A stretch of 64,000 bases of DNA from Verrucomicrobiota bacterium (GTDB lineage Bacteria > Verrucomicrobiota > Verrucomicrobiia > Limisphaerales > UBA9464), in contig VHCX01000011.1 in the NCBI GenBank assembly GCA_016871615.1, forward strand, positions 1 through 64,000, written 5' to 3'. This document shows, one piece after another, positions 1 to 64,000 of this stretch (positions are counted from its first letter, which is position 1; each line of letters opens with the position of its first letter). Below the pieces are notes generated by a model, which saw only the letters and a program-made list of their open reading frames with translations, had not been told where the DNA came from and did no database searches. Position numbers and translations under genes: made by a program.

Positions 1-77
1 GTGCCCACCATGTTGGCGATGATCAGCGCCGTGGCGCTGGCGAGACCGAAGGGGGCGGGGGCCTGCGGGGACGACAT
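1..77 (-). CDS. Partial N-terminus of a membrane protein, possibly APC-type amino acid permease (truncated by window edge)
   Basis: Reverse complement from ATG at 77..75 reads MSSPQAPAPFGLASATALIIANMVG, resembling the first TM of APC transporters; only about 25 codons visible. Confidence 0.4.
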   Translation of the reverse strand, partial: MSSPQAPAPFGLASATALIIANMVG

Positions 78-247
78 GCTCCGGGCACCCTGCCTGTGCC
101 GCGCCGCTGCGCAAGGGGAAGGCTTCGGCGGGCGTCCGCCGGACCCGGTGGCAGGCGCCTGACGGGGTCCGCCGCCTCCTCGCGCCTGGCCGTCGGCCCG
201 ATTTCTTGAAGACAGGACGTCCGTCCGGGAGGGGAGTTCCCGGCTCT

Positions 248-1783
248 CTAGAAGACCGGCCCGAGTGGCCAGGGCGCGAACTCCTCGTCGCCGAGGCCGG
301 CCTGCTCGCTCTTGGTGCGCTCGCCGCTGGCGGTGGCCAGGATGGCCTCGAAGATCCGTTCGCCCACCTGGGGGATGCTCTCCTCGCCGTCCAAGATGGT
401 CCCGGCATTGAGATCCATGTCGTCCTGCATCCAGCGGTAGAGCGGCGTGTGGGTGGACACCTTGAGGCAGGGGGCGGGCTTGCAGCCGTACACGCTGCCA
501 CGGCCCGTGGTGAACACGCCGACATTGCAGCCGCCGGCCACCAGGCCGGTCATGCTCACGGGGTCGTAGCCCGGGGTGTCCATGAAGCACAGGCCCGGTC
601 CGGTCACCGCCTCGGCATACTGCAGCACCGCCATGAGCGGCGCCTGCCCGCCCTTGGCCACGGCGCCGAGGCTCTTCTCGAAGATGGTCGTCAGGCCGCC
701 CTCCTTGTTGCCGGCCGAGGGGTTGTTGCTGATCGAGGCCCCGTGCATCCGGGCGTGGTCCTCCCACCAGCGGACCCGCTCCAGCAGCGCGTCGGACACC
801 TCGCGGCGCACGGCGCGCCGGGTCAGCAGGTGCTCGGCTCCGTAGATCTCCGGGGTCTCCGCCAGCACCGTGGTGCCACCGTGGCGGACGATGAGGTCGC
901 TGGCCCACCCGAGGGCCGGGTTGGCGGTGATGCCGCTGTGGCCGTCGGAACCGCCGCAGTTCAAGGCGACGAGCAGGCGGCTCAGTGGCTGGGTCGAACG
1001 GCGTTGCGCGGCGACCGCCGGCAACAGGCCGGCCACGGCCTTCACGGCGTCCTCCACGGTCCGGGCCATCCCGCCCTGTTGCTGGATGTTCAACACCAGC
1101 GGGGGTTCCCCACCGCCCTCCGGTTGGTCGAGCCCGTGCCGGCGCACCAGCGCGGCCGCCTGGTTGGTCTCGCACCCGAGGCCGATGATCACGTAGGCGC
1201 CGATGTTGGGATGGCGGGCGATGCCGGCCAGCACGCGCTGGAGGATCTCCGTGCCCTGGTCGGCGGTGGCGCAACCGGCCTTGTGGGTGAAGGCCACCAC
1301 GCCGTCCACGCCGGGGAAGTCGCGTCGCAGCGCCTCGGGCGTGAACCGCCGCGCCACGAATTGCGAGACGCTGGCCGAGCAGTTCACCGACGAGATCACC
1401 GCCACGTAGTTGCGCGTGCCGGCCCGGCCGCCCGGGCGCGTGAAGCCCTGGAAGGTGCGCCGTTCCGCCTCGGGCAGGAGGTCCCATGGCGCGGTGGGAG
1501 CCACGAAATGGTCGCCCGTGGCCAGTTCGCCGGTGTCGACATTGTGCACATGCACGTGGGCCCCGGCCGGGATGTCCACCGAGGCGCGGCCGATGAACTG
1601 CCCGTACTTGCGGATGGGGCTGCCCTGGGCCAGCGGATGGAGCGCCACCTTGTGCGCGGCCGGGATCGCCCCGGGCAGCCGGAGGTGGCCAGCCTGCTCG
1701 CCGGCCAGCAGCCGTCGCCGGGCCACGGCGACGTCGTCGTCGGGATGAAGCCGGATCAGCACCTCGTCTTGGTTCGCGCTCAT
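248..1783 (-). CDS. uxaA: Altronate dehydratase family protein (UxaA-type hydrolase)
   Basis: MSANQDEVLIRLHPDDDVAVARRRL...GFTRPGGRAGTRNYVAVISSVNCSASV...LNCGGSDGHSGITANPALG...MDTPGYDPVSMTGLVAGGCNVGVFTTGRGS; ends in TAG. Confidence 0.9.
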   Translation of the reverse strand: MSANQDEVLIRLHPDDDVAVARRRLLAGEQAGHLRLPGAIPAAHKVALHPLAQGSPIRKYGQFIGRASVDIPAGAHVHVHNVDTGELATGDHFVAPTAPWDLLPEAERRTFQGFTRPGGRAGTRNYVAVISSVNCSASVSQFVARRFTPEALRRDFPGVDGVVAFTHKAGCATADQGTEILQRVLAGIARHPNIGAYVIIGLGCETNQAAALVRRHGLDQPEGGGEPPLVLNIQQQGGMARTVEDAVKAVAGLLPAVAAQRRSTQPLSRLLVALNCGGSDGHSGITANPALGWASDLIVRHGGTTVLAETPEIYGAEHLLTRRAVRREVSDALLERVRWWEDHARMHGASISNNPSAGNKEGGLTTIFEKSLGAVAKGGQAPLMAVLQYAEAVTGPGLCFMDTPGYDPVSMTGLVAGGCNVGVFTTGRGSVYGCKPAPCLKVSTHTPLYRWMQDDMDLNAGTILDGEESIPQVGERIFEAILATASGERTKSEQAGLGDEEFAPWPLGPVF

Positions 1784-1863
1784 GGTGGAGGCCTTCACCT
1801 TGAGCCGGCCCCGGACCCGGGGCCAGAGCGATTCCTCGGACGGCGACGGATCCGGTTCCGCAC

Positions 1864-4800
1864 TCAGGGGGCGGGGTTCGACACCACGCGGAAGAACCGC
1901 TGGCCGCCCGTGGGCGCCTCGAGATGTTCCACCGGCCCGGGAACGGGCCGCGCCGGCACCTCGAGGATCGGGGTCCAGTTCCCGCCGGCCTCGAGCGTGC
2001 CGGAGGCCTGCAGCGTGTAGCGCCGGTTGGCCGCCGCCGGGAACCCCAAGACCAGGCCGCCCGCCGAGACCTGTGCGCCCAGGCGCAGTCCGTCGTCCGG
2101 TCCACCGGTGCCCGGGGTGCCGCCCAGGCTGGTGCCGGCCCGCCACTGGGCCTTGTCGCCCCAGGTGTCGGGGGCGGCCTGCTCGTCCACCACCTCCATT
2201 GCAAAGCCCCCGCCATCGGCCGCCGGGAACCAATCCCGATACTCGAAATCCAGCACTTCCTCGCCGCGGGCGTCGAGCAGGCGGACCCGTTCGCCGCCGT
2301 TGTCGAGGCGCCCGAGATACTGCCCGGCCACGGGCACCGACGCGCCATGCCGCGCCGTGAAGACCGTGGGGTTGGCGACCACCACCAGCCGCCGACCGGG
2401 CTCCAGACGACGGATCGCGCCCGAGCCGAAGTCGAACTCCACGCCGTCGACGAGCCGCACCCCGGCCAGGTCCAGCGTTTCCGTTGTCGAGAGGTTCCGC
2501 AGCTCGAGGAACTCGAGGTCCTCCGACAGCGCGGCCCCGGCGGGCTGGACCGGCGGGTTGAAGTGCAGCTCGGTGATCCGCAGCCAGCGCTGGGCCGGGC
2601 TGGGGTCGCCCGGGTACACGAACTGGTGCATGGGGGTCCCGGCCGCGTTGCGCAGGGTGAGGGTCTCGCCCCGGGCCGACAGCTGCCCGGAATACGGTCC
2701 GACGACGAAAAGGCCCTGGCCGCCCCGGGGCCCGGCGGTGCGGGCGCGGAACCGCCGGACGTCGGGGCTGACGTACATCACGCCGTTGGAAGGCATCACC
2801 GTGCCCGGCCGGAAGGTGAAGTCCACCGCACCGGACAGCCGCCATCCGCTCAGGTCGAGGGCCAGGCCCGAGCGGTTGGTCAGCGCCACCCATTCCTGGG
2901 TCTGGTCGGCCGAGAGCGGGTTGAACTCCAGGTCGAGGATCTCCGGCGTGGCGTCGTCCGGCTGGGCCAGCGGGATGCCTGCGTTGCTGGCGTTGTTGAT
3001 GCCGATGGGCCGCGCAGTGTTGGTGATGCTGTGGGTCTGGTACCAGTGGCGTCGTCGCGGCTCGATGAACTGGTTGAGCAGGTCGCCCACGCCGGCGGCG
3101 AAGGTCTTGTTGCCCGCCCAGGGCGAGGCGCCCCACTTGGCCCGGTCGAGCAGCGCCTCCGGCCCGAAGAGGTTGGTCATCGCGATCACGCGGTTCTCGA
3201 GGATGCGCCGCTCGAACGGCGTCCCCGGTGGCTGCACCATCAGGTCGAGGATCGAGCGCTGCCGGCGCAGGAGCATCTGCCGGGTCTCGGGCAGCCGCAC
3301 GATCACGTCATACAGGCGGTTGAAGGTGCCCCCGGTGCTCGAGCCCCCGTACAGCGGGTGGCTCTTGGAGCCGTCGACCGTGGCCTCCAGCGGGTTGCTG
3401 CCGCCGTAGAGCTGCCCCCACGAGGCGTTCATGTCGAAGGGGATGTTGCGCCAGAGACCATCGCCGAAGGTGTCGCGGTAGAGGCTCATGTTGGCCCAGA
3501 CGTCGTCGTTCTCGGCGCACCAGCGGGTGCCCGCCAGGTGGTTGATGACCTGCGGCAGGTCCAGCAGGTCGAACACCGTGTTGCGTCGGGTGGTCAGCGG
3601 GGCCGACTCGTTGATGCCGTTGGCCAGCTGCAGGTAGTCGGTGCGGCTGGGATCGTTGTCGGGCTCGAGCTTCTGGAAGACCCCGGTGCTGGCGAAGTTC
3701 GGCGTGAGGTTGCCCACGGCCTTGTAGAGCGCGCCGCGGGGGTCGTAGCCCATGCGCTCCACCTGCTCCTGGCCGATGACGTCGTTGTGGAAGGCCAGCT
3801 GGTAGAACTGCCCGTTCAAGTGCACCCGCACCGGATAGTGGAAGGGCGAGGGCACGCCGATCTGGTCGAGGAACCAGAAACAGAGTCCCTGCCGCAGGTA
3901 GGCGGGGTCGAGGTACTCGGCCAGCAGGGCCGACTTGCGCACGCGGCCGCCCGGCCCCGGGTGGCGCAGTTCGTGGCCGCGGTGGAACTCGAGCCGGTGC
4001 GACTTCTTGTTGAGCCCGGCCGAGGTGTTGCCGCGCAGCTCCATGTAGACGTTGTCGTACAGCTCGCCATCGTGGAAGAGCGACACCCGGCCGCCGGACT
4101 CGGTGTCGATGGGCCCGAGCTGGTTCGGGGCGACGAAGAGGTGGAAGACCGGCAGCCGCGTGACCAGGTTGGTGGGTTGGACGACCGTGCCGAGGTACTC
4201 CGGGGAGGTGGTCGGGCTCGGGAAGAGCGGCCAGCGTGAGGCCGCCCCCTGGGTGTCCGTGGCGACGATGCGGTAGCGGATCATCTGGCCAGGACCCGCC
4301 AGGTCGGCCGGCAGGGTCGCCCCGTAGACGCCGTCCCCGGCGGCTCCGTCGCCGTGGGCCCCGTCGTCCGCCATCGGCAGGCTGGCCTCCGCGCCGAAGA
4401 GCACCCGGTGGCGCACGGTGACCGAGGCCACCGCCTGGAAGCTCGCCCGGACCCGGGCCGTCACCCGGAGGTCCTCGCTGTCGGCGGGCACCTGGGGCGT
4501 GTGGCGCACGTCCTCGATCACGGGGCCGGGAATGGCGGTGCCGCCCAGGTTCGGGGCGCCCGGGGTTGGTTGCGTGAAGTAGACCCCGGAGGCTCCCCGC
4601 TCCCACGACCGGCCAGCGGGCACCTGCACCACACCGTGGGACAGATCAGGGACCTGCCTCGGGTAGGTGGGCTTGAATTCGCTGGCCACGCTCACGCCAT
4701 CGGGCCGCACCAGCGCGAGGTATTCGCCGCCGGCCGAAAGCTGGAAGCCCGTGTGCAGCCGCGCCCCCGGGATCCGCCGGTCCGCGCCCGAGGCGAAGAC

Positions 4801-6315
4801 GACCAGGAACCCGCCGGCCGCGAGGTTCGTGGCGGGGAAGCGCCACTTCGTCAGGTCGCGGGGATCGTCGGTCAGGCTCCAGCCGCGCAGGTCGACCGCC
4901 GTGTCCGACGGGTTGAAGAGCTCGATCCAGTCCACGAACTGGCCGGTCTCGTCCTTCAGGGTCCGGGTGTTCGACGCCATGAATTCACTGAGGTAGGGCG
5001 AGGCTTCGGAGGCCTCCGGGTCGAGCCGAAGGTTCCAGGGCATCCCGGCGAAGGCGTTGGGGCTCGCGGCAAGGTCGGTGATGCCATGGTTGGGGGCCCA
5101 GGTGAACTGCACCTGGCCGGGGCCGGGTGCGGCGAACCCGAAGCGGTACCGGCTGGCATCCAGGACGACCACCGAATCGGCCGGCCGACCGTTGATGAGC
5201 AGGTCGGCCGCGTCCACGCCGGCCACCGCCTCGCTGAAGAGCACGGTGGTCGAGTCGAGCGTCCGCACGGCCGCCCCGTCGGGCGGTTGGAGGGTGGCCA
5301 CGCTCGGCGGGGAACGGTCCACCCGCGTGTAGGTGACCGGCCCATTGACCGCGAGCCCGGCGTCCAGCCGGTTCGGCGGCTCGGCCAGGTCGGTGACCGT
5401 GTGCGCGGGATCCCACGACACGGTGACCGATCCGGGCTGGGGCGGGGCGAACTCGAAGCGGTGGACCGCCGGGCCGACCGCCGAGACCGACCTGGCCCCG
5501 ATGCCGTTGATCCGCAGGTGCGCCGCCACGATGCCGGTGACGGGCTCGCTGAAGGTGACGGTGACCGAGGCGAGGTCGCCGACGGTCGTCCCGGGGACCG
5601 GATCCCAGCCCAGCACGCGCGGAGGCACCGGGTCGCGGGCGATGGCCTCGAGCGAGGCGTCGAAGCCCAGGTCGCTGCTGCCCAGGCTGCTCTGGAAGAC
5701 CTGCACCGCCAGCACGTTGGTGCCCACCCGGAGGTAGGAGGCGGGCGAGGGCGCCAGGGCATGCTCCGTGAAGGCCACCGGTTCGATGGCGTTGTCGGCC
5801 AGCGTTCCCACGCCCACCGCGTCGCCGGGCGATCCGGGCACGTTGACCCGGAGCACCTCGGTGCCGTTGATCCAGGCCACGAAGCCGTCGTCCACCAGCG
5901 CCCCCATCCGCAGGGCCGCCACGTCGGACGGCTGGGCCACCACGAAGGACCGCCTCAGGAAGATCGACCCGTAGACGTTCTGCATCCCGGAGATCCGCGT
6001 GCCTCCCGGCAGGGCGTCTCCGTACCAGAAGGGGGCCGGGGCGGGCGCGAACTGCACGTCGCGGAAGTCGGCCGTGCGCCAGGCCGTCACCGGGGCCGAG
6101 GCCTCGTTGGTTCCCGGCCGCCAGCGCCAGACCGAGCCCGGAGCCACCAGCGTCTGGGCGTGCACGACCGGGGTGGCCGGGGCCCAAGGGACCGCCGGGA
6201 GGAGCAGGGTCGCCAAGGCCCGCCCCAGGAGGGCCCCACGATTCCAACGGGCTTCCCCAGGTTGTTTTCCCGGGCAGGAACCGGTGGAACGAAGCCTTGG
6301 AGGATGCGGGATCAC
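1864..6315 (-). CDS. Large secreted CotH kinase-family protein with lamin-tail (LTD) and Ig-like domains
   Basis: 1483 aa; 'SPYLSEFMASNTRTLKDETGQFVDWIELFNPSDTAVDLRGWSLTDDP' and 'LDLEFNPLSADQTQEWVALTNRSGLALDLSGW' are LTD-like; 'YMELRGNTSAGLNKKSHRLEF...PFDMNASWGQLYGG' is CotH-like; repeated SVTVTFSEPVTG modules. Confidence 0.85.
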   Translation of the reverse strand: MIPHPPRLRSTGSCPGKQPGEARWNRGALLGRALATLLLPAVPWAPATPVVHAQTLVAPGSVWRWRPGTNEASAPVTAWRTADFRDVQFAPAPAPFWYGDALPGGTRISGMQNVYGSIFLRRSFVVAQPSDVAALRMGALVDDGFVAWINGTEVLRVNVPGSPGDAVGVGTLADNAIEPVAFTEHALAPSPASYLRVGTNVLAVQVFQSSLGSSDLGFDASLEAIARDPVPPRVLGWDPVPGTTVGDLASVTVTFSEPVTGIVAAHLRINGIGARSVSAVGPAVHRFEFAPPQPGSVTVSWDPAHTVTDLAEPPNRLDAGLAVNGPVTYTRVDRSPPSVATLQPPDGAAVRTLDSTTVLFSEAVAGVDAADLLINGRPADSVVVLDASRYRFGFAAPGPGQVQFTWAPNHGITDLAASPNAFAGMPWNLRLDPEASEASPYLSEFMASNTRTLKDETGQFVDWIELFNPSDTAVDLRGWSLTDDPRDLTKWRFPATNLAAGGFLVVFASGADRRIPGARLHTGFQLSAGGEYLALVRPDGVSVASEFKPTYPRQVPDLSHGVVQVPAGRSWERGASGVYFTQPTPGAPNLGGTAIPGPVIEDVRHTPQVPADSEDLRVTARVRASFQAVASVTVRHRVLFGAEASLPMADDGAHGDGAAGDGVYGATLPADLAGPGQMIRYRIVATDTQGAASRWPLFPSPTTSPEYLGTVVQPTNLVTRLPVFHLFVAPNQLGPIDTESGGRVSLFHDGELYDNVYMELRGNTSAGLNKKSHRLEFHRGHELRHPGPGGRVRKSALLAEYLDPAYLRQGLCFWFLDQIGVPSPFHYPVRVHLNGQFYQLAFHNDVIGQEQVERMGYDPRGALYKAVGNLTPNFASTGVFQKLEPDNDPSRTDYLQLANGINESAPLTTRRNTVFDLLDLPQVINHLAGTRWCAENDDVWANMSLYRDTFGDGLWRNIPFDMNASWGQLYGGSNPLEATVDGSKSHPLYGGSSTGGTFNRLYDVIVRLPETRQMLLRRQRSILDLMVQPPGTPFERRILENRVIAMTNLFGPEALLDRAKWGASPWAGNKTFAAGVGDLLNQFIEPRRRHWYQTHSITNTARPIGINNASNAGIPLAQPDDATPEILDLEFNPLSADQTQEWVALTNRSGLALDLSGWRLSGAVDFTFRPGTVMPSNGVMYVSPDVRRFRARTAGPRGGQGLFVVGPYSGQLSARGETLTLRNAAGTPMHQFVYPGDPSPAQRWLRITELHFNPPVQPAGAALSEDLEFLELRNLSTTETLDLAGVRLVDGVEFDFGSGAIRRLEPGRRLVVVANPTVFTARHGASVPVAGQYLGRLDNGGERVRLLDARGEEVLDFEYRDWFPAADGGGFAMEVVDEQAAPDTWGDKAQWRAGTSLGGTPGTGGPDDGLRLGAQVSAGGLVLGFPAAANRRYTLQASGTLEAGGNWTPILEVPARPVPGPVEHLEAPTGGQRFFRVVSNPAP

Positions 6316-6392
6316 GGTGGGAACCTATCCCGTTGCCGGGACCTCAACAAGCGATCGGAACCACCCAGGTCGCCGTGGGTGGGTCGCTCCAT

Positions 6393-6413
6393 CCCCCCGG
6401 ATCCTCCGGGGGG
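6393..6413 (-). terminator. Candidate hairpin downstream of the pseudopilin gene
   Basis: Perfect 9-bp stem CCCCCCGGA/TCCGGGGGG with 3-nt loop in the gap 6316..6444; no clear T tract. Confidence 0.4.
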
Positions 6414-6444
6414 GCGGAGGGGCGCTGCCCCCATCCCGGCAGCC

Positions 6445-7272
6445 TCACTGGAAGTGGGGCTCGTTGTCGCGGTTCCAGAAACGGGCCACGGCCTTGCGTT
6501 GGGCCGGGTCCTTGTGGAGCTGGCCGATGATGTCGAGGCGGCGCTTCGACTCGGCGTGGCCGTCGCAGAAGACGATCGAGGTGCGGCCGGCGTGGACCTC
6601 GAGGGGCCATTGGCGTTCCTCGTACATCCCGATGAACCCGCTCCAGTCGCGGTCGCCCTTCTTCTTGAGGTCCCAGTTGCTGTCGCCGAAGGAGATCATC
6701 TCGGTGGGGTTCTTGACCGACGCCTCCTTGGTCTCGCCCCAAACCGGGTCACCGAGGTAGACCCCGAGTCCGGTGTTGGGCGTCTGCCCGGCGAAGGCTC
6801 CCCAGACGTTGTAGCCATAGCTCATGAAGAAGCTGCCGCCCGGCCGAAGGCGCACTTCGTCCTTGAGGTAGCCGAGCTTGGCCGGTGCGCCGCTGCCGAA
6901 CTTGGGGATCCACTGCGATGGGCGGGGTGCAGCCGGGCAGTGGAAGATGTCGGTGTTCGGGCCGCCCTGCATCGAGCTGCGCAGCAGGGCCGGCCAGATC
7001 CAGGCCGATCCGTCGCCGCCGTCGATGCCCACCGGATAGACCCCGTGATCCATGATGTAGGTCATCGTGGCCAGGCCCATCTGGCGCAGGTTGCTCAGGC
7101 ACTTCACCCCGTTGGCCTTGGCCTTGGCCTTCGACAGCGCCGGCAGGAGCATGCCCGCCAGGATGGCGATGATGGCGATGACCACCAGCAGTTCGATGAG
7201 GGTGAAGCCCGCGACCGTCGGGAGGTGGCGACGGCGGGTAAGGAGTTTCCGGGGGGGTCTTTTTGGTGTCAT
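6445..7272 (-). CDS. Prepilin-type N-terminal domain protein (type II secretion pseudopilin-like) with DGH C-terminal motif
   Basis: [50 protein letters not shown]...[17 protein letters not shown]. Confidence 0.88.
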
Positions 7273-7447
7273 GGCGGGATGGGTGGGCCTCGGGGGAGAA
7301 GGAATTTGGGTACCAACCCCGGTCGGATCGTGCAAAGGCAAAGTCGCCCGGACCCCTGCCGGGACCCTGGGGTGGGGCGCCCAAGGCCTCCGCCCCGGGC
7401 GCCTCCGGGCTTTCCGGCGACCGGGCCCGCGCGGTAGGCTCGTGGGC

Positions 7448-8803
7448 ATGTTCGACTCGTTGAGCGGCAAACTGCAGAACGTCTTCCGCAACCTGCGCGG
7501 ACTCGGGAAGATCTCCGAGGGCAACGTCTCGGAATCGCTGCGCGACGTGCGCATGGCGCTCCTGGAGGCCGACGTGCACTTCAAGGTCGCCAAGGATTTC
7601 GTCGAGGCGGTGAAGGCCAAGGCCCTCGGCGCCGAGGTCATCCAGTCGGTGCATCCGGGCCAGCAGATGATCAAGATCATCAGCGACGAGCTGGCGAACC
7701 TGCTCGGCTCCGAGCATCAGGGGCTCCATCTCTCGGGCAATCCGGCCTGCATCCTGATGTGCGGCCTGCATGGCTCGGGCAAGACCACCAGCTCGGGCAA
7801 GCTGGCCAAGCTGCTGCTCAAGCAGGGCCGGTTGCCGTTGCTCGTCGCGGCCGACGTCTACCGCCCGGCGGCCATGGACCAACTGGCCACCCTGGCCGGG
7901 CAGGTCGGCGTGCCGGTGTTCGTGAAGAAGGGCGAGACCGACGTGCTGAAGATCGCCCGCGAGGCCCTCGACTACGCGGCCGGTCACCAGTGCAACACGG
8001 TGATCTTCGACACGGCGGGCCGCCTGCAGATCGACGAGACCCTCGTCCAGGAGTTGGTCCGCCTGCGCGACCTCATCCGGCCCTGCCAGACCCTGCTGGT
8101 GCTGGATGCGGCGACCGGCCAGGAGGCGGTCAGCGTGGCCACCCATTTCGACAAGGCCCTCAACATCACCGGCGCCATCCTGAGCAAGCTCGACGGCGAC
8201 GCCCGAGGCGGTGCGGCCCTGTCGTTCCGGCACGTGGTCGGCAAGCCCATCCAGTTCATGGGCGTGGGCGAGAAGCTCGACGACCTCGAACCCTTCCACC
8301 CCGAGCGCATGGCCCAGCGCATCCTGGGCATGGGCGACGTGGTGTCGCTGGTCGAGAAGGCCATCGACCGCGTCGACGCCGCCAAGGCGATGGACCTCGA
8401 GGAGAAGATGCGCAAGGGGCAGTTCACCCTCGACGACTTCCTCATGCAGTTGCGCGAGGTGAAGAAGCTCGGGCCGCTCCAGGACATCGTTGGCCTCCTG
8501 CCCGGCGGCTCCGAGATGCTCAAGAACACCGACCTCTCCAAGAGCGAGAAGGACTTCAAGCGCATGGAGGGCATCCTCTGCGGCATGACCCCGCAGGAGC
8601 GAGGCACCCCGCAGATCCTCAACGCCCGCCGTCGTCAGCGCATCGCCAAGGGGTCCGGGGTCACGGTCACCGAGGTCAACAACCTGCTCAAGCGCTTCGA
8701 CGAGATGCGCGAGATGATGCGCAAGATGGGCAAGTTCCAGAAGATGATGGCCAAGATGGGCGGGGCCGGCGGCCTCATGGGCAGGATGCCCTTCGGGCGC
8801 TGA
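7448..8803 (+). CDS. ffh: Signal recognition particle protein Ffh (SRP54)
   Basis: [27 protein letters not shown]...[18 protein letters not shown]...[10 protein letters not shown]...[10 protein letters not shown]-like '[14 protein letters not shown]'; Met-rich C-terminal M domain. Confidence 0.97.
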
Positions 8804-8903
8804 GACGTTGGCGGCCGGGCCGGGCGGGTCGAAGGGGGGCGGGCGATGGGATCCGGACCCACCCGCCGGGATCGTCCGGGGGACCTTGCGTTGCCGACCA
8901 AGC

Positions 8904-9569
8904 CTATCCGACCGCGAACAGGTCGCGCACGGCCGACCAGACGGCCTCCTCGACCTCCTCGACCGAGCCCCCGGCATCCACGCGACGCCACCGGTCGGGC
9001 TCGGCCTCGAGGCCTTGGCGGAATCCCCGCGCCACGCGGGCGAAGAAGGCCTCCTGCTCCTCGTCGAAACGGTCGGCCGGTTCTGCGGTCCCGGAGGCGA
9101 CCTCGGCCGCCTTGCGCCCGGCCAGTCGGGCCCCCGCCACCCCGGGCGTCACCTCGAGCCACAGCGTGCGATCCGGACGAAGATCCCCCACCGCCAGCCG
9201 GATCACCGAATCCACGGCCGCGAGGTCGAGCCCGCGACCGTGGCCCTGGTAGGCGACCGTGGAGTCGTGGAAGCGGTCGCAGAGGACCACCGTGCCCGCC
9301 CGCAAGGCCGGCAGGATCCGCTGGCGGACCAGCTCCGCACGGCTGGCGTTCATGAGCAGCAGCTCGGTCTCCGGGGCCATGCCGCGCCCGTCGGGATCGT
9401 GCTTGAGCAGGTGACGGATCTTCTCGCCAAGCGGCGTCCCGCCGGGCTCCCGCAGCTCGAGCACCTCGAGGCCCAGGCCCCTCAGCCGGGCGGCCAGGCG
9501 GGCGATCTGGGTGGACTTTCCGGCGGCCTCGCCGCCCTCCAGCGTGATGAAGCGGCCCGGCAGGCTCAC
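8904..9569 (-). CDS. tmk: Thymidylate kinase
   Basis: GTG start; MSLPGRFITLEGGEAAGKSTQIARLAARLR...REPGGTPLGEKIRHLL...DRFHDSTVAYQGHGRGLD. Confidence 0.95.
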   Translation of the reverse strand: MSLPGRFITLEGGEAAGKSTQIARLAARLRGLGLEVLELREPGGTPLGEKIRHLLKHDPDGRGMAPETELLLMNASRAELVRQRILPALRAGTVVLCDRFHDSTVAYQGHGRGLDLAAVDSVIRLAVGDLRPDRTLWLEVTPGVAGARLAGRKAAEVASGTAEPADRFDEEQEAFFARVARGFRQGLEAEPDRWRRVDAGGSVEEVEEAVWSAVRDLFAVG

Positions 9570-10456
9570 GGGCGGGCCGGGATGGCGGGGGCCGATGTGG
9601 CTGGGGCGGCCGGCGTGGAGGTCCGGGACGCCGTCCGGAAGGCCGGGCTGTCGAGGTGGTCGGCCAGCGAGGCCATCTGGGCCTCGTCGAGGATGCCCCC
9701 CTGCTGCAGGTCGAAGGCGGGCATCAGGCTGCCCGGCTTTCCGTTGCGCACCCAATGCGCCCAGTAGCCCCGGTCCGTGGGATGCTTGAGGGCCCGCAGG
9801 TCGGGCACCATCGAGGCCTTGTGCTCGGCGTCGTGGCAGATGCCGCAGGCCGTCGCGTAGAGCTCGGCGCCCTTCCTGCCCACGGTCGGGGCCACGTGGC
9901 ACGTGGCGCATTCCCCCCGGAAGACCGCCTGCCGGTCGGCGGCGGCGACCGCGAGGTTGCGCTGACGGTCGGCATCGCGCAGGCGCCCGGGTTCCGGCGG
10001 GGCGATCTGCACCTTGACGTTGAGCAGGACCGACCCGACGTCGCTCAGCACGGTGACGGTCTTGACGATCGTGCCTGACTTCCCGATGAGGTTCATGGTG
10101 CCGGAGATCTCGCCGCGCTGCCCCGGGGCGATCACCCAGGGCGTCTCGGGCAGTTTGGCCACGGTGCAGCCGCAGCTGGTGCGGGTGCCGGTGATGGTGA
10201 CGGCGTTGGTCCAGACGTTGGTCAGCGCGAAGCGGAAATCGACGCTCTGCTGCCCGTCCTGCGCCCGCAGGTCCCGGGTCTGGGCATCCCAGGCGAGGGC
10301 CTGCGGGAAATTCAACGCCGGGGCCGGCAGCGCCCGGCGGAAGGCGGCGGTGTCTAGGCCCGCCGGCGGGGTCGGTGCGCCGGTCTGGGCCAGCAGCATC
10401 GCTCCGCCGAGGGTCGCCGCCATCCACGCCATCCCACGTCTCCATCCCGCGTTCAT
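9566..10456 (-). CDS. DUF1573-like protein with C-terminal cytochrome c region (two CxxCH)
   Basis: MNAGWRRGMAWMAATLGG...TNAVTITGTRTSCGCTVAKLPETPWVIAPGQRGEI; CATCH and CGICH motifs; 4-bp stop/start overlap with tmk (GTGA). Confidence 0.82.
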   Translation of the reverse strand: MNAGWRRGMAWMAATLGGAMLLAQTGAPTPPAGLDTAAFRRALPAPALNFPQALAWDAQTRDLRAQDGQQSVDFRFALTNVWTNAVTITGTRTSCGCTVAKLPETPWVIAPGQRGEISGTMNLIGKSGTIVKTVTVLSDVGSVLLNVKVQIAPPEPGRLRDADRQRNLAVAAADRQAVFRGECATCHVAPTVGRKGAELYATACGICHDAEHKASMVPDLRALKHPTDRGYWAHWVRNGKPGSLMPAFDLQQGGILDEAQMASLADHLDSPAFRTASRTSTPAAPATSAPAIPARP

Positions 10457-10582
10457 GGCCGGTGGAGATACCATACCCCCGCCGCCCGGCGAGCCTGATT
10501 TTGCGGTGGTCCGGGACTTCCGCCTTCGGGGGAGATCTCGATCGGCATGGGTTTCGGTTGGAACCCCGGCCCCGGGCGACGT

Positions 10583-11737
10583 ATGCAGACGGCGACGACG
10601 ATGGCGGCAACCTCCTTCCAATGGCTCAGGACCGGTGACGAGGCCTTCTCGGCGTTGCTGTCGGCGATTGGGGGTGCCCGGCAATCGGTCTGCCTGGAAA
10701 CCTACATTTTTGCCGCCGGGCAGCCGGGCGAATCCGTGCGCGCCGCCCTGGTCGATGCCGCGCAGCGCGGGGTGTCGGTCCGCGTCCTGGTCGACGGGCT
10801 GGGGTCGTCGTCGCTGGACGAGGGGTTCTTCGACCCCCTGCGCGCCGCCGGCGGGGAACTCCGGGTGTTCAATCCGCTGACGCTGCGCCGGTTGCCAGTC
10901 CGCAGCCACCGGAAGCTGCTCGTCGTCGACCGGGAGTCGGCCTTTACCGGCGGCTTCAACGTCGCTCCGGAATACCTCGGCGATGGGATCCGCTCTGGAT
11001 GGCGCGACATCGGGATCCGGCTCACCGGTCCGGTGGTCGGCAGCCTGGCGGACACCTTCGAGCCGCTCTGGGAACGGGCTGGACGGCGTCCGCCCCGGTT
11101 CGTGCGCCTTCGTCGCCGTGAATCGCCCGCAGGTCCGGAGGAGCCTGCCGCGTTCGACGGATTCCGGGTGCTGCCGAGCGGCCCGGGACGCGGCCGGAAC
11201 GCCTTCCTCGCCGAGTTCCTCGAATGCCTCGAGACGGCCTCCGACGTGCGGATCGCCGTGGCCTACTTCCTGCCGGGTCTGGCGCTTCGGGCGGCCCTCC
11301 GCCGGGTCGCCGCCCGTGGCGGGCGGGTGCGCCTTCTGGTGCCAGGACGGTCCGACGTGGCGATCTCGCAACGGGCGGGCCGGTTCCTTTACGGACGCCT
11401 CCTGCGCTCCGGGGTGGAGATCCGCGAATACGCACCCCAGGTGCTGCACGCCAAGCTTTACCGGGTCGACGATTCGGTCTTCGTGGGTTCGTCGAACCTC
11501 GACACGCGAAGCCTGCACATCAACCACGAGCTCATGGTGAGGATCCGCCACCCGCAGGCCGCCGCGGAGACCGCCGAATGGTTCGATGCCGCAGAGGCGC
11601 TGGCCACTCCGGTCGAGCCCGCCACCTGGGCCCGTTCGCGCTCCGGGTGGGAGCGCATCCGCGAGCGGTGGAGCTTCCTGGTGCTCTCCCGGATCGACCC
11701 CTACGTGACCCGCTGGCTGGCGGAGGATCCCCGGTAG
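10583..11737 (+). CDS. Phospholipase D-like / cardiolipin synthase family protein
   Basis: Two HKD motifs: SHRKLLVVDRESAFTGGFN and HAKLYRVDDSVFVGSSNLDTRS; start could be upstream at 10547; ends TAG. Confidence 0.9.
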   Translation: MQTATTMAATSFQWLRTGDEAFSALLSAIGGARQSVCLETYIFAAGQPGESVRAALVDAAQRGVSVRVLVDGLGSSSLDEGFFDPLRAAGGELRVFNPLTLRRLPVRSHRKLLVVDRESAFTGGFNVAPEYLGDGIRSGWRDIGIRLTGPVVGSLADTFEPLWERAGRRPPRFVRLRRRESPAGPEEPAAFDGFRVLPSGPGRGRNAFLAEFLECLETASDVRIAVAYFLPGLALRAALRRVAARGGRVRLLVPGRSDVAISQRAGRFLYGRLLRSGVEIREYAPQVLHAKLYRVDDSVFVGSSNLDTRSLHINHELMVRIRHPQAAAETAEWFDAAEALATPVEPATWARSRSGWERIRERWSFLVLSRIDPYVTRWLAEDPR

Positions 11738-11752
11738 GCCTGCCGGGCTTTT
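11730..11752 (+). terminator. Candidate intrinsic terminator overlapping the stop of the PLD-like gene
   Basis: cccggta-ggcc-tgccggg stem (one G:U) followed by cTTTT. Confidence 0.4.
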
Positions 11753-11790
11753 GGTCACGGCCCGGCCGGGCCCCTCTCCACGCGCCCGCC

Positions 11791-12690
11791 TCAGGCGACG
11801 CCCTGCAGCGCCCGGATGCGGTCGTCCAGGGGCGGGTGCGAGGCGAACCAGTTGCCGTAGTTGTGGCTGATCTTGAAGGCGGCCAGTGCGGCCGACCGGT
11901 CGTCGAGCACCCCGCCGCCCTCGTGGATCATCTTCAACCGATGCAGCGCCCCGACCATCGCGTCGCGACCCTCGATGCGGGCGGCCATCGCATCGGCCGC
12001 GAATTCGCGCCGCCGGCTGTAGGCCATGACGATGAGCGTCGCCACCAGGCCCAGGAGGATCTGCGCCACCATCGACCCGATGAAGAAGCCGATGCCCGTG
12101 CCGGACGAGCGGCCTTCCTCGTCGCGCCGGTTGCCCTGAAGGAACGAGTCGACCAAGAGCCCGATGATGCGGGAGAAGAAGACCACGAAGGTGTTCAGCA
12201 CGCCCTGGAGCAGCGTCATGGTCACCATGTCGCCGTTGGCGATGTGGGCCACCTCATGCGCCAGCACGCCCTCCACCTCACGCTCGCGCATCTGGCGGAG
12301 CAGGCCGGAGCTGACGGCGACGAGGGCGCTCTTCCGCGAGCGGCCCGTGGCGAAGGCGTTGGCCTCGGGGCTGTCATAGACGCCCACGTCGGGCATGGGG
12401 ATCCCGGCCTTGTGGGCCTGTTCCTCCACCGTCTGGAGCAGCCAGCGCTCGGTCTGGTCGCGGGGCTCCCGGATCAACTCGATGGAGTAGGCGCGGATGG
12501 CCATCCACTTGGAGATGAGCAGCGAGAACAGGCTGCCCGAGAAGCCGATGACCAGGGACATGACCATCAGCCCGGTGTAGCTGATGCCGTGGGCGCCGAT
12601 CCACCGGTCGAGCCCGAGGGCCCGGACCACGGTGGAGATGACCAGGAGGACCGCGAGGTTGGTCAGCGCGAAGAGGGTGATGCGTTTCAT
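11791..12690 (-). CDS. htpX: Membrane M48 metalloprotease HtpX
   Basis: MKRITLFALTNLAVLLVISTVVRALGL...DSPEANAFATGRSRKSALVAVSSGLL...VEGVLAHEVAHIANGDMVTMTLLQG. Confidence 0.95.
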   Translation of the reverse strand: MKRITLFALTNLAVLLVISTVVRALGLDRWIGAHGISYTGLMVMSLVIGFSGSLFSLLISKWMAIRAYSIELIREPRDQTERWLLQTVEEQAHKAGIPMPDVGVYDSPEANAFATGRSRKSALVAVSSGLLRQMREREVEGVLAHEVAHIANGDMVTMTLLQGVLNTFVVFFSRIIGLLVDSFLQGNRRDEEGRSSGTGIGFFIGSMVAQILLGLVATLIVMAYSRRREFAADAMAARIEGRDAMVGALHRLKMIHEGGGVLDDRSAALAAFKISHNYGNWFASHPPLDDRIRALQGVA

Positions 12691-12899
12691 GGATCTGGTT
12701 TGGATCTGGATCGGTCGTCAGCCCGGGGGCTCCCCCGGGGTGGCTACGTGCAGGGGACAGATAGGAGCTTCTGGGGTCTCCCGCAACTGGGACCGGGGGG
12801 GGCGGTTTCGAATGGGCACCGCCGCCGGACCTGGACGCGCGGCGGGGAAATGTTGCCAACCTCCGGCCGCTCCCGTAACTAACCCCGAAGCGTTCCGCC

Positions 12900-13073
12900 A
12901 TGCCCCTGTTTGGCAAACCGAAGAATCCCGAGGAACACCGCTACTACCTGCTGCCCGGGCAGGGTCGGGGGGCCCGCAAGAAGCACCGTCAGCACGTGCT
13001 GGCGGGCATCGTCGTCGGCTGCATCGCCTCGGCGATCCTCGGGTTGCTGCTCTGGCAGATGAACCGGCGCTGA
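12900..13073 (+). CDS. Small single-TM protein, 57 aa, unknown function (below the length cutoff of the supplied ORF track)
   Basis: ATG at 12900 to TGA at 13071..13073 reads MPLFGKPKNPEEHRYYLLPGQGRGARKKHRQHVLAGIVVGCIASAILGLLLWQMNRR; basic linker then one hydrophobic helix. Confidence 0.65.
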   Translation: MPLFGKPKNPEEHRYYLLPGQGRGARKKHRQHVLAGIVVGCIASAILGLLLWQMNRR

Positions 13074-13122
13074 AGCCGGCCGTCCGGACGAAGAGGTCCG
13101 GCGTTGGTCCCGACGGTCCGGT

Positions 13123-14064
13123 TCAGCGCCGGGTCTGCTCCCACTGCAACAACAGGTCGCCCATGGCGTTGAGCGGCGCCGCGGCCCGGGTGGGCACCAG
13201 ATGCTGACGGAGGTACTGGATGGCCGCCTCGTGGTCGTTCACCGATCGGGGCAGCGTCGTGCCCGAGGCGTTCGGATGGCCGCCCCCGTCGAATCGGGCC
13301 GCCACCTTCAGGGCCTCCCCGTTGCGGCTGCGGAAGCTCACGATGAAGGCCCCGTTGCCCTTCTTGAAGAGGGTCGCCAGCACCGGGTGCGGCGTGGCCC
13401 CGCGTTCGAGCAGCTGGTGGACGATGACGTTCGTGTTGCCCACCACCGGGTGGACGAGCCCGACCTCCGGGCTGAGCGCCTCGACATGCTCCCGGGCCCA
13501 GGCGAAGCCGATGGGGTCCTCCACCCGGCGCCGGACCCGCATGACCTCGAGCAACGGATGGTCGAGGAGCGCCTCGACGCGGCCGCCGATCAGCGAATGC
13601 AGGTTCCAGAACCCGTACGACTTGACGAGGTTGGCGTAGTCGCAGGCCTCCACGAAGTCGGCGTGGGTCTCGTCGAACAGGTCGCCGATGTCGGCGAGCT
13701 GGACGATGCGGTCCAGCTCCGGGGAGCCGAGCCCGTGTTCCCGGGCGAGTTCGTGGCACAGCCGGCTGGCGGACTTGGCCGAGTCATGCACCAGTCGCGC
13801 GGCCGTCGGCCGGGTCTCGGTGGCATGGTGGTCCACCACCAGCCAGCCTTTCCGGTCGAGGCGGGTCTCGAAGGTGAAGTCGCTGACCCAGGCCGAGCGT
13901 TCGTTGAGCTGCCGGGCCTTCCAGCCCTGGTAGTGGTAGGCCTCCAGGAGCACCTCCCTGCCGAACAGGTGCCGGGCCAGACGCTGCAGCAACAGGCCGG
14001 AGACCAGCCCGTCGAGATCGCTCTCGTGGGTCAGCACCACCTGAGGTTCCGTCAAGGGGTCCAT
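13123..14064 (-). CDS. DHH family phosphoesterase
   Basis: VVLTHESDLDGLVSGLLLQRL...GWLVVDHHATETRP...ADIGDLFDE...ARFDGGGHPNASGTTLP. Confidence 0.85.
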   Translation of the reverse strand: MDPLTEPQVVLTHESDLDGLVSGLLLQRLARHLFGREVLLEAYHYQGWKARQLNERSAWVSDFTFETRLDRKGWLVVDHHATETRPTAARLVHDSAKSASRLCHELAREHGLGSPELDRIVQLADIGDLFDETHADFVEACDYANLVKSYGFWNLHSLIGGRVEALLDHPLLEVMRVRRRVEDPIGFAWAREHVEALSPEVGLVHPVVGNTNVIVHQLLERGATPHPVLATLFKKGNGAFIVSFRSRNGEALKVAARFDGGGHPNASGTTLPRSVNDHEAAIQYLRQHLVPTRAAAPLNAMGDLLLQWEQTRR

Positions 14065-14125
14065 CGAGCCGCTGAGGCTAATGGAGCTCCGTCCGTGCGG
14101 AAACGGAAATGATGGGCCCTGAGCC

Positions 14126-17100
14126 TTATTTCGACGCGGTCGGCAGGCGTTCGAGGTACTCGAGCACCGAGGCCAGTTCACGCACGGTCAGCCCGGCGGC
14201 GAGGCCCTCGGGCATGAGCGAGCGTTGCTGCTTCTCGCGACGGGTGATCTGCGAGACCGGCAGGGTCTGCTCGACGGCGGCGATGGTGCGCACCGTCACC
14301 GCGTCGGCGGCCTCGCGCACCACGAACCCGTCGACCTCGGTCCCGTCCTTGAGCTCGAAGTGGTTGGCCACGAAGCCCTGCGCCAGCGTCTTGTTGGGCA
14401 GGAGGATCGCCTCGGCCAGTTCGCGCCGCCGGTACACGGTTGCGATGGTGCCGAGGTAGGGGCCCTTGAGCGGCTCGTCGGCCTTGACCGTGTGGCAGCC
14501 GTTGCAGCCGATCTGCCCGAAGAGCTGGCCTCCGCGGGTGGCGTCGCCGGAGGTCTTCAGCACCTGCGCCAGGACCTCCTCGACCGGCAGGTCGCCGACC
14601 TTGGCGGCCTTGGCCTCGGCCCGGAACCTGTCCGGGTCGATCTTCAGGCGCCCGATGGTCTCGCGGGCCGTCTTGGAGATCGCCGGATCGGGGTCGTCGA
14701 GGGCCGTGACGAACGCGGCCGCCCTCGAGGCGTCCCCGATCTGGGCCGCGGCCTTGAGGATCTGCAGGCGTCGCTTCGGCTGCGACCAACCGGTGTCGAG
14801 CGAGGCGTTGGCCGCGGCCCGGGCCTCGGGCGCGCCCACCTTGCGCGAGGCCAGGCGCAGGACGGCAGCCTCAGCCAGCGCCGAGGCGGGGCCTTCAGCC
14901 TCGGCCGCCACCGCCTCAAACACGCCATGGACCTGGTCGAGCTTCGGCGCGTTCCGGAAGGCGTTGGCGGCCTTCTCGGCGAGGTTGTTCTCGGACTTGG
15001 TGGACTGGACCTTCGGCAGGGCCCGCAACACGGCGCGCCAGGCCTCGGGATCCACGGTCCGGGTCAGGGCGATGACCGCCTGGGCCCGGGCGGCGTCGGA
15101 GGTCTCATCGGCCTCGGCGGCCCGGACCAGCAACGGCACGGCCTTGGCCGTGATCTCCTCGGCCTCCGCCAATTGACCGGCCACCGCCGGCAGCAGGCTG
15201 GCCTCGGAGGCCGCCCGCGCCAGGAGCGTGTCGAGGGCGTCGCCGGCGGGGATGCGATGGCGGGCAAATTCCCGGCCGAGGTGGGCGGCCTCGGCGGCCT
15301 TGGCCCGGCTCAGCTGTGCCTTGAGGGCGGCGGCGATGCGCGCCGTGCCCTCCCAGGCCTCGGGTTGGTAGTAGGGCCCGCGGGTGTCCGGGCGTGTGCC
15401 CCAGGAGTCGCCCTTCCAAGGCCCTTCCTGGAAGTGCAGGCGGCAGAGGGCGGTGATGAGCCCGGCGCGACGCGCGGCCTCCTTCTCGGTCTCAAGCCGC
15501 TGGAGGAGCCCGTCCACCACGCGGGTCTGATGCAGCGACTGGAGGACCCTCAGGGCGGCCGTGCGCGCCGCATCGGGCGCCGTCGCCTGGTCGACGACCT
15601 TGAGGCAGGCGTCGGCGGCGGACAGGTCGGTGAGAGCGCGGACCACCGCGTGGGCGACGATCGGATCGGAATCGGCGAGGTGGCGTGCCAGGGCCGGGAC
15701 CGAGGCCGGGCCGGCCAGACGGGACGCCGCGTTGGCCGCCGAGCGACGGACCACCGGGTCGCGGGAGTCGAGGAGCCGGCCGATCCGGTCCGGAGCGACC
15801 AGGCCCAGCGGCCGGGCGGATCCCGCCAGGGCGTGCAGGATGGCCGGGGCCACGGCCTCGTCGGCCAGCCGCTTGGCGAGCAGGCTCTTCGATTCCGTGG
15901 GCCATCCCAGGGCCAGGGCGTTGACCGCCGCGATGCGTGAGGCCTTGGCGGTGGATGCGTCGGCGACGAGGTCGCGCAAAGCGGCCAGCGTCGCCTTGCG
16001 GTCCGCGCGGCCCGCGGCGATCCGGCGGAGCAGGGTCCGTTGGGCCTCTAGGCGGCGTCGGTGGCTGGGCGAGCGCAGCGCCTCGACGAGCTTCTCCGGC
16101 GCGAGGGTCTCGAAGTCGGGCATCGCGGGCGGCGTGTAGCCCTTCGGGGCGATGCGGGCGACGAAACCGACCTCGGGCCCGACCCAGGTGAACGACGCAC
16201 CCTTCCAGCTGGCGGCGTACACCGCGCTGTTGCCGTCCACGTCGAGGTCGGTCACGCGGGGGAGCCGCAGGAATTCCTCCTGGCTGGCGCCCACGGTGGC
16301 TCCCTTCGGCGTCAGGCCATGGTGGAAGACTCGGTCGCGTCCCCAGTCGGCGGTGAAGGGGGCGTTGTTCCAACGGGCCGGCAGGCCGGGCTCGTCGATC
16401 CACGCCGCGCCGCAGCCCGATCCCCCGCCGTAGTCGGCGAGGGGCTGGATGATCTCGTCGCCGAAGTTCTTGAAGAGGCGCGGATAGCCGTGCTGGGTGC
16501 GCCCGCTGAAGTGGTGGAGGCGGATGTCCCAGCCGCCGCCGTCGTTGGTGTTGTCGCGCGTGAAGCCCTCGAGCTCCGGGCTCAGCGCCACCTCGAGGAT
16601 GTTCCGCGTGCCGTCGGCCCACGTCTCCAGGCCGCTGCCGTCGGGCCGGAACCGCACCACGCCGCCTCCGCGCATCTGCAGCCGGGTGCCGTCGGTGCCC
16701 ACCGCCTCCAGGAAGCCGAAGTCGCCGATCGCCGCATACAGCCAGCCGTCGATGCCCAGCGTCAGTCCGTTGGACCCGTGGTCGGCCGGCCGGTCCTTGA
16801 AGGTCCAGCCGATGCCGCGGATGAGCGTCTGCTTCCCGTCGGCCACGCCGTCCCCGTCCTGGTCGATGAACACGCTCACGTCGGGTGGGTGCAGCAGGTA
16901 GAGCCGGTCATGGTCCCAGACCAGTCCGCGCGGGGAATCGACATCGGCCACGAAGGCCTTCACCTCGTCGCCCTGACCGTCGCCGTTGGTGTCGCGCACG
17001 CGCAGCACCCGGCCCAGGTGGGGCTTGCGGTCGAGCGAACCATTGCCGTCGCTCGAGACGTAGAGGGTGCCGTCGGTGGCCGCCGCCACGAACACCGGGT

Positions 17101-17323
17101 AGTTCACGGCCGGCGGCGTCGCGAAGAGGGTCACCTGAAACTCCGGCGGTGCGCCCACGTCCTTCAGGAGCCCCTCGACCTTGTCCACCACGACCGCCGG
17201 CAGGCGTGACAGTTCCTCCGGGGTCGGTTGGCGGTCCTTGGCGGTGAAGGTCTGGGCGCCCAGGGGTGGCACGGCCAGGCCCAGGGCGGCCAGCAGGTCA
17301 AGTCGCTTGAGGGAAGGCTTCAT
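14126..17323 (-). CDS. PVC-type haem-binding protein: membrane-bound dehydrogenase-like beta-propeller, HEAT repeats, C-terminal CxxCH domain
   Basis: [43 protein letters not shown]...[25 protein letters not shown]-like middle; C-terminal [31 protein letters not shown]. Confidence 0.88.
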
Positions 17324-17471
17324 GGTGGACCGTCATCCTGCCGTCCTGGTGCCTCTGCTGGCAATGGGCGGGCGGCGGCTTCCCACTTCGGGCGTGACAA
17401 ATCGCAACGGCGGGCGCAATGAAAGATCTTTGAGTCCCCAACCGCCCGGCCGAGCCGGGATCGCCGTCGCC

Positions 17472-18227
17472 ATGAACCGAATGGAATCCGCCCGCTCCCA
17501 GTCGCCGGTGTCCGAAACCCGCGGGGCGCGGGCCTTCACCCTGATCGAACTCCTGGTGGTCATCGCCATCATCGCGATCCTCGCCGGGATGCTGCTGCCG
17601 GCGCTCTCCAAGGCCAAGGAACAGGGCCAGCGCACCCGCTGCCTCTCGAACCTCAAGCAGATCCTCCTGGCGACGCAGATGTACACCAACGACAACGAGG
17701 ACTACCTGCCCTACACCTCCTGGAGTTCAGGCACCTTCAATGTCGCCAACTGGTGCTACATGCGGGTGGCGACCAACCGGCCGGACCACACGGTCGAGCG
17801 CAGCCAGCTGTGGAACTACCACACCTCGAGGGCGCTGACCTTCTGTCCCATCGACCGGACCAACACGCCGCTCTTCAAGGTGCGCGAGCAGAAGGTCTCG
17901 AGCTACATGATGAACGGGGCCGTCTCGAAGTATTCGACCGGTCCCCGGGACGGCTTCACCACCTACAAGCTGGCCCAATTCAATCCCGACTCGATGCTCT
18001 ATTGGGAGGCCGACGAGAAGCAGCCCTCCAATTTCGACAACGTCGCCAGCCGCCCCGACGAGGGGGTGACCCAGCGCCACAACACCGGCACCGTCATGGG
18101 CATGTTCGGCGGACAGACCGAGTACATGCGCTTCCGGACCTACTACCAGGAGGCCGGCATCGGCGGCTTCCGGGGCATGCGTCCCGGTCGCTTCTGGTGC
18201 GTGCCCGGCTCGCCGACCGGCGAGTGA
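17472..18227 (+). CDS. Prepilin-type N-terminal domain protein (pseudopilin-like), lacks the DGH tail motif
   Basis: [80 protein letters not shown]. Confidence 0.87.
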
Positions 18228-18252
18228 CGCCCCGGCCATTTGGATACGACCC

Positions 18253-18651
18253 ATGAAGACTCCCATCGGACGGACCGTGAGCGGGATGGCGTTGCCGCTG
18301 CTGGCCCTGGCGGTGCTGGCGGGCTGCGGGGCCCGGCAGGACGACGACCTGAAGACCGCCTCCACGCCGGCCGAGGCGGCCAGCCAGATCGAGCGTGCCT
18401 TCGCCGGGGCGCCGGAGGCGACGCGCCATGCCGCCGAAGTGGCGGCCGAGGCGTTGCGGCGCGGGGAGTACGAGAAGGCCGTGGTGTCGCTCACGACCGT
18501 GAGGACGGCCCCCAACGTGACCCTCGACCAAGGCATGGCGGTCCACCAGTCCACGCTCCAGCTCGAGGCCCGGTTGGCGGCGGAGATCGCCGCCGGGAAT
18601 GAGGCAGCGTCCCGCGCCTATGGGTTGCTGAAGGCCATGAAGGCCAAGTGA
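18253..18651 (+). CDS. Small putative lipoprotein, unknown function
   Basis: MKTPIGRTVSGMALPLLALAVLAGCGARQDDDLKTAS: lipobox LAGC; starts 25 nt after the pseudopilin stop. Confidence 0.7.
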   Translation: MKTPIGRTVSGMALPLLALAVLAGCGARQDDDLKTASTPAEAASQIERAFAGAPEATRHAAEVAAEALRRGEYEKAVVSLTTVRTAPNVTLDQGMAVHQSTLQLEARLAAEIAAGNEAASRAYGLLKAMKAK

Positions 18652-18682
18652 CGGTGGGGATGGCCGGGTGATCGGGATTTCA

Positions 18683-18714
18683 GGGCCGTTTTTTGGGGCC
18701 GTTTTTGGGGTCCG
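18683..18714. repeat. Intergenic G-rich tandem repeat, gggccgttttttgg / ggccgtttttgg / ggtccg
   Basis: Direct reading; lies between convergent genes. Confidence 0.7.
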
Positions 18715-18799
18715 TCTTCGGTTCCGCCCGGGCTGGATCCGTGGACCTGGAGCGCGACGACGTCGCTGGCCCCCCGCCGATGGGCCTGGTGCGTGAACC

Positions 18800-18831
18800 G
18801 GGTCCAGCGGGGACAGGGTCCAGCGGGGATA
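18800..18831. repeat. 16-bp tandem duplication gggtccagcggggaca / gggtccagcggggata
   Basis: Direct reading; 15 of 16 bases identical. Confidence 0.8.
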
Positions 18832-18850
18832 GGATCGGTCTCCAACGGTG

Positions 18851-20266
18851 TCAGATCTCCCAGCCCTTGCGGCTGTCGCGCTTCACGAAGCGGTCGGCCT
18901 CGGGCAGGTTGGTGGACCGCATGTTGGGGCCGTCCCAGTCCATCACGCGGCCCTCGCCGACCCGCACGGCGATGCAGCCCAGCAGGATGATCTCGGTGAG
19001 GTAGGCGGCGATGTCGAAGTTGGAGTAGGCCGGCGTGCCGTCGCGCATCATCCGGAACCACTCCTCGTTGTGGCCCGGCGAGCGCGGGATGGTCTGCGGC
19101 ACGGCCTTGACCGCCTCATGGGTGTTGCCCGGCTGGAAGATCTTCTCGGAGCCGACCATCAGGAAGAACTGCGAGCCGTAGTCGTCGGGCGAGAACAGCT
19201 TGCCCTGGTCGCCGACCAGCAGGCAGCCGCTGGCCGGCAGCGAGCCCTTGAGGGTGACGATCTCGCGGGTCAGGTCGGCGCTGGGGCGCAGTGGCGCCAA
19301 GTCCTTGTCCGACGGGTTGCCGTCGTACCACCAGAACTTGAGCGGAGGCAGTCCGTCGCGCTCCGGGAACTCGAAGCGGATGCGCGAGGTTTTGGCGAAG
19401 GTCTCCGGGAACGACTGCGAGGTCAGTTCGGCCACCACGCGGGTCGGATAGCCCAGCTTGAGCGCCCGGAAGGGCATGTTGACGGTGTGGCAGGCCATGT
19501 CGCCCAAGGCGCCGGTGCCGAAGTCGTTCCAGCCGCGCCAGGCGAAGCCATGGTACACGCCCTTCTTGAAGGGACGGTGCTGAGCGGGCCCGAGCCACAG
19601 GTCCCAGTCGAGCGACTCGGGCACGGGGTCGGAGCCCTCCGGGCGCGTGAGGCCCTGGGGCCACACCGGCCGGTTGGACCAGACATGCAGCTCGGTGACC
19701 TTGCCGAGGATCCCCGACTGGATGACCTCCACGGCCCGGCGCAGGCCGCTGCCCGCGCTGCCCTGGTTGCCCATCTGCGTGGCCAGCTTGCCGTCGCGGG
19801 CGAGTTGGCGAAGGACGCGCGCCTCGTGGACCGTCTGGGTGAGCGGCTTCTGGCAGTAGATGTGCTTGCCCAGGCGCATGGCCGTGGCCGCGGCGACGCC
19901 ATGCACATGGTCGGGTGTGGAGATGGTGACCGCATCGATCGACCTGCCGATCTGGTCGAACATCTTCCGGAAGTCCTGGAACTGCTGGGCCTTGGGATAC
20001 TTCTGCCCCTTCTGGGCGAGGGTGGTCCGGTCGACGTCGCACAGGCCGACGATGGTGCCGCCGCAGCGCGCGGCGTCGTCGGTGTCGCTGGAACCCTTGC
20101 CGCCCACGCCGATGCAGCCGACCTGGATCCGGTCGTTGGCGCCCAGCACCGAGCCCACGTAGGGGAAGGCGAACGCGGCGGCGGTGGCGGCGGCACCGCG
20201 GCGCAAGAAACGGCGGCGGTCGAGGCGGTGGGGGCCGGGCACGGCGGGGGAGGGCGTGGGATTCAT
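18851..20266 (-). CDS. Gfo/Idh/MocA family oxidoreductase with Tat-like signal
   Basis: LDRRRFLRRGAAATAAAFAFPYVGSVLGANDRIQVGCIGVGGKG...DAVTISTPDHVHGVAAATAMRLGKHIYCQKPLTQTVHEAR. Confidence 0.93.
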   Translation of the reverse strand: MNPTPSPAVPGPHRLDRRRFLRRGAAATAAAFAFPYVGSVLGANDRIQVGCIGVGGKGSSDTDDAARCGGTIVGLCDVDRTTLAQKGQKYPKAQQFQDFRKMFDQIGRSIDAVTISTPDHVHGVAAATAMRLGKHIYCQKPLTQTVHEARVLRQLARDGKLATQMGNQGSAGSGLRRAVEVIQSGILGKVTELHVWSNRPVWPQGLTRPEGSDPVPESLDWDLWLGPAQHRPFKKGVYHGFAWRGWNDFGTGALGDMACHTVNMPFRALKLGYPTRVVAELTSQSFPETFAKTSRIRFEFPERDGLPPLKFWWYDGNPSDKDLAPLRPSADLTREIVTLKGSLPASGCLLVGDQGKLFSPDDYGSQFFLMVGSEKIFQPGNTHEAVKAVPQTIPRSPGHNEEWFRMMRDGTPAYSNFDIAAYLTEIILLGCIAVRVGEGRVMDWDGPNMRSTNLPEADRFVKRDSRKGWEI

Positions 20267-20482
20267 GGAATGAGCAAGGAGCTAACAGGCTCCGATCGGG
20301 CCGTCAATGCAGCGGGCAAGCCGCAGGATCGCCGACCCGGGTATGGATTGCGCTCCCAAGCCGTCCCGGGGTCTTCCCGAACGGGCGCTTGACCGGCCGT
20401 TCCTGCGATCCGTAGTGTCCCGTCTCTTTGCCGGAACTCGGGAACCCGTGTCCCGGCGCCATTCCATCGCAGCAAGAAGCAC

Positions 20483-21811
20483 ATGAACGTCTCCGTCGAG
20501 AACCTGGGTCCGTGCAAGAAGCTCCTCCGTGTCGAGGTGCCCGTCGAGCAGGTCAACGCCGCCTTTGACACCGTGACCGCCGGCTTCCAGAAGCAGGCCC
20601 AGTTGCCCGGGTTCCGCCCCGGCAAGGCCCCGAAGCACCTGATCGTCAAGTCCTATGAGGGCCAGATCAACGACGAGGTCCGCAAGAAGCTCTTCAACGA
20701 CTCGTACGGGTCGGCTTCCCAGCAGGAGAAGCTCCGCATCCTGGTGACGCTCGACGTCGAGGAACTCTCCTTCGGCCGCGGCCTTCCGTTCTCGTACACG
20801 GCCACCCTCGAGCACGCGCCCCTCTTCGACGTCCCCGAGTACAAGGGCCTCAAGGCCCAGCGCCCGGTGGCCCAGCCCACCGAAGCCGATGTTGATCGTG
20901 CCCTGAACATCCTGCGCGAGCAGCAGGTCCGCTACAACGACGTGGCCCGTGCCCTGCAGGCGGGCGACATCGCCGTCGTGAACTACCGGGGCACCTTCGG
21001 AGGCAAGCCCCTGACCGACGCCTTCCCGACGGCCCGGGGCCTCACCGAGAAGCAGAACTTCTGGGTCCAGGTGAAGGACGATTCGTTCATCCCCGGGTTC
21101 ACCACCCCGCTGGTCGGGGCCAGCACCGGTGACAAGCGCACCGTGCCCCTGACCCTGCCGGCCGACTTCGTGATCGCCGGGTTGTCCGGCAAGGACGTCG
21201 TGTATGAGATCGAGGTCGTGGGCGTGAAGGAGAAGCTCCTGCCGGCCGTGGACGACGAGTTCGCCAAGGGCTTCGGCGCCGAGGATCTCGCCAAGCTGAC
21301 CGATGGCATCCGCGGCGACCTCAAGAACGAGCTGGAGTTCCGGGGCCGGAAGGCGCTCCGGGACCAGTTGCTCAAGCAGTTGCTCGACGCCGTCGCCTTC
21401 GAGTTGCCCGAGAGCGTGATCGCCAACGAGACCCGCAACATGGTCTACAACATCGTCAACGAGAACCAGCAGCGCGGGGTCGCCAAGGAGATCATCGAGG
21501 AGCGCAAGGACGAGATCTTTTCCAGCGCCACCGCCAGCGCGAAGGACCGGGTCAAGGCCTCGTTCATCCTCGGCCGCATCGCCGAAAAGGAGAACATCAA
21601 GGCCGAGCAGAAGGAGGTGACCCAGCGGATCCTCGCCCTGGCCGAGCAGAACAAGGTGGCACCCGAGAAGATGGCCAAGAGCCTCCAGGAGCGGAACGCC
21701 TTCCAGGAGCTGGCCCAGGACATCGTCATCGGCAAGGTGATCGACTTCATCGAGCTCAACGCGCAGGTCGAGGAGGTGGCCGCGCCGTCGCCCTCCGAGG
21801 CCAAGGCCTGA
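20483..21811 (+). CDS. tig: Trigger factor
   Basis: MNVSVENLGPCKKLLRVEVPVEQVNAAFDTVTAGFQKQAQLPGFRPGKAPKHLIVK...GDIAVVNYRGTFGGKP...ELPESVIANETRNMV. Confidence 0.93.
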   Translation: MNVSVENLGPCKKLLRVEVPVEQVNAAFDTVTAGFQKQAQLPGFRPGKAPKHLIVKSYEGQINDEVRKKLFNDSYGSASQQEKLRILVTLDVEELSFGRGLPFSYTATLEHAPLFDVPEYKGLKAQRPVAQPTEADVDRALNILREQQVRYNDVARALQAGDIAVVNYRGTFGGKPLTDAFPTARGLTEKQNFWVQVKDDSFIPGFTTPLVGASTGDKRTVPLTLPADFVIAGLSGKDVVYEIEVVGVKEKLLPAVDDEFAKGFGAEDLAKLTDGIRGDLKNELEFRGRKALRDQLLKQLLDAVAFELPESVIANETRNMVYNIVNENQQRGVAKEIIEERKDEIFSSATASAKDRVKASFILGRIAEKENIKAEQKEVTQRILALAEQNKVAPEKMAKSLQERNAFQELAQDIVIGKVIDFIELNAQVEEVAAPSPSEAKA

Positions 21812-21865
21812 CCCTCCCCACCAGCGGAACTCCGCCCCAAAACCCCGGCGCGACGACGGCCCTTG

Positions 21866-21913
21866 GGGCCGCCGTTGAGGTCGCCGTTTTGGGGTCGCCG
21901 TTTTGGGGTCGGG
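21866..21913. repeat. Intergenic G-rich tandem repeat, ggtcgccgttttgg x2 plus degenerate copy
   Basis: ggccgccgttga-ggtcgccgttttgg-ggtcgccgttttgg-ggtcggg; similar to the 18683 repeat. Confidence 0.75.
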
Positions 21914-21930
21914 AAACCTCCCGGCGCAGC

Positions 21931-22770
21931 TCAGCGGCAGCGCTGGGCCAGCAGCTCCACCAGCATGGCCAGCACCTCCTCGCGGTCCCGACCCGCGAGG
22001 TTGAGGGCCAGCTGCGCGGTCAGGAACCCGTGGCGGGCCCCCAGGTCGTAGCGCCGTCCGGCCGTCTCGAAGGCGAGGTAGCGTTCCTTCCGGGCCAGAC
22101 GGCTCAGCGCCGGCGACAAAGGCACCGCGCCCGCGGCATCGGACACCTCGCGCTCCAGCAGGTCCATGAGCGAGGGGGTCAACACGTGCATGCCGAAGAA
22201 GCAGAGGTAGTGCGCGGCCCGGAGCCCGGGGATCACCAGGCGCTGTTCGGCGAGCGTGGGGGTAGGCTTCTCGAGAACCTCCGCGATCTCGTGCAGGGCG
22301 TCCCGGCCGGCCACCCGCCGGCCTCCGATGGCCCCGAAGTACGGCAGCTTGCCCTCGTGGGTGGCCTGCACCGCCGAGACGGCCGAGCGCTCGGCCGTGG
22401 CCACCTCCACGAGCTGCCGGGCGCAGCTGGTCGTCGTGGCGCTCACATACACGTGGTCGCCGACCAGCAGCAGGAACGGCTCGTCCCCGGTGAAGGCCCG
22501 GCCGCAGGCCACCGCGTGGCCGTAGCCCCGGGGCTCGGTCTGTTCGATGAACCGCAGCCGACGGCCTTGGGCGCCCGCGGCTCCGGAGTAGGCGGCCTGG
22601 TCGCCCGGATGCACGACGACGGCGATCTCCTCGATCCCGGCCGACAGGGCCTCCTCGATCACCACGCCTAGGGCGCTGCGCGACTCGCCGTCCTGCCCGA
22701 CGAGGGTCTGCAGCGGCAGGGTCCGCTGGTTTCGCCCGGCGGCGGTGATGAGGGCTTTCTTGATCTTCAT
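21931..22770 (-). CDS. NDP-sugar nucleotidyltransferase, GalU-like (divergent)
   Basis: [57 protein letters not shown]...[14 protein letters not shown]-terminal [21 protein letters not shown] resembles GalU. Confidence 0.78.
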
Positions 22771-22911
22771 CCGGGCGCGCACCGTGGCAGATCGGGGGCC
22801 GGTTGTCAGCAGGCGCGGCATGCCGGCCGGGCTTGGCCCGGGTTCGGCCGGTCACGTCCCCGCCTCGACAGACGCGCGGGCCGGGGGTAGGAGTCCCTCC
22901 CGAACGCCAGC

Positions 22912-24258
22912 GTGAACCTGATCCAGATCACCCCGGGAGCCGGGGGCATGTACTGCGGCAACTGCTTCCGCGACAACGCCCTCGTCGCGGAACTGCGCCG
23001 GCAGGGCCATGACACCGTCATGGTGCCGCTCTACCTGCCCATGACCCTCGACGAGGCGCCCACGGTGGGAACCACCCCGACCTTCTTCGGCGGGATCAAC
23101 GTCTTCCTGTCCCAAAAGATGGCCTGGTACCGGAACGCCCCGGGCTGGCTTCGCCGCGCCGTCGATGCGCCGTGGCTGCTCCGGTGGGCCGCCGGCAAGA
23201 CCGCCAAGACCCGGCCCGAGGACGTCGGAGAACTCACCGTGTCGATGCTGCGCGGCGAGGAGGGCTGCCAGACGCGCGAGCTGGACGACCTGGTGGACTG
23301 GATGTCCCGCCTGCCCCGGCCCGACGCCGTGTACCTGTCGAACGCCCTCCTGCTGGGGTTCGCCCGGCGGCTGCGCTCGGGGCTGGGCACCCGGGTGATC
23401 AGCTTCCTCCAGAGCGAGGAGTCCTTCCTCGACTCGCTTCCGGAGCCCTCCCGCGCCGAATCGTGGAGGCTCCTGGCCGAGCGCGGCCGGGAGCTCGACG
23501 GATGGATCGCACCGACCCGCTACTTCGCCGACCGCATGGCCCGCCGGCTGGACCTGTCGCCCGACCGGGTGCGGGTGGCCTGCAGCGGCATCTCGCTGGA
23601 GGGCTACCGCGACCTTCCGGGGCGGCCTTCCGGCGGGCTCCGCGGGGCCGATCCCGTGCTGGGGTTCTTCGCCCGAATGTGCCCGGACAAGGGGCTCGAC
23701 ACGTTGGTGGAGGCCTTCGTGATCCTTCGCCGGCAGGAGCGGTTCTCCCGCCTGCGCCTCAAGGTGGGCGGTGGATGCGGGCCGGGCGACCGCGCCTTCG
23801 TCGCGGCCCAGCGCCGCCGGTTGGCCGAGGCGGGCCTGGCCGACAGCGTCTCCTTCCACCCCAACCTGTCCCGTGAGGACAAGGTGGCCTTCCTCGCCTC
23901 GCTCGACGTGCTGTCGGTGCCCTCGCGCTTCAGCGAGGCCTTCGGGCTCTTCGTCCTCGAGGCGCTCGCCGCCGGAACGCCCGTGGTCCAGCCCGACGTG
24001 TGCGGCTTCCGGGAGGTCGTCGAGGCGACCGGTGGAGGCCGCCTGTGCCCGCAGAACACCCCGGCCTCGCTGGCGGCGACCCTCGCCGAGGTGCTGTTCG
24101 ACCCCGACGGACTGGGCCGGATGGGCGCGAACGGCCGTCAGGCCGTCGCCGGGCGCTTCAGCGACGTCGCCATGGCGCGGGAGGTCCTCGACGCCACCCG
24201 ATCCCTGCTGGCTTCCGGACCCGCGCCGGGACCGGCCTCAGGACCGACCGGCCCCTGA
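22912..24258 (+). CDS. Glycosyltransferase family 4 protein
   Basis: GTG start; MNLIQITPGAGGMYCGNCFRDNALVAELRRQGHDTVMVPLYLP...LGFFARMCPDKGLDTLVEAF...PSRFSEAFGLFVLEALAAGTPVVQP. Confidence 0.92.
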   Translation: MNLIQITPGAGGMYCGNCFRDNALVAELRRQGHDTVMVPLYLPMTLDEAPTVGTTPTFFGGINVFLSQKMAWYRNAPGWLRRAVDAPWLLRWAAGKTAKTRPEDVGELTVSMLRGEEGCQTRELDDLVDWMSRLPRPDAVYLSNALLLGFARRLRSGLGTRVISFLQSEESFLDSLPEPSRAESWRLLAERGRELDGWIAPTRYFADRMARRLDLSPDRVRVACSGISLEGYRDLPGRPSGGLRGADPVLGFFARMCPDKGLDTLVEAFVILRRQERFSRLRLKVGGGCGPGDRAFVAAQRRRLAEAGLADSVSFHPNLSREDKVAFLASLDVLSVPSRFSEAFGLFVLEALAAGTPVVQPDVCGFREVVEATGGGRLCPQNTPASLAATLAEVLFDPDGLGRMGANGRQAVAGRFSDVAMAREVLDATRSLLASGPAPGPASGPTGP

Positions 24259-24279
24259 ACCGCGACCGAGATTCCTGCC

Positions 24280-24738
24280 ATGCCCGCCTTCGAATTCCGA
24301 GCGACCCGACGGGTCGAGTTCAACGAGACCGACCTCGCCGGCATCGTCCACTTCTCCAACTTCTTCCGCTACATGGAGACCGTCGAGGGGGCCTTCTACC
24401 GGTCCTTCGGCCAGTCGGTGCTGCTGCGCGGGGCGGCCGAGCCGCTGGGCCTGCCGCGCGTGCACGCCGACTGCGACTACCTGAGGCCGCTGCGCTTCGA
24501 GGACCTGGTGGAGATGCACCTGCTGGTGAAGGAGAAGCGCGAGAAGACCGTGACCTACCAGATCCGGTTCTGGCGCATCGAGCCGGGCCCGGCGGAGGAG
24601 GTGGCCGTCGGGCATGTGACGGTGGTCTGCGTGGGCCGGGAGCCCGGCGGGTCGCTCCGGTCCCGGCCCTTCCCGGCCGACTTCGCCGCCCACCTGGAGA
24701 CGGCCCCGGCCTCGGCCCTCCGGCCGCCCCGCGGCTGA
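24280..24738 (+). CDS. Acyl-CoA thioesterase, YbgC/4HBT hotdog family
   Basis: MPAFEFRATRRVEFNETDLAGIVHFSNFFRYMETVEGAFYRSFG. Confidence 0.9.
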   Translation: MPAFEFRATRRVEFNETDLAGIVHFSNFFRYMETVEGAFYRSFGQSVLLRGAAEPLGLPRVHADCDYLRPLRFEDLVEMHLLVKEKREKTVTYQIRFWRIEPGPAEEVAVGHVTVVCVGREPGGSLRSRPFPADFAAHLETAPASALRPPRG

Positions 24739-24756
24739 GCCCCCCACGGGGGGGGC
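24739..24756 (+). terminator. Candidate hairpin after the thioesterase gene
   Basis: GCCCCCC-acgg-GGGGGGC immediately after the stop codon; no T tract. Confidence 0.35.
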
Positions 24757-24829
24757 ACGATCGCCCTGGTTCCGGCCGGTCCATTCTGCCGATTGCCGGC
24801 GCGCCCGCCCGGCGTCAAGCTCCAGCCCT

Positions 24830-25411
24830 GTGAAGCCTTGGCTGCTCCTGTGGTGCTGCATCGCGTGGTCCGGTTGCGGTGGACCCGCCCAACCGCCGGC
24901 CCCGGCGCCGGAAGCCCCTCCGGCCCGGGGGGCGTCCAACGTCCCGGCCGCATCGGCGGTCCCGGCCGACTCCGAGCCGGTGTTCCACCTGGCCACCGCC
25001 CAGGTCAACCTGCCCCGGGTGAAGCTCTGGATCGGCGCCCGCGAGATCGTCTCCGAGGTCTGCGTCACGGTGCCGCAGATCGCCACGGGGCTGATGCATC
25101 GCCCGTCGATCGGGCCGGAGGAGACCATGCTCTTCGTGTTCGGGTCGGCCCGCGAGCGGTCCTTCTATATGAAGAACGTGCCCTTCGACATCGACGTGGC
25201 CTACATCGACCCCGACGGGGTCATCCAGGAGATCGTCCGCCTCAAGGCCAACGACGCCAAGGGGGTGCCCTCCCGGTCGTCGCGCATCCAGTTCGTGCTG
25301 GAGGCCGCCCCGGACTACTTGACCCGCAACGGCTTCGGCCCCGGCACGCTGATTGCCACCGACCGGGGCGACCTCGCCCGGACGCTGGGACCGATGGCCC
25401 AGCTCCAGTGA
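24830..25411 (+). CDS. DUF192 family lipoprotein
   Basis: MKPWLLLWCCIAWSGCGGPAQ; ATGLMHRPSIGPEETMLFVFGSARERSFYMKNVPFDIDVAYIDPDGVI. Confidence 0.88.
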   Translation: MKPWLLLWCCIAWSGCGGPAQPPAPAPEAPPARGASNVPAASAVPADSEPVFHLATAQVNLPRVKLWIGAREIVSEVCVTVPQIATGLMHRPSIGPEETMLFVFGSARERSFYMKNVPFDIDVAYIDPDGVIQEIVRLKANDAKGVPSRSSRIQFVLEAAPDYLTRNGFGPGTLIATDRGDLARTLGPMAQLQ

Positions 25412-25526
25412 TCCGCCTCCCCAGGGTCCCGATGCTCCGATGCCCGAGTCCGGGTCGCCCGGCGCACGCCGACCCCGATGGTTTCCGCCCCCGAATCGTC
25501 CGCCCTCCCGTTCCACCCCGCTGTCC

Positions 25527-27167
25527 ATGAAGATCGCCCTGGCCCAGTTGAACACGACCGTCGGTGACATCGACGGCAACGAACGCCTCGTGCGCGAGGC
25601 CTACGCCCGGGCCGTCGAGGCCGGTGCGGACCTGGTCGTCACCCCGGAGCTCTCGATCACCGGCTATCCGCCTCGGGACCTGCTGCTGCGGGACTCGTTC
25701 CTGCGCGCCAATCGCGAGGCTGTGGCGCGACTGGCGTCGTCGGTGGTCGGGGAGACCGGCCTCGTCGTCGGGTTCGCCGGCGAGAACCCCGACCGGCCGG
25801 GGCGTCCGATCAGCAATGCCGCCGCGCTCCTGCACCGGGGTCGGGTGGTGGCGGTCCGCTCCAAGACCCTCCTGCCCACCTACGACGTCTTCGACGAGGA
25901 CCGGTACTTCGAGCCGGCCGCCGCCAATGCCGTGATCCCCTGGCGGGGGCGCCGCCTGGGGTTGACCATCTGCGAGGATCTCTGGAACGACGATGAACAC
26001 GGGGTCCCGGGACGCTACCGTCCCGACCCGGCCGCCGCGCTGGTCGCCGAGGGAGCCGATCTGCTGGTCAACTTGAGCGCCTCGCCCTGGCACCTGGGCA
26101 AGGAGCGACGCCGGCGCGGGCTGCTGACCCACGTGGCCCGCCGGCACCGCGCGGCGCTGGTCTACTGCAACCTGGTCGGTGGCAACGACGAGCTGGTCTT
26201 CGATGGCGGCAGCCTGGCCTTCGACGCCTCCGGCGTTTGCCTGGGCGAGGCGGCCCGGTTCGCTCCGGACCTGCTGGTCGTCGAGGTGGGTGCCACGGCC
26301 GACCGGCTGCCGGCCGAGGTCGCCGACGAGGTCCTGCTCCACGATGCGCTGGTCCTAGGAACCCGCGACTACGTGCGCAAGTGCGGGTTCTCGTCGGTGG
26401 TCCTGGGACTGTCGGGCGGCATCGACTCGGCCCTCGTGGCCGCGCTCGCCGTGGAGGCCCTGGGCCCCGGGAACGTGCGCGGGCTGGCCCTGCCGACCGA
26501 GTTCTCCAGCCGGGGCAGCATCGACGACGCCCGGGCGCTGGCGGCCAACCTCGGGATCCGCTTCGACATCGTTCCCATCCAGGGGGCCTTCGAGGCGCTC
26601 AAGCGCCAGATGGCCCCTCTCTTCGAGGGCCGCCCGGAGGACACCACCGAGGAGAACCTGCAGGCACGGCTCCGGGGCGTGACCCTCATGGCCATGTCGA
26701 ACAAGTTCGGCTCGCTGCTGCTGACCACCGGCAACAAGAGCGAGCTGGCCGTCGGTTACTGCACCCTCTACGGGGACATGTGCGGTGGCCTGGCCGTCAT
26801 CAGCGACCTGCCCAAGACCTGGGTGTATCGCGTGGCCCGATGGGTGAATCGGCATCGTGAGGTCATCCCCGTCGCCTCGATCACCAAGGCCCCCAGCGCG
26901 GAACTCCGCCCCAACCAGACCGACCAGGACAGCCTGCCGCCCTACGAGGTGCTCGACGCCATCCTCGAGGCCTATGTGGTCGAGGACCGGTCGCCCGCCT
27001 CGATCATCGCCGCCGGCTTCGCCGAGGCCGACGTGCGCCGGGTGGTCCGGCTGATCGATCTTTCCGAATACAAGCGCCGGCAGGCCGCCCCGGGTCTCAA
27101 GGTCACCTCCCGGGCCTTCGGGGTGGGCCGCCGTCAGCCCGTGGCCCAGCGGTGGCGCGAGGCCTGA
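25527..27167 (+). CDS. nadE: NAD+ synthase, glutamine-hydrolysing
   Basis: MKIALAQLNTTVGDIDGNERLVREAYARAVEAGADLVVTPELSITGYPPRDLLL...VVLGLSGGIDSALVAALAVEAL...TTGNKSELAVGYCTLYGDMCGGLAVI. Confidence 0.96.
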   Translation: MKIALAQLNTTVGDIDGNERLVREAYARAVEAGADLVVTPELSITGYPPRDLLLRDSFLRANREAVARLASSVVGETGLVVGFAGENPDRPGRPISNAAALLHRGRVVAVRSKTLLPTYDVFDEDRYFEPAAANAVIPWRGRRLGLTICEDLWNDDEHGVPGRYRPDPAAALVAEGADLLVNLSASPWHLGKERRRRGLLTHVARRHRAALVYCNLVGGNDELVFDGGSLAFDASGVCLGEAARFAPDLLVVEVGATADRLPAEVADEVLLHDALVLGTRDYVRKCGFSSVVLGLSGGIDSALVAALAVEALGPGNVRGLALPTEFSSRGSIDDARALAANLGIRFDIVPIQGAFEALKRQMAPLFEGRPEDTTEENLQARLRGVTLMAMSNKFGSLLLTTGNKSELAVGYCTLYGDMCGGLAVISDLPKTWVYRVARWVNRHREVIPVASITKAPSAELRPNQTDQDSLPPYEVLDAILEAYVVEDRSPASIIAAGFAEADVRRVVRLIDLSEYKRRQAAPGLKVTSRAFGVGRRQPVAQRWREA

Positions 27168-27199
27168 GCCGGCCCGCCCGGGGGGCGGGGGGCGGGCAG

Positions 27200-27225
27200 G
27201 GGCGAGCCGTGCCGATCCCTCGCCC
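27200..27225 (+). terminator. Candidate hairpin between nadE and the ECF sigma gene
   Basis: GGGCGAG...CTCGCCC, 12-nt loop; function uncertain. Confidence 0.3.
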
Positions 27226-27293
27226 GAAAAACCGTCCCTAAGGAGCTTCCCGCCCGGGCGTTGTCAGGGTGAAATGCGGGGGAGCACTCCGTC

Positions 27294-27866
27294 ATGAATC
27301 CGCCAAGCACCTCCAGCCAAGCCGATGAGCGGGTGGAATGGGTTCGCGCGACGATGGAACGCCACGAGGGGGAGCTGTTGCGATATGCCCTGTCGTTGGT
27401 GGGCGACCTACCGAGCGCGGAGGATGTGGTTCAGAACGCCTTCTTCAAGCTGTGCAAGCAGGAACCGGCCTCGCTCCGCGGGCGCCTGGTCCCGTGGCTC
27501 TTCACCGTCGTCCGCAACGAGGCCCTCGACCGCCATCGCAAGGAGGGCCGGTGGTCCCGAGCGTCCGAGGGCGAGGCGGCCGATGTGGCGGGCGAATCTC
27601 CCTCACCCTCCGAGTCGGTCGAGACGCGGGACGACGCGGGTCACCTCCGGACGATGCTCGCCACGCTGCCGCCGAACCAGCGCGAGGTGGTTCGGCTCAA
27701 GTTCCAGAACCAATTGAGCTATCGCGAGATCTCCCAGTTGACCCGCCTCACCGAGACCAACGTGGGTTTCCTGCTCCACACGGCCATCAAGACTCTCCGC
27801 AGGCATTTCGAGCGCCTGGATGCCCGGTCCGGTCCCTCGTCGGCCTGGCGTGACCCCCGACCATGA
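27294..27866 (+). CDS. RNA polymerase ECF-type sigma-70 family sigma factor
   Basis: LLRYALSLVGDLPSAEDVVQNAFFKLCKQEP...WLFTVVRNEALDRHRKEGR...LATLPPNQREVVRLKFQNQLSYREISQLTRLTETNVGFLLHTAIKTLR. Confidence 0.93.
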   Translation: MNPPSTSSQADERVEWVRATMERHEGELLRYALSLVGDLPSAEDVVQNAFFKLCKQEPASLRGRLVPWLFTVVRNEALDRHRKEGRWSRASEGEAADVAGESPSPSESVETRDDAGHLRTMLATLPPNQREVVRLKFQNQLSYREISQLTRLTETNVGFLLHTAIKTLRRHFERLDARSGPSSAWRDPRP

Positions 27867-30535
27867 AGCCCTCCTCCAATCCCTCTCCGTCGGACTGGAC
27901 CCCCGACTCGCCGGAATTCACCGCCTTCGCCCTCAAGGACGGTCCCTTCGACCCGTCCGTGCTCGGTTGGGCCGAGCGTCGGGCCGAGGCCGAGCAGGTC
28001 ATCGCCAAGTCGGCGGCCTTGCGTTCGGAAATCGGCGAGATCCGCCGCGTGGCCGACGACGTCGAGACGGACCTCGCCCACGAGCCGATCCATCGCCTGA
28101 GCATCGAACGGCGGGAATCGGTCCTCGCCTACGCCCGGAACCCGGGTCGCGGGCTTCCCCGTCGGTCCACCGAAGACATCCCGGCTGCCGGGAGAGACGG
28201 CTGGCACCGGTTCTGGTCGGCCGTGACCCGACCGGCCATGGGCTTCAGCCTGGCGGCGGCCACCGCGCTCAGCATCGCCCTGGCGCTGTGGAGCCCGTGG
28301 TCGTCGCGGCCCGCCTCCGGGCCGTCGGATCCTTCCGGGACCGCCCCGGCTGCGCGCGCTCGCGCCGCCGCGAAGGTTGCTCCGTCCGATCCGTCCGCCG
28401 CCCTGTCGGCCGGGGATGCCCTCCCTCCGGAGTCTCGGACGGAGTCCCCGGTCACCGTCGTGGCCTCCGTTTCGCCGGACCTGGACGGGGGGGCGGGAGA
28501 CACCCTGGCCGGCATCCCGATCCGGGGTTCGGCACCTGGTGTCGACCGGGCGGCGGGTTCGGGCGTTCGGCCCGAAGTCCCGCCGAGTGCGGCCTCGGCC
28601 GCCTCCCCACGGCCGCCGCAGGACGGTCCTTCGGGCGAGGTGGTGCGGGGCGAGCCCCAGCTCCGTTGGGAACGTCCCGGGCAGGAGCCGGCTGCGGCCC
28701 CGTCCGCGCCCAGGAAGACGGCGACGGCCGCCGGCTCCGGCCGGGAGGCCGGCCCTCCCGCCTCCCAGACCGCCGATCGGCCCATGGCGCAGTCGTTCCC
28801 GGGCCGCAGGCCTGCCGATCCGTCCGCCGCGGGGTCCTCCGCCTCCGCGGTCCCGGCGCGGACGGGCAGCGCGGCCGGGGTCCCGGTCGGGGTTGGGGGC
28901 GGGGTTGGGACCGGGGTTCCCATCGGACCCGCCTCCGCCACCGCCCGGACCGCGGTGGCGGGCGACACGGCTCCGATCCGGGAGTCCTCTCCGGTCCCGT
29001 CCCGTCGCGAGGTGGCCAGGACCACGCGGGAGTTCCCCTTCCAGTCGGCGGCCACCCAGCCCCGGTCTACCTTCCCCCTGAAGCCCGGTGACGACAGCTA
29101 TCCCGAGGTTCGTCAGGCGCTGGAGGCCGGGCGCCTGCCGGCCCCGGACTCCGTCCGGCTCGAGGAACTGCTCAACCACTTCGCCTACGATCACCCGGTG
29201 GCGTCCGGGGCCGAGGCCCTCTCGGCCCGGGTCGAGGTCGCCGACTCGCCGTGGAATCCGGACCACCGGCTCGTCAAGATCGGCCTCCAGGCCAGGCCGT
29301 CGGACCCGGCCGTCCGTCCGCCGGCCAACCTGGTCGTGCTGGTCGGACTGCGTCCGGGTTTCGAGGCGCGCCTGGCCTGGGCCCAGCGGAGCCTGCAGGC
29401 CGTCGTCGACGCGCTCGATGCCCGCGACTCGCTGGCGCTTCTGGTCGACGGACCCCGGGGGCGGGTGATCCTGCCGCCGACCTCGGGCCGGGAGCGCGAC
29501 CGGCTGGTCCGGGGTGTCTCCGATCTCCGCCCCGAGGGGGCCCCGCAGGGGCTCGACGGCCTTCGACGGGCCTATGCCCTGGCCTCCCAACGGCACGTGA
29601 CCGGCGGGACCAGCCGCGTGGTGTGGATCCTCGACGGGGAGTTCTCCGCGGAGGCCGGAACGCGGGGGGCGCTGGCCGACCTCATCCGGGAACAGACCGA
29701 ATGGGGTGTGTTCCTCACCGTCCTGGGCCTGGGGCCCGGCACGTCCGCGCCGCCGGCCGGCCGGCCGTGGATGCCCACGCCGGCCGGCGGGTCCTACGCG
29801 GCGGCGGCGGGTCCGGCCGAGGCGAGGGCGGCGTTGCGCCGCGAACTCCACCCCGCCGCGTCCCCGGTGGCCGACGACGTGACGGTGGATGTCCGTTTCA
29901 ACCCCGACCGGGTCGACCGTTGGCGCCTGATCGGTCAGGAGGCCACCGGGCCCGGGCCGCAGCGTGGCGCGCCCGCCGACCGGGCAGGCGTCCGGCTCGA
30001 TCCCGGGGATTCGGTCACCGCCCTCTACGAGATCGTTCCCGCCCGGCCGGAGCGCCCCGTCGGACCCGAGGCATCGGCGGCGTCCACGGCGGGGTCCGGT
30101 CCGGGGGGTGCCGATCCGGGTTCCAAGGGGCCGGAAGCCCATGCGGGTGCCGGCGAACTCCTGAGCCTACAGGTGGGGTTCCGGCCGCCGGCGGGCGACC
30201 CGGCCGGGGCGCCGCGACCCGGGGATCCCAAGGTTTCGGGCGACCCGGCGGCCAGGTCCCTCAGGGTCGACGTGCCGGACGCCTCCCGTCCGGTCGATGC
30301 GGCGACGGCCGACTACAAGTTCGCCGCCGCGGTGGTCGGCTACGGGCTGCTGCTCCGCGATTCGCCCTACAAGGGGAATCTCACCTGGGACAAGGTGCTG
30401 GCCCTGGCGGAGGAGGGGCAGGGACCCGACCGCGAGGGATACCGGATGGAGTTCCTGCAGCTGGTGCGGCGAGCCCAAGCGTTGCACGGCGCCGCGCCGT
30501 CGGTGCCGGGCGCCCCGGTCAGGCCCCGGCCCTGA
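27863..30535 (+). CDS. Membrane anti-sigma-like / YfbK-type VWA domain fusion protein
   Basis: N-terminus SPEFTAFALKDG...; TM helix PAMGFSLAAATALSIALALWSPW; Pro/Ala/Ser linker; YfbK-like GDDSYPEVRQALEAGRLPAPDSVRLEELLNHFAYDHPV...SPWNPDHRLVKIGLQ; C-terminal DYKFAAAVVGYGLLLRDSPYKGNLTWDKVLALAEEG. ATGA overlap with sigma gene. Confidence 0.85.
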   Translation: MKPSSNPSPSDWTPDSPEFTAFALKDGPFDPSVLGWAERRAEAEQVIAKSAALRSEIGEIRRVADDVETDLAHEPIHRLSIERRESVLAYARNPGRGLPRRSTEDIPAAGRDGWHRFWSAVTRPAMGFSLAAATALSIALALWSPWSSRPASGPSDPSGTAPAARARAAAKVAPSDPSAALSAGDALPPESRTESPVTVVASVSPDLDGGAGDTLAGIPIRGSAPGVDRAAGSGVRPEVPPSAASAASPRPPQDGPSGEVVRGEPQLRWERPGQEPAAAPSAPRKTATAAGSGREAGPPASQTADRPMAQSFPGRRPADPSAAGSSASAVPARTGSAAGVPVGVGGGVGTGVPIGPASATARTAVAGDTAPIRESSPVPSRREVARTTREFPFQSAATQPRSTFPLKPGDDSYPEVRQALEAGRLPAPDSVRLEELLNHFAYDHPVASGAEALSARVEVADSPWNPDHRLVKIGLQARPSDPAVRPPANLVVLVGLRPGFEARLAWAQRSLQAVVDALDARDSLALLVDGPRGRVILPPTSGRERDRLVRGVSDLRPEGAPQGLDGLRRAYALASQRHVTGGTSRVVWILDGEFSAEAGTRGALADLIREQTEWGVFLTVLGLGPGTSAPPAGRPWMPTPAGGSYAAAAGPAEARAALRRELHPAASPVADDVTVDVRFNPDRVDRWRLIGQEATGPGPQRGAPADRAGVRLDPGDSVTALYEIVPARPERPVGPEASAASTAGSGPGGADPGSKGPEAHAGAGELLSLQVGFRPPAGDPAGAPRPGDPKVSGDPAARSLRVDVPDASRPVDAATADYKFAAAVVGYGLLLRDSPYKGNLTWDKVLALAEEGQGPDREGYRMEFLQLVRRAQALHGAAPSVPGAPVRPRP

Positions 30536-30926
30536 GGGTGCGCACCCGGTCGCGCACCTTGCCGAACGCCGGGTCCTTCCGCGCGGCGGCGAGGTCGGGA
30601 TCCTTGAGCATCCAGTCGATGTCCCGGTAGCCGGCCTCGAGCGCCCGCAGGAGTTCGTCGATCGCCGGCCCGGGTTCGCCGGCAAGGCTCAGGCTGCAGG
30701 CGAGGTTGAAGAGCACCTCCGGGTCGCCCGGGCGGAGCGTCTTCAGATGATGGTCGACCCGCAGGCCGTCGGTGATGCGGCCACGGCGGGTGTAGTCGTC
30801 GGCCAGGAGTTGCAGCGCCTCGAAATAGCCGGGGTCCTTCGACACCAGCCCCTCGAGGAAGCCGATCTCGATGTCCAGATCCCGGGTTTCCCGCCTGCCC
30901 AACTTGGTTTTCTTGGCCTTCGACAT
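30519..30926 (-). CDS. Small TPR-repeat protein
   Basis: FLEGLVSKDPGYFEALQLLADDYTRRGRITDGLRVDHHLKTLRPGDPEVLFNLACSLSLAGEPGPAIDELLRAL; tail overlaps the VWA gene by 17 bp. Confidence 0.85.
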   Translation of the reverse strand: MSKAKKTKLGRRETRDLDIEIGFLEGLVSKDPGYFEALQLLADDYTRRGRITDGLRVDHHLKTLRPGDPEVLFNLACSLSLAGEPGPAIDELLRALEAGYRDIDWMLKDPDLAAARKDPAFGKVRDRVRTLRAGA

Positions 30927-31087
30927 CCGGCTGCGAATCTCGAAAGGCCCGACCTTCCCGTCAAGCGATGGTGGAGCCCCGCCTTGGGGCCGCCCGGTCC
31001 CCGGTGGGGCTCTCCCCCGGAGGGAACCCCGGACGGGCGGACGGGGGTTGCGTGGGCCGGGCCGGTCGGGCCAGCCTCGGCGGCATC

Positions 31088-31612
31088 ATGTCCGAGGAAT
31101 GGTTCGACGTGGTCGATGAGCAGGACCGGGTCATCGGCAGGGCCCCGCGCAGCGAGGTGCACCGGCTCAAGCTGCGGCACCGGGCCGTGCACATCCTCGT
31201 CTTCAACCGGCGGGGGGAGCTGTTCCTCCAGCAGCGGGCCCTCTGGAAGGATGATTTCCCCGGGGTCTGGGACTCGTCCTCGGCCGGTCATGTCACCGCC
31301 GGCGACGGCATGGACGAGACGGCCGTTCGCGAGATCGCCGAGGAGCTCGGGGTCGAGCTGGCCGAGCCGCCGCACCGGATCTTCGACTTGCCGGCCACCG
31401 AGGCCACCGGCTGGGAGTTCTGTGCGGTGTACCGGGCCGCGCACGAAGGGCCCTTCGTGCTGCAGCCCTCGGAAATCCGGGGCGGCGGCTGGTTCACGCC
31501 CGAGGCCGTCGGCGAGTGGATCCACCGGAGGCCGCAGGATTTCGCCAGCGCCTTCCGCGTGATCTGGGACCGGCTCGGCCCGGATGCTCTGTCTCCGGCG
31601 GGGCCCGGCTAG
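31088..31612 (+). CDS. NUDIX hydrolase
   Basis: MSEEWFDVVDEQDRVIGRAPRSEVHRLKLRHRAVHILVFNRRGELFLQQR...GHVTAGDGMDETAVREIAEELGVE (Nudix box); ends TAG. Confidence 0.92.
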   Translation: MSEEWFDVVDEQDRVIGRAPRSEVHRLKLRHRAVHILVFNRRGELFLQQRALWKDDFPGVWDSSSAGHVTAGDGMDETAVREIAEELGVELAEPPHRIFDLPATEATGWEFCAVYRAAHEGPFVLQPSEIRGGGWFTPEAVGEWIHRRPQDFASAFRVIWDRLGPDALSPAGPG

Positions 31613-31686
31613 GCAATTGCCCCGGCTGCAAAGGTTCTTCCGGGCTGGGTTTTTCGACCGCTCCGGTCCAAGGTCCTGCCAACACC

Positions 31687-34600
31687 ATGAAGTCGAACTC
31701 CCCCGGGGTCTTCTGGACCATCCTGGCCTCCTTTTTCGTCTCCGGCCTGGCCGGGCTGCTCTACCAGGTCGTCTGGACGCGGTACCTGGCGCTCTTCCTC
31801 GGGAGCACCAGCTACGCCGTGGTGGCCGTGCTCGTGGCCTTCATGGGCGGTCTGGCCGCGGGCAACGCCCTGCTGGGGACCCGGGCCGACTCGCTGCGCC
31901 GGCCGCTGTTCTTCTACGCCTGCCTCGAGGCCGGCATCGGCCTCTTCGCCGTGGCCTTCCCGTTCTACTTCGAGGGCGTGCGCCAGGCGTTCCTGGCGAC
32001 GGTCCGCTCGATGCATCCCGAGGGATCGACCCGGCTGGCCCTGCAGTTCGGCTTCGCCGTGCTGACCATCCTGCTGCCCACCGTCCTCATGGGCGCGACC
32101 CTGCCGGTCCTGACCAAGTACGTGACCCGGTCGCTGTCGGAGCTGCGGGGGCGCGTCGCGGCCCTCTACTCGATCAACAGCGCCGGCGCGGTGGCCGGCA
32201 TCCTCCTGGCCGACTGGTGGTGGATCCCCGCCCTCGGCCTCGAGGCGGTGGTGCAGCTTGGCGCGACATTCAGCCTCGCCATCGCCCTGGTGGCCTATGT
32301 GCTGAGCGCCCGCAGCGGCGAGGGGCTCGACGAGGCGCCGCCGACGGTCGCCCGCACCGAGACCGACGAGTCGTTCACGCTGCTCGAGTGCCGTGTGGCG
32401 CTGGTGGCCGCCGGCTTGTCGGGCTTCGTGGCCATGCTCTACGAGGTGGCCTGGACCCGGCTCCTCGCGCTGGCCCTCGGTTCCAGCACCCACGCCTATT
32501 CCCTGATGCTGGCGACCTTCATCAGCGGCATCGCCGTCGGCAGCGCCCTGGTCTCGGCCCTGCGCCGGCGGGTCGACACGCTGGTGGCCTTCGCCGTCTC
32601 CGAGTGGGCCCTGGCCGGCACGCTGCTGGTCTCCATCTTCTTCTACGACCTCATCCCCTACGCCTTCGCCCACCTGGCCGATGTGATCGCCCGGCGGCCG
32701 GCGGCCTACCCGGTGTACGAGCTGAGCCAGACCCTCGTGTGTTTCGGGGTGCTGTTCGTTCCGGCGGTCTGCCTGGGCATGACCCTGCCGCTGGCCAGCC
32801 GCGTGGCGACGGCCGACTTCCGGCGCACCGGAGGCTCGGTGGGCCGGGTGTTCGCCGTGAACACCCTGGGCACCGTGCTCGGGGCGGTGCTCACCGGGCT
32901 GGTCTTCCTGCCGGCGCTCGGCCTGGCCGCCACGCTGGCCCTGGGCATCGGCATCAATGGGTTGATCGGCTGGGTCACCCTCGCCTCGAGGCGCGGAGGA
33001 GTCGGCCGGGCCGCGCTCCAGGGGCTCGTCGCCACGGCCCTGTTGGTCGCGCTGGTGTCCTTCATGCTGGGTGACCGGTGGTCCCGGGCCTTCGTGCTGG
33101 GCCTCTGGCGCGACGTGCAGCCGCCGGCCAGCATCGAGGAGTTCCGCCGGCGCGGGGAGATCTACGACCTGGCGTATCACCGCGACGGGGCCGGCTCGAC
33201 GGTGGCGGTCCTGGCGGTGACCAACCTGGCCGGCCAGCGCAACATCAGCCTCAAGGTCAACGGCAAGGCCGACGCCAGCTCGGGCGAGGACATGAGCACC
33301 CAGATCCTCGCCGGCCAACTGCCGATGCTGCTCAAGCCCTCGGCCGAGACGGTGCTGGTGGTCGGCGCCGGCAGCGGCGTGACCGTGGGTTCGGTCCTCC
33401 AGCATGCCTCGGTGAGGTCGGTCGACCTCGTGGAGATCTCGCCCGAGGTGGTGGAGGTGGCCCGGGACCACTTCGCCCCCTTCAACCACGACGGCCTCCG
33501 CAACCCGAGGTGTCGCACGCACATCGAGGACGCGAAGACCTTCCTCCAGACCACGTCAGAGACCTTCGACGTGATCATCACCGAGCCGTCCAACCCGTGG
33601 ATGGCCGGCGTGGCGGCCGTCTTCAGCCGGGAATACTATCAGGACTGCCTATCCCGGCTCCGGGAGGGCGGATTGTGCGCCCAGTGGGTCCAGACCTACG
33701 AGACCGACGACGAAACCTTCGCCACCGTGGTTGCCACCTTCGGCTCGGTGTTCCCGCACCTGAGCCTCTGGCAGACCTCGTCCAGCGACCTGCTGCTCAT
33801 CGGGGCGGCCCGGCCCTTCCAGGCCGACCTCGCGGCCATGGCCCGGCGCCTGGCCGAGCCGCCCGTCGCGGCGGACCTGCGGCGCATCGAGATCACGCGG
33901 CCCGTGAACGTGCTGTCCCTGCAGATGGTGGCCTTCGACGACGCATTCTTCCTCGCCCCCGACGGCACACCGGTCCACAGCGATTTCCACCCGGTGCTGG
34001 AGTACCGGGCCCAGCGGGCCTTCTTCATCCGGGGCATGGCCGGGCTGCCCTACCGCCTGAACGAGATCAAGCGGCCCCGCCCACGCACGCTGCTGGGCGA
34101 GCACCTCGCCGCGCATCCGCTGGATGCCGCCGACTGCCTGGCCCTGTCCCGCCAGTTCGCCCGGTTCGGCGTGCCGCAGCTCCCGGTGTTCCGCTCCATC
34201 CTCCGCCGCTGGCAGGAGTTGGCGCCGCGCGACCCGACCGTGATCCGGCTCCTGTCCACCTATGCGGTCCAGAGCCCCGCCCCGGATGGCGAGGTGGCCT
34301 CGCTGGTCGCCCATCCCGCCTTCTCCGACGAGGCGCAGTTGCGCAACCTCGACCTGCTGCGCCAATTGGCCGACCTGCTCCTGCTGCGCCACCGCGCCCA
34401 GCGCTCGGCCTTCCACGTCCCGGACACGATCCGTCTGGAGGTGTTCCTCGGCGCGTTGTCCAACCTCGACCCGCAGCGGCAGCGGGTCCATCGCATGCGC
34501 CTGGCCGAGGTGAGCTGGGACCGCGGCAACGACGCCCGCGCCCGGAAGCTCTTCGAGGAGGCCCTCGACCCGGACGAGGCCCGCTTCGGACCCTTCGACT

Positions 34601-34809
34601 TCTCCCAGGATCCCACCTGTCCGGAGGGGATGATGGCCCGCCTGATCGATGCCGACCTGAGGGCCGGCGACCTGAAGGCGGCCCTCGAGAAGGTCCTGCG
34701 CTTCGGGCGGCTGGGATACGTCCATCCCGACCGGATGGGCGGCGAGGATGCCCTTCAGATGCTCGCCCGGCGGGTGATCGTGACCAGCCAGGCCTCGCTG
34801 CGGAAGTGA
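31687..34809 (+). CDS. Fused MFS-like membrane protein / spermidine synthase-like protein
   Basis: N-terminal multi-TM FWTILASFFVSGLAGLLYQVVWTRYLALFLGS; central VLVVGAGSGVTVGSVLQHASVRSVDLVEISPEVVEVA...FDVIITEPSNPWMAGVAAVFSREYY; helical C-terminal extension. Confidence 0.88.
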   Translation: MKSNSPGVFWTILASFFVSGLAGLLYQVVWTRYLALFLGSTSYAVVAVLVAFMGGLAAGNALLGTRADSLRRPLFFYACLEAGIGLFAVAFPFYFEGVRQAFLATVRSMHPEGSTRLALQFGFAVLTILLPTVLMGATLPVLTKYVTRSLSELRGRVAALYSINSAGAVAGILLADWWWIPALGLEAVVQLGATFSLAIALVAYVLSARSGEGLDEAPPTVARTETDESFTLLECRVALVAAGLSGFVAMLYEVAWTRLLALALGSSTHAYSLMLATFISGIAVGSALVSALRRRVDTLVAFAVSEWALAGTLLVSIFFYDLIPYAFAHLADVIARRPAAYPVYELSQTLVCFGVLFVPAVCLGMTLPLASRVATADFRRTGGSVGRVFAVNTLGTVLGAVLTGLVFLPALGLAATLALGIGINGLIGWVTLASRRGGVGRAALQGLVATALLVALVSFMLGDRWSRAFVLGLWRDVQPPASIEEFRRRGEIYDLAYHRDGAGSTVAVLAVTNLAGQRNISLKVNGKADASSGEDMSTQILAGQLPMLLKPSAETVLVVGAGSGVTVGSVLQHASVRSVDLVEISPEVVEVARDHFAPFNHDGLRNPRCRTHIEDAKTFLQTTSETFDVIITEPSNPWMAGVAAVFSREYYQDCLSRLREGGLCAQWVQTYETDDETFATVVATFGSVFPHLSLWQTSSSDLLLIGAARPFQADLAAMARRLAEPPVAADLRRIEITRPVNVLSLQMVAFDDAFFLAPDGTPVHSDFHPVLEYRAQRAFFIRGMAGLPYRLNEIKRPRPRTLLGEHLAAHPLDAADCLALSRQFARFGVPQLPVFRSILRRWQELAPRDPTVIRLLSTYAVQSPAPDGEVASLVAHPAFSDEAQLRNLDLLRQLADLLLLRHRAQRSAFHVPDTIRLEVFLGALSNLDPQRQRVHRMRLAEVSWDRGNDARARKLFEEALDPDEARFGPFDFSQDPTCPEGMMARLIDADLRAGDLKAALEKVLRFGRLGYVHPDRMGGEDALQMLARRVIVTSQASLRK

Positions 34810-34918
34810 GCCCCCTGCGCTGTCGGCTTTCCCCGGGCGGCCGAGGCCGACGCTCGACATCGGGGGCGTCTGCGGTTTTCTTGGTCTCCTGTCCGCGCGT
34901 CCCGTGGCGCGGAACCCG

Positions 34919-35824
34919 ATGACCGAGTTCCTGCAACAACTGCTCAACGGAGTGCTCCTCGGGGCCATCTACGCCCTCATTGCGCTGGGGTACACCATGG
35001 TCTACGGGGTGTTGCGCTTCATCAATTTCGCCCACAGCGACGTCTTCATGCTCGGGGCCTTCGTCGCCTGGGTGTCGGTCGAGAAGCTCGGCCTGCCCAC
35101 CCGGTCCCTCCTCGGCGGACTTGGGGCGCTTCTGGCGGCGATGTCGGTCTGCGCGGCCCTGGGCGTGGTCATCGAGCGCCTGGCCTACCGGCCGCTGCGC
35201 CGGCGCTCGACCCTCACCGTGCTGATCACCGCCATCGGCGTGTCCCTGCTCATCCAGAATGTCGCCCAGAGCCCGAGGCTCGGGTTCGGGCCCAACCCGC
35301 GGGCCTTTCCGGAGCTGTTCCCCTCCAGCCAGCTCCATGTGGGCGGCCTGACCGTGTCGACCCACCAGCTGGGGGTGCTGGCCGTCGCGCTGGTCCTCTT
35401 GGCCGTCCTGTACTGGATCGTCCACCGCACCCGCATCGGCACGGCCATGCGCGCACTGTCCTTCAACGCCACGGCCGCCTCGCTGGTGGGGATCGACAAC
35501 GACCGCGTCATCTCCTTCACCTTCGGGCTGGGCTCGGCGCTGGCCGGCGCGGGCGGCGTGCTCTATGCCATGAACTACCCCAGCATCGACCCGCTGATGG
35601 GAACGCTGCCCGGCCTCAAGGCCTTCGTCGCCGCGGTGCTGGGCGGGATCGGCAACCTGCCGGGCGCCGCCTTGGGAGGGCTGGTCATCGGGCTGGTCGA
35701 GACCTTCGTCTCGGGCACCCGGCTGTCGACCTTCCGCGACGCCATCGCCTTCGGCATCCTCATCGCCATTCTCCTGTTCCGTCCGGCGGGCCTGCTGGGT
35801 AAACCGAAGGTGGAGAAGGTCTGA
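34919..35824 (+). CDS. livH: Branched-chain amino acid ABC transporter permease (LivH-type)
   Basis: MTEFLQQLLNGVLLGAIYALIALGYTMVYGVLRFINFAHSDVFMLGAF. Confidence 0.92.
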   Translation: MTEFLQQLLNGVLLGAIYALIALGYTMVYGVLRFINFAHSDVFMLGAFVAWVSVEKLGLPTRSLLGGLGALLAAMSVCAALGVVIERLAYRPLRRRSTLTVLITAIGVSLLIQNVAQSPRLGFGPNPRAFPELFPSSQLHVGGLTVSTHQLGVLAVALVLLAVLYWIVHRTRIGTAMRALSFNATAASLVGIDNDRVISFTFGLGSALAGAGGVLYAMNYPSIDPLMGTLPGLKAFVAAVLGGIGNLPGAALGGLVIGLVETFVSGTRLSTFRDAIAFGILIAILLFRPAGLLGKPKVEKV

Positions 35825-35826
35825 CC

Positions 35827-36825
35827 ATGGCGTTCCCCAAGGCCCAACGCTGGTTGCTTGCCGCTCTGCTGCTCTCGGGCGGGGCCTCGGCGCTTTCCGG
35901 GTCGATCGATCCCTACTTCCTCGACGTGGTGATGGGGGTCGGGGTCGGCATCGTCCTGGCCTCCAGCCTCAACCTGATCAACGGGTTCACCGGGCAGTTC
36001 TCGCTGGGGCATGCCGGGTTCATGGCCGTGGGCGCCTACACCTCGGCCATGCTCTCGACGGTCGTGGCACCGCGGACCGGCCTGGGACCGGTCGCGCTGC
36101 AATGGGTGTTCTTCCCCGCCAGCCTCGTCGCCGGCGGGGCGGTCGCCGCGCTGGCCGGTCTCGCCGTCGGCGCGCCGTCGCTCCGGCTCAAGGGCGACTA
36201 CCTGGCCATCGTGACCCTTGGCTTCGGCGAGATCATCCGGGTGGTCCTGCAGAACGTGGACGCGGTCGGCGGCGCACGGGGCCTCACCGGCGTTCCCGCC
36301 CACACCAACCTGCTGTGGACCTTTGGCACGGCCTCGCTGACGGTCTACACCGTGTGGGCCCTGCTCGAGTCCACCCGGGGACGCGGGTTCCTCGCCGTGG
36401 CCGACGACGAGGTCGCCGCCGAGGCCATGGGGCTCGACACCACGCGCTACAAGATCACGGCCTTCGGCATCGGATCGTTCTTCGCCGGGGTGGCCGGCGG
36501 CCTGTACGCGCACCTCAAGGGATACCTGAACCCGGGCGGCTTCTCCTTCGACAAGAGCATCGAGATCGTGGTCATGGTCATCCTCGGCGGCATGGGACGA
36601 CATGCGGGCGTGGTCTTCGCGGCCATCCTGCTGACGCTGCTGCCCGAGGGGCTCCGTGAACTCGGCAGCCGCTCGATCCCCAACCCCTTCGGCGGCCCGG
36701 CCTGGTCGCTCGACTGGATCAAGGACGCGCGCATGATCCTCTATTCGCTGCTGCTCATCCTGCTGATGCTCCTGCGTCCCGAGGGGCTCTTCCACCGCCG
36801 CCCGTCCCGGATGCCGTCGTCATGA
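35827..36825 (+). CDS. livM: Branched-chain amino acid ABC transporter permease (LivM-type)
   Basis: GIVLASSLNLINGFTGQFSLGHAGFMAVGAYTSAML...RLKGDYLAIVTLGFGEIIRVVLQN. Confidence 0.92.
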   Translation: MAFPKAQRWLLAALLLSGGASALSGSIDPYFLDVVMGVGVGIVLASSLNLINGFTGQFSLGHAGFMAVGAYTSAMLSTVVAPRTGLGPVALQWVFFPASLVAGGAVAALAGLAVGAPSLRLKGDYLAIVTLGFGEIIRVVLQNVDAVGGARGLTGVPAHTNLLWTFGTASLTVYTVWALLESTRGRGFLAVADDEVAAEAMGLDTTRYKITAFGIGSFFAGVAGGLYAHLKGYLNPGGFSFDKSIEIVVMVILGGMGRHAGVVFAAILLTLLPEGLRELGSRSIPNPFGGPAWSLDWIKDARMILYSLLLILLMLLRPEGLFHRRPSRMPSS

Positions 36826-37592
36826 GCGCCTCCGCCCCCCTGCTGCAGCTCACGGACGTCACCATCCGCTTCGGCGGGCTGACGGCCGTCTCGTCCGTGA
36901 CGGCCGATGTCCGCGAGGGCGAACTGGCCGGGCTCATCGGGCCCAATGGCGCGGGTAAGACCACGCTCTTCAACCTCATCACGGGTGTCTACCAGCCCAC
37001 CGAGGGCCGGATCGACTTCGCCAGCGCGGGCACCGCCGGCCGGAGGCCTTTCCACCTCACCGGTCTGGGCATCGCCCGGACCTTCCAGAACATCCGGCTC
37101 TTCCCGAGCCTCTCGGTGGCCGAGAACGTCCGGGTGGCCTTCCACCGGCACCTCCGGCACGGCGTCTGGCACTCGCTCCTGCGCGGGCGGTCCTTCGTCG
37201 CCGAAGAGACCGAGCTGGCCGCGCGCGCCCTCGAGCTGCTGGGCATCTTCAACCTCGAGCGCCTCCGGGACGCCCCGGCCCGGAGCCTCTCCTATGGCGA
37301 CCAGCGCCGGCTGGAGATCGTCCGGGCGCTGGCCACCCAACCCAGGCTGCTGCTGCTCGACGAGCCGGCCGCCGGCATGAACCCCTCCGAGAAGGACGAG
37401 CTGATGCGCCTCATCCGCTTCGTCCGCGACCGCTTCGGCCTGGCGGTGCTGCTGGTCGAGCACGACATGAAGGTGGTCATGGGCATCTGCGAGCGGATCC
37501 ATGTGCTCGAGTACGGCCGGAAGATCGCCGAGGGATCGCCCGCGGAGGTCCGGGCCGACCCCCGGGTGATCGCCGCCTACCTCGGGGACTGA
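36822..37592 (+). CDS. livG: ABC transporter ATP-binding protein (LivG-type)
   Basis: LQLTDVTIRFGGLTAVSSVTADVREGELAGLIGPNGAGKTTLFNLITGVYQPT; LLLLDEPAAGMNPSEKDEL; ATGA overlap with livM. Confidence 0.93.
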   Translation: MSASAPLLQLTDVTIRFGGLTAVSSVTADVREGELAGLIGPNGAGKTTLFNLITGVYQPTEGRIDFASAGTAGRRPFHLTGLGIARTFQNIRLFPSLSVAENVRVAFHRHLRHGVWHSLLRGRSFVAEETELAARALELLGIFNLERLRDAPARSLSYGDQRRLEIVRALATQPRLLLLDEPAAGMNPSEKDELMRLIRFVRDRFGLAVLLVEHDMKVVMGICERIHVLEYGRKIAEGSPAEVRADPRVIAAYLGD

Positions 37593-37649
37593 CCCCGTCA
37601 ACGGAACGCGTCGAACCCCTTCCCACGAACCCCCACTCCCGCCACCGCC

Positions 37650-38357
<708 letters not shown>

Positions 38358-38392
38358 GGCTGCGGCGGGATCCCGTCCGGGAGCCCTAGAGG

Positions 38393-38421
38393 TTGACAAC
38401 TGTAACTTCTGTGAAACTTGC
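38393..38421 (+). promoter_or_regulatory. Candidate -35 element in an AT-rich island upstream of the sugar dehydrogenase gene
   Basis: Perfect TTGACA at 38393..38398; no convincing -10 hexamer at 17 bp. Confidence 0.25.
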
Positions 38422-38450
38422 CGCCTCCCCCGGGCGTCCCAACCGGTGGC

Positions 38451-41150
38451 ATGGCAAGACGGTGCAAGTCCATCCGAGGGGCCCGGTGGCGGGGCCTGCT
38501 GCGGTTCGCGGGCGGCTGGCTGATCCCTTGGATCAGCCTTGGCCTGGTCGCGATCCTGCCCTGCCGTGCGCTGGAGAGGTCGTTCTGGGACGGTGGAAAC
38601 ATCCCCCTCCGGCCCGCTGCCGGCCCCTGGGCCCTCGAGGAGGACTTCCCGGGCCTCGACTACATGCCGGCAATTGTCGGCTTCGCCACCGCCCCCGGGC
38701 AGACCGGCCGGATCGTCCTCATCGGCATGGGTGGGGTGGCCCATGAGGTGACCCTCGCTGCCGCGCGTCCGGCGGGTGCCGGGGTCGGGCCGACCCACCG
38801 GGTCTTTCTCGACCTGTCCCGGAAGGTCTTCTTCGGCCAGGAGTCGGGCCTCCTGGGCATGGCGTTCCATCCCGGGTTCCAGACCAACGGCTGGGTCTTC
38901 GTCTATTACTGCTCCCGCGAGGGATCCGGCGGGCCGACCGCCTCGTTCAACCGTTTGTCGCGTTTCACGGTGCCCCCGGGCGGCGACGGGCTTCCCGACC
39001 CGGACTCGGAGGTGGTGCTCTTCTACCAGCCGGATCCCGGTCCCAACCACAACGGCGGGTGCCTGGCCTTCGGGCCGGAGGGCTACCTCTATGTCTCGGT
39101 CGGCGACGGGAGCCTGTCGGACGACCGGGTGACCCAGCGGCTCGACGCCGGGTTCTTCGGCGGGATCCTCCGGCTCGACGTCGACCGCCGGCCCGGCAAC
39201 CGGCCGCCCAATCCGGGCTTCGGGGTCAACCCCGAGGCGTATGCCATCCCGGCCGACAACCCCTTCGTCGGGATTTCCCGCCACACCGTGGGGGATCGCA
39301 TGGTGTGGGACGGGTCGAACCCGTCGGCGCTGCGCACCGAATTCTTCGCCCTTGGCCTACGCAATCCGTGGCAGTTCAGCTTCGACCCGCTCACTGGCGA
39401 ACTCTGGTGCAATGACGTCGGTTTTGGTTCCCGCGAGGAGATCAACCGGATCCGCAGGGGTGCGAACTACGGCTGGCCGTGGTGGGAGGGGACCATGGCG
39501 ACGACCGAGCCGGAGGTGGACGGCATGGCGCTCCCTGAATTCGAGTACACCCACTTCTCCGGTCGGAAGGCGATCACGGCGAGCCACTTCCAGCGAGGGA
39601 CCCGGTATCCCGGGCTCGACGGGACCTACCTCTTCGCCGACTGGTCGGGGGACATCGGGGTGCTGCGTCCGGGGGAACCGGGTGAGCCGGAGGTCGAGTG
39701 GATCGCCAGCCTGCCGGGCGTGATCGCCTTCGGCTCCGATCCCCGGGACGGGTCCCTGCTGCTGACCTCGGGGTCTGGCCGCATCCATCGTCTTGTCCAC
39801 CGTCCCGTCACGACCGGTCAACCGTGGCCCGCGCGCCTGTCCGAGGCCGGCCTTTTTTCCGACCTTCGGGCCCTCACCCCGAGGCCCGGCCTCGTCCCCT
39901 ACCAAATCAACGCCCCCTTCTGGTCCGACCATGCGATCAAACGCCGATGGTTCGCCCTTCCCGGCGACGATTCGGTGATGGTCTTCCGCCGGGACGAACC
40001 GTGGACCTTCCCCGAGGGAACGGTGTGGGTGAAGCACTTCGACCGGCCCTACTTCCGGCCCGACACGATGCTCTATCCCCTGGAGACGCGGGTGCTCGTC
40101 CAGACGGCCGACGGCGTGTCCGGGGCGACCTACCGCTGGAACGATGACGGGAGTGATGCCGATCTGGTCCCGCCCGAGGGGGCCGACGCCACCTTCTACT
40201 GCTGGACGCCGACCGAATTGACCACGCAGCTCTGGCGTTTCCCGGGGCGGACCGAATGCCTCTCCTGTCACACCCGGTCGGGTGGCGGTCCAGCCGGATT
40301 CCACACGGCCCAGCTCAACCGCCCGATCCGCGACGGCGTGACCCTCGTCTCGCAGCTCGACGCGTGGGCCGCCGCCGGTTGCTTCGAGGAGCCGTTGGTG
40401 CGGACCCACCAGATGCCGGCCCTGGTGTCGCCGACCGACGGGTCCCAGAGTCTTGAGAAGCGGGTGAGGGCCTACCTCGACTCCAACTGCGCCTCCTGCC
40501 ACCGGCCCGGCGGCCTCACGCGCACCCCTTGGGAAGCCCGCATCGGAACGGCCCTGGACCGCATGGGCCTCATCGGGGTCGCACCCTCGGCATCGTCGGT
40601 GGCTGGCGCGAGGGTGTTGGTGGATCCGGGGCATCCGGAGAATTCCGTGCTGTTCCAGCGGGTCGCCCGGCTTGGCGAGTTCCACATGCCTCCGCTGGCG
40701 ACCTCCGAGATCGACACCGCAGCCGTGGAACTGCTTCGCCGGTGGATCGCCGATGAACTGCCTCAGCGCCGGGGGTACGACGACTGGGCGGCCCGGTGGC
40801 TTCCGGCGCCATGGGACCACCTGCGGTCCCCGCTGCTGGATCCCGACGGGGACGGCCTCGACAACTTTACGGAATACCTCCTGGCGGAGGGGCCTCTGAG
40901 CCCGGTCCGGAGTTGGCGCCCGGAGATCCTGCGCGAAGGGGTTGGGGGTGGTTTCGCCCTCGGCTTCAACCGTTGGGCGGGACGGCGCTTCGAGGTGGAA
41001 TGGGCGTCGGAGGTCGGTCCGTCGGCCCGCTGGAGTCGGCTGGAGGTCGAGGAGAACGATCCCAGGGCCAGGTCCGGGGACTCCCGGGCGATGATCCCGC
41101 TCCCCGACGGCCCGACCCGGTTCTACCGGGTGAGCGTCGCCGGCGAGTGA
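38451..41150 (+). CDS. PQQ-type glucose/sorbosone dehydrogenase beta-propeller fused to cytochrome c-like region
   Basis: [27 protein letters not shown]...[23 protein letters not shown]...[24 protein letters not shown]; later [11 protein letters not shown] and CASCHRPGG. Confidence 0.87.
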
Positions 41151-41292
41151 GCCTCTGGGCGGGTCCGCCGGTCTGGCGAGCCGGCCGACGTGCGCCGTCC
41201 CGCCACACCGCGCCGTCGCACGGTCGCAACGGGTCGGGGATCGGTTGACCTCGGGTGCCGAATGGGATCAATATGGGCCAATATCTCCCGAC

Positions 41293-42072
41293 ATGAGCCC
41301 GAAATACCAGAAGGCATCTGATCCGTCGGCCTTCACGCTGATCGAGCTGCTGGTGGTCATCGCCATCATCGCGATCCTTGCCGGCATGCTCCTGCCCGCC
41401 CTCGCGAAGGCCAGGTCCGCGGCCCTCAAGACCCTCTGCGCCAGCAACCAGCGCCAATGGGGCATCGCGGTGAACCTCTACGCCAGCGACAACGAGGACC
41501 GCTTCCCGGACAACACCGACGGCACCGGCCTGAGCTGGCTGGGTCTGAACGCGAAGAACTTCACCGACAAGTACCTGATGAAGAACCAGGCCCCCCGGTC
41601 GCGCAACGACCGCAAGGCGGCCAACCATGTGCTCTTCTGCCCGACCGACCAGTGGAACCGTCAGGCCGACGCCTGGAGCTACTCGGTCAATGTCAGCCGG
41701 CCAGTCTTCATCGGTTACTTCTTCCTGCCCGGACGCGTCGACGGGGCCTGGGACTACAATTCCGACGGCCTCGGCGCGTGGCACTACCGGAAGAAGCTCG
41801 GCGGCGAGTTCTCGGCGGCGCCGATCGTCATCGACCGGCTTCAGGGACATGGTGCCCACTCGACCAACATCCTCCATCCGGACATCAAGTGGATCATGCC
41901 CGAGAACGGCCGCCCGACCCGCACGGCCAACCATGCCGGCGCCCGGGGCGTGCCGACCGGTGGCAACTTCCTCTTCGAGGACGGCCATGTGCAGTGGATC
42001 CAGTCGCGGGGCGTCACCTTGGGATCGAGCCAGAGCCAGTGGCAGTGTTTCTACGGCATCCGACTGCCCTAG
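41293..42072 (+). CDS. Prepilin-type N-terminal domain protein (pseudopilin-like) with DGH motif
   Basis: [74 protein letters not shown]...[13 protein letters not shown]; ends TAG. Confidence 0.88.
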
Positions 42073-42250
42073 CCGGCTAGCGCCCCGGGTCCCCGTCGGC
42101 GACGGAGGATGCCGCCACACCCCAAGGCTCGGCGCCCCCGGGACCCGTCGACCGTGCGCCCCGCAACCCGCACCCCCGCCCGCCCGGCAGACCGCAAACA
42201 TCCCTTGTCTTGGTGGTGGATCCGGTCAAAGGATGTCGAAAAGTCCTGTC

Positions 42251-43111
42251 ATGCGCTTCGGAATCAACACCTTCCTGTTCACCTCCCCCTTCACGACCGA
42301 CTCGGTCCGGCTATTCCCCAAGTTCAAGAAGTGGGGCTTCGACACCCTCGAGCTGCCCATCGAGGCGCCCGAGCACATCGACCCGGCCAAGGTCCGCGCC
42401 GCCGCCGACAAGCATGGCCTGGCCATCGGCAGCCTCTGCGCCTGCATGGGTCCGGGGCGTGATTTCCGGGGCACGCCCGAGGAGCAGGCCACGGCCTTGA
42501 CCTACGTGCGCACGCTCATCGACCAGGCGGTGATCCTGGGCTGTCCCTCCATCATCGGCCCGATCTACTCGGTGGTGGGCCGCATCGGCGCCCACACCGA
42601 CGCCGAGAAGAAGGAGCACTTCGCCCTCGTCGTGAAGAACCTCAAGCCCCTGGCCAAGTACGCCGAGTCGAAGGGCGTGACGCTGTGCATCGAGCCGCTC
42701 AACCGCTTCGAGACCGACTTCCTCAACACCTGCGACCAGGGCCTCAAGCTGGTCAAGGCCGTCGGGTCCAAGGCCGTGAAGCTGCACCTCGACACGTTCC
42801 ACATGAACATCGAGGAGAAGAACCAAGCCGCCGCCATCAAGAAGGCCGGACTGCTCCTGGCGCATTTCCATGCCTGCGGCACCGACCGTGGCACCCCCGG
42901 CAACGACTCGCTCGACTGGAAGCCCATCGTCGCGGCCCTCAAGTCGATCCGGTACTCCGGCGACGTGGTCATCGAAAGCTTCACCACCGACGTCAAGGTC
43001 ATCGCCCGCGCCGCGGCCATCTGGCGTCGCATGGAGCCCACGCGCGACGAGATCGCCGTCAAGGGCCTGCAGAACCTGCACCGCCTGTTCAAGGTCGAGA
43101 AGAAGAAGTGA
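42251..43111 (+). CDS. Sugar phosphate isomerase/epimerase (TIM-barrel, tagatose 3-epimerase-like)
   Basis: MRFGINTFLFTSPFTTDSVRLFPKFKKWGFDTLELPIEAPEHI...GVTLCIEPLNRFETDFLNTCDQGLKLV...VKLHLDTFHMNIEEKN...GDVVIESF. Confidence 0.92.
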   Translation: MRFGINTFLFTSPFTTDSVRLFPKFKKWGFDTLELPIEAPEHIDPAKVRAAADKHGLAIGSLCACMGPGRDFRGTPEEQATALTYVRTLIDQAVILGCPSIIGPIYSVVGRIGAHTDAEKKEHFALVVKNLKPLAKYAESKGVTLCIEPLNRFETDFLNTCDQGLKLVKAVGSKAVKLHLDTFHMNIEEKNQAAAIKKAGLLLAHFHACGTDRGTPGNDSLDWKPIVAALKSIRYSGDVVIESFTTDVKVIARAAAIWRRMEPTRDEIAVKGLQNLHRLFKVEKKK

Positions 43112-43115
43112 TCCC

Positions 43116-43154
43116 GGGATGGGATGGGGATGGGGTCGGGGTCGGGGTCGGGGG
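43116..43154 (+). repeat. G-run array with G-quadruplex potential
   Basis: gggatgggatggggatggggtcggggtcggggtcggggg: eight G-runs in 39 nt between convergent genes. Confidence 0.85.
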
Positions 43155-43227
43155 CCGTCCTGGGACGGAGGTGGGCGTGGGCGTAGGTCTGGGCCTGGGG
43201 CCTCGGCTTGCGCCGGAGCCCCGGGGC

Positions 43228-44514
43228 TCAGTTCACGTAGACCAGCAGGACCGGAGCGAGGGTCTCGAGCTGGTGGTGGTTTCGGATGGCCTCGACCTGG
43301 GCCGCGGTGAGGATCTGGCCGGCCGGGGCCAGCAGCATGCCCCCGGTGGTCTTGACGCCCGCCGCGAGGGTCATGCCCGCCTCAAGCTCGCCCGGCGGGA
43401 TCTCCCGCTCCTGACGGGGCAGCGAGGCCTGGGGCAGGGCCCGCAGCAGGGTGCGCACCGCCTCGGGATCGAATCGCCAGCCGCTGCCCAGGGTCACGGC
43501 CTCGACCGCCTCGGCGTGGGGCCTGGGCAGCTCGGCGTAGGCCACCGCGACGGCGAGGATGCGGGACAACCACGGGATCTCCTTGCCGGCCAGCCGGTCC
43601 GGGTAGCCACGTCCGTCGAACTGCTCGTGGTGTCCCCGGATCACCCTGCCCACCGGCTGGAGGTGCACCACGAAGTCCACGAGTTCCTCGCCGAGGACCG
43701 GGTGCTGCTCGATCTACGCCTGCTCGCCGGGGGTGAGCTTCTCGGTCTTGTTCAGCCACTTGCGGATGAGGCCCCGCGGCGTGCCCACCAGGCCGATGTC
43801 GTGCAGCCAGGCCGCCAGTTCCAGCGTCTGGCGCTCGGACTCCGGCAGCTTGAGGGTGTCGGCCATCGCCCGGCACAGGCCGAACACGCGGCGGGCCTGC
43901 GTGCCGAGGGTCGGGTGGAAGGACTGCAGCACCTTGAGGCAGAGCTGGACCGAGTGGTGCAGGTTGAGTTCGAGGGCCGAGTTGAGTTCGACCAGCCGCC
44001 GGCGGTGCTCCGCCTCGGCGTTGGCCCTCGATTCCAAGGCCTGGTTGAGCGACACGAGCTGCTCGTTCATCGCCAGCGTCGTGGCCTGCAGCAAGGTGTT
44101 GCGCACGATCAGCTCATGGCGTTGCACCGCGTTGCGGACGGTGGCCAGGAGTTCCTCGCGGATCCAGGGCTTCACGATGAAGCGGTAGATCTCGCCCTTG
44201 TTGATGGCGTCGATGACCGTGTCGAGGCTCAGCACGGCCGTGATGAGGATGCGGGTCGCGTCGGGCTGGATCTGCTTGGCCCGGGAGAGGAAGTCCAGAC
44301 CGGTCATCCCCGGCATCTGGTAGTCGGAGATGATCACCGCGAAGGCCTCCTCCTGGAGCGCCTTCAAGGCCTCCTCGGGCGAGGCGCAGGCGGTGACGCC
44401 GTAGCGCTCGCGGCGCAGGGTCTCGCGCAGGGCGATCCGCACGATGTCCTCGTCGTCGAGGACGAGGATCTGCTTCAGCGACGGTTCCAGGCTGGGTTTG
44501 GCAGGGGGTTTCAT
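43228..44514 (-). pseudogene. Response regulator with HD-GYP domain, interrupted by one in-frame TAG (43714..43716)
   Basis: REC: QILVLDDEDIVRIAL...VIISDYQMPGMTGLDFL...YRFIVKPW; HD part LAAWLHDIGLVGTP; ...KLTPGEQA*IEQHPVLGEELVDFVV...HHEQFDGRGYPDRLAGKEIP in the same frame (43714-43228=486, divisible by 3). Confidence 0.8.
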
Positions 44515-46457
44515 CGGCCGGGAGGGTGGTCGAACAGATCCTTGAGCCTGCTCTGGATCTCGGTTTCCTGCAGGTCGGAGGGCAGGGTGAGGTGCGCGTC
44601 CTTCAGCCAGTCCACCGGGATCTCGTCCTCGTTGCGGCCGATGATCTGCAGGATCGACCGCACCGGTGGCCGGCGCTGCCGGACCTCTCGGAGAAGTCGG
44701 CCGATGCGTTCCGGGGCGTCCGCTGCGACCTGCACGAGCACGCCGTCGAACTTGTAGTCCATCGACTCGAGGGCGCCAAGAGCCTGGTCCTCGCGGTTCT
44801 CGGTGACGACGAAGAGCCCGGCCCGCCGGAGCGTGTCCACCGTCGTGTCGAGCGACCTCCCGGCGGGCCCGACCACGAGCAGGGTGCGGCGCCGGCGCTC
44901 CTCGTCCTCATGGACCCGCTCCTGCTCGGAGAAGTCGGCCTCCGGCAGCCAGATGCGGAAGGTGGTGCCCTGGCCCTCGACCGACTCCACGGAGATCGCC
45001 CCATGGTGCTTCTCGACGAAGAGGCGGGCGTTGTAGAGGCCCAGCCCGGATCCCCGGTTCACCGGCTTGGTGGTGAAGAACGGGTCGAAGATCGTGCCGA
45101 GGTGGCGCTCCGGGATGCCGACCCCGTTGTCGCGCACGGCGACACAGATGGCCGGCAGCCTCGGGAAGGTGCCCTGCAGGTGCGCCGGGCTTTCCGGTTC
45201 GGTGATGCGGTGGGTGGTGCACCACAGGTGCCCGTTGTGGGGCATGGCGTCCGAGGCGTTCATGATCAGGTTCAGGAACACCTGGCGCAGCTCCACCGAA
45301 TCCACGTAGACCGGCAGCGCCTTCGGGGTCAGCCCCGACTCGAAGCGGATGCGCCTGGGCAGGGTCTTGCGGACCAGTTCCAGCAGGTCGCTCACCTGCT
45401 GGTTGAGGTCGTGGTAGCCGCATTCGCCGAGGCGGCCCTGGTGCAGGCTCAGGACCCTGCGGACCAGCGCGCTGGCCTGCAGGGCGTTGCGCTTGATCAG
45501 GCCCAGGCTCTCGTGCAGCGGGTCGTCCGCAATCTCGGCGGGCTCGAGGGTCTCGGCCAGCGCATGGATGCCGGCGAGGATGTTGCCGAAATCATGGGCC
45601 ATGCCCATGGTCAGGGTGGCAATCGTGTCGCGCCTGGCCGTCGAGCTGAGCCGTCGCTCGGCGATGGTCTGCCGGGAGACGTCCATCCAGTTGCCCTCGA
45701 AGCCCAGCAACAGGCCGCCGTCGGTCCGCAGGGCCTGCCGGTGCTCCAGGATGTAGGCCACGCGGCCGGTGCGGGCGTGGCGGATGCGGAAGTGGGCGCT
45801 CAGGCCGCCCTCGCTGCGGAGCGCCCGCCGGATGTGGCTCTGGACCCCGGCGAGGTCCCCCTCGTGGATGGCGTTCCAGAAGACGTCGGACCGTTGGAGG
45901 AATTCCGACAGCGGGACGCCGGTCAGTTCCTCCAGCCGCGGGCTGGCGTAGTGGAACGACATGTCGCTGCGCTGGTTGAAGATGACCCCGGGCCAGCGCC
46001 TCATGAGGTTGTCCACCTCCGCCTCGGCCTTGAGCAGCCGGAGCCGGAGCTGCTGGTTGGCCTCGTCGCCAGGACCCGCCTGCGGCCAGGAGTCCTCCTC
46101 CAGGCGGGGCAGCGGCGGCGCGATGGACTCGATGTGGGCGAAGAGCCCCCCGGGAGCGCGGCCTCCCGACAGGCGGACCCCGGCGTCGGGATGGTCCGGG
46201 TGCCCGGGCAGGTCCGCAGTGCGGAATTCCTCCTCCGAGGCCAGCCACTATCCCACCGGGTCCTCCCAGTCGGCACACCGGTGGGTCAGGATCGATTGCC
46301 ACGGTCGGCCCGCCAGCGTGCCCGGGGTCTCGCCGAGCCAGCGGGCGAGGGGTTCATTGACCGACACGATCCGCCCCCCTGGGTCGAGCACGGCCAGCCC
46401 ACCGGTCAGCCAGTCGGATCTGGGCCGGTCGGGAGGGTGTTCGGGCATCGGTTCCAT
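44511..46457 (-). pseudogene. PAS-domain sensor histidine kinase with degenerate C-terminal receiver, interrupted by one in-frame TAG (46248..46250)
   Basis: MEPMPEHPPDRPRSDWLTGGLAVLDPGGRIVSVNEPLARWLGETPGTLAGRPWQSILTHRCADWEDPVG*WLASEEEFRTADLPGHPDHPDAGVRL... continues in frame (46248-44511=1737, divisible by 3) into MAHDFGNILAG, LRQVFLNLIMNASDAMP, VRDNGVGIP, GSGLGLYNARLFVEKHHG. ATGA overlap with the response regulator. Confidence 0.8.
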
Positions 46458-46649
46458 CTGGGGGCCATCGGCAGGCGGTCTGCACAGGTTTAGGGGGACC
46501 CGGGCCGATTGTCAGTCCGGGATTCTCCGAGATTTTCCAGGCGGCACCCCCCTAGCCGGGGCGGCTTGTCCGGTCCGGGGATTCTTCGGCGGGGTCATCG
46601 GGCGCAACTTTGCGGCGCGACCGGTTTTCTCCTCGGCCACAGACGCCTG

Positions 46650-47288
46650 ATGCAGCCGCCCCCTCCACCCTCCGATCCCGGTCCTGCGCCCGGCCAGCCC
46701 CGGGGGCGGCCGTTGCGGGAGGATTGGCTGGACGAGGTGGCCCGGCGGCGAATGCCGGCCGACGAGGCCGCCCGTTGGCGCCTGGAACTTTCCGGCAGGC
46801 CCTCCGAGGCGAGATGCCTCGACGAGGAACTGGCGCTCAATGCACTGCTCGATGCCCTGCCCCGGCCCTCCGCGTCGCCGGGGTTCACGGACGGAGTCCT
46901 CCGGGAGATCCGTTCCAACCCGGCCCGGGAGTCCGCCCGCTCCCGATGGGTTGCCCAAATCGAGGGGGTCTTCCGGGGACGGTTCCGGGGCGGCCTGCCC
47001 CCGCAGGATGGCTTCGGTCCCTCCGACCTCCTGCGCTGGATGGCCCGGCCCGCGACCTCGGTCCTGGCGGTCCTGGCGGTCCTGGCGGTCTCGCTTTCCT
47101 GGGGATGGGATCGTCTGCAGGTCCAGCGGCATGGGGCCATGGCCCGGACGGCGGCCGAATGGTCCGGGGCGGCGGCAATGCCTGGCGTGGCGGTCCTCCG
47201 GGATTTCGAGGCCATCCGGCTGCTCGAGACCCGCTCGGCCCCTGACGATGTCGCCCTCCTCCAGGTGCTCCGCGACGAGGCGCCATGA
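46650..47288 (+). CDS. Single-TM protein resembling a PVC anti-sigma-like partner of DUF3106 genes, unknown function
   Basis: REDWLDEVARRRMPADEAARWRLELSGRPSEARCLDEELALNALLDALPRP...; TM ATSVLAVLAVLAVSLSWGW; ATGA overlap with next gene. Confidence 0.7.
   Translation: MQPPPPPSDPGPAPGQPRGRPLREDWLDEVARRRMPADEAARWRLELSGRPSEARCLDEELALNALLDALPRPSASPGFTDGVLREIRSNPARESARSRWVAQIEGVFRGRFRGGLPPQDGFGPSDLLRWMARPATSVLAVLAVLAVSLSWGWDRLQVQRHGAMARTAAEWSGAAAMPGVAVLRDFEAIRLLETRSAPDDVALLQVLRDEAP
47060..47090. repeat. 9-bp tandem repeat ggtcctggc x3.4 inside the TM-coding segment
   Basis: ggtcctggcggtcctggcggtcctggcggtc, encodes VLAVLAVLAV. Confidence 0.85.
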
Positions 47289-48379
47289 GACCCTCTCGGC
47301 TCCATCGATCGGGGGCAGTGTCCCAGGTCCGAAGAGCGACGCCGCGAAAACCGCTCCTCCGGACCACTCTCCTCCGGACCACACGTATTGGGACCGCACT
47401 GATTGGGACCTTGGGGGCGTTCGGTTCTCCGGTGCGCGCCCAGACGCCTCCGGTCCCCGCGCTGCCGCCCCTGCCATCGTCCCGGCCGGCCCCCCCGATG
47501 CCGGCACAGGCCACGCTGCCGCCGGTCCCGGCGGTCAAGACGCCCACCGACCGCTTCCGGGACCTGCTGGCGGCCGGACCGGAGCAGCGCGAGGCCCTGC
47601 TGGCCCGCAAGTCCCCGGCGGCCCGGGCCCTGATCGAGTCCAAGCTGCGCGAGTTCGGGGCGCTGCGTCCCGACGAGCGTGAGATCCGCCTGCGGTTGGC
47701 CCAGTTCCAGGACGCCCTTTCGACCCTGCTTCCGCTGCCGCCCCAGGAGCGCCGGGCGCAATGGGCGTCGGTGTCCGCCGAGGACCTCCCGATGCTCGAG
47801 GAGCGCCTGGCGGCCTGGGACCAGTTGCCCGAGGCCGAGCGACGCGATCTGCTCGAGAGCGAGCGTCGCCTGTCGTGGTTCGTGCGCCAGGGCGAGGTGC
47901 ATCCCGACCGCCAGCGGGTGGAGGCCTACATGGCATCGCTGCCGCCGGCCGCCCAGCGGGCCGCCCGCGAGCAGTTGGAGCGCTGGCTGGCCTTGTCTCC
48001 TGCCGAGCGCGGCCGCAAGGCCGCCGCGTTCTCCCGGTTCTTCGACCTCACCCCGGCCGAGCGGCAGGCGGCCTTGCGCACGCTCTCCGAGACCGAGCGC
48101 CGGCAGATGGAGCGCGCCTTGGCCGACTTCTCGGCCCTGTCGTCCGAGGAGAGGTCCCGCTGCGTGAGCGCCTTCCGGCGCTTCGAGGCGATGGACCCGG
48201 CCGAGCGCGAGCAGTTCCTGCGCAAGGCCGAGCGTTGGAAGGCCATGAGCCCCAACGACCGCGCCGCCTGGCGTCGCCTGGTCGAGCGCTCGCTCATTCC
48301 CCAGAGGCGTCCGCCGTTCCCGGCCGACGATTCCATGCTCGCCTCGCCCGGTTCGCCGCCAATTCCCCCGCCGCGCTGA
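47285..48379 (+). CDS. DUF3106 domain protein
   Basis: Repeated motifs ...LSPAERGRKAAAFSRFFDLTPAERQAALRTLSETERRQMERALADFSALSSEERSRCVSAFRRFEAMDPAEREQFLRKAERWKAMSPNDR. Confidence 0.88.
   Translation: MRPSRLHRSGAVSQVRRATPRKPLLRTTLLRTTRIGTALIGTLGAFGSPVRAQTPPVPALPPLPSSRPAPPMPAQATLPPVPAVKTPTDRFRDLLAAGPEQREALLARKSPAARALIESKLREFGALRPDEREIRLRLAQFQDALSTLLPLPPQERRAQWASVSAEDLPMLEERLAAWDQLPEAERRDLLESERRLSWFVRQGEVHPDRQRVEAYMASLPPAAQRAAREQLERWLALSPAERGRKAAAFSRFFDLTPAERQAALRTLSETERRQMERALADFSALSSEERSRCVSAFRRFEAMDPAEREQFLRKAERWKAMSPNDRAAWRRLVERSLIPQRRPPFPADDSMLASPGSPPIPPPR
47354..47410. repeat. Two consecutive 15-bp-period tandem repeats in the N-terminal coding region of the DUF3106 gene
   Basis: ctcctccggaccact/ctcctccggaccaca then attgggaccgcactg/attgggacc; encodes LLRTTLLRTTRIGTALIGT. 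Confidence 0.8.
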
Positions 48380-48581
48380 GCCAACGGGCCCCAGAGGCCC
48401 CAGAGGCCCCAAGGTTTTGGCGTGGGATCACTTCCGGCCGGAGCGTTCCAGGTGACCCGCAGCGGCCATGGCAACGCGGGTCGGGCAGAGGGGCAAGGCC
48501 GCCTCCCCCCGGGTTTTTTCGCAGCCCCACGCACGGCAATTGGATTGCGGTTTCGGCCCCGGTCGAGTCGGGTTACGGCGC

Positions 48582-49472
48582 ATGGAGGACCGTCCCCCCA
48601 TCCCGCCTGAAGCGAAGCCCCCGATCCTGCCCGGCACCGGGGCTCCCCCGGTGTTGTCCTCCGCCCGGCAGGTCTCGCCACCCCAGCCGCAGTCCCCCCG
48701 GCGGGGCGGGTTCTGGGGCCCGCTGGCGGTGCTGGTGGCGGCCGTCGTCAAGTTCGGCTCGAAGCTGGTGGCCCTGCTGCCGTTCCTGAAGTTCCTGCCG
48801 ACCTTCCTCAAGACCGGCGGCACGATGATCCTCAGCGTCGGGGCCTATGCCCTCCTGTGGGGGTGGAAGTTCGCCCTCGGCTTCGTCGTGCTGATCTTCG
48901 TCCATGAACTCGGCCACCTGGTCGCCGCGCGCAGCCAGGGTCTCCGGGTGGGCGCCCCGGTCTTCATCCCGTTCATGGGGGCGTTCATCGCGCTGAAGGA
49001 CGCCCCGCGCAATGCCTGGATCGAGGCCGTCGTGGGCATCGGCGGCCCGATCTTCGGGACCCTCGGCGCTGGTGTTTGCTACCTGGTCCACGTCGCGACG
49101 GGCGATCCGTTCTGGTCGGCGCTGGCCTACTCCGGGTTCCTGCTCAACCTCTTCAACTTGGCCCCGGTCGGCTTCCTCGATGGCGGCCGCATCGTCACCG
49201 CGCTCTCGCCCTGGCTTTGGGTCGCCGGGTATGCGGTGATGATCGCCTACCTCGTGCATGAGGCGGTGACCCGCGGCTGGATCAGCCCGATCCTGCTGAT
49301 GGTGCTGGTGATGGGCCTGCCCCGGTTGTTCTCCCTCTTCCGGGCCCGGGACGACGAGTCCCGCCGGTTCTTCGAGATCGAACCCCGGCAACGGTGGACG
49401 GTGGGCATCGCCTACTTCGGCCTGATCGGCCTGCTGGCCCTGGGCATGAGCCTGAGCCACGTGCGGCCCTGA
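48582..49472 (+). CDS. Site-2 protease-type M50 membrane metalloprotease
   Basis: FVVLIFVHELGHLVAARSQGLRVGAPVFIPFMGAFIALKD...NLFNLAPVGFLDGGRIV. Confidence 0.92.
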   Translation: MEDRPPIPPEAKPPILPGTGAPPVLSSARQVSPPQPQSPRRGGFWGPLAVLVAAVVKFGSKLVALLPFLKFLPTFLKTGGTMILSVGAYALLWGWKFALGFVVLIFVHELGHLVAARSQGLRVGAPVFIPFMGAFIALKDAPRNAWIEAVVGIGGPIFGTLGAGVCYLVHVATGDPFWSALAYSGFLLNLFNLAPVGFLDGGRIVTALSPWLWVAGYAVMIAYLVHEAVTRGWISPILLMVLVMGLPRLFSLFRARDDESRRFFEIEPRQRWTVGIAYFGLIGLLALGMSLSHVRP

Positions 49473-49498
49473 GGCCGGCCCGCCTCGGTCCGGCCTCA
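49470..49498. terminator. Candidate bidirectional hairpin between convergent genes, overlapping the M50 stop codon
   Basis: TGAGGCCGG-cccgcctcggt-CCGGCCTCA, perfect 9-bp stem. Confidence 0.45.
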
Positions 49499-49539
49499 GG
49501 TCGGGGCGGCCGGGCGGTCCCGATGCCGCCGGAAGGCCG

Positions 49540-50688
49540 TCACCGGCCTTGGCAACGGGCCAGGATTCCCGGCATCAGCGCCTCCACCCGGTCCACCTCC
49601 TCCACCGTCGAGTCGCGACCAAGCGAGAAGCGGACCAAGGCCCGGGCCCGCGCCTCCGGCACGCCCATGGCCCGGAGCACGTGGCTGGGCTCGACCGAGC
49701 CGGCCGTGCAGGCCGACCCGCTCGAGGCGCAGATCCCTTCGAGGTCGAGGTTGGCCAGCAACGGGATGCTGTCGGTGCCCTCGACCGAGAAGGCCAGGGT
49801 GTTGGGCAGTCGTCCGTCGGGACATCCGTGGCGTTCCACCCCGGGCAGCGAGGCCAGCGACCGGGCCAACCGTTCGGTCCAGTCCCGCAGGCGCCCGGCC
49901 GGGAACACCGGCTCGGGCACCATCCATTCGAAGGCGCTCACCAGCCCGGCGACCGCGGCCAGATTCTCGGTGCCCCCGCGCCGCTCGTTCTCCTGGGCGC
50001 CGCCATGCTGGGTGGGATGCGGGAGCAGGGGGGAGCGGATGAACAGCGCCCCCGCGCCCTTGGGTCCGTGGAACTTGTGGGCGCAGACCGAGACGAGATC
50101 GGCCTCGAACTGGTCGATGTCCCGGAACGGCAGCTTGCCGAAGGCCTGGACCGCGTCGGTGTGGAACGGAACGCCCCGCTCCCGGCAGATCCGGCCGATC
50201 GCGGCGACGGGTTGGACGGTGCCGGTCTCGTTGTTCGCCGTCATCACCGAGACCAGGGCCGTGTCCGGGCGCAGCGCCGTGGCGACCGAGCCCGGGTCGA
50301 CCCGGCCGAACCGGTCCACCGGCAGCAGCGTGAGGGTGAAGCCCTCGTGGGCCTCGAGGTATCTCAGCGCGTGGAGCACGGCGTGGTGCTCGACCGGCGA
50401 GGCGACGAGGTGGCGTCGGCCCCGGTGGCCGCCCAGTCGGGCGGTGCCCAGGATCGCCAGGTTGTTGGCCTCGGTGCCTCCGCCGGTGAAGACCACCTCG
50501 CTCGGACGGCATCGCCAAAGCCCGGCCATGCGGTAGCGGAACCCGTCGAGCGCCGCCCGTGCCCGGCGCCCGATCGCATGGATGCTGGAGGGGTTGCCCC
50601 AGACCTCCCGCAGGAAGGGCTCCATCGCCTCGACGACGCGGGGATCCGGCGGCGTGGTCGCATTGTGATCCCAGTGGATGAGGTTCAC
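49540..50688 (-). CDS. Cysteine desulfurase, NifS/IscS-like
   Basis: GTG start; MNLIHWDHNATTPPDPRVVEAMEPFLREVWGNPSSIH...FTGGGTEANNLAILG...VSVCAHKFHGPKGAGALFIR...CASSGSACTAGSVEPSHVL. Confidence 0.94.
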   Translation of the reverse strand: MNLIHWDHNATTPPDPRVVEAMEPFLREVWGNPSSIHAIGRRARAALDGFRYRMAGLWRCRPSEVVFTGGGTEANNLAILGTARLGGHRGRRHLVASPVEHHAVLHALRYLEAHEGFTLTLLPVDRFGRVDPGSVATALRPDTALVSVMTANNETGTVQPVAAIGRICRERGVPFHTDAVQAFGKLPFRDIDQFEADLVSVCAHKFHGPKGAGALFIRSPLLPHPTQHGGAQENERRGGTENLAAVAGLVSAFEWMVPEPVFPAGRLRDWTERLARSLASLPGVERHGCPDGRLPNTLAFSVEGTDSIPLLANLDLEGICASSGSACTAGSVEPSHVLRAMGVPEARARALVRFSLGRDSTVEEVDRVEALMPGILARCQGR

Positions 50689-50759
50689 GCCGGGAAGGGT
50701 GGGTGGGGGCGGGCCCGGGAAACCGGGCCGGGAAGGCGGCGCCGGGGCCTCCGGCACCC

Positions 50760-51467
50760 TCAGAAGGTGCGGATCTTGATGTTGCGGAACCACACGTCGT
50801 CGCCGTGGTCCTGCAGGCAGAGGTGGCCCGAGGCGTTCCGAGCGAAGCCGGGCATGCCCTTGAACTTCGACTCGCCGATGAGCTTCAGGGTCTCCGCGCC
50901 GCCCCACTGGTACTCCACGACCTTCTTCTTGTTGAGCCAGTGCTCGACCCGGTTGGCCTTCACCACGATGCGGGCCTTGTTCCACTCGCCCACCGGGTTG
51001 AGGGCCTTCTCGGAATTGCAGGCGATCAGGGCGTAGAGGGCGGCCGCGCTGGTCTTGGGGTTCTTGCCATCGCCGTGCTTCGAGTCGTCCAGCACCTGGT
51101 ATTCCGGGCCGGTCTCGTAGGAGGCGTTGTGGTCCTCGGTGACCCGGTACATGACCCCGCTGTTCGCCCCGGGGGCCACCTTCCAGTCGAAGCGCAGCTC
51201 GAAGTCGCCGTACTTCCCGACCGAGACCAGATCGCCGCCGCCCTCGCCGGCCACGTGGCGCAGGGTCCCGTTCTCGACGCGCCAGCCCTTGGCCGGGAAC
51301 GCGGTCGCCTTGTAGCCCCGCCACTGGGAGGTGTCCTTCCCGTCGAAGAGTTGGGTCCAGCCGTCCTTGGCGGGTTTCTTGGGCTTCTTCTCCTCGGCGA
51401 GGGTCGGGGAGACGAGGAGCGCGCTCGCCACGGCGGCGCACAGGAGGGAGCAAAGGCGGGTTTTCAT
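50760..51467 (-). CDS. DUF1080 (3-keto-disaccharide hydrolase-like) secreted protein
   Basis: Signal MKTRLCSLLCAAVASALLVSPTLAEE; GWTQLFDGKDTSQWRGYKATAFPAKGWRVENGTLRHV...GDFELRFDWKVAPGANSGVMYRV. Confidence 0.92.
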   Translation of the reverse strand: MKTRLCSLLCAAVASALLVSPTLAEEKKPKKPAKDGWTQLFDGKDTSQWRGYKATAFPAKGWRVENGTLRHVAGEGGGDLVSVGKYGDFELRFDWKVAPGANSGVMYRVTEDHNASYETGPEYQVLDDSKHGDGKNPKTSAAALYALIACNSEKALNPVGEWNKARIVVKANRVEHWLNKKKVVEYQWGGAETLKLIGESKFKGMPGFARNASGHLCLQDHGDDVWFRNIKIRTF

Positions 51468-51836
51468 GGTCGGATGTGCGGATACGGTGCGTCGGCCCGC
51501 GGATGGCGGCAAGCGTGTTGCAGGGAAGGACACCGGCCGGGTCTGGAGCGGGCAACCCTCGTCCCGTCGGGCGCGGTCCGGTGCTGCTGGCCTTCGACCG
51601 CATCGGCCGGCTCCTGCCCGCCGCTGCCCGGGGGAGGTTGCAGGCGGCCGTCCCCCGGGATGGTCGCCGGGGTGGGCACCCTGCTGGTGTTCCGGGGCCT
51701 GGGCCTCGGGATGCCCTGCCTGAGCCCCTCGACGGCGGGCGCCTGTCCGCACTGTGTGCCCTGAGGGGCGTGGCCTGGCAGCGAGGTCCAAATCCGATTG
51801 GACCGGAGCGGTGAAGAGGGGCATCGTGACTAGGTC

Positions 51837-54731
51837 GTGAAGGCTCCCGCTGTTTCCCCCCGACGGGTTCCCGCCTGGTCACGTCGGTTCGCCGCCGCGT
51901 GTCTGATGTCGCTCCTGGCGGTCGGGTTCGCCTCGGCGGCCGCGCCGCAGACGCCCGACCGCCGGGATCACTGGACGTGGAAGCCGCCGGTCCGCCCGTC
52001 GCTTCCCGCCGTACGGCAGGCCGACTGGGTCCGCACCCCGATCGACCGGTTCATCCTCGCCCGCCTCGAGGCCGAAGGGCTCAGGCCATCGCCCGAGGCC
52101 GACCGGACCACCCTGCTGCGCCGGCTCCACCTCGACCTCACCGGGCTGCCGCCGTCCCCGGCTGAGGTCGACCGGTTCCTGGCCGACCGCCCGCCCGGCG
52201 CCTGGGACCGCGCCGTGTCGGCCCTTCTGGCCTCTCCCCATCACGGGGAGCGCTGGGGGCGTCATTGGCTCGACGCCGCCCGCTACGCCGACTCCGACGG
52301 CTTCGAGAAGGACAAGCCCCGCTTCGTCTGGGCCTACCGCGACTGGGTGGTCGACGCGTTGAACCGCGACCTGCCCTACGACCGGTTCGTCGTCGAGCAG
52401 GTTGCCGGCGACCTCCTGCCCGGGGCGACCGAGGCACAGCGCGTGGCCACCGGATTCCTGCGCAACGCGATGCTCAACGAGGAGGGGGGCGCCGATCCCG
52501 AGCAGTTCCGCATCGATGGCCTGATCGACCGGATGGACTGCATCGGCAAGGCGGTGTTGGGCATCACCATCCAGTGCGCCCAGTGCCACGACCACAAGTT
52601 CGATCCGGTGTCGCAGGAGGAGTATTACCGGCTCTTCGCCTTCCTGAACAATGATCACGAGTCGTCGATGGTCGCCTACAGCCCCTCCGGGCAGCGGCAA
52701 CGCGACCAGGTGGCCCGGCAGATCCGCGAGGAGGAGGAGCGACTGCGCCCCACCACGCCCGACTGGGCTGAGCGGATGGCCGCTTGGGAGGCCGGTGTCC
52801 GCGACGACCAGCCGGCGTGGGCGGTCGTGCGCTGCGAGCACACCGGCGACAACGGCGAGCGGTTCTACCAGTACGAGGATGGCTCCATCCGCGCGGCCAG
52901 CTATGCGCCGACCCAGTGGGCCGCGCATTTCCGGGGCACCAACGACCTGCCGTCCATCGCCGCCTTCCGCCTCGAGCAACTCACCGACCCCAACCTCCCG
53001 TGCCAGGGTCCCGGGCGCTCCGTCCGCGGCATGGCCGCCCTGAGCGAGTTCCGGGTCACGGCCATCGACCGCGCCGAACCGACCAACCGCGTCGAGGTGA
53101 AGTTCGTCCGGGCCACCGCCGATTTCTCCAACCCGGAGAAGCCCCTCGAGGCGGAGTTCGACGACCGCTCGGGCAAGACGCGGACCTACGGCCCGGTGGC
53201 CCATGCCATCGACGGCAAGATGGACACAGCCTGGGGCATCGATGCGGGTCCCGGCCGCCGGAACCAGGCCCGCAAGGCGGTCTTCGTGGCCGAGAAGCCG
53301 GTGGCCTTCCCCAAGGGCGCCATCCTCGAGTTCGAGTTGCATCAGGAGCACGGCGGCTGGAACTCCGACGACCTGCAGACCCACAACCTTGGGCGGTTCC
53401 GGATCTCGGTCGCCTCCGCGACCAACGCGGTTGCCGACCCGCTGCCGGCGGCAGTCCGTGAGATCGTGACGAAGATCCCGGCCGAGCGGCGGACGCCCGC
53501 GCAGACGGCGGCCGTCTTCTCGTTCTGGCGCACCACCCGGCCGGAGTTCGCCGAGGCCAACGCCCGGATCGAGGCGCTCTGGCGCCGGTGGCCCGAGGGG
53601 TCGCCGGCCCTGGTCTTCGCGGCCCGGCGCGGCGACGGCCCCGGGGATGCGCGCATGCCCACCCGGCTCTTCCGGCGCGGCGACTGGCTCAAGCCCGACC
53701 GGGAGGTGACCCACGGCACCCCGGCCTTCCTCCACCGGCTGCCCCCGGGCGCGGACGACTCCCGGCTCACCCTCGCCCGCTGGCTCACGGATCCCGGGTC
53801 GCCGACCACGGCGCGCGTCGCGGTCAACCGGGTGTGGCAGCACTATTTCGGGACGGGCCTGGTGGAGACGGTCGAGGACCTCGGCACCCAGTCGCCGCCG
53901 GCGTCCCATCGGGAACTGCTCGACTGGCTCGCCGTGGAGTTCATGCAGCCCTCGACCCCCGGCGCGGTCCCGTGGTCGCTCAAGCACCTGCACCGCCTCA
54001 TCGTCTCGTCCTCCGCCTACCGGCAGTCCAGCCGCGTCGGTCCCGGCCTGCTGGAACGCGACCCCGGCAACCGGCTGCTGGCCCGGGGCCCCCGGTTCCG
54101 CGTCGAGGCCGAGATCGTCCGGGACATCGCCTTGTCGGTGTCCGGGTTGCTGAACCCGGCCCTGGGCGGCCGCGCGGTGTACCCGCCTGCGCCGGAGTTC
54201 CTCTTCCAGCCCCCGGCCAGCTATGGCCCCAAGACGTGGATCGAGGAGACGGGGAGCGAACGCTACCGCCGCTCGATCTACGCCTTCCGCTTCCGGAGCA
54301 TCCCCTATCCCGTGCTGCAGGCCTTCGACGCCCCGAACGGCGACTTCTCCTGCGTGCGGCGGCTGCGCTCCAACACGCCGCTCCAGGCGCTGACCTCCCT
54401 CAACGAGCCCCAGTTCGTGGAGGCGGCCCGCGCGCTGGCCCGCAAGGCGGTCCTCGAGGGCGGGAAGACCGACGACGAGCGCCTCACCTACGCGTTCCGC
54501 CGCGTGCTCAGCCGTCCGCCCGCCGCGGCCGAGCTGCGGGTCCTTCGCCGGCTGCTCGGGCAGCAGCGCGCCCGGATCGCCGAGGGGTGGCTCAGCGCCC
54601 CGGACCTGGTGGGCAGTCCCTCCGGCGAGTGGTCGGACCTTCCCGCCGCCGTCACCCCGTCGACCCTGGCGGCGCATGTCGCCGTGGCCCGCGCCCTCCT
54701 GAACCTCGACGAGACCCTCACCAAGGATTGA
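51837..54731 (+). CDS. DUF1549/DUF1553 domain protein (PVC secreted protein)
   Basis: WVRTPIDRFILARLEAEGLRPSPEADRTTLLRRLHLDLTGLPPSPAEVDRFL...QCAQCHDHKFDPVSQEEYYRLFAFLNN...RVAVNRVWQHYFGTGLVETVEDLGTQSPPASHRELLDWLA; GTG start. Confidence 0.94.
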   Translation: MKAPAVSPRRVPAWSRRFAAACLMSLLAVGFASAAAPQTPDRRDHWTWKPPVRPSLPAVRQADWVRTPIDRFILARLEAEGLRPSPEADRTTLLRRLHLDLTGLPPSPAEVDRFLADRPPGAWDRAVSALLASPHHGERWGRHWLDAARYADSDGFEKDKPRFVWAYRDWVVDALNRDLPYDRFVVEQVAGDLLPGATEAQRVATGFLRNAMLNEEGGADPEQFRIDGLIDRMDCIGKAVLGITIQCAQCHDHKFDPVSQEEYYRLFAFLNNDHESSMVAYSPSGQRQRDQVARQIREEEERLRPTTPDWAERMAAWEAGVRDDQPAWAVVRCEHTGDNGERFYQYEDGSIRAASYAPTQWAAHFRGTNDLPSIAAFRLEQLTDPNLPCQGPGRSVRGMAALSEFRVTAIDRAEPTNRVEVKFVRATADFSNPEKPLEAEFDDRSGKTRTYGPVAHAIDGKMDTAWGIDAGPGRRNQARKAVFVAEKPVAFPKGAILEFELHQEHGGWNSDDLQTHNLGRFRISVASATNAVADPLPAAVREIVTKIPAERRTPAQTAAVFSFWRTTRPEFAEANARIEALWRRWPEGSPALVFAARRGDGPGDARMPTRLFRRGDWLKPDREVTHGTPAFLHRLPPGADDSRLTLARWLTDPGSPTTARVAVNRVWQHYFGTGLVETVEDLGTQSPPASHRELLDWLAVEFMQPSTPGAVPWSLKHLHRLIVSSSAYRQSSRVGPGLLERDPGNRLLARGPRFRVEAEIVRDIALSVSGLLNPALGGRAVYPPAPEFLFQPPASYGPKTWIEETGSERYRRSIYAFRFRSIPYPVLQAFDAPNGDFSCVRRLRSNTPLQALTSLNEPQFVEAARALARKAVLEGGKTDDERLTYAFRRVLSRPPAAAELRVLRRLLGQQRARIAEGWLSAPDLVGSPSGEWSDLPAAVTPSTLAAHVAVARALLNLDETLTKD

Positions 54732-54735
54732 CCGC

Positions 54736-56190
54736 ATGAACCGGATCCCCCTCCTCCAGCAGGCCATCGCCGAGCAGCGCTCGCACCTCACCCGCCGGTG
54801 GTTCTTCCGCGACTGTGGCGTCGGCCTGGGATTGGCGGCCCTGCATTCGCTCCTGGCCGACCCGGCGAGGGCGGCCTCCGCGCGGTCCGGTCCGCCGGCG
54901 TCGCGGCCGATGGCGGCGAAGTCGTCCCCCTTCCCGGCCCGGGCCAAGCGGGTCATCTACCTCTTCCAGGCCGGGGCCCCGAGCCACCTGGAGCTCTTCG
55001 ACCACAAGCCCGAGCTGGCCCGGTGGAGCGGCAAGCTGCCCCCGGCCGGGTTGCTCAAGGGATACCGGGCGGCCTTCATCGGCCCGGACGCCAAGCTGCT
55101 CGGACCCAAGTTCCAGTTCGCCCGCCACGGGCAGTCGGGCCAGGAGATCTCCGAACTCATGCCCCACCTGGCCCGGGTGGCCGACAACATCGCCATCGTG
55201 AAGTCGATGCACACCGACGCCTTCAACCATGCGCCGGCCCAGATCTTCATGAACACGGGCTCCCAGCAGTTCGGCCGTCCAAGCCTCGGCGCCTGGACCA
55301 CCTACGGGCTGGGCAGCGAGGGCAGCGACCTGCCCGCCTACGTGGTCTTCTCGACCGGCGGCAAGGGTACCAGCGGCGGTGCCTCCAACTGGGGGGCTGG
55401 CTTCCTGCCCAGCGTGCACAACGGGGTTCTCTTCCGCAGCGGGGGCGACCCGGTGCTCTACCTGTCCAATCCCTCCGGGGTCGACCGCCTGGCCCAGCGC
55501 CAGACCCTCGATGCGGTCCAGGAACTCAACCGCCAGCGGTTGGGCCGGGTGGGCGATCCGGAGATCGCGACCCGCATCGAGTCCTACGAGATGGCCTACC
55601 GGATGCAGGCCAGCGCGCCCGAGCTCATGGACATCCGCCGGGAGCCGCAGCACGTCCTCGACCTGTATGGGGCGACCCCGGGCAAGACCACCTACGCCAC
55701 GGCCTGCCTGCTGGCACGGCGCCTGGTGGAGCGGGGCACCCGGTTCGTGCAGATCTTCCACGAGGCCTGGGACCAGCACGGCAACCTCACCGGCGACCTC
55801 AAGCGCAACTGCGCCGACACCGACCGCGCCAACGCGGCCCTGATCCAGGACCTCAAGGCCCGCGGCCTGCTGGACGACACCCTGGTCATCTGGGGAGGCG
55901 AGTTCGGGCGGACGCCCATGGTGCAGGGCGGCAACGACGGCCGCGACCACCACCCCAACTGCTTCTCCATGTGGATGGCCGGCGGCGGCATCCGCCCGGG
56001 CATCACCCTGGGCCAATCCGACGACTTCGGCTTCAACGCCACCGTGGACAAGGTCCACGTCCATGACCTGCACGCCACGATCCTCCACCTGCTGGGTTTC
56101 GACCACGAGAAGCTCACCCACCGCTTCCAGGGCCGCGATTTCCGCCTGACCGACGTGTTCGGCGAGGTGGTCCACAAGCTCTTGGCCTGA
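54736..56190 (+). CDS. DUF1501 domain protein
   Basis: HLTRRWFFRDCGVGLGLAALHSLLA...AKRVIYLFQAGAPSHLELFDHKPELARWSGKLPP...VIWGGEFGRTPMVQGGNDGRDHHPNCFSMWMAGGGIRPG. Confidence 0.94.
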   Translation: MNRIPLLQQAIAEQRSHLTRRWFFRDCGVGLGLAALHSLLADPARAASARSGPPASRPMAAKSSPFPARAKRVIYLFQAGAPSHLELFDHKPELARWSGKLPPAGLLKGYRAAFIGPDAKLLGPKFQFARHGQSGQEISELMPHLARVADNIAIVKSMHTDAFNHAPAQIFMNTGSQQFGRPSLGAWTTYGLGSEGSDLPAYVVFSTGGKGTSGGASNWGAGFLPSVHNGVLFRSGGDPVLYLSNPSGVDRLAQRQTLDAVQELNRQRLGRVGDPEIATRIESYEMAYRMQASAPELMDIRREPQHVLDLYGATPGKTTYATACLLARRLVERGTRFVQIFHEAWDQHGNLTGDLKRNCADTDRANAALIQDLKARGLLDDTLVIWGGEFGRTPMVQGGNDGRDHHPNCFSMWMAGGGIRPGITLGQSDDFGFNATVDKVHVHDLHATILHLLGFDHEKLTHRFQGRDFRLTDVFGEVVHKLLA

Positions 56191-56336
56191 ACGCCCCGGG
56201 TTGGGGTTTCGGGTTCCAGTGCCGGACGGTGGTGCCGGCAGGGCGGCAGGCCCCGTCGTCAAAATGTCGCTGGTGCGGGCGCCGGGGATGGGATAGAACC
56301 CCCGAATCCCGGAAAGGACGTTCCGCCCCACGTGCC

Positions 56337-57131
56337 ATGAAGCCCCTTCCCCGCCAGAGCGCCTTCACGCTCATCGAACTGCTGGTGGTCATCGCCATCA
56401 TCGCCATCCTGGCCGGCATGCTCCTGCCGGCGCTGGCCAAGGCCAAGGTCAAGGCCAACGCCACCCGGTGCGTCAGCAACCAGAAGCAGCAGTACCTCGG
56501 CTATGCCATGTACTCGGCCGACAACCAGGACCTCATGCCGGCGCATGGCGACTGGGGCACGGTGGGTGGCGAGATCTGGTCCTCCACGCCCGGGGTGCCG
56601 CTGCGCTCGGCCCAGGGCAGGGCCAAGGTGAACATCGTGCACGACACCCGGGCCTGGGAGACCAACCGCCCGCTCAACGCCTACGTCCCCGCGCCCGAGG
56701 CCTTCCGTTGCCCGTCGGACAAAGGCGACAGCTACTGGGCCGCCGAGTCGAAGAAGGGGTGCTACATGGCCTGGGGCAACAGCTACCTCGTGATGTGGGC
56801 CGTCGACTGGTTCGGGGTGAAGCACATCACCGGCAACCTGGCGTCGCCCACGGTTGCGGGCGATTCCAAGCCCATCAAGAACTCCGAGATCGCCCTCGCT
56901 CCGGCCACCAAGATCCTCCAGGGCGACTGGCCGTGGCATGGCAGCCGCGATTCCGGCGACGGTCAGGTCAGCGGAGCCACCCGGGATCGGAGTCTCTGGC
57001 ACAACAACCGCGGCCAGCGGGGCTGGAACATGGCGTATGGTGACGGCCACGTGGCTCTCTTCCGATTCCCGAGGGACTACGACCCGTCGGACATGAACCA
57101 GAAGGTGGACGTCAACGGACCCTGGTGGTGA
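56337..57131 (+). CDS. Prepilin-type N-terminal domain protein (pseudopilin-like) with DGH motif
   Basis: [68 protein letters not shown]...RGWNMAYGDGHVALFRFP. Confidence 0.88.
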   Translation: MKPLPRQSAFTLIELLVVIAIIAILAGMLLPALAKAKVKANATRCVSNQKQQYLGYAMYSADNQDLMPAHGDWGTVGGEIWSSTPGVPLRSAQGRAKVNIVHDTRAWETNRPLNAYVPAPEAFRCPSDKGDSYWAAESKKGCYMAWGNSYLVMWAVDWFGVKHITGNLASPTVAGDSKPIKNSEIALAPATKILQGDWPWHGSRDSGDGQVSGATRDRSLWHNNRGQRGWNMAYGDGHVALFRFPRDYDPSDMNQKVDVNGPWW

Positions 57132-57266
57132 GGCCGATCGGTGGTCGGGACGGCTCGGAAGGCCGAAAGGCCCGGGGCAAAAAACCAGTTCCCAGCCGGT
57201 GCGGGCTTTCCTAGTGTACCGGCCCTGCCTTCCTGCAAAGGCCGGCAGGAACCCATCCATAGACCT

Positions 57267-58232
57267 ATGCCACTGACCCACACCCGCGACCTGTTCTCGA
57301 AGGCCCTGAAGGGCAAGTACGCCCTTGGCGCCTTCAATGTGAACAACATGGAGCTGCTCCAGGCCATCATCGAGGCCTGCGAGGAAGAGAAGGCTCCGGT
57401 GATGCTCCAGATCTCCAAGGGAGCCCGCGACTACGCCCATCCGGTGTACCTGAAGGGCCTGATCGACTCCGCGGTCAAGCTGTCCACCATCCCCATCGCG
57501 GTCCACCTCGACCACGGCGACAGCTTCGAGCTGTGCAAGCAGTGCATCGACGAGGGCTTCACCAGCGTGATGATCGACGCCTCGCACGATCCGTTCGAGA
57601 AGAATGTCGAGATCTGCGCTAAGGTCGTCGAGTACGCCCACCGGCACAACTGCGTGGTCGAGGGTGAACTCGGCATGCTCGTGGGCGCCCAGCACGACGA
57701 CGGTGAGGAGGGCGGCAGCTACTCCAAGGGCGGGGCCTACACCCACCCGGAAGAGGCCGTCCAGTTCGTCAAGCAGTCCGGCGTCGACTCGCTCGCCGTC
57801 GCCATCGGCAACAGCCATGGGGCCTACAAGTTCAAGGGCGAGCAGCACCTCGACCTTGAGCGCCTCAAGGCCATCAAGAAGGCCCTGCTCGACGCCGGCA
57901 TGGGCGACTATCCCCTGGTGCTCCACGGAGCCTCCTCGGTGCCCAAGGAACTGGCCCAGAAGATCAACAAGTACGGCGGCGACCTCGGCGAGGAGACCGC
58001 CGGCGTGCCCGAGGCCGACATCGAAGTGGCCCGCCGCGTGGGGTGCACCAAGGTGAACATCGACACCGACCTGCGGCTGGCCATGACGGCCGCGATCCGC
58101 GAGGTGCTGGTCAGCAAGCCCAAGGAGTTCGACCCCCGCAAGTACCTCGGGCCCGCCCGCAAGGCGGTCAAGGAGCTCGTGCGCCACAAGCTGCGCAATG
58201 TGCTGTGCTGCGCCGGCCACGCCTTCGACTGA
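57267..58232 (+). CDS. fba: Class II fructose-bisphosphate aldolase family protein
   Basis: GKYALGAFNVNNMELLQAIIEACEEEKAPVMLQISKGARDY...VHLDHGDSFELCKQCIDEGFTSVMIDASH...LVLHGASSVPKEL...CTKVNIDTDLRLAMTAAIREV. Confidence 0.94.
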   Translation: MPLTHTRDLFSKALKGKYALGAFNVNNMELLQAIIEACEEEKAPVMLQISKGARDYAHPVYLKGLIDSAVKLSTIPIAVHLDHGDSFELCKQCIDEGFTSVMIDASHDPFEKNVEICAKVVEYAHRHNCVVEGELGMLVGAQHDDGEEGGSYSKGGAYTHPEEAVQFVKQSGVDSLAVAIGNSHGAYKFKGEQHLDLERLKAIKKALLDAGMGDYPLVLHGASSVPKELAQKINKYGGDLGEETAGVPEADIEVARRVGCTKVNIDTDLRLAMTAAIREVLVSKPKEFDPRKYLGPARKAVKELVRHKLRNVLCCAGHAFD

Positions 58233-58297
58233 GCCTGTCCTTCGCGCCGGTGTCCCGAAACGGGTCCCGGCGGCCCATCCTCCGTCGGGCGTTGCAG

Positions 58298-58326
58298 CGG
58301 CCCCTGGATCCCAAGTCCAGGGGCCG
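58298..58326 (+). terminator. Strong hairpin downstream of the aldolase gene
   Basis: CGGCCCCTGGA-tcccaag-TCCAGGGGCCG: perfect 11-bp stem, 7-nt loop; not followed by a clear U tract. Confidence 0.6.
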
Positions 58327-58386
58327 TCTGCGTTCGGCACGGGGCCATCCAGGGGCCGACCGGACCGGCGGGGGGGCGGGGCAGGG

Positions 58387-59250
58387 TCACCGGGGAAGCG
58401 ACTCCAGGAAGGCGACCAGATCGCTGAGTTCCTGGAGGGTCAGCGTCTCGTTGTAGTCACCCATCCGCGACTGCCGGCCCTTGGCGACGAGGTCGCGTTG
58501 GAACCCGGGCTCGATGCGGTGCGACGGGTTGATGATCGAGTTCACCGGATCGATCCGGCTGGGCCGGCGTTGCTCGCCGCCGAGCACCACCGGCACGGCG
58601 GGTTGCGCATACGGGGCCTCGAACTCCTTCTCGTACCCCTTCACCACGTGGCAGCCCTGGCACCACATCCGGTTGAAGGCCGCCCGCCCCCGGTCGGCCT
58701 TGCCTTCCGGCAGGCGCAGCGTCCAGGTGGAACCGCTGTCGGTTGCCAGGATGGTGGGCCGGGAGCCGGGTGCCCGAACCTGATCGGCCGACCAGGCCGG
58801 GGATCCCACCGCGTCCCGTAGCACCAGCGACCGTTCGCCGACGCTGATGGCCCGGGCGATCACGACCGAGGCGCCGCCCATGGGGATCTTCGACCCCTCC
58901 ACGGCCACGGGGTCACGCGGTTGCAATTGCAGCTCCTGCCGTTCCAGGAACCAGCGGGGCCCGAGGTGCACGACGACCTTGTCCGCCCCCGACTGGACGA
59001 TGGCCTGAAGGCCCGGGGACGCGCCGCCGCCCGGGCGGAAGGACTCCAGCCGGACGACCCACCCGCGCAAGGTCACCAGCGAGTTGGTGTCGAACTGACG
59101 GACGTAGGGTGAGGTGGCCGACCAGCCGCCGGTGCCGGGCCAGCGGAACCGGTCCTGTGCCAGACCGGTCAGGGAGGCGGTTGCCAGGGCGAGGAGGAGC
59201 CCGAGGCCGAGACTGGGCCGTGGGCGGGGAAGGAATCGGGAGGTCTTCAT
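58387..59250 (-). CDS. Secreted single-CxxCH cytochrome c-like protein
   Basis: MKTSRFLPRPRPSLGLGLLLALATASLTGLAQD...RGRAAFNRMWCQGCHVVKG...MGDYNETLTLQELSDLVAFLESL. Confidence 0.8.
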   Translation of the reverse strand: MKTSRFLPRPRPSLGLGLLLALATASLTGLAQDRFRWPGTGGWSATSPYVRQFDTNSLVTLRGWVVRLESFRPGGGASPGLQAIVQSGADKVVVHLGPRWFLERQELQLQPRDPVAVEGSKIPMGGASVVIARAISVGERSLVLRDAVGSPAWSADQVRAPGSRPTILATDSGSTWTLRLPEGKADRGRAAFNRMWCQGCHVVKGYEKEFEAPYAQPAVPVVLGGEQRRPSRIDPVNSIINPSHRIEPGFQRDLVAKGRQSRMGDYNETLTLQELSDLVAFLESLPR

Positions 59251-59450
59251 GGTGGGGTTGGTTGCGGGCCCGTCGGGGCCGTGGGCGACCGATGGCTCCC
59301 GGGAATCGGCCAACCACACCTCCCTTGGCCTTCACGGCCCGCCCGTTGCCGTCCCGGGCGGGAAAATCCCCACTGGACGATCCCCGCCGCCGCCGACCCT
59401 CAAAAAACCTCCTTCGCGCCGCCGGCCCGATGCGGCATCGTCATCGGGCC

Positions 59451-60512
59451 ATGTCGCTCCAGGAACACCGCCAGGCCATCGACGCGTTGGACTCCGAGAT
59501 CGTGCGCCTGCTCAACGAGCGCACCCGCCATGTGCTGGAGATCGGGGCCATCAAGACCCGGCAGGGTCAGGAGATCTACGCGCCGCACCGCGAGCGGGCC
59601 GTCTTCCAGAAGGTCTTCCGGCACAACCAGGGCCCGATCACCCATGACGGCCTGCGCGCCATCTACCGCGAGATCATGTCCTGCGCGCTGTCGCTGGAGC
59701 GCAGCCTGACCATCGCCTACCTCGGGCCCGAGGCGACCTTCACGCACCAGGCCGCCCTGCGTCGCTTCGGCGCCTCGCTGGCCTACGCGCCGCAGCGGAC
59801 CATTTCCGACGTCTTCAACGAGGTGTCGCGCCAGAAGGCCGACTACGGTGTGGTGCCCGTCGAGAACTCCACGGAGGGCGTGGTCACCCACACCTTGGAC
59901 ATGTTCGTGGACAGCGACCTGAAGATCGTCTCGCAGATCGTGCTGAAGATTTCCCACTGCCTCGCCGCCAAGGGGCGCCGTGAAGACATCCGCAAGCTCT
60001 ACGTCCACCCGCAGACGCTGGCGCAGTGCCGGGGGTGGATCCAGCGCCACCTGCCCCAGGCCGAACTGGTCGAGACCAGCTCCAACGCCCGGTCGGCGGA
60101 GCTGGCCGCCCAGGAGAAGCATGCGGCGGCGATCACCGGCGAGCTGGCCGGGGACCGCTACCAGGTTCCCGTCCTCGAGCGCGACATCCATGACAACTCC
60201 GCCAACGCCACGCGTTTCCTAGTGCTGGGTCGGCAATGCGGCCCGAGTTCGGGGGCCGACCGCACCAGCCTGATGTTCAGCCTGCGCGACGAGGCCGGGG
60301 CGTTGCATCGGGCCCTGGCGCCGTTCCGCCGCTTCCGCATCAACATGACCAAGATCGAGTCGCGCCCCTCCAAGCGGAAGGCCTGGGAGTACTTCTTCTT
60401 CGCCGACATCGACGGCCACGCCGAGGACGCCAAGGTCGCCAAGGCCATCGAGATGCTGGGCCACCATTGCAGCTTCGTGAAGATCCTCGGCTCGTATCCG
60501 AACGGCGAATAG
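59451..60512 (+). CDS. pheA: Chorismate mutase / prephenate dehydratase
   Basis: LQEHRQAIDALDSEIVRLLNERTRHVLEIGAIK...IAYLGPEATFTHQAALRRFG...VVPVENSTEGVVTHTLDMF...ATRFLVLG...ALAPFRRFRINMTKIESRPSKRKAWEYFFFADIDGH; ends TAG. Confidence 0.95.
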   Translation: MSLQEHRQAIDALDSEIVRLLNERTRHVLEIGAIKTRQGQEIYAPHRERAVFQKVFRHNQGPITHDGLRAIYREIMSCALSLERSLTIAYLGPEATFTHQAALRRFGASLAYAPQRTISDVFNEVSRQKADYGVVPVENSTEGVVTHTLDMFVDSDLKIVSQIVLKISHCLAAKGRREDIRKLYVHPQTLAQCRGWIQRHLPQAELVETSSNARSAELAAQEKHAAAITGELAGDRYQVPVLERDIHDNSANATRFLVLGRQCGPSSGADRTSLMFSLRDEAGALHRALAPFRRFRINMTKIESRPSKRKAWEYFFFADIDGHAEDAKVAKAIEMLGHHCSFVKILGSYPNGE

Positions 60513-60592
60513 CGCCTCCCGGGCCAAGTCCGTCCTTTTGTCGGGCACCCGATCCGTGGCAATTCGACGGGGTGGAAACGTTGCCCAACGGA

Positions 60593-61795
60593 ATGCCGGT
60601 GGCCGGACAGCGGCTGCACCTCGAGATCACCGACCTCGCCTTCGGCGGAGAAGGGGTCGCCCGGGTCGACGACTTCGTCGTCTTCATCCCCTTCACGGCG
60701 CCGGGAGACGTGGTCGAGGCCAAGGTCACGGAGGTGAAGAAGAGCTTCGGCCGGGCCGAACTGGTGAAGATCCTCAAGCCCTCGCCCGAGCGGGTGGAGC
60801 CGAAGTGCACCTACTTCGGCGAATGCGGCGGCTGCCAGTACCAGCACCTCGACTACGCCGCGCAGCTCCGCTGGAAGCATCGGCAGATCGGTGAGCTCTT
60901 CCGGCGGGTCGGCGGATTCGATCCGTCGGTGGTCCAGCCGGTGATCCCGTGCCCGAACCCGTACCACTACCGCAACCGGATCCTCGTCCGCAGCCAGTGG
61001 AACAAGCCCGCCCAGAAGCTGAACCTGGGCTTCATGCGGACCGACTGCGGCCTGGTCTGCGACATCGAATCGTGCGCCATCGCCGAGCCGGTCCTCAACG
61101 AGGCCATCACCCGGTGGCGGCGCAATCCTCCCCCCAAGGGCGGCATCAAGACGGTCCTCCGCATGGAAGCGCCCGGCTGGGAGGTCCCGGAGCATTCCTT
61201 CTTCCAGAACAATTTCCTGCTGCTGCCAGAGCTGGTGCGGGTGGTGAAGGATCGCCTGCGCAGCCATGGAGCCCGGCACCTGGTGGACGCCTATTGCGGG
61301 GTGGGATTCTTCAGCATCGAGGCCGCCGACGCGGTGGAGAGCTTCGTGGGCGTCGAGTTGGACGTTCCGGCCATCCGGGCGGCCCGCCGGAACCAGGAGT
61401 CCCGGGGCATCCGGAACGGGTCGTATGTGTCCGGGGACACCGACCACATGCTCCCGAGCCTGCTGGCCCGCTGGGACCCGGCCCGCACGGCCGTGCTGCT
61501 CGACCCGCCCCGCGTCGGGTGCCGCCCCCCGAGCCTCGAGGTGCTGCGCCAGACCGGCCCCGGGCAGATCCTCTACGTCTCCTGTCATCCCGCGACCTTG
61601 GCCCGCGACCTGAAGATCCTCTGCGCCGGCGGTCGCTACCGGCTGGAGACGGTCCTGCCGCTCGATATGTTCCCCCAGACCCAGCATGTGGAATGCGTGG
61701 CCGACCTGCGCCTGGCCGGACCCCTTCACGATGCGGGAGCGACGGGCCCGACGCCGGGCCAAACGGTCCTGTCCCCGTCCCCGACGATCGGCTAG
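60593..61795 (+). CDS. TRAM-domain class I SAM-dependent RNA methyltransferase (RlmD/RumA-like)
   Basis: LEITDLAFGGEGVARVDDFVVFIPFTAPGDVVEAKVTEVKKSFGRAELVKIL; CTYFGECGGCQYQHLDYAAQLRWK; LLDPPRVGC...ILYVSCHPATLARDLKIL; ends TAG. Confidence 0.93.
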   Translation: MPVAGQRLHLEITDLAFGGEGVARVDDFVVFIPFTAPGDVVEAKVTEVKKSFGRAELVKILKPSPERVEPKCTYFGECGGCQYQHLDYAAQLRWKHRQIGELFRRVGGFDPSVVQPVIPCPNPYHYRNRILVRSQWNKPAQKLNLGFMRTDCGLVCDIESCAIAEPVLNEAITRWRRNPPPKGGIKTVLRMEAPGWEVPEHSFFQNNFLLLPELVRVVKDRLRSHGARHLVDAYCGVGFFSIEAADAVESFVGVELDVPAIRAARRNQESRGIRNGSYVSGDTDHMLPSLLARWDPARTAVLLDPPRVGCRPPSLEVLRQTGPGQILYVSCHPATLARDLKILCAGGRYRLETVLPLDMFPQTQHVECVADLRLAGPLHDAGATGPTPGQTVLSPSPTIG

Positions 61796-61806
61796 AGCTT
61801 GCGGCG

Positions 61807-63051
61807 ATGAGTTCCAAGACGGTGGACGATTTCCTGGACCGCGTGCGTCAGAGCGCCGCCGACGGGACGATGGTCCGGTTGAATCTCGGCGCCTCCATCC
61901 AGCCCGACGGCATCCGCAACGTGTTCATCCGGCCGGTCCGCCTGAAGGACGCCGCGATGCTTTCCTTCGTGTACCGGCACCCGACGCGCGATGTGACCAA
62001 GAACTTCGCGCAGGACGAGGCCGTGGACCTGTTGCGCGACCTGCTGGGCCAGCAGTTCCTCAACGCCTTCCTGTCGACCACCACCGGGACGGCCCAGCTC
62101 ACCTTCCGCAAGGGACGGCCCACCCGGATGCTCCTGGGCAAGCCCGAGGTGACCAAGGCGCCGGACCTGTCCCATGACCGGGCCAAGGAGCGGCCGGTGC
62201 CCGGGACCTCGGGCTGGCTGCGCGAGCTGGGAGTCACCGCGGCCGACGGCTCGGTCAAGGCCGGCATGGAATCGAAGTTCCGGCAGATCAACCGGTTCGT
62301 GGAAGTGCTGCAACCGCTGCTGGTCGCGGCCCAACTGGACCCCGCGGCCCCGCTGCACCTGGTCGACATGGGGTGCGGCAAGGCCTACCTGACCTTCGCG
62401 GCCTACGAGCACCTCTGCCGCACCCGGAGCGGTCCGGTCACGGCGACGGGGGTCGAGGTCCGGCCCGATCTCGTGTCGCAAGGCCGATCCACCGCGGGGC
62501 GATGCGGATTCGACCGCCTCAAGTTCGAGGCCGGGGACATCGCCTCGAGCCCGCTCGGGTCCGCTTCGGTGGTCGTGGCCCTTCACGCCTGCGACACGGC
62601 CACCGACGAGGCCCTGGCCAAGGGGGTCCGGGCCGGGGCCGCGCTGCTGCTGGTCTCGCCCTGCTGCCACCGCGAGGTGCGTCCGCAGTTGTCGGTGCCC
62701 GAGCCCCTGGCCGGTCCGCTGCGCCACGGCATCTTCCGCGAGCGGCACGCCGAGTTCGCCACCGATGCGTTGCGCGCCCTGCTGCTGGAGTGGGCCGGTT
62801 ACGAGACGCGGGTCTTCGAGTTCATCTCCACCGAGCACACCGGCAAGAACCTGATGATCGCCGCCGTCCGCCGGAAATCCCCGGTCGACACCGAGGCCCG
62901 CGCCCGGGCCGTCGCCGAGTTCGCCCGATTCCACGGCATCGTCCGGCAGCGCCTGGCCGAGCGGTTGGGCTTCGACCTGGTGCCTGCCGCGCCGGAGGCA
63001 AACGGCCAGTATGCGGTCCAGAATCCGGCCCGGAATCCGGGCACGCCATGA
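61807..63051 (+). CDS. SAM-dependent methyltransferase
   Basis: ESKFRQINRFVEVLQPLLV...LHLVDMGCGKAYLTFAAYEHL...VVVALHACDTATDEALAKGVRAGAALLLVSPCCHREV. Confidence 0.88.
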   Translation: MSSKTVDDFLDRVRQSAADGTMVRLNLGASIQPDGIRNVFIRPVRLKDAAMLSFVYRHPTRDVTKNFAQDEAVDLLRDLLGQQFLNAFLSTTTGTAQLTFRKGRPTRMLLGKPEVTKAPDLSHDRAKERPVPGTSGWLRELGVTAADGSVKAGMESKFRQINRFVEVLQPLLVAAQLDPAAPLHLVDMGCGKAYLTFAAYEHLCRTRSGPVTATGVEVRPDLVSQGRSTAGRCGFDRLKFEAGDIASSPLGSASVVVALHACDTATDEALAKGVRAGAALLLVSPCCHREVRPQLSVPEPLAGPLRHGIFRERHAEFATDALRALLLEWAGYETRVFEFISTEHTGKNLMIAAVRRKSPVDTEARARAVAEFARFHGIVRQRLAERLGFDLVPAAPEANGQYAVQNPARNPGTP

Positions 63052-64000
63052 CGTGGGACGAGGTGGACTGGGCCTCCCTGGACCGGCTGAGGGCCTTGTT
63101 CCTGCGCTCCGAGCCGGTGCGGGAACCCTACTGGCGCAGCCTGTCGGACCTCGCCAGCTACGACTTCACCTACGCCCAGCGCATCGCCTGGAAGTGGGGG
63201 GCCGCCTTGTCCGAGTTGCTGCGCCTGGGTTGGGCCCCTCCTGCGGGTCCACTGCTCGACTGGGGTTGCGGCAGCGGCGTGGCCTCGCGCTGCGTGGTCG
63301 ATGCCTTCGGTCCGGCGAATTTCGCGGAAGTGCGATTGCATGACCGGTCCGTCCCGGCCATGCAATTCGCCTCGGGCCGGACCCGGACCCGGTTCCCGGG
63401 TCTTCGCGCCGAGGCCGATCCTCTCGGCCAGGGGCCCTGCACCACGCTGGTGATCAGCCACGTGCTCAACGAGTTGCACCGCGACGACCTGCCGCGCCTG
63501 ATGGAGGCCCTGCGGGCGGCCCAATGCGTCCTGTGGCTCGAGCCCGGCACGCATGCCTGCAGTCGTGGCCTCATCACCCTGCGGGAACAGCTTCGCGGGC
63601 AGTTCCACATCGTCGCACCATGTCCGCATCGCCAGGCGTGCGGGCTCCAGGCGGCCGGCAGGGAATCCGACTGGTGCCACTTCTTCGCCAAGGCTCCGAC
63701 CGAGGCCTTCACGGACGGGGAGTGGGTCCAGTTCGGACGTCGCGCCGGCATCGACCTGCGCAGCCTGCCCTACAGTTGGCTGGTGCTCGACCGTCGCCCG
63801 GTGGCCGAGTGGTCCGCCGACCGGGCCCGGGTGATCGGTCTGCCCCAGTCCTTCAAGCCCTACACCCGCCTCGACGCCTGCCATTCCGGCGGGCCCGACG
63901 GGCCAGCCGCCGTGGATCGCCTGGAGATCCCCAAGCGGGCCGACCCGGAATGGCATAGACGCCTCCGGGAATCCCCGCCCCCTCCGGAGATACCGCGGCC
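63048..64000 (+). CDS. Rsm22/METTL17-like SAM-dependent methyltransferase, 3' end beyond window
   Basis: Translated from ATG 63048, open to window end: MTWDEVDWASLDRLRALFLRSEPVREPYWRSLSDLASYDFTYAQRIAWKWGAA...LLDWGCGSGVASR...LVISHVLNELHRDDL...WLEPGTHACSRGLITLREQL...APCPHRQACGLQAAGRESDWCHFFAKAP; ATGA overlap with the upstream gene. Confidence 0.82.
   Translation, partial: MTWDEVDWASLDRLRALFLRSEPVREPYWRSLSDLASYDFTYAQRIAWKWGAALSELLRLGWAPPAGPLLDWGCGSGVASRCVVDAFGPANFAEVRLHDRSVPAMQFASGRTRTRFPGLRAEADPLGQGPCTTLVISHVLNELHRDDLPRLMEALRAAQCVLWLEPGTHACSRGLITLREQLRGQFHIVAPCPHRQACGLQAAGRESDWCHFFAKAPTEAFTDGEWVQFGRRAGIDLRSLPYSWLVLDRRPVAEWSADRARVIGLPQSFKPYTRLDACHSGGPDGPAAVDRLEIPKRADPEWHRRLRESPPPPEIPR

Follow-up and report, generated by a model that had tools for sequence, protein, structure and literature searches.

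The window, that is, the whole stretch of 64,000 nucleotides analyzed here, is contig C11 of a Verrucomicrobiota genome (G000) of 3.83 Mb with 70% G+C, which was assembled in 183 contigs and is 95.6% complete with an estimated contamination of 3.5%. The window holds no tRNA. On its reverse strand lie two overlapping genes, one for a sensor histidine kinase (44511..46457) and one for a response regulator (43228..44514). An earlier note on this DNA had reported that each frame is broken by a single TAG (46250..46248 in the kinase and 43716..43714 in the regulator), that the two genes are translationally coupled and that domains remain recognisable in both; the coordinates, the stops and an ATGA overlap of the genes were confirmed from the sequence and the domains by Pfam. 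The kinase frame (46457..44511) has 648 residues and is open save for the TAG at codon 70 (46248..46250, reverse strand), in the N-terminal PAS region. Pfam identified PAS_4, PAS_3, HisKA and HATPase_c, and the translation reads as a sensor histidine kinase of PAS-PAS-HisKA-HATPase_c architecture, with a receiver-like stretch at its C terminus. It was 90.9% identical over residues 1-648 to the intact orthologue in the best-matching genome, G010.

The regulator frame (44514..43228) has 428 residues and is open save for the TAG at codon 267 (43714..43716, reverse strand). Pfam matched Response_reg and HD_5, and when the translation was read across the TAG both an LHDIG and an HHEQFDGRGYP motif were present. 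The TAG lies between the HD and GYP motifs, as had been noted before. The regulator was 92.5% identical to its intact G010 orthologue. HD-GYP domains usually hydrolyse c-di-GMP, and by family knowledge the receiver/HD-GYP protein is probably a c-di-GMP phosphodiesterase. The nearest NCBIfam family was NF053512 ('NosR family', receiver/c-di-GMP phosphodiesterases). The regulator resembles this family in having a receiver followed by HD-GYP, in its HD and GYP motifs and in the sensor kinase gene adjoining it, but it differs in that its score of 331 bits falls short of the cut-off (400), that it reads HDIGL rather than HDxGK and that it carries a TAG. The HDIGL reading is shared by the relatives, whereas HD-GYP proteins usually read HDxGK, and this may reflect a catalytic change. 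At 44511..44514 (reverse strand) the TGA stop of the kinase shares bases with the ATG start of the regulator; this ATGA overlap makes translational coupling of the two genes probable. A literature search found no paper on this kinase/HD-GYP operon.

Orthologues in related genomes

The named records of the relatives were Verrucomicrobiota metagenome assemblies, with lakes and ponds as the source of many. The nucleotide match between the window and contig C183 of G010 spanned positions 9654 to 46480 and was syntenic over 37 kb. Among the 27 genes that could be compared across this region, the kinase and the regulator were the only two with an internal stop, and two interrupted neighbours are more than the background. 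The comparison of orthologues proposed in the earlier note gave sense codons at both sites in the relatives, and no aligned orthologue from the genus had a stop at either position. At the regulator site, G010 has CAG and the residue across the genus is Q, I or L. At the kinase site, G010 has GCC and the residue across the genus is Ala, Ser, Cys, Thr or Lys; nearly all close relatives have an Ala codon there, from which TAG is reached only by at least two substitutions.

We calculated dN/dS against G010 separately for the parts before and after each stop. The values were 0.097 and 0.059 for the regulator and 0.313 and 0.079 for the kinase, so that constraint on the kinase was weaker upstream of the TAG than downstream (0.31 versus 0.08). 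Since dN/dS was still low past both TAGs, either the stops are young when set against the split from G010 or the sequence is in error. These values cover the whole divergence from G010 and, for the age of the stops, show only that they are young. We also counted changes in the operon at positions that do not vary among the other members of the genus, and found 23 on the G000 branch as compared to 8 on that of G010. Taken alone this count was suggestive of relaxation specific to the G000 branch, but four intact control genes gave 28 versus 15, which did not differ significantly from the operon, and the excess is not clearly particular to the kinase and the regulator.

Of the loci examined from the wider Verrucomicrobiota, only two showed internal stops, a truncated-looking locus and the record from G009 (contig C140), which is another species of the genus. 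The G009 kinase orthologue has one TAG, while the regulator orthologue has both a TAG and a TGA as well as a shift of frame near its C terminus, all of them at positions other than those in G000. In G008, another member of the genus (95% complete), we found no regulator orthologue, the best hit being a distant receiver match (E 1.7e-19). Judging from these loci, the kinase/regulator pair is dispensable in the genus and tends towards joint loss; the unit was broken independently in two species and is perhaps absent from a third.

Internal stops across the genome

Sampled stretches of G000 amounting to 1.14 Mb were scanned for in-frame stops flanked on either side by a strong coding signal; ordinary junctions between genes, as judged from the downstream start codons, were set aside. 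The scan returned eight TAGs and one TGA; the kinase TAG, which is invisible to the scan, raises the number of TAGs to nine, or about one per 115 kb. Most of the interrupted genes carried exactly one stop. Besides the window pair, the signalling genes with one TAG encode an NtrC-type regulator (G000:C22:1063, reverse strand; Y in relatives), a hybrid histidine kinase (G000:C15:57458, forward strand; Q in relatives) and an HDOD protein (G000:C18:11590, forward strand; S in relatives). One TAG each was also found in genes for a flagellin (G000:C26:17548, reverse), a prepilin-like protein (C29:5485, forward), an aldo/keto reductase (C49:15931, reverse) and an ABC transporter (C13:41316, reverse). 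The TGA, in an adenylate/guanylate cyclase-type gene (G000:C4:64006, reverse), was the sole convincing internal stop of another kind in these stretches. By eye, no other flagellar genes were recognised within the 18 kb surrounding the flagellin gene.

Two-component genes appeared to be over-represented among the interrupted genes, with ~4 of ~28 affected as compared to ~6 per 950 genes in stretches that had not been chosen for stops (p = 0.0001, rising to 0.017 once the window pair is excluded). These figures serve as a guide only, since the gene totals are estimates (the ~28 derive from 18 matches for the receiver and 17 for HATPase, some of them in non-kinases or in shared proteins) and since the C22 and C15 stretches were taken because a stop had already been seen there. 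We do not claim that G000 carries more internal stops than G010. None of the internal stops in 449 kb of G010 was judged real, and the difference had a p-value of 0.02 with all sites but of 0.075 without the stretches chosen for a known stop.

The earlier note had called for TAG to be counted against the other stops. TAG did dominate (9 of 10), but this agrees with what codon usage predicts: under three mutation models, 65-68% of nonsense mutations in G000 are expected to be TAG, and the observed share was not significantly higher (p = 0.08-0.12). Between 2.6 and 3.3% of coding substitutions in G000 create a stop. The view that two single amber hits are odd for neutral decay was thus not borne out, since TAG should make up some two thirds of the random nonsense mutations and one stop per gene fits a recent loss.

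Decoding of TAG

In our first scan every convincing internal stop was TAG, which seemed to favour recoding, and we looked for the machinery that would read this codon as sense. Release factor 1 (prfA) was found above the cut-off and uninterrupted at G000:C39:24366-25430. The suppressor tRNA that had been suggested was not found, as none of 45 tRNAs, nor a further partial Arg-CCU tRNA, had a CUA anticodon, although a gene could have been missed in a genome that is 95.6% complete. The partial tRNA lies at the edge of contig C27 and was assigned as Arg-CCU by inspecting its loop by eye; ARAGORN does not call a tRNA at a weak tRNA-like match on C117 (19.8 bits). A search of G000 for PylS gave no match above the cut-off, the best scoring 28 bits or less against 178, and pyrrolysine at TAG was rejected on this ground; the sub-cut-off matches are presumably other class II synthetases. 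The residues found in relatives at the nine TAG sites were Q, A/S, Y, Q, S, D/E, Q, Q and Q, and their codons were mostly one step from TAG. With RF1 intact, no CUA tRNA found, mixed residues in the relatives and the expected stop spectrum, TAG recoding was dropped.

Shulgina and Eddy (2021, PMC8629427) trace some false calls of stop-codon reassignment to pseudogenes, whose in-frame stops most likely arise when certain codons undergo a single-nucleotide transition. Recoding of UGA to Trp has been described in the verrucomicrobial endosymbionts Ca. Organicella and Ca. Pinguicoccus, with genomes of 158-163 kb (PMC8204192). These share with G000 the phylum and the presence of stop codons within reading frames. 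However, in the endosymbionts the codon is UGA, the genomes are tiny and Ca. Organicella has the matching tRNA-UCA, whereas in G000 the codon is UAG, the genome has 3.8 Mb and 70% G+C, RF1 is intact and no matching tRNA was found.

Discussion

We consider it likely that the two-component unit lost its function recently, through two separate nonsense mutations, in a freshwater-type Verrucomicrobiota lineage. Sensor kinases with PAS domains of this type phosphorylate such receiver/HD-GYP regulators, and in the intact unit the PAS-domain kinase would phosphorylate the receiver/HD-GYP protein. RF1 should terminate normally at both TAGs, which would end the first kinase product after 69 residues and leave the regulator with its receiver and part of the HD domain, without the GYP half of the catalytic domain. 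We infer that the loss of one partner would have relaxed selection on the other, so that the second stop was tolerated. With a recent loss, a single stop per gene is expected. The earlier note had offered parallel decay of one signalling unit, base-calling or assembly error, and readthrough as its interpretations; the first is now the best supported, because both G009 orthologues carry independent stops, the regulator orthologue was not found in G008, other signalling genes are interrupted and no suppressor machinery was detected. In its single stops at codons only one mutation away from a stop, in the intact relatives, in the lack of a suppressor and in the independent decay of the unit in another species, the pair resembles bacterial nonsense pseudogenes, including cases of linked two-component loss. 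It differs from typical ones in being very young, with one stop per gene, low dN/dS beyond the stop and both partners affected alike. The dN/dS past the TAGs (0.059 and 0.079) speaks against any relaxation other than a recent one. The fragmented state of the assembly, in 183 contigs, also weighs against the gene-loss reading.

The main competing explanation is that the main allele is intact and that the TAGs are consensus errors or the rare bases of a minority strain. The 183 contigs and 3.5% estimated contamination agree with this, as do the otherwise intact genes with their low dN/dS and the single stop in most interrupted genes, and ~3 substitution errors per 10 kb would be enough to produce about ten stops in 1.14 Mb. 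On the other hand, random errors would not cluster in the two overlapping genes of one operon and in signalling genes, and a single error could not turn an Ala codon into the kinase TAG, at least two substitutions away, unless the codon had already changed. We regard this explanation as a minority candidate that deserves to be kept in mind. It is rather improbable that only the regulator is truly broken while the kinase restarts after its TAG as a working shorter protein without the first PAS domain, a variant of the gene-loss explanation that is not exclusive with it. An in-frame GTG at codon 148 and an ATG at codon 152 precede the second PAS domain and the kinase core, and the region before the TAG is the less constrained one (0.31 versus 0.08). 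However, the first of these starts lies 78 codons past the TAG, a GGAG directly abuts the GTG and so is badly spaced to serve as a ribosome-binding site, and the relatives align from codon 1.

Explanations in which the ribosome passes the TAGs fared worse. Low-level leaky amber readthrough occurs in bacteria, and near-cognate tRNAs that sometimes read the TAGs would yield each of the two proteins in a short and a long form; the coding constraint is indeed unbroken past both stops (dN/dS 0.06 and 0.08). Yet the low dN/dS reflects the whole divergence from G010 and hence only young stops, RF1 is intact and no CUA tRNA was found, neither TAG occurs in any other genome examined, which argues against a conserved programme, and the two sites have no obvious common context and differ in the residues that relatives carry. 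Programmed or leaky readthrough, likewise an interpretation in the earlier note, is accordingly judged quite unlikely. Still less likely is a lineage that tolerates TAG in signalling genes thanks to sufficiently frequent decoding by ordinary tRNAs, in which amber readthrough would control how much of the c-di-GMP and two-component proteins is made, with no dedicated suppressor tRNA. We give hardly any credence to a genome-wide reassignment of TAG to glutamine or pyrrolysine. The internal stops of G000 are nearly all TAG and the relatives have Gln at about five of the nine sites, but at the other four they have Y, S, D/E or A/S, TAG occurs only about once per 115 kb in a share that matches the codon-usage expectation, neither a CUA tRNA nor a PylS above the cut-off accompanies the intact RF1, and TAG appears to serve as the terminal stop of some genes, immediately before the start of the next gene.

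Recent loss of the linked sensor-regulator pair, the explanation that we prefer, is biologically a modest case, the breakage of a predicted c-di-GMP signalling unit. Such a loss can mimic stop-codon recoding in a G+C-rich genome because most nonsense mutations there give TAG. The residues in relatives, RF1, the tRNA anticodons and the expected stop spectrum together separate gene loss from recoding.

Other observations in the window

The gene at 41326-42072 (forward strand) gave only a partial match of 41% identity in the G010 contig, with a dN/dS near 0.9 and with syntenic flanks; this gene may have been replaced or may be fast-evolving. Three short stretches of the window (7109-7210, 41328-41413 and 56361-56489) were ~82-90% identical to one and the same G010 segment, and are probably repeated N-terminal prepilin-type signal sequences that are multicopy in these genomes.
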